Positions 1 to 20,261 of a stretch of 20,261 bases of DNA are shown in pieces. Positions within the stretch are counted from its first letter, which is position 1. Every line of letters begins with the position of its first letter. The notes under the pieces were generated by a model. The model ran no database searches. It was not told where the DNA came from and saw only the letters and a list, made by a program, of their open reading frames with translations. Source of the stretch: a virus; the IMG/VR virus record IMGVR_UViG_3300009159_000423, positions 1 through 20,261 of that record; one strand, written 5' to 3'. The position numbers and the translations under genes are program-made.

Positions 1-1091
1 GGAACATTCAATGCCTGATATAATTTATTCTGAAAATAATTAATATCATCAATCTGACCTAGGTTTTCGCCGCCTGGCAATGTGGTAATTTCAGTACCAC
101 GGCCACCCTCTCTACGAGGCAACCAAAAGTCTTCAAGCATTGACATAAATTTACGATCATCTCTGATTTCACCTGTGGCAGAATCATAAACAATCTTATT
201 ACGATACCGAGCCATAATATCTTTTAGATATTGTTCAGCTTTTAACTTTGGCAAATTGCCAACGTCAATATAAAATATTCTTCTTTCAGGTGCTCTAGCC
301 AATCTATAAATGACCAAAGCATCTTCCATCATCTTTAACTGGTTAACTGGTTTAATTGCCTTGTGCAAATAACTCAGTACCACATTCTTCTCAGAATCAT
401 TTAGCCCCGAAGGAATATAACTAATTGAATCTAATGAAATTTTAATTCCCTGATTTGCACCAGTAGTGGCTGTAGAATAATTTGGTTGATAATTAATACC
501 TTTTTCATTATAGATGAAAAATTCTTCAATTGATTTAATTAAATCTACACCTGACTTTTGATCTTTATCCTTTTTAATTTCGCGAACTTTGCGAATTTTA
601 CGAGGATCAATCTGTCTTAACTCAATAATACCACGTTTTGGATTCTTTTCATCAATAATCTTTTGATAATAAATTCTACCATCAACATACCATCTACGAA
701 AAATGTCAAATCCTTTGATATTAAATCCAAGCAATCTAACAATAGTATTAAATTGATCTTGCATTGCCTTTTTAATATTATCAGGCAAATCAAGAGCATC
801 TACATTAAGTTGTACTGCCGCTTCGTCATCCACTGCCGCGATTGCTTCTGTTACAATTTCATCAATTGCGGTAGAACAATCAGCATACATAGATGCTTCG
901 CGATATCGTGTAATCAATTCTGATTCAGATTTTGCAGTAGCATCCATTTCAAGATAGGTGCCAAAATAGCCGCCGCCCTGAACTGTTGCTGTGCCATCAT
1001 CAGTAGTAGGTGGCACGAACGATTGTGTTCGTGCCAACTTGCTCACATCGTCACCTCGGGTAATAGTGTACCCAAACAAATTTATTGCCAT
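1..1091 (-). CDS. gp20: Portal protein gp20, N-terminal part (cut by window edge)
   Basis: The ATG at 1091-1089 opens a frame that stays open to the window edge, giving 363 codons; the T4 protein is about 524 residues, so roughly the last third lies outside. The product would form the dodecameric portal at the unique capsid vertex, where the terminase docks and DNA passes. I translated it by hand: it begins MAINLFGYTITRGDD. The end of the visible part (residues about 322-363) contains FWLPRREGGRGTEI, then TLPGG, NLG, DINYF and KLYQALNV, a block I recognise as highly conserved in T4-like portals and used for g20 typing of marine myoviruses. An upstream GGAA lies about 8 bases before the start. 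It follows gp19 after a 19-base gap, the normal T4 order 18-19-20. Confidence 0.95.
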   Translation of the reverse strand, partial: MAINLFGYTITRGDDVSKLARTQSFVPPTTDDGTATVQGGGYFGTYLEMDATAKSESELITRYREASMYADCSTAIDEIVTEAIAAVDDEAAVQLNVDALDLPDNIKKAMQDQFNTIVRLLGFNIKGFDIFRRWYVDGRIYYQKIIDEKNPKRGIIELRQIDPRKIRKVREIKKDKDQKSGVDLIKSIEEFFIYNEKGINYQPNYSTATTGANQGIKISLDSISYIPSGLNDSEKNVVLSYLHKAIKPVNQLKMMEDALVIYRLARAPERRIFYIDVGNLPKLKAEQYLKDIMARYRNKIVYDSATGEIRDDRKFMSMLEDFWLPRREGGRGTEITTLPGGENLGQIDDINYFQNKLYQALNV

Positions 1092-1110
1092 TATTTAAAT
1101 TCCAAAAATA

Positions 1111-1665
1111 TTATATGATTACCGACTGAGGGCTTAACACGTCAAAATGTTGGTATTGGAATGTTACGCCAAATGTCGATAGTTGATCGTTTGCGGAAAA
1201 ATCTAATCCCACAGGAGATATGTCTGTTGGGAATGATCCAATCATACGATATCTTCTTAAAATATTACCAGATCTATCCAACTGATTAACAGTTAAAGTT
1301 GCTTGATATTGAGATGGATCAGAAACACCTGTTTTTAGTGAGTTGCTTTCTATAGCGTTCATCCATTGCTCTAACCCATCTCTTAATGTAAAATCTGTAT
1401 CATTAAGAATAGTACAGGTAAACGGTGCGAATACTTTATCACCGGCCAATTTAATTTCACGGCCTCTGTAATATACAGGGGTAATGCCAATTGTTTGCCC
1501 TGGTAATTCAGCAACAGTAACTAAAAAACTACTTGATCTTGCATATGCTGCGTTCAATGCGGCGATTGCAGGAGGAAATGTGAACTGAACTTCAAACTGA
1601 TTGGGGCGGGCGCCACCATTCTTTAGTCTGGTTCTAAACTGATTAATATCGAATGTCGTTGCCAT
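1111..1665 (-). CDS. gp19: Tail tube protein gp19
   Basis: This 184-residue protein should be the major tail tube subunit, stacking in hexameric rings inside the sheath to form the DNA channel. The start MATTFDINQFRTRLKNGGARPNQFEV, with its ARPN(Q/L)F element near residues 19-24, and the later GREIKLAGD segment followed by FT.TILND are typical of T4-like tube proteins. T4 gp19 is 163 residues, so this is slightly longer. It lies directly downstream of the sheath gene with a 14-base gap and has its own strong AAGGAG ribosome site, as expected for a protein needed in well over a hundred copies per virion. Identification rests on sequence style plus position between gp18 and gp20; I am confident. 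Confidence 0.93.
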   Translation of the reverse strand: MATTFDINQFRTRLKNGGARPNQFEVQFTFPPAIAALNAAYARSSSFLVTVAELPGQTIGITPVYYRGREIKLAGDKVFAPFTCTILNDTDFTLRDGLEQWMNAIESNSLKTGVSDPSQYQATLTVNQLDRSGNILRRYRMIGSFPTDISPVGLDFSANDQLSTFGVTFQYQHFDVLSPQSVII

Positions 1666-1672
1666 TTATTTT

Positions 1673-1678
1673 CTCCTT
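1673..1678 (-). promoter_or_regulatory. Strong Shine-Dalgarno site for gp19
   Basis: Read on the minus strand, AAGGAG lies 7 bases before the gp19 ATG (1665-1663). It is one of two full AAGGAG sites I noticed at gene starts in this window; both serve the abundant tail proteins, sheath and tube, whereas most other genes have weaker sites or start at the stop of the previous gene. Confidence 0.85.
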
Positions 1679-1679
1679 A

Positions 1680-3404
1680 TTAAGCGCCAATTTCTTCAAA
1701 AGAAATTCCTGATCTTGCAGCAACAAACGTTAGAGATATAAAATTAATAGAACGAGCAGGTTTAACAAAAATGTCAGCTCTGAATTCATTTCTATCTATT
1801 ACATCACCAGTGTTGTTTGTTTCGTCACAAATAACTTTAAAGTCTGAAATACCGCGACGACCTTGAACATCTCGTAAAAATGGTTCTACTAGATTTCTAA
1901 ATTGTGCTCTGGTAAATGGATCGTTAAATTCAAATAATTGGAATTTTGATGCAGTTGCAATAGCTTTTTCTAAAACAATAAACAATCTGCGAACATTGAT
2001 TCTATCAAACGCGCTAGGTTTTGCTAACATTGTTTTATCTCCAAACAAGACTGTTCCTTGTCCGGGGAATGCTACAACAGGATTAATACCTGCTTTGTAT
2101 AAAGTATCTCTATCTGTTTTAGACGGGTTAAATGCTAATTTAACAACATTTCTAATTTGTCCACGATTGAAACCACCTGGGCTAAACCATGGCTCAGAAA
2201 CATCGTCTGTTCTTGCACAAATACCAGCAATATCACCATTCAATGGAATCCAACGATATTTGTCGTTGTAACGATCATACTGATATTTCCAACCTGAATC
2301 CATAACAGCATAACTTGAATTTACGCCGCCGGATGTTGCAGATGCATTTCTCCATGCCACAACATTAGATGCTTGAGATGCAGGAGTTACATTAACAACT
2401 GACTCTAAGCTAGGTGATAAGAATACCACACAATCTTTTCTGTCTTCTGCAATAGAAACTGCTGCACTAACAACTGCTGCAACATTGCTCCATGGACCTA
2501 ACGGCAATAAACTTACGTCATATAATTCGTCATTTGAGAATAAATTAAATCCTGCGATTACGTTACCTGACGCAACATTTGCATCGTCAGAGATACCTTT
2601 TGATAATGAAACGTGTAAGTTTGCGTTTAAATTCGCAAATGCTTTGCTTGCAGTTGTTGTTCCCCAGTTTGTACCAGTAGAAGGATGATCTATAGACCAA
2701 ACATATTCAGATTGATTATTAATTACATCTTTGTAATAATTTGAAGAACCATCGGTGTTCTTTGCATCCGATGCTTTTGAGACATACGGATATTTTTCTA
2801 ACACAGTATTTCTAACACCGGTCCATGCACCGTCTTCATCAATAACAATAACGTGCAATTCGTCATTACTACCTGATAACGTATTAGCATAAACAGAAGT
2901 ACTAGGAGTACCGTTAAATTCTGCTTGATATGGCCATGCGTTTCCGGAAAACCCATTATAGGCTCCCCACGTGTTTCCGTCAACCATAGCAACTTTTAAT
3001 GAGTTGCCTAACGCGCCAGGGTATTTAGCAGCGAATTCGCCTAACCCATATCCGCCGCTTGCTCTAGTACTGATAAAATCGTCATAATTTTTAATTACAA
3101 TTGCGTTTGCACTTGCGTTTGCAATTGCGTTTTTAGCGACGCTTTCGTTCACAACACGAACTAGTTTTAAATTATTACCATATGCTAAGAAATTTGCTGC
3201 AGTAAAAAATGATGTAAAATTAGCGTCAGTAGGTCCTCCGAAATATTTTACTAAATTATTTTCGGAATCAACAGTGGTAACTTGCCCAACAGGTCCCCAT
3301 TGGAAGGCGCCAGCGAATGCGCCGGCAGAAGTAGCAACAGAAGGGACTATTGCAGTTAAATCCTTTTCTTGTACTAGTACGCCAGGTGAAAGCTGAAATG
3401 CCAT
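1680..3404 (-). CDS. gp18: Contractile tail sheath protein gp18
   Basis: This 574-residue protein should be the contractile sheath subunit around the gp19 tube. The N-terminus MAFQLSPGVLVQEKD (SPGV.V.E.D) is the usual sheath opening. The later FGGPTDANFTSFFTAANFL (about residues 55-73) fits the family. The C-terminal half has NRGQIRNVVKLAFNPS, then ARAQFRNLV-like (TRAQFRNLVEPFLRDVQGRRG) and a final FVKPARSINFISLTF segment. These are conserved in T4-like and other myovirus sheaths, where the C-terminal domain forms the inter-subunit mesh. T4 gp18 is 659 residues, so this is a shorter version with a reduced surface-exposed middle. It begins its own likely transcription unit: a T4-type late promoter and AAGGAG lie just upstream. 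gp19 follows after 14 bases. Confidence 0.95.
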   Translation of the reverse strand: MAFQLSPGVLVQEKDLTAIVPSVATSAGAFAGAFQWGPVGQVTTVDSENNLVKYFGGPTDANFTSFFTAANFLAYGNNLKLVRVVNESVAKNAIANASANAIVIKNYDDFISTRASGGYGLGEFAAKYPGALGNSLKVAMVDGNTWGAYNGFSGNAWPYQAEFNGTPSTSVYANTLSGSNDELHVIVIDEDGAWTGVRNTVLEKYPYVSKASDAKNTDGSSNYYKDVINNQSEYVWSIDHPSTGTNWGTTTASKAFANLNANLHVSLSKGISDDANVASGNVIAGFNLFSNDELYDVSLLPLGPWSNVAAVVSAAVSIAEDRKDCVVFLSPSLESVVNVTPASQASNVVAWRNASATSGGVNSSYAVMDSGWKYQYDRYNDKYRWIPLNGDIAGICARTDDVSEPWFSPGGFNRGQIRNVVKLAFNPSKTDRDTLYKAGINPVVAFPGQGTVLFGDKTMLAKPSAFDRINVRRLFIVLEKAIATASKFQLFEFNDPFTRAQFRNLVEPFLRDVQGRRGISDFKVICDETNNTGDVIDRNEFRADIFVKPARSINFISLTFVAARSGISFEEIGA

Positions 3405-3410
3405 CTTATT

Positions 3411-3416
3411 CTCCTT
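3411..3416 (-). promoter_or_regulatory. Strong Shine-Dalgarno site for gp18
   Basis: On the minus strand AAGGAG lies 6 bases upstream of the gp18 ATG (3404-3402). It fixes this start and fits high expression of the sheath. Confidence 0.85.
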
Positions 3417-3426
3417 AAAGATTTAC

Positions 3427-3442
3427 ATAGTTTAATAACTAT
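3427..3442 (-). repeat. Perfect inverted repeat in the gp18 leader
   Basis: The sequence atagtt-taat-aactat is a perfect 6-base inverted repeat with a 4-base loop. It lies between the predicted late promoter (3456-3463) and the gp18 ribosome site (3411-3416), so it would sit near the 5' end of the gp18 mRNA. The stem is AT-rich and short, with no U-run after it on the minus strand, so it does not look like a terminator. A 5' stabilising hairpin is possible, but chance in AT-rich DNA is also plausible. Confidence 0.4.
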
Positions 3443-3451
3443 TTTGATTAC

Positions 3452-3463
3452 TATTTATTTATA
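3452..3463 (-). promoter_or_regulatory. T4-type late promoter for gp18
   Basis: Read on the minus strand, 3463-3456 is TATAAATA, an exact match to the T4 late promoter -10 element. That element is recognised by host RNA polymerase carrying the gp55-type sigma factor with the gp33/gp45 co-activators. The run continues so that a second, overlapping NATAAATA-type match lies at 3459-3452. No -35 element is expected for this class. The gp18 ATG is about 52 bases downstream of the motif, leaving a leader of roughly 45 bases. It lies in a 70-base intergenic gap, one of only two such gaps here, and precedes the most abundant tail proteins. Related marine T4-like phages are known to use the same motif upstream of structural genes. 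Confidence 0.8.
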
Positions 3464-3474
3464 AGTATAAGTTT

Positions 3475-5169
3475 TTAGACATTTTCCATCCATTTAGTTT
3501 TAAGTTTTTCCATTTCTTTTGCTGGATCTGCTGAAAACCATAGATCGTCACCCATCACTACCGGCTCCTCCTTTTGAGGAATCCCATCATTAATTATACC
3601 AAAAGGAGTTAGATTCTCCTCGATTTGTTTAAATTGTTCTTCATACAATGCTTTTCTCAGATTTGAATCTGTTAGATCTTTAAAGAACGGCTCGTTTGTT
3701 GCCCATGAGAATAACACCAAACACATTACCAAATCGTCATGGTAACCCTCATCCGCTTTGTGTGTTCCTCGAACTTCAATGAATGTGGATATTTCCTCAA
3801 TAATTTCAGGGTCGTGTATTAGAAGTTTTGTTCCTTCTACCAAACTCTTGAATGTTGTGCATCCTAGCCGTTTTACCTGTTTTGTGGTTCTAACACCCAG
3901 TGTTGCCCCAGGAGTGAATCCACCCGACAAATATTGACCAGATTTGCTGCTACTTCCCACAAAGAATACATTTTCATATTCTAGATCGGTATACAATGAA
4001 TCTGCTACTTGTTGGCCGTTGTCGTTGATCTCTATCAAACAGTATGCCTTGTGGTAATCTTTAGCTATTTTTTCTATAATGTTGGGAAATAACAACGGAC
4101 TTATTCTATTGCTTCGATACTTAGCAACTACCGTAAATGGATAAGATGTAATATCCATCACCGCAAACGCTGAGTAATCTCCGCCGACTCCGCGAGAAGT
4201 ATCTGCCACAAGCATATATACGCGATCTTCTTCTGGTTCTTGAAGAACATCCAAACCATCCTTAGTATAGACAAACTGTTTTGTAGACATTCTGCCAATA
4301 GTGTCGGGGTTAATTAATGTATTGGAAGAACCTAGGAATCTACATAAAACTTCCTGATTGAACTTTAATTCGCCCAACATTGATTTTTGTTCATTGGCCC
4401 ATTTCTCATCTCTGCCCGGGATTCTACTATAAGGAATAAACAACGGAGTGAATCCGTTTAATCCTTGTTCGGCCTCATTCCAAAATTTCCAGAAATGATT
4501 ATATCCAAGTGGAGTTGAAGTAAGAAGAATCTTTGTGGTGTTACCCGCAGAAATTGTTGGATAAACAGATGTGAAGAAATCTTCAGCAACATTATTTGGA
4601 ATAATAGCGGCCTCATCAATATACAACCAGTTTACAGATTTACCACGAATACCGGATGAGCTTGTTGCTGCAGTAAATACTTTAGAACCATTCTCAAGTT
4701 CAATATCACCCTTGTTAAATGTTTTAACACCCTGTTGCATCCACATAGGAAGCATCTCATACATTAGTTCGTATCTAGAAAGAACCTCGCGCGCGGCAGA
4801 TGATTTATTTGCAAGAATAGCAACGGTTTTGTTTTCCTGAAATAATGTGTACCATAGAATACATGCTGCTGCCGTAATGGTCTTGCCCTGTTGTCGACCT
4901 TCCATCAAAATAACTTTACGATTATTTAATATAACGTCTACTTTTTCTTTTTGGCAATCGTAAAGTTTGAAATCAATTAGACCTCGATCTAACGAAACAA
5001 TCTTACAATAGTTTTCTATGAAATAGATAGGGTCACCCATACACTTCATAAGCTCTTTAACTTGCTCAGCGGAGTATGATTCTACGGTACCAATTGGTTT
5101 AAGATTGGGGTTGCCGTTATATGATATTTGTTTATTGCTCAATTGTTTTGCCGTCGTCTTTTTTACCAA
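3475..5169 (-). CDS. gp17: Large terminase subunit gp17 (packaging ATPase and nuclease)
   Basis: This 564-residue protein (T4: 610) should be the motor and headful nuclease that docks on the portal. Visible ATPase motifs are Walker A GRQQGKT at 91-97, Walker B LYIDEA at 182-187, and the coupling motif LLTSTP at 215-220. The RNase H-fold nuclease shows acidic residues in VADTSRG (D323), CLIEIND (E380) and EGYHDDLVMCLV (D478/D479), matching the three catalytic acidic positions of T4 gp17. The start is unusual. The frame is closed upstream by TGA, and the only initiation codon giving the full conserved N-terminus is TTG at 5169-5167, inside gp16; a second TTG lies at residue 10. The first ATG (residue 41) would remove a segment (NPNLKP...EQVKE) that resembles the T4 N-terminus. 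It overlaps gp16 by 38 bases, suggesting translational coupling. Confidence 0.95.
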   Translation of the reverse strand: MVKKTTAKQLSNKQISYNGNPNLKPIGTVESYSAEQVKELMKCMGDPIYFIENYCKIVSLDRGLIDFKLYDCQKEKVDVILNNRKVILMEGRQQGKTITAAACILWYTLFQENKTVAILANKSSAAREVLSRYELMYEMLPMWMQQGVKTFNKGDIELENGSKVFTAATSSSGIRGKSVNWLYIDEAAIIPNNVAEDFFTSVYPTISAGNTTKILLTSTPLGYNHFWKFWNEAEQGLNGFTPLFIPYSRIPGRDEKWANEQKSMLGELKFNQEVLCRFLGSSNTLINPDTIGRMSTKQFVYTKDGLDVLQEPEEDRVYMLVADTSRGVGGDYSAFAVMDITSYPFTVVAKYRSNRISPLLFPNIIEKIAKDYHKAYCLIEINDNGQQVADSLYTDLEYENVFFVGSSSKSGQYLSGGFTPGATLGVRTTKQVKRLGCTTFKSLVEGTKLLIHDPEIIEEISTFIEVRGTHKADEGYHDDLVMCLVLFSWATNEPFFKDLTDSNLRKALYEEQFKQIEENLTPFGIINDGIPQKEEPVVMGDDLWFSADPAKEMEKLKTKWMENV

Positions 5170-5563
5170 GCAACTTCATTAACTCTGAAGTAGATCCTGC
5201 AAACACTACATTATTATTTGTAATATTTTTAATATTATCCGGTTCATCTTTTTTCAAATCTTTAACCTTCTTTTGAAGGTCCATTAAATCTTTTGCTACA
5301 TCAGAAACGGTCTTAATTAATTGGCCAGCAACTTCATATGTTCGAGGATGCTCAGAATTTTTTGCTAGCTCAATCATTTGATCCAATGTATCTTCACTTT
5401 TATGTATAAGATTTCTTAGTGTGTTTCTGGCTAACAAATAATCATCTTCCTGGTCCATGTTTTTTCGTTGATTATCGTTTACAATCGAGGGAACCGCGGC
5501 CATGTGTTCTGGCTCTGCAGAGGTTAAATCGAACAATGTATCTAATTCAGGAATTTTTTTCAT
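5132..5563 (-). CDS. gp16: Small terminase subunit gp16
   Basis: This 143-residue protein should be the regulatory small terminase, which forms rings and stimulates the gp17 ATPase. T4 gp16 is 164 residues. It is charged and mostly helical, with a predicted coiled-coil stretch from about residue 40 to 108 (LLARNTLRNLIHKSEDTLD..., then VAKDLMDLQKKVKDLKKDE), as in T4 gp16, whose central domain drives oligomerisation. Early residues PELDTLFDLTS resemble the conserved N-terminus of T4-like gp16 proteins. The start codon overlaps the gp15 stop by one base (TAATG) and the 3' end overlaps gp17 by 38 bases. The position immediately before gp17 supports the call; sequence alone would be moderate evidence. 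Confidence 0.85.
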   Translation of the reverse strand: MKKIPELDTLFDLTSAEPEHMAAVPSIVNDNQRKNMDQEDDYLLARNTLRNLIHKSEDTLDQMIELAKNSEHPRTYEVAGQLIKTVSDVAKDLMDLQKKVKDLKKDEPDNIKNITNNNVVFAGSTSELMKLLGKKDDGKTIEQ

Positions 5564-6315
5564 TAAAAATCTTCAAAGGTATCTGTAAATCCAATATCAT
5601 CACCAGGTTTAGCAGTTAATGGATTAGGTTCAACGGTTACTTTAACTTGTCGTTGTGTGAGATCTGCGTTATTATAAGTAGTTGTAACAACCTTTTTAAT
5701 AATGCCTTGTTTATTAACAGGTCCATAAAAATTAAGTTTCATAGTAAAGGATAATGTCCAGATTATAGTTCTTCTATCGTCAAACTCCCCCTCATAATTA
5801 TCCTCAAACGAAACCGTATCTAATATAATAGGTAGATCATTTTTAATATTTAACTGCGGAATTGCTTTCATAGTTAAATTATAATCGGGATTGAAATAAG
5901 GTAAAATTTGTTCTACAATTTGTAGACCATCATCTTGATTCTTAACGTATATATACAACTGTACGTTGATATTATACGGAGTTGGTGCATATTGCGCATC
6001 TAATGTAGATGTTGAAGAATTTACTGATCTGTTTTGTTGTACCGGACTTATTTTACGATTATAGTCGTATGTTAAAGTAGACATTTCAAACGCCATTCTT
6101 GGCACAATAATTTGAACATTTCTGTCGTCAACATTTGGGCGTTGCTGAATTCTTGCTAATGCCTTTGCTTTACCTGCATACGATAGCGGCACTTTTAAAA
6201 TTTGTATTACATTGCCGTCAGCATCTCTGCGTTCAACGTTAATATTGTTGAACATATTTCCAAAAGCAATAATTGATTTACGAATGGTTCCCCAATAAAA
6301 TCTTTGATCTAACAT
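5563..6315 (-). CDS. gp15: Tail terminator / sheath stabiliser gp15
   Basis: This 250-residue protein (T4: 272) should form the hexameric ring that caps the tail tube and last sheath ring and joins the tail to the neck. The N-terminus MLDQRFYWGTIRKSIIAFGNMFNNI and the following RRDADGNVIQILKVPLSY are characteristic of the T4 gp15 family. The IIVPRMAFEMSTLTYDYNRK segment near residue 70 and the PYNINVQLYIYVKNQDDGLQI(VEQ) block near residue 113 are also typical. It starts on the gp14 stop with a one-base overlap (TAATG) and ends the same way on gp16, so it is probably translated by coupling with both. Position and motifs agree. Confidence 0.93.
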   Translation of the reverse strand: MLDQRFYWGTIRKSIIAFGNMFNNINVERRDADGNVIQILKVPLSYAGKAKALARIQQRPNVDDRNVQIIVPRMAFEMSTLTYDYNRKISPVQQNRSVNSSTSTLDAQYAPTPYNINVQLYIYVKNQDDGLQIVEQILPYFNPDYNLTMKAIPQLNIKNDLPIILDTVSFEDNYEGEFDDRRTIIWTLSFTMKLNFYGPVNKQGIIKKVVTTTYNNADLTQRQVKVTVEPNPLTAKPGDDIGFTDTFEDF

Positions 6316-7064
6316 TATTTAAATGCCTCTCCGAATGGATTTCGTTCGCTAAAATCTAAAATGTCTGTAATGTTAGTATCAAAATCTTCGTTTCTTGCGC
6401 CGCCATCATCGGCGTGTATTGTGGAATATGATTCGTTGACAAGCGGAGATTCGCTATTGTATTCAAGCAATATCTCATCGCCATCTTCTTGTAATATCTT
6501 AAAGTTGCGAATGTCTTCATTTATTCCGTCTGGATAAGTATCAATTTCAGGATTACCAGTATTAATAACTTCGCTTGAGAACTGCATTAATTCGCAAGTT
6601 AATCTGTAAACATAGAGTTTACCAACCTGATAGAACGGTTTATCGCCTTCTACTTTGCGTATTTCAAAATATGATTTTGTTAATGGGAAGAATAAGATAT
6701 CGCCCTCAGCAGGTCTGGCCAAAACAGTATTACCGGTATTGCCGGCAATTTCCAACCAACGTTTTCTTGAGACTACAAAATTAGCATTCTCAACCGTTTC
6801 GACACCAAACTTAGATAAGAACTCGCCTTGGCCTTCAAACCCAGTATTGCTTTCCAAATACATCTCAATTGGATACGCATGTTCGTAATTGTTTAACGGA
6901 TCTTCGCCCAAAATACGATCTTCATTATACGCTTTACGTGGTAGATAGTACAGTTCAAACCCATAAATCTTCAAGCACTCTATAATTAAGTCTTCGTACA
7001 GGTTCTGCTCCGAACCGCGTCCCATTGGAATGCCGGAGTGAAAATATGGATTTACGGTTGCCAT
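6315..7064 (-). CDS. gp14: Neck protein gp14
   Basis: This 249-residue protein (T4: 256) should be the head-completion/neck protein that, with gp13, closes the filled head and provides the tail attachment site. The opening MATVNPYFHSGIPMGRGSEQNLYEDL, followed by ECLKIYGFELYYLPR, is a clear family signature. NTGFEGQGEFLSKFGVE near residue 72 is also typical. It lies between gp13 and gp15 as in T4, starts after a 71-base gap from gp13, and its stop overlaps the gp15 start by one base. No separate convincing -10 element is visible in the gap upstream, so it is probably read through from gp13. Confidence 0.94.
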   Translation of the reverse strand: MATVNPYFHSGIPMGRGSEQNLYEDLIIECLKIYGFELYYLPRKAYNEDRILGEDPLNNYEHAYPIEMYLESNTGFEGQGEFLSKFGVETVENANFVVSRKRWLEIAGNTGNTVLARPAEGDILFFPLTKSYFEIRKVEGDKPFYQVGKLYVYRLTCELMQFSSEVINTGNPEIDTYPDGINEDIRNFKILQEDGDEILLEYNSESPLVNESYSTIHADDGGARNEDFDTNITDILDFSERNPFGEAFK

Positions 7065-7135
7065 TTTATATTATGTTTCTATTGACAATCTATTGACACG
7101 ATGTTAGTATATGCTATGAGGCTCAGTGATAAGTA
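7065..7135. other. 71-base intergenic region between gp13 and gp14
   Basis: This is one of only two clear intergenic gaps in the window. It contains a tandem ten-base direct repeat (described separately) and ends with an AT-rich stretch before the gp14 ATG. I see no exact late promoter, no terminator-type hairpin and no open frame in it. On the plus strand it has two TTGACA hexamers with only weak -10 matches downstream, so a promoter antisense to gp13 is possible but unsupported. Confidence 0.5.
7078..7098. repeat. Tandem 10-bp direct repeat tctattgaca
   Basis: The sequence tctattgaca occurs at 7078-7087 and again at 7089-7098, an 11-base period or about one helical turn. On the plus strand each copy contains TTGACA, and on the minus strand TGTCAATAGA. 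The helical phasing is what a dimeric or cooperative DNA-binding protein site would show, but two copies in AT-rich DNA may be chance. Confidence 0.5.
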
Positions 7136-7879
7136 TCATCCAACAAACATATCTACAGGTAATTCAAATCTTGATTGAATCTCTGTTTCAATTTGTCGTA
7201 TTTCTTCTATTGCTTCCTGATATATAATTTCACCGTTTAGTGTTACTCCTCCAGGAAGTTGTACACCTGCAAACTTCTTTAAATTGTTACCCCATTGTTT
7301 TTTAATTTGAGCAGTAGCATATCGTTTTAAGAACATATCGTTATAAACATTTGTGAATTCATCTGGATTTAATATCCTCCAACATTCTACAATAATATAT
7401 GTACCCTGGGTAACATCTGCACTCCAGTCCATATCAATCATTAACCTATTCATGTGTCTATTAAACCTTATGGGTTTTTGTCCCACAAGTATTTGATTAA
7501 TTAATTCCAATTGTTGTCTTACTGCTGTATAATAAATTAAATCTGTTGACATTAAAGTGTATAGATCATTAATTAAGATCTGATATTTAATATCGAATAT
7601 GTCACTTCCAGTAGACTTATTCATAAAGGGGAATATTCGTTCAACTCCCACAATTGCGTCGGGCAACTCTACATATTGAGCTGAAATATTGTTAGCAGTC
7701 ATCTCATGCTTTAGATAAACTTTTTCTACAGCATCAAAGTGATACTCACGATAGAATTGAAATGAATCATCAATGCGATCTTCAACTTGATCGTCATCAA
7801 CGTTTATCTCAATTACAGGGGCTCCCAATTGGCGCAAACAATAATCTTTTAATTGTTCTCTGGATGTTATGCTAGCCAT
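7136..7879 (-). CDS. gp13: Neck protein gp13
   Basis: This 247-residue protein (T4: 309, so this is shorter) should form the head-completion ring beneath the portal together with gp14. The N-terminus reads MASITSREQLKDYCLRQLGAPVIEINV, followed by DQVEDRIDDSFQFYREYHFDAVEK. This is a conserved signature of marine T4-like gp13 proteins. The later RFNRHMNRLMIDMDW and the ARITA-like C-terminal helical region (KRYATAQIKKQWGNNLKKF) also fit. Its start overlaps the stop of the 109-residue upstream gene by one base (TAATG). It is followed by a 71-base gap and then gp14, as in T4. Confidence 0.94.
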   Translation of the reverse strand: MASITSREQLKDYCLRQLGAPVIEINVDDDQVEDRIDDSFQFYREYHFDAVEKVYLKHEMTANNISAQYVELPDAIVGVERIFPFMNKSTGSDIFDIKYQILINDLYTLMSTDLIYYTAVRQQLELINQILVGQKPIRFNRHMNRLMIDMDWSADVTQGTYIIVECWRILNPDEFTNVYNDMFLKRYATAQIKKQWGNNLKKFAGVQLPGGVTLNGEIIYQEAIEEIRQIETEIQSRFELPVDMFVG

Positions 7880-8208
7880 TATCGAGTTGCTCCTGGGTTA
7901 ACTGTTACAATGCCTTCTACTATTCTTACAACAGTAGCAGCCACATTTGCTTCTATATCATATATGTATCTACCCGCAATTAAGTTTGCAGTTTGTCCGG
8001 AGGTTAACGATATTGATACGTTACCTGTTGAGGTGTTAGTAATATTTGCAGTAAATGTTGTAGCATTTGCGCTAGAATACGATCTACGCATTTGGCTTTT
8101 AACATCGTATCCTGTTAGAGAAATAGGATTTTTACTGTTGTCCAAAAATTGGACATTGGCAGTAAACGTACTACCTTGATCTATTACTAAATTTTTGGTT
8201 GTTGCCAT
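7879..8208 (-). CDS. Small beta-rich virion protein, BppU-N-like
   Basis: This 109-residue protein is probably a small virion protein, either a baseplate/fibre adaptor or a neck decoration. The N-terminus MATTKNLVIDQGSTFTANVQF, then LTGYDVKSQMRRSYSS, a Gly-Asn-Val-Ser-Ile strand, and a final GRYIYDIEAN and VRIVEGIVTVNPGATR give the strand pattern of a single beta-sandwich. I recall this pattern from small proteins of marine T4-like phages and from the N-terminal domain of siphophage baseplate upper proteins (BppU-type). It stands between the large fibre gene and gp13, exactly where T4 has fibritin (wac), but shows no coiled coil and is far shorter, so it is not fibritin. Its stop overlaps the gp13 start. 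The exact role is unknown. Confidence 0.65.
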   Translation of the reverse strand: MATTKNLVIDQGSTFTANVQFLDNSKNPISLTGYDVKSQMRRSYSSANATTFTANITNTSTGNVSISLTSGQTANLIAGRYIYDIEANVAATVVRIVEGIVTVNPGATR

Positions 8209-8211
8209 TTG

Positions 8212-11200
8212 TTATCCGCAGTGGTAAGTACAAGCAATCATCTTAACTTCTGTTGGAGATGAGAATGTAACATTTTCTCTAGATTTTGCTACAGTATAAT
8301 TGCGCATTAAATCATCGCTTTGTTTCATACCTTTACCTGGTATTGAAGATGTTACAATGTAATCGCCAATTTCAATATTTCCGTTTTCTCCGCAAACATT
8401 AATTAATCCTTCGCCTAACGCATTAATTAAACACACTTTACTATTATTATAAAGCTCCTCATATTCTGCTTTTACTTTAGATCTAACAGGTAGTTGTTCT
8501 GTAACTGAAGGATTATTATGATCTATTATATGTTCTTTAGTCACAATTTCGCTAATTTCAAAAGGTATAAACCCGGTATCTTCGCCCACATATATACCAA
8601 GAACAGCTTTTTGCATCGTTGTTGTAGATTTTGTAACAATTGATAATGCATTATTAATATCTCCGTGTATCATAGTAGGAGTATCTATAACAATATCGCC
8701 GGGTTCTATTACTTCATCTTTATTATATAAACTTCCGTGTGCGCCTGTAAAGTTTGCAGTTTGTCCGTTTGTATATACAGCACCTGCACCTGCATCAAAT
8801 ACAGTTATGCCTTTATTTACCCAAATAGCCTTACCCGCTGCTGTTCCTCCATATGAATCATCTTGAGCAAATCTAACAGAAGCTGTAGTTGGAGGAGTAT
8901 TACTTGGCCAGACTGCAGAATTTAACGCAAGACATTGGAACTGCCCTGCAAAATTACTATCACCAGTACCGGCAGTGCCCGTTCCTTGTAAATAATTTAA
9001 AAGTACTGATAATACAACTTTAGGATCACCGCCGCTCTTTGAGTATGCTGCAGTGCTTCTACTGTATCCATTAAGTGCTCCGCCTATTGTTGTTTGTGTA
9101 GATGCGGTATTAGTATAATTGGCATCTAATCCAAATGTAACACTATGGTCAGGTGGATGTTTGCCTGCCCAGACCCCACCTGTATATGATGTTAATGCAT
9201 TAATACGAGAATAGTTAGTAAAGCCTGCAGAAAATCTTCCATGTGCCAGAAGAGCTGATTGATTCCATTGTTGCGTATAATTAGAATCTCTACCCCTTAC
9301 TGCAATAAATGGTTCACATTCCCATCCTTCTACTCCATAACTTGCATCTCTTCCGTACGATGCAGAAACAACAGGTGTCGCGCATACCAATGCAGGGGAA
9401 CCGCTTTTAGATTCAAACAATCCTGCAAACACCGGAAATGCAGAACTTGAAGCTACAACAATTGCATTAGCTTGTGTTGAATTAACAGGAATTCCACCGT
9501 AACCTAATGAGAATTGATATCCTGAGGCCAAAGACGCAGTACTTTGTTTTAATTTATCTACAGTTACTGCCCCGGCTGATATCTCTGAGGCAGTAATAGC
9601 GCCTGCTGCAATTTTATCAGATGTAATGGAATCTGCAACCAATGCAGTTGCAGATATTGTGCCATTCACAAGTAATCCGCCATTAATATAAGCAGCGATT
9701 GAAGACCAAGCGCTGCCTGTCCAAAATCTTGATTCTGAGAATGAAGATGGACTTGAAGAATTATATAAAGTAACTTGATCGCGTGTAACTTTTGTTAATC
9801 CTGCAGATGAAATAGCTGCATCTGCATACCCATCATTCCATGCACCCAATCCTGCAACGCCATATGGAATTTGAACACTGCCACGAGAACCATTTGTTCC
9901 GTTGGTTCCGTTAGTACCATTAGTTCCTGCAGTACCAGCTTTTGCTTTGGATAGCTTATATACTCTTGTTTGATTAGGATATCCGGATTTAGTTGCTGTA
10001 AATGTAACTGTTGCAGTATCTGCAGACATTGCTGTTACAGAAATATTTCTTGTATTTGTACCTGTAACAGTACATCCTACTACTGCAGTTGTATACGTCC
10101 ACGTTGTACTAGTATCATTTAATCCTTCATATATTACTGCTTGTGTGGATACTCCGGAAAATGAAGATACTGTGCCGGCTGAATCTGCAACTAATGTTCT
10201 ATTCTCATCGGTTAAGTACATTACCGGTGCACCATTTGACTGGTATGTTTTATATAAACTAACTAAATCGGTATATGTTGTTCCAGAATCAACAAGTGTT
10301 GCAGTAATTGCAACCGTGTCTGTTAACATATTTGTAAAGAACAATCGTTTTGCGTTTGGATCAGATGTAGCTGTTAAAGTTGCTGTACCTGATGTGACTG
10401 TAAAAGTTGCAGTGCCAGTCATACCATAGATATTAGCAGTTAATAATATGTTAGATTGATTTGTTGGATTTCCTGCAGTATCTACTCCAAATCCTGGAGC
10501 ATTATTTTTTAAATCTAACCATTTAGGTGTAGCATTTGCTGCAAGAGTAGCTAATGCTACATTGCTAGTGCCAACTTGAACTTGTGTATTTCCTGATAAA
10601 GAAACATTATTTAAGAATCCTATTCCTAAACCAGCCGCAAATAATATGTTACCATTTAAATCTCTGATTGTCAATCCTCTTGAATCAATCATAGCAGCCG
10701 TAATTGCATTTGCAGCAACTTGTACGCCAGTAATAGAATTTGCAGCAATTGTATTAGCGGTAACTGCGCCTGCTTGAATTGCGCCTGCATATACCGCATT
10801 AGCAGCAAGTTCTACAGACGTAATTGCGTTCGCCGCAATTTCATTTGCAGTAATAACATTTGCCATTAATGCGCCAGCATAAATAGAATTTGCAGCTATT
10901 TGAATTGCTGTAATAATATTTGCGCGCAACATTCTAGTTTCAATTGAATTAGATTGAATTGCGTTTGCATATACTGCATTTGCTGCAATTTGAACTGCGG
11001 TAATTGCATTAGCGGCAATTAGATTAGCGATAATTGCGTTTGCTTCAATTTTTAAAGTTGTAATTGCGTTTGCAGCAATAGCAGTTGCGGTGATTGCACC
11101 TGCAGCAATTTCAGCAGCTGTTATAACCCCTGCATCAATTTTACCGGCAATAATTGAATTGGCTGCAATCTTATTTGCTGTAATTGCATTTGCTTGGATT

Positions 11201-12045
11201 TCAGCGGCACTAATTGCAAGTGCACCAATTTTGCCTGCAATAACAGATCCTGCTGCTAATTCTGTTGCTGTAATAATTCCTGCTGATAAAACAGGAGTGC
11301 CTGAACCAGTGATAAAACTATTGTAGGATGACCATGATCCGCTTGTTCTAATGTATAGATTACTATTATAAAATCCTTGTCTACCATCAAAGTCTCTACC
11401 ATCACCTGGGCCGCCAGGTAATGCAAAATATGTAAATATTTCAACTCCGCTAATAGAATTAGCAGTAGGAGTAAATGCTGCGCCTGGACTTATCCAAGCA
11501 TTACCGCTCCAAATATAAAGTCCGCCATTTGTAGTATTATAAACTGCTTGGCCGTTTGAAGTTCCATTAGCTGAAAGATTTGATACCAACGCCACTTTAG
11601 TATTAGAAGAACTAGCGTTAGCAGTTAAAGTATTAATTACGTTTGTAAAATTAGTTAATGATGTTACGTTAACAGTTGCAAGCGCATTGTTTAATGCATT
11701 TAAATTAACTGGTTGTACGTTTGCCAATGCATTTGCAAGAGCACTTAAATTTGTAGGTTGAATATTTGCTAACTTACCGGTTAATATGGTCAAATTACTT
11801 GTTGTAATATTACCCCATCCTTCAAACCCGCCACCGTAAAAATTTGTTACATTTGTTATGGTTACATTTCCGCCGCCATTTCCACCGGCATTTCCACCTA
11901 ACCCATTATAGTATGCTAAATTTGCGTAAGCATATACGTTTGACAAACTTTGATTTATTTTTATAAATGCGGTGCGTAACGGATCGCCTTGGCTATCGTT
12001 AGGATACGTTCCTACATTAACATTACTGATTGAATATGATGGCAT
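8212..12045 (-). CDS. Large modular tail fibre / receptor-binding protein
   Basis: This 1277-residue protein is a multidomain fibre and the best candidate for host recognition. Residues 1-45 (VGTYPNDSQGDPLRTAFIKIN) look like a virion-anchoring domain common to marine T4-like fibres. Then come a Gly/Asn-rich linker (48-60), three 15-residue repeats (92-136), and twenty 10-residue repeats (254-453). Next is DSRGLTIRDLNGNILFAAGLG (454-474), a segment typical of lambda J-type tail-tip/fibre proteins. After a Thr-rich Ig-like region (about 520-690) come a collagen-like Gly-X-Y tract (704-722), four more decapeptides (793-832) and a C-terminal globular part. The last ~190 residues (GDIVIDT..., GNIEIGDYIVTSSIPGKG) resemble the chaperone-type C-terminal domains of phage fibres, possibly peptidase G2-like; that part is a weak assignment. 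The start directly abuts the stop of the coiled-coil gene. Confidence 0.85.
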   Translation of the reverse strand: MPSYSISNVNVGTYPNDSQGDPLRTAFIKINQSLSNVYAYANLAYYNGLGGNAGGNGGGNVTITNVTNFYGGGFEGWGNITTSNLTILTGKLANIQPTNLSALANALANVQPVNLNALNNALATVNVTSLTNFTNVINTLTANASSSNTKVALVSNLSANGTSNGQAVYNTTNGGLYIWSGNAWISPGAAFTPTANSISGVEIFTYFALPGGPGDGRDFDGRQGFYNSNLYIRTSGSWSSYNSFITGSGTPVLSAGIITATELAAGSVIAGKIGALAISAAEIQANAITANKIAANSIIAGKIDAGVITAAEIAAGAITATAIAANAITTLKIEANAIIANLIAANAITAVQIAANAVYANAIQSNSIETRMLRANIITAIQIAANSIYAGALMANVITANEIAANAITSVELAANAVYAGAIQAGAVTANTIAANSITGVQVAANAITAAMIDSRGLTIRDLNGNILFAAGLGIGFLNNVSLSGNTQVQVGTSNVALATLAANATPKWLDLKNNAPGFGVDTAGNPTNQSNILLTANIYGMTGTATFTVTSGTATLTATSDPNAKRLFFTNMLTDTVAITATLVDSGTTYTDLVSLYKTYQSNGAPVMYLTDENRTLVADSAGTVSSFSGVSTQAVIYEGLNDTSTTWTYTTAVVGCTVTGTNTRNISVTAMSADTATVTFTATKSGYPNQTRVYKLSKAKAGTAGTNGTNGTNGTNGSRGSVQIPYGVAGLGAWNDGYADAAISSAGLTKVTRDQVTLYNSSSPSSFSESRFWTGSAWSSIAAYINGGLLVNGTISATALVADSITSDKIAAGAITASEISAGAVTVDKLKQSTASLASGYQFSLGYGGIPVNSTQANAIVVASSSAFPVFAGLFESKSGSPALVCATPVVSASYGRDASYGVEGWECEPFIAVRGRDSNYTQQWNQSALLAHGRFSAGFTNYSRINALTSYTGGVWAGKHPPDHSVTFGLDANYTNTASTQTTIGGALNGYSRSTAAYSKSGGDPKVVLSVLLNYLQGTGTAGTGDSNFAGQFQCLALNSAVWPSNTPPTTASVRFAQDDSYGGTAAGKAIWVNKGITVFDAGAGAVYTNGQTANFTGAHGSLYNKDEVIEPGDIVIDTPTMIHGDINNALSIVTKSTTTMQKAVLGIYVGEDTGFIPFEISEIVTKEHIIDHNNPSVTEQLPVRSKVKAEYEELYNNSKVCLINALGEGLINVCGENGNIEIGDYIVTSSIPGKGMKQSDDLMRNYTVAKSRENVTFSSPTEVKMIACTYHCG
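9550..9669 (-). repeat. Second short decapeptide array in the fibre (4 units)
   Basis: These bases encode residues 793-832 of the fibre: VNGTISATAL, VADSITSDKI, AAGAITASEI and SAGAVTVDKL. They follow the same ten-residue pattern as the main array but lie about 340 residues further on, after the collagen-like tract, and are closer to the ITADKIAAG form usual in J-type proteins. Confidence 0.85.
9880..9936 (-). repeat. Collagen-like Gly-X-Y tract in the fibre
   Basis: These bases encode residues 704-722: GTA, four GTN triplets, GSR and a closing Gly. Short collagen-like tracts act as trimeric stalk segments in many phage fibres. On the DNA level the nine-base GTN unit recurs with synonymous changes, so slippage could change its length. 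Confidence 0.85.
10687..11286 (-). repeat. Twenty tandem 10-residue repeats (30 bp each) in the fibre
   Basis: The 600 bases encode residues 254-453 as an uninterrupted series of twenty decapeptides with consensus AANAITAxxI. Examples are QANAITANKI, AANSIIAGKI, DAGVITAAEI, EANAIIANLI, AANAVYANAI and AANAITAAMI. Register is kept perfectly from the first unit (SAGIITATEL) to the last, with a hydrophobic residue at position 10 (mostly Ile) and Ala/Ile at 4-5. At the DNA level units are degenerate. Similar repeats occur in J-type and other phage fibre proteins, where they are expected to form a beta-rich trimeric shaft. Units 11 (QSNSIETRML) and 12 deviate most. Confidence 0.92.
11638..11772 (-). 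repeat. Three 15-residue repeats near the fibre N-terminus
   Basis: Residues 92-136 of the fibre fall into three consecutive units: LANIQPTNLSALANA, LANVQPVNLNALNNA and the degenerate LATVNVTSLTNFTNV. The period differs from the ten-residue shaft array downstream. The Leu-rich, Asn-rich pattern could form a triple coiled coil or beta-helical turn; I cannot decide from sequence. Confidence 0.75.
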
Positions 12046-12264
12046 TTACTTTTCCAAATTCTGTTTTACTAATTGTTGCAAAAGAGATTTTATATCAGAC
12101 ATCTCTGACTTCATATTATTTATTTCACCTGAGATGTCATTTACCTGACGGGCTAGTTCTTTTTTATTTTTATAATCTTTTAATCCAACAACGTCAGTAT
12201 TCAATAATGCTCGATTTCGAACATTCTTTATAAATCTATCTTCACCTTCGAGTTTTACAAACAT
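12046..12264 (-). CDS. Small coiled-coil protein beside the fibre gene
   Basis: This is a 72-residue protein with two parts. The N-terminal 35 residues are basic and include NRALLNTDVVGLKDYKNKK, a style I associate with small conserved virion-associated proteins of marine T4-like phages. The C-terminal half is a near-perfect heptad repeat with core positions L37, V41, I44, I48, M51, M55, I58, L62 and L65. It starts one base after the end of the 589-residue gene, and its stop is immediately followed by the fibre ATG, so the three are almost certainly co-translated. It could be a fibre attachment protein, or an assembly chaperone comparable in size and shape to T4 gp57A (79 residues, coiled coil). 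Neither role is shown by the sequence. Confidence 0.75.
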   Translation of the reverse strand: MFVKLEGEDRFIKNVRNRALLNTDVVGLKDYKNKKELARQVNDISGEINNMKSEMSDIKSLLQQLVKQNLEK

Positions 12265-12265
12265 T

Positions 12266-14035
12266 TTAAATTACCGCCGTTGCTATTAAATTTTTAATTT
12301 TTGGTACTATTGTTGAATCAAACGAATAGAAAACAACTTTAACTTGAAATTTATTAAAATCTTTAAATGTTGTTAATGTGTCTCCTACCAACGCGGTATA
12401 ATATAGATTGTCAAATCCAGTTGTTGCTTGCGAATCTGTTTCTAAAATTTTATAAATTTCTGTAGAAAAAGTGTCTGAACTTCCTGCATATGTTTTCTTT
12501 CCCTCTATACTATCGGGAGCAGTTACGGTCGCGTCTTTATTGTATAAGGGCATTCGCTTCCATGGTAAATTATCTATACTATTATTGGTATTAATATCAG
12601 TGGAACTCATTACTCTGCAGAAAACATCTATATCAGTACCAATTTTTCTATTAACATCTATTTTTACTTCCAATCCAGTTGAATCAAATCCAGATGCAAG
12701 TGTAACTACTTTACTAATATATCGGCTATGCGCAATGCCGTTAGAAGGTAATAATTCAGCATTGCGAGTATCAACCTCATACGGATCAATTTCATTAGCA
12801 AATGTATATAATGATAATCTAGATTTATCTAATACAGGAGATACATCTAACGAATCATTTGTAAATGTTACGCCTATTTTCATATCTCCTGTTGCAACTG
12901 CTTTTTTTCGTCTATCTAATGATGTAGATTGATTAGGATTTAATCCTACTGCGCCAGCCAAATTGCCTGGGGCAGAAAATTCATTTACAGTATTAATAGT
13001 ATATGCAATACCACTTATTTCGCCTTCGCCTGTTGTTGCTGAATCTAAAAATACTGAGTCATATAGTGTGGAAGGAATTGCTTCTGTTTGCAACTCAAAA
13101 AATGCAGTACCTTTATAGAATTGCGCCTTATTTACAGCAAAACACAATGATTTATTTGATTCTTCTAACCAGGTATTTGTGTTTTGGGATTTAAATAATT
13201 TTCCAATGTATGGTTCTTTTTGTGCAATACCGGAACCACCTGGGCCAGGTTGGCCAAAAACGGAAGAATATATAGAATAATTTTTTGAATCTGTTAGAAT
13301 AGAAACTCCGTATTCTCCAGGCGGCAATTTACTTAGTATAGGAAATCTTGTGTATGTAGATGCACTTGTTAATGCTGTTGTTAGTATCGCATTCGCAGGA
13401 ACATTTACATTTGCTGCATTAACTACACAAACCGAACCAGGTATAACTTCATTTGATGATGGAACACCTCCTATAACTTTTCTTAATTGAATTGCTACCG
13501 GTGCGACATCGTCTTTTGTTGCAAACCATAATTCAACTGACGATAAAAATAACCCTTTTGGATATTTTGTGCCATCAACAAAAAATGTCTGAGTAAATGG
13601 TGTTAATAACGTTGTTACTCCTCCCAATTTTGCAGCATCGGCAACATCTGTTTCCGTTGCCGATGATTTAATTGATGATATGGTTGAACTGCTTCTAGTA
13701 CTATCTACGGAAGTATCTGGAGCAGAACTAGTACCTGCAATAGTAAATCTTGTTACGGTTGTTTGTGTTGTTGGATCATAAAAAGACACATCCAGCGATC
13801 CACCCACACCCAATCCGCCATACGTTCTTATAATTGTTATTTTACCAGATGCATGGCCTGTTCTATCAGTTACTAAACCATCTTGCACTAGCCCTGTTGA
13901 ATCAGGTGCAACTAATGGGCTATAATCAATCCCATTAATAAATGTTTGTAATTCGGTATACGGTGGCGCACCGTTAATTGTAAAATTATAAACGCCTGCA
14001 ACACCGCCTGGTGTAAAACTACTTAAAGCACTCAT
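12266..14035 (-). CDS. Adhesin-like baseplate/fibre protein
   Basis: This 589-residue protein is probably structural. The N-terminal ~105 residues (SSFTPGGVAGVYNFTINGAPPYTELQ..., then GKITIIRTYGG) look like a beta domain. A Ser/Thr-rich linker follows (about 102-130). From residue 148 comes TQTFFVDGTKYPKGLFLSSV, then ELWFATKDDVAPVAIQLRKV, LPPGEYGVSILTDS, FGQPGPGGSG and YIGKLFKSQNTNTW. That series resembles the C-terminal half of the large DUF4815-type proteins of marine T4-like phages, as I remember them, but here it is a separate gene. It lies two genes downstream of the actual DUF4815 protein. An AAGGG site lies 9 bases before the ATG. No catalytic motif, signal peptide or membrane segment is visible. 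T4 gp10/gp11-type function in the baseplate pin is possible but unproven. Confidence 0.75.
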   Translation of the reverse strand: MSALSSFTPGGVAGVYNFTINGAPPYTELQTFINGIDYSPLVAPDSTGLVQDGLVTDRTGHASGKITIIRTYGGLGVGGSLDVSFYDPTTQTTVTRFTIAGTSSAPDTSVDSTRSSSTISSIKSSATETDVADAAKLGGVTTLLTPFTQTFFVDGTKYPKGLFLSSVELWFATKDDVAPVAIQLRKVIGGVPSSNEVIPGSVCVVNAANVNVPANAILTTALTSASTYTRFPILSKLPPGEYGVSILTDSKNYSIYSSVFGQPGPGGSGIAQKEPYIGKLFKSQNTNTWLEESNKSLCFAVNKAQFYKGTAFFELQTEAIPSTLYDSVFLDSATTGEGEISGIAYTINTVNEFSAPGNLAGAVGLNPNQSTSLDRRKKAVATGDMKIGVTFTNDSLDVSPVLDKSRLSLYTFANEIDPYEVDTRNAELLPSNGIAHSRYISKVVTLASGFDSTGLEVKIDVNRKIGTDIDVFCRVMSSTDINTNNSIDNLPWKRMPLYNKDATVTAPDSIEGKKTYAGSSDTFSTEIYKILETDSQATTGFDNLYYTALVGDTLTTFKDFNKFQVKVVFYSFDSTIVPKIKNLIATAVI

Positions 14036-14046
14036 TTTGTTGACCC

Positions 14047-14646
14047 TTAGTCTATAAATCTATTATTTGCTAATATTGTTTTAAATACAGCTAATCTTCC
14101 TTCAGCAATACTTTGTAATTGATTTGTAATGCCGGAAGTATCAAAACTTGTTGAATCTATTGAAGAATAGTCGGATACAAATCCATTATCAATAGAATAT
14201 TGTTTAGAAGAAACTACATTTGCCGAAATATATGTGTTATTATTGCCCAATGTATTTGCTATAAAATTTTGCAAACCAATTGCATTTGCAGTAACATTTC
14301 CATTAAAAGATTTTGATGGCAACATAACATTATAATGAGGAACAATTACTCCGCTGGACGTACTAACATTTCCCCCAACATTTATATAGTCTACATTTGA
14401 TCTGTCGGAAAAGTGTGTTCTGTTATTAACAATTGAATATGCCTGATATAACGATGTATCTGTAGAATCTAATCCCACTGAACGCAAATGATCAGCATAT
14501 ATAATATCGTCTAAATCGTTAATAACATTTAACCAACCATCAGAGTTTGTGCCATATGTTGTTTGAAGTCCTTGCATAACATTTCCAAAAAATGATATTG
14601 TGCCATTAGACATTCCTTGTATAGCTAAATTGTCAAGTTGTATCAT
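14047..14646 (-). CDS. Unrecognised virion protein
   Basis: I do not recognise this 199-residue protein. It starts MIQLDNLAIQGMSNGTISFFGN and has an acidic segment (NVINDLDDIIYADHL) around residues 41-55. The middle is rich in Asn, Ser and Thr with the beta-like VDYINVGGNVSTSSGVIVPHYNV, and the C-terminus is helical (ITNQLQSIAEGRLAVFKTIL). There is no signal peptide, membrane helix or metal motif. It lies between two large baseplate/fibre genes with 0-11 base spacing: the upstream stop is 3 bases before its ATG, and an AAGGG before the next gene overlaps its stop. Such packing makes a virion or fibre-assembly role likely. It is a real gene: the frame is full length, the strand is right and the fit between neighbours is exact. 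Confidence 0.7.
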   Translation of the reverse strand: MIQLDNLAIQGMSNGTISFFGNVMQGLQTTYGTNSDGWLNVINDLDDIIYADHLRSVGLDSTDTSLYQAYSIVNNRTHFSDRSNVDYINVGGNVSTSSGVIVPHYNVMLPSKSFNGNVTANAIGLQNFIANTLGNNNTYISANVVSSKQYSIDNGFVSDYSSIDSTSFDTSGITNQLQSIAEGRLAVFKTILANNRFID

Positions 14647-14649
14647 TTT

Positions 14650-17600
14650 TTAAATTCCTTTAATTTTTCTTAAGGTTTCATATTTTGCATAATCTACCAT
14701 ATAATACCCAGATTTATGAATTTTAACAGCATCCGCATATTGTGTGTTTAATAATTCATTTGCCATTGCTCCGGAATATTGATGCGTCTTATCCCACACA
14801 TAATTAAATGTATAGACATTTATACCATCTATTTCGCCAACTTTGTTTATATTTTCTTTTACCCGAACATCACTAAAAAAGAATGCAAATATTTCAGCAC
14901 CAACTGCTATTACACTTTCCCATAATGTAGTTTCTGCAACAATTGCCAGACCTTCCGCCGCAGCAACTTCTATTGCATAATCTACTGCTGCATCTGTTAA
15001 CAGTGTTTCCACACCAATGCCGCTTAAGGCTGCCAAATCTGAACCAATTACACCTACTGCTTGTTCTGATAAAACACCTTCAATGTAGCCTGCGGCCAAA
15101 TCTGCTGTTGCAGCTGATGTCGATGAACTCCACGCATACGCTCCAGCGGCAGCTAAAGCTAATGGGAAAATAGAAGAACTTCCCGAACTTTGTAAAGTTC
15201 CGCTAGGATTAACTTGAGTAAATCCGGTAGGCACAGTTTGTCCTGTAATTACTTGTTCGTCATATGGCATAGTAATTAAATCATCTCTATAACTAACGTC
15301 TGGATCGGATATAAAAAATAATTTATGTTGAACTGCAGAAACGGCGGGTCTGCATTCTTTTTTAACGGTATTAATTGTTGCAGTAAACCCCGGACTTGTA
15401 GTTAATGATGCAGAATGATTACTAAAATCTTCAACAAAAATACCGGTAGTATATAGCACATTGCCTTGAATTCCATCTCGATCAAATACCTTATTATTTA
15501 ATGCAGCAATGTCAATCCCTTGACGCTTTACTCGTTTTTCTAAGGCAGTTAATCTAGAATCAATACTACCAATATTTTTCATAGTATATCTTGAGTAATC
15601 CGAATATCTTACTTTAACATCGCTTGCCGAGGCAGTATAAGGTGGAGAAATCAAAGTTGCTATCAATTGTTGTGTTCTATCAGATTTATCAGCTGGAGCT
15701 TTGGGAGAAACTGCGGAGGTTCCAATATCTAATCTAAATTTATTACCAATCTGTCTAGGATTCACATCTGTTGTTTGCGCATATACTCGATCTATTCTTG
15801 GTAAATAATATGATAAATCAACCTGTGTTCCTGGCACGTTAAATGGATCGGGTCTAGAAACAATCGTTGTTGTATATGAGTCACCTACACTAGGATCATA
15901 TGCAATTCTTGCTGGTCTAAAATCTAAACAATCTCGTAAATTAAATGTTGAAGCATCTTCTATAGATTTATAGGTTGGAATAGTAGAATATAACGTATTA
16001 GCATAAGAATTTACTGTAAACGGGCCGGTACCTCCACCATGCGTAAAATAATCTACAATAGCAACAACATATCCCACATTTGCAGCATTTTGTCCTAAAT
16101 ATTTTATTCTACCCCAGTCATAAACAAAATCTCGTTGGCCATCATCTAAACTATATAATAGTAAAGGTTCGGGAGTAAGTCTTGTCCATGAATCAGTATT
16201 ACTTACCCCTTGATTAGTTGTTGCAAGCGCACGATATGCTTTATCATCATTTGTAACAATTTTTCCTGTAGTATATGTGTTGCCAGAAACATATTTGCCC
16301 GCCCAATCTGTAGGGTATACTGCAGTATTAAATTTATATACTGCCTTTAATGCTGTTATATCAGAATTTAATAAATTAACCCACCCACTAGAATTAATAT
16401 TTGCAAGAAATGGAGTATTTTGAACCAACGTTTTTGTTCTTATTACTTCCTCGTTATTTTGTAATGTTGCTATAATATCTAATTTTGCAATTACTTGACT
16501 ATTAGCATACGTAATAGTCATGTTCGTTTTATTCACATCTAAATCAAATGATAGATTAGTAGAATCTACAAACGCTCCACTATAATAATTACCAATTCCG
16601 GAGGTAGTATCTATTTTTTCTTTAACCACAACAGTATAATATTGCTGTGAAAAATAAGTAGATAGCGTTGCGCCAGCAGTTCCAACAAACTTGTTAGGGG
16701 AAGATGTTGTAATTGTAGCAACTCCTCCGGTCATAGAAACATTTGAATATAATTTTTGATATACGGTGTTTATATTAGTGACATCTTTTACATATGATTT
16801 GCCAACCGGGAACACATATCGACTAGGTCGTTCCCACTCGTAAAAAACAATTTTATTATCTACTACTGCGCCTGCATTTGTTGCAATGTTTGCAAAGAAA
16901 AGAGGTGCCGCATATGTTCCGCCGTTACCACCAAGTGTAGTATAACTATTCTGGACACTAATAATTGAACGAATTGAATCAACATTTGATGTTAAACTGG
17001 TATGTTCATAGTTAAACCAATAAAATTTATAAACAGCTTCAAATCCTGATCCGGAATGATATTTAATGAATTTAGGAGAAATATAACCAACTTTAGTATT
17101 TGCAGACATTGCATTTCTATTAGTTGTGTTATGGCATTCCCAATAATCTTTTATTGTAAATTGTTCAGGATTATATAAACCAAATGTGGGTGAATTTATT
17201 AAAGTATATCTACCAAAATATGAATCTACGTCCGTCTCTGGGAGAGATTCAAAATCTCGTGCCTTTGGCACTAATAATTCAGTTTTATCAGATGTTTTGA
17301 TCTGATATCCGCCGATATATGCCTTGCCTTTACTAACAAAAAATCTATTGTTTAATCCTGAAGTAGTTGTTCCGGCAGGAGTTAATTTAAAGGGGTCTAT
17401 ACTATAGTTACCGGATTCATCATATGTTCTTTCTGCAAGTTTATCCGAAAGAGCAGAATATGTTGTATCAACCGCTGAATAGTTTAATAAAGTTTTTCCG
17501 TCAATAAATCTTGCAAGCTCAATAAAATTATCAGTTACATCTGCTTTGAGGTAAGTATCTAAATCTACAGTATCCAGCGTTAAAGTAATTTTTAATCTGT

Positions 17601-18546
17601 CTGCACCTGGAGCAAGATAGTTTGAGCTCCCAAAAGCTGGATCTAACAAACTAGAATCATCGTTATAATTTACTGCAGATTCATCATATCTATAAATTAC
17701 TGATTTTTTATCGGGATAAGGTGCATATTTTTGAGGTACTATTGATTGCTCTGCAACATTTATAAAAAATCCATTTTTATAATAAATACCTGCAGATGCA
17801 TGCAATACGCCGGTAGTACTAGAACCTTTTCTCTTAAATTGTAAAGAAATGTTAGTTCCGGTTGTTTCAATATTTTCATTTAATCTTACGCTAGTTGCAG
17901 ATACAACTTCAATCACATAAAGCGGAGATGTTGTAACCCCCTCAACCGCATATAGTTCGTCCCCTACTTTTAATGGAGCAGAGGCAGATATACCCGTAAT
18001 TGTTTCTGAATATTCATCCGTTGTTCCAGTAGTTGATATAAAAATGTCGGCTGCTAATGTTTCCGTACCAACATAAATGTTGGATTTTGTTTCTGCCAAA
18101 TCTATATCGGAATAAAAATATAAAGTTTCTCCGGATAAAAATTCACCGGTTCCTTTTAATGGTCTAAAAACTACAGTGTGAGGGTCACCTATTGTGGGAA
18201 TATCAACATTAAATGCGAATTCAACTTTTCCATAAGTATTAGACACTGCGCCGGTTACATACTTTCCCAAATATGTGTCTATACTTGCAATGTTTAATCC
18301 TGCTAGTTTAAGTGCTTTATGTTTATCATTTGTTATTGTTATTGCACTTGGATCTTCTTTTGACGCTCTAGTGCCATCCACAAAAATGTGATTTGCAAAT
18401 GATTTAATTTGATTTTGCAGGATAGTTTGAAGTTGTGTCAATTCCCTTGCTTGTACAGGAACGCCTGGTTTAAAAAGAATTCTATAAAAATTCTTTGTAA
18501 CATCAAAGTCATCATAATAAGGAGAAGTTGTTAAATTTACACTCAT
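14650..18546 (-). CDS. DUF4815-type baseplate/fibre protein with S74-like C-terminal chaperone
   Basis: This 1298-residue protein belongs to the DUF4815-type structural proteins of marine T4-like phages. The N-terminus has YYDDFDVTKNFYRILFKPG followed by VPVQARELTQLQTILQNQI (29-47), the family hallmark, then HIFVDGT. A coiled-coil SRLTALEKRVKRQGIDIAAL and GIFVEDFSNH lie in the C-terminal third, followed by an Ala-rich hydrophobic stretch (about 1140-1220). The last 74 residues begin SDVRVKENI (Ser1225) and continue DGINVYTFNY, YSGAMANEL, YADAV and YYMVDYAKYETL. This matches the peptidase S74 / endosialidase-type intramolecular chaperone, which folds trimeric fibres and cleaves itself just before that Ser. 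It occupies the T4 gp9-gp10 position directly after gp8. AGGA lies 8 bases before the ATG. Confidence 0.85.
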   Translation of the reverse strand: MSVNLTTSPYYDDFDVTKNFYRILFKPGVPVQARELTQLQTILQNQIKSFANHIFVDGTRASKEDPSAITITNDKHKALKLAGLNIASIDTYLGKYVTGAVSNTYGKVEFAFNVDIPTIGDPHTVVFRPLKGTGEFLSGETLYFYSDIDLAETKSNIYVGTETLAADIFISTTGTTDEYSETITGISASAPLKVGDELYAVEGVTTSPLYVIEVVSATSVRLNENIETTGTNISLQFKRKGSSTTGVLHASAGIYYKNGFFINVAEQSIVPQKYAPYPDKKSVIYRYDESAVNYNDDSSLLDPAFGSSNYLAPGADRLKITLTLDTVDLDTYLKADVTDNFIELARFIDGKTLLNYSAVDTTYSALSDKLAERTYDESGNYSIDPFKLTPAGTTTSGLNNRFFVSKGKAYIGGYQIKTSDKTELLVPKARDFESLPETDVDSYFGRYTLINSPTFGLYNPEQFTIKDYWECHNTTNRNAMSANTKVGYISPKFIKYHSGSGFEAVYKFYWFNYEHTSLTSNVDSIRSIISVQNSYTTLGGNGGTYAAPLFFANIATNAGAVVDNKIVFYEWERPSRYVFPVGKSYVKDVTNINTVYQKLYSNVSMTGGVATITTSSPNKFVGTAGATLSTYFSQQYYTVVVKEKIDTTSGIGNYYSGAFVDSTNLSFDLDVNKTNMTITYANSQVIAKLDIIATLQNNEEVIRTKTLVQNTPFLANINSSGWVNLLNSDITALKAVYKFNTAVYPTDWAGKYVSGNTYTTGKIVTNDDKAYRALATTNQGVSNTDSWTRLTPEPLLLYSLDDGQRDFVYDWGRIKYLGQNAANVGYVVAIVDYFTHGGGTGPFTVNSYANTLYSTIPTYKSIEDASTFNLRDCLDFRPARIAYDPSVGDSYTTTIVSRPDPFNVPGTQVDLSYYLPRIDRVYAQTTDVNPRQIGNKFRLDIGTSAVSPKAPADKSDRTQQLIATLISPPYTASASDVKVRYSDYSRYTMKNIGSIDSRLTALEKRVKRQGIDIAALNNKVFDRDGIQGNVLYTTGIFVEDFSNHSASLTTSPGFTATINTVKKECRPAVSAVQHKLFFISDPDVSYRDDLITMPYDEQVITGQTVPTGFTQVNPSGTLQSSGSSSIFPLALAAAGAYAWSSSTSAATADLAAGYIEGVLSEQAVGVIGSDLAALSGIGVETLLTDAAVDYAIEVAAAEGLAIVAETTLWESVIAVGAEIFAFFFSDVRVKENINKVGEIDGINVYTFNYVWDKTHQYSGAMANELLNTQYADAVKIHKSGYYMVDYAKYETLRKIKGI
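14653..14874 (-). other. S74-like intramolecular chaperone domain, predicted self-cleavage site
   Basis: This segment encodes residues 1225-1298 of the DUF4815-type protein. SDxRxKENI at its start, GAMANE in the middle and the final VDYAKYETL are the visible landmarks of the family. In characterised members such as the endosialidase tailspikes, cleavage occurs on the N-terminal side of the Ser in the SD.R.K motif; here that would be between F1224 and S1225 (codon 14872-14874). At 74 residues it is at the short end for such domains. Whether it cleaves cannot be told from sequence. Confidence 0.7.
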
Positions 18547-18557
18547 TTTTTATATCC

Positions 18558-18573
18558 TAGAATTAAAATTCTA
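18558..18573. repeat. Perfect 16-bp palindrome at the gp8 stop
   Basis: The sequence tagaattaaaattcta is a perfect palindrome overlapping the gp8 stop codon (18563-18565) and lying just before the ribosome site of the next gene. As RNA it would give a weak AU hairpin. No U-run follows on the minus strand, so I do not call it a terminator. Confidence 0.45.
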
Positions 18574-19861
18574 TAACTATGTGAATATTCTCTGCCTGAT
18601 CCGCTTGCCTAGTTATTTTGTTGCGGTTCTCTACATATAATACCTTACCGGTGTTATGTTGAATTTCTGGAGCAATTATAGATGAAATATTGCCTGTTGC
18701 TAAAGATGTATTTCCCCGTAAAATCTCACCTGCAATGAAATTAACGTTTCCGTAATATAAATTCTCTGGGGTTATATATCTTAAAATAACATTTGTTCCG
18801 GTCACATTTGCACTGACAACATATGCATTTGCAGCTGTACCGTCACCCTTTACCAATTCGTCTAAAGCAAATGTGCCTGATACATTTGTTAAATTCAAGG
18901 TATATGTAGAATCCAATGTTACTTCTGTTGCAATATTACCAGAAGATCTAGAAATAGGATCTCGTATAACTGCAAGCTGCCTATAATCATTAACAACAGG
19001 AAAATCGCCACCACCTTCTGCATAATCTAACCTATTATTTATCATGACATATTTGGCACCTAATTCATATAAAGGATCTGACCCATGCCCTAATTTTGGG
19101 CTTACCACTGCATATGCAGCAGCATTTGATCCTATAGAATCAGATATAATAACATTTGCAAATTTATAATTTGTTCCTATCTGCGACGGATCAATTGAAA
19201 TTGATGCAAGACTATTTGAGGCGTTTTTAGCAATATTAGAAATACGCGCGCCCGTGCCATTACCTGTTATTTTAACAGCTGCAGAAGTTGAATAGCTGTT
19301 TCCTGCTCTTATTAATACAATACTATCTATAGTGCCAGGAATTGCAGTGTTAACAACATCATCATTTATATTAATTGCCATATAATCGGTTGTTAAAAAT
19401 TTTAATAAATCTGCATCAGTTAACGAATACATATATTTCCATCTGTATCCATCCGCGGTTTGAAATATTGCGGTTGGCCTACCTGTAGGTTTAACCGTTG
19501 ATACTGCTCCAAAATTATTAGAAATACATTTATATACGTTATATTCTTGGCTAGTTAACACATAGAAATTTGTAGATAATATATTGGCTTGTGTATGGTC
19601 ATATTGAGTATAAACTACACCAACCGAATAATCATATCGTTTAATTACTTGTTTTACGTCTGAAAAAACAACTCGTTTTGCAGCAATAGAATCTGCCCAA
19701 TAGTTATAATCTTGATTAATAACATTAATAGGAGTAACAGGCGTAGGCTCATAGGGCCACGCCTGTGGGCGGCCAATCAATAGATAGTAATTACTATCGT
19801 AATTACTTACAAAATCGGTAGCGTTTTGTATACTAAAATTACTTGTAACAATCTGTGTCAT
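18563..19861 (-). CDS. gp8: Baseplate wedge protein gp8
   Basis: This 432-residue protein should be the baseplate wedge subunit gp8, a dimer that joins gp7 and gp10 in the T4 wedge. DGYRWKYMYSLTDADLLKF at 137-155 matches the DGY.W.Y.. segment of T4 gp8. The C-terminus GKVLYVENRNKITR, ending in QAENIHIVIEF, matches the T4 ending (IYMENR...QTEEINILF) very well. N-terminal NYYLLIGRPQAWP near residues 24-36 corresponds to the FI.FGRS.PW element. T4 gp8 is 334 residues; the extra ~100 residues here lie in the middle (about 180-380), which is rich in Gly/Asn/Thr beta-type sequence and may be an insertion. It follows the presumed gp7 after a 28-base gap and precedes the DUF4815-type gene by 16 bases. 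Confidence 0.9.
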   Translation of the reverse strand: MTQIVTSNFSIQNATDFVSNYDSNYYLLIGRPQAWPYEPTPVTPINVINQDYNYWADSIAAKRVVFSDVKQVIKRYDYSVGVVYTQYDHTQANILSTNFYVLTSQEYNVYKCISNNFGAVSTVKPTGRPTAIFQTADGYRWKYMYSLTDADLLKFLTTDYMAININDDVVNTAIPGTIDSIVLIRAGNSYSTSAAVKITGNGTGARISNIAKNASNSLASISIDPSQIGTNYKFANVIISDSIGSNAAAYAVVSPKLGHGSDPLYELGAKYVMINNRLDYAEGGGDFPVVNDYRQLAVIRDPISRSSGNIATEVTLDSTYTLNLTNVSGTFALDELVKGDGTAANAYVVSANVTGTNVILRYITPENLYYGNVNFIAGEILRGNTSLATGNISSIIAPEIQHNTGKVLYVENRNKITRQADQAENIHIVIEF

Positions 19862-19883
19862 TAAAATATCCCGTGTCTTTTAT

Positions 19884-19891
19884 TATTTATT
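19884..19891 (-). promoter_or_regulatory. Possible late promoter for gp8
   Basis: On the minus strand this reads AATAAATA. It matches the relaxed NATAAATA form reported for marine T4-like late promoters but has one mismatch to TATAAATA. It overlaps the stop of the upstream gene and lies 22 bases before the gp8 ATG, leaving room for only a short leader. Such sequences are common by chance in AT-rich DNA. Confidence 0.3.
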
Positions 19892-20261
19892 ACAGATAAC
19901 CGAACAACGTATAGACCATATCTGTAGTAACACTCAAATTAGTTACCCTGCTATTTGTATATGTTGTCAAACTTGCATTAAAATTTGTAGTATCCGCAGT
20001 AAGTCCAAAATAATCCCAAACCTTAGTAAGGCCAGTTGCCTCAGAGTTACCTGATATTTCCTTGTTTATATCAATCTCGCCAAAAACTTGAGTACCGGCA
20101 GGGTGAATTAATTGAAATGCAGTTGCACCCCATTCCCCTATTGAAACATCACTTTTTACAACATATGAATATGGTTGATAAAATATTTTACTACGATCTA
20201 TACTATTTAATGCAGGACCCTGCACATAAACTAGTTCAGATAATTTACCTTTATTATTTAA
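19890..20261 (-). CDS. C-terminus of a large baseplate wedge protein, probably gp7 (cut by window edge)
   Basis: The frame is open to the right window edge (124 codons, reading LNNKGKLSELVYVQGPALNS...). A GTG at 20225-20223 is an internal Val, not a convincing start: no ribosome site is seen and the sequence runs straight through it. The visible end contains SKIFYQPYSYVVKSDVSIGEW and QLIHPAGTQVFGEIDI, a style common at the C-termini of large baseplate proteins of marine T4-like phages. The stop is 28 bases upstream of gp8. In T4 the gene preceding gp8 is gp7, a 1032-residue wedge initiator, so gp7 is the best guess from position. The fragment itself does not let me prove it. Confidence 0.6.
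   Translation of the reverse strand, partial: LNNKGKLSELVYVQGPALNSIDRSKIFYQPYSYVVKSDVSIGEWGATAFQLIHPAGTQVFGEIDINKEISGNSEATGLTKVWDYFGLTADTTNFNASLTTYTNSRVTNLSVTTDMVYTLFGYL

Follow-up and report, generated by a model that had tools for sequence, protein, structure and literature searches.

A decapeptide array with a 30-residue super-period, the probable shaft of a fibre protein in a T4-like late gene block

Arrays of ten-residue repeats are widespread in phage tail proteins, and the one described here is a variant of this known building block. The closest counterparts are the ITADKI-type arrays of J proteins, or central tail fibres, exemplified by that of phage DSS3_VP1 and by one encoded on a viral contig (L065), with which it has in common the ten-residue register, alanine at positions 2 and 7, and isoleucine, valine or leucine at positions 5 and 10. 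PDB searches found no solved structure that spans a long decapeptide array. Chain H of PDB 9eg4, 'orf16', contains about four decapeptides (residues 87-136) that resemble the present array but form a short run; it was found with short consensus strings (E 4.7e-4 and 2.3e-5) and with a stretch from one relative, L001 (E 0.14), and has no other significant match to the fibre studied here. Matches of the array to pentatricopeptide proteins of solved structure were set aside as chance (best E 0.12). The secretion-system protein IcmE/DotG also contains ten-residue repeats, in a low-complexity region, and was rejected as a relative since its weak match to the array profile (E 1e-4) is probably convergent or compositional. 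In pentapeptide repeat proteins the residue order is A-x-L, whereas it is I-x-A in the present array. A narrow search of the open-licence literature found no description of ten-residue repeats in tail fibres. Another described system, the straight fibre pb4 of T5 (PDB 7zqb, 7zlv, 8hre), has a distal spike domain in common with the fibre studied here; this spike is described as a trimeric beta-sheet prism (PMC10038345).

The window, by which we mean the whole stretch of viral DNA analysed (20,261 bases), has on its minus strand a block of late genes of T4-like type. The gene order there runs from a gp8-like baseplate wedge gene through a gene for a DUF4815 protein and two more open reading frames to the fibre gene and an LtfC-like gene, beyond which lie connector, sheath stabiliser, terminase, sheath and tube genes. 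The fibre gene thus sits between baseplate and neck genes, and the T4-like setting proposed in a first-pass annotation of this DNA is borne out by the neck and tail genes around it.

8212-12045, minus strand: fibre protein gene, 1277 aa (open reading frame list, homologues)
7879-8208, minus strand: LtfC-like (tail fibre assembly) gene, 109 aa, directly downstream of the fibre gene (phrog matches)

The LtfC-like product matches phrog_1084 (E 3e-27) and phrog_3304, 'L-shaped tail fiber protein assembly' (E 1e-22), and scores 22.4 bits against PF23926, under the 27-bit cut-off.

The central feature of the fibre protein is a long array, here called array 1, which is very likely its shaft.

10687-11286, minus strand: array 1, 20 decapeptides, residues 254-453 (register, homologous arrays)
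10648-10686, minus strand: DSRGLTIRDLNGN segment, residues 454-466 (sequence; counterpart in the L065 J protein)

As first annotated, residues 254-453 consist of exactly 20 units of ten residues each, free of indels, and the array runs straight into DSRGLTIRDLNGN at residue 454. The proposed unit, AANAITAxxI, stands as a consensus and fails as a description of every unit, since unit 3 (GALAISAAEI) and unit 12 (QSNSIETRML) do not fit it. Alanine occupies column 2 in 19 of the 20 units and column 7 in 16, while column 5 is isoleucine or valine, and column 10 isoleucine, leucine or valine, in all 20. Units that match the pattern form an unbroken run of 20, as against at most 3 in 2000 residue shuffles. 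The units are nevertheless degenerate, with a mean pairwise identity of 46%. The basic period is five residues (IxAxx), the autocorrelation being 0.36 at lag 5 and 0.43 at lag 10 against a maximum of 0.26 over 1000 shuffles, and the strength of lag 5 indicates that each decapeptide is a pair of IxAxx pentads. In composition the array is rich in alanine and asparagine. In the fibre proteins no Pfam model matched the array above its cut-off, no NCBIfam model matched in the three fibres scanned, and PF25296 (Decapeptide repeat region) stayed below cut-off, appearing in only one of ten array proteins at E 0.48.

Around array 1 the protein is built of parts that differ in their conservation among nine relatives.

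11287-12045, minus strand: N-terminal part, residues 1-253, the probable attachment end (conserved in relatives)
9880-9936, minus strand: short collagen-like Gxx (GTNGTNG) stretch, residues 704-722 (sequence reading)
9607-9924, minus strand: T5 pb4-type spike domain, residues 708-813 (PF24168, PDB 8hre/7zlv)
9550-9669, minus strand: array 2, four decapeptides, residues 793-832 (repeat scan)
8791-9546, minus strand: variable head, residues 834-1085 (comparison with relatives)
8215-8790, minus strand: conserved C-terminal domain, residues 1086-1277 (comparison with relatives)

Identity is 50-82% over the N-terminal part in eight of the nine relatives (26% in the ninth, L023, which is cut by a contig end), 60-85% over array 1, 17-38% over the variable head and 47-64% over the C-terminal domain. 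A conserved shaft followed by a variable distal part would fit a receptor-binding fibre. The spike domain matches PF24168 (PB4_spike) at E 4.6e-14, with 52.6 bits against a cut-off of 27, and PDB 8hre/7zlv at E 7e-13; among six fibres scanned (the window, L006, L008, L012, L024 and L030), PB4_spike was found at E<=0.001 in two, those of the window and L024. Only residues 706-817 align significantly with T5 pb4 by phmmer: the proteins are not homologous as wholes, pb4 has no match to the long array, and its N-terminal FNIII domains are absent from the significant phmmer alignments of the window fibre. Array 2 begins inside the spike domain, near its end, and varies in length, with one unit more in L001. 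A period-9 tandem repeat lies within the collagen-like stretch, at 9896-9927. The C-terminal domain closes at least 64 distinct open reading frames among the loci collected in the viral-contig scans; its model has a mean pLDDT of 71.7, and its fold has no PDB match at E<=0.001, the best among viral models being a tail protein of Colwellia phage 9A (E 2e-10, with a high rmsd).

The likeness to J proteins extends beyond the array. The L065 protein is a genuine J (FNIII-A_GpJ, E 2e-43; Phage-tail_3, E 7e-21) that also carries decapeptide runs, broken by an out-of-register insertion, together with a DTRGLDIKAPDGTVI segment (DTRGLDIK) and an NVCGEN C-terminal domain, so that the TRGL segment after the array and the C-terminal domain are both held in common with the window fibre. 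The window fibre differs from J proteins in its 30-residue super-period, in its place between baseplate and neck genes and in lacking the J core domains, for neither of which (FNIII-A_GpJ, Phage-tail_3) was there a Pfam match at E<=1. The J protein of DSS3_VP1 (L086) is 64% identical to the end of array 1 over 42 residues (E 3e-4); BLAST matches of the array are confined to its last 45 residues, probably through the BLAST low-complexity filter. The earlier statement that DSRGLTIRDLNGN is seen in J-type proteins holds for L065, which has DTRGLDIKAPDGTVI at the same place, but when the segment is searched by itself with BLAST its phage matches are weak (E 0.09-0.4). No [ST]RGL-type segment was found in the 22 residues after the arrays of L086-L091, and the segment therefore does not define the J-type group as a whole. 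The J protein of Colwellia phage 9A matches the C-terminal domain (36.5% identity, E 4e-23) and lacks any run of at least three decapeptides, so among the parts tested this domain is all that it has in common with the fibre. Modules are indeed common to the window fibre and to J and pb4 proteins, but the label 'siphophage tail-tip module' is too narrow, since arrays of this type are found in numerous phage tail proteins; examples come from a Marinitoga phage and from an Alteromonas phage whose annotation includes baseplate genes, among others. The comparison documents modules common to J proteins, the pb4-type spike and a T4-like fibre encoded in the baseplate region.

Relatives were drawn from three scans of viral contigs. 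One of these yielded 154 candidate stretches, of which 116 encoded a relative, and the best 80 of the 116, representing 76 distinct loci, were retained. Ten distinct arrays were picked by hand: the window and L001, L004, L006, L008, L012, L014, L023, L024 and L030, L023 being kept despite its cut N-terminus. Left out were duplicates of kept arrays (L003, L005, L007, L011, L013, L015, L016, L017, L018), L002 (which is the window, already counted), a locus with array 2 only (L019), loci cut by contig ends (L020, L021, L022, L027, L028) and those on other backbones (L009, L010, L034, L035, L039, L065). The number of units, a check proposed with the first-pass annotation, varies from 20 to 32 with the register held: 20 in the window, L001, L004 and L008, 24 in L014, 26 in L012 and L023, 27 in L006, 30 in L030 and 32 in L024. 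All ten arrays keep a single register as far as the C-terminal anchor, the conservation of columns 5 and 10 being partly by construction, since the filter for units demanded hydrophobic residues there. The distance between the N-terminal and C-terminal anchors is a multiple of ten in nine of the ten fibres; in L012 it is 271, with one extra residue near the start of the array. If lengthening by whole units is real, these loci would form a natural series of fibres with a common backbone and 20 to 32 units, allowing direct comparison of shaft length and receptor reach.

Codon usage bears on how such arrays arise and persist. Where the window array has identical residues one, two or three units apart, the share with identical codons is 0.56, 0.58 and 0.58, compared with 0.55, 0.55 and 0.56 expected when codons are permuted among like residues over the whole array; recent tandem duplication of the DNA was rejected for the window because identity lies at this background. 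The earlier proposal that the protein pattern is selected, with no recent duplication, thus stands for the window; in the relatives, blocks do seem to be duplicated or exchanged. Pooled over all ten arrays, codon identity is 0.554 at lag 3 and 0.495-0.544 at other lags, and at lag 3 it exceeds background in L014 (2 of 500 permutations) and L008 (13 of 500), some signal of duplication in the relatives. The repeats of L006 that start at units 12 and 18 have 23 of 28 codons in common, while the middle copy (unit 15) agrees with its neighbours at only 17 of 29 and 16 of 29 codons and with other fibres at 21 of 30 (L012), 20 of 28 (L001) and 19 of 27 (window), a pattern that would fit block duplication together with exchange between related arrays.

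The reading we favour, with a probability of roughly 0.7, is that the array serves as the shaft in a probably homotrimeric fibre attached to the baseplate. Base and C-terminus of this fibre are conserved and its head is variable, and the shaft would gain or lose length mainly in whole repeats. The two IxAxx half-units of each decapeptide would place large isoleucine, valine and leucine residues and small alanines in the packed core of a rod, and the protein would run from a conserved base through the shaft and an Ig-like part to a trimeric spike of the pb4 type, which bears a short second shaft, and on through the variable head to the C-terminal domain. Duplication, and exchange among related arrays, would add or remove whole decapeptides, commonly some three at a time, while purifying selection would keep the register. 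The register and its persistence in all ten arrays, the anchor distances, the regular spacing of aromatic units, the codon identities at background, the spike domain, the neighbouring LtfC-like gene and the contrast between a divergent head and a conserved array speak for this reading. Against it weigh the low pLDDT of a single-chain model, the PB4_spike match in two of six fibres, the lack of a solved long array among the structures searched, the longer J-type arrays in which lag 30 does not rank first, and the common ancestry of the ten arrays. The main idea of the first-pass annotation, a J-related shaft with a selected register and a varying number of units, is supported in part. Attachment to the baseplate, trimerisation and rod shape are likewise predictions, as is the suggestion that the shaft sets the distance between baseplate and variable head.

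The same repeat could instead belong to a single-chain beta-solenoid of the pentapeptide type, a reading suggested by the true period of five and the alternation of large and small residues; we consider it quite improbable, given that no pentapeptide-repeat family of Pfam matched in the ten array proteins, that the I-x-A order is the reverse of A-x-L, and that no solenoid formed in a single-chain AlphaFold model. That model (residues 153-545, ten sequences) has a mean pLDDT of 46.5, falling to about 27-38 over the array, where some helix was predicted; it speaks neither for nor against a rod, since one chain alone tells little about a protein that folds only as a trimer. Such low values would also be expected of a flexible low-complexity linker with no fixed fold, its regularity arising from slippage-like duplication, and the alanine- and asparagine-rich make-up and the apparent duplication of 30- or 60-residue blocks in L006 point the same way. 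This too is improbable: codons of the window lie at the permuted background and yet residues are conserved, so that neutral duplication fails to explain the period, and the register holds over 20-32 units in all ten arrays (for columns 5 and 10, partly by construction).

It is a separate matter whether the array arose independently of those in J proteins, their likeness being convergent. The match of the array profile to IcmE/DotG repeats at E 1e-4 shows that composition alone can yield weak matches, but in the L065 J protein decapeptides occur together with the TRGL segment and with the C-terminal domain of the fibre, and the stretch at 64% identity in the DSS3_VP1 J protein (42 residues, E 3e-4) also argues for common origin; independent origin is accordingly unlikely. 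What is new in this fibre family is the near-strict variation of length by whole units, together with an aromatic super-period of 30 residues.

10717-10986, minus strand: three 30-residue super-repeats (Y-unit, Q-unit, V-unit), residues 354-443 (comparison with relatives)

Among lags 1-40, lag 30 has the strongest autocorrelation in array 1 (0.535), and the consensus triplet is AAN[SA][VI]YA[NG]A[IL] / QANAITANxI / AANAITAVxL. In nine of the ten homologous arrays no tested lag exceeds lag 30; L023 is the exception, with lag 40 on top. The lag-3-unit statistic was reached in 7 of 2000 shuffles of unit order for the window, 1 for L001, 84 for L023 and none for each of L004, L006, L008, L012, L014, L024 and L030. 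Units with tyrosine or phenylalanine at position 6 lie exactly three decapeptides apart in 29 of 36 intervals, a count reached in none of 2000 shuffles; of the remaining intervals two span two decapeptides, four span four and one spans six. As the ten arrays have a common ancestry, these are not ten independent tests. It is conceivable, though we hold it doubtful, that the array is a quantised molecular ruler in which three decapeptides form a new structural repeat, the aromatic residue marking one turn or face of a trimeric rod, and that phages tune their receptor reach by adding or removing such blocks while the head diversifies separately. The super-period, with its tyrosine unit at each third repeat, had been overlooked in the first-pass annotation. 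A 30-residue period was rejected as a general rule of decapeptide arrays, since other lags are higher in the longer J-type arrays of L086-L089, and it is therefore no requirement of the fold. Lag 30 is also the highest in L009, which has another backbone, and in the short array of L028.

The array of decapeptide units in the fibre contains a short stretch whose nucleotides are nearly conserved, and the fibre gene is directly followed by a probable assembly gene:

10918-10956, stretch encoding QSNSI[ED]TRMLRAN, also present in the homologous fibres of four viral contigs (L001, L004, L006 and L012)
7879-8208, LtfC-like gene, 109 aa, assigned from PHROGs for L-shaped tail fibre assembly

Each phage carries one copy of QSNSI[ED]TRMLRAN in which the nucleotides are nearly unchanged (AGAATGTTGCG), other copies being written in different codons, and this stretch is a possible point of recombination. 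An ORF near-identical to the LtfC-like gene lies at 9514-9843 of L001. Further along the fibre, residues 611-702 (9940-10215) match Bacillus phages 2S-4, PJN02 and FADO (42%, E 5e-8), a piece in common with phages of unrelated hosts. The conserved C-terminal domain (8215-8790) matched no Pfam family above the cut-off and, in a PDB fold search, no structure at E<=0.001; its viral-model matches include algal giant virus proteins, from Pyramimonas orientalis virus (E 3.5e-6) and Tetraselmis virus 1 (E 1e-5), with low TM-scores.

The ORFs at 12266-14035 and 14650-18546 hit the same large family, phrog_358 (2056 positions), each in a different region, which suggests a large baseplate protein divided into separate genes in the window. 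The C-terminus of the latter ORF (residues 1208-1288) resembles a chaperone-of-endosialidase (S74) type end, with matches to phrog_6121 (E 2e-14) and, below the cut-off, PF13884 (E 0.061).

Decapeptide arrays also occur in the minor tail protein of Arthrobacter phage Mimi (L087), where a single 12.8-kb gene holds three, of 52, 27 and 39 units.
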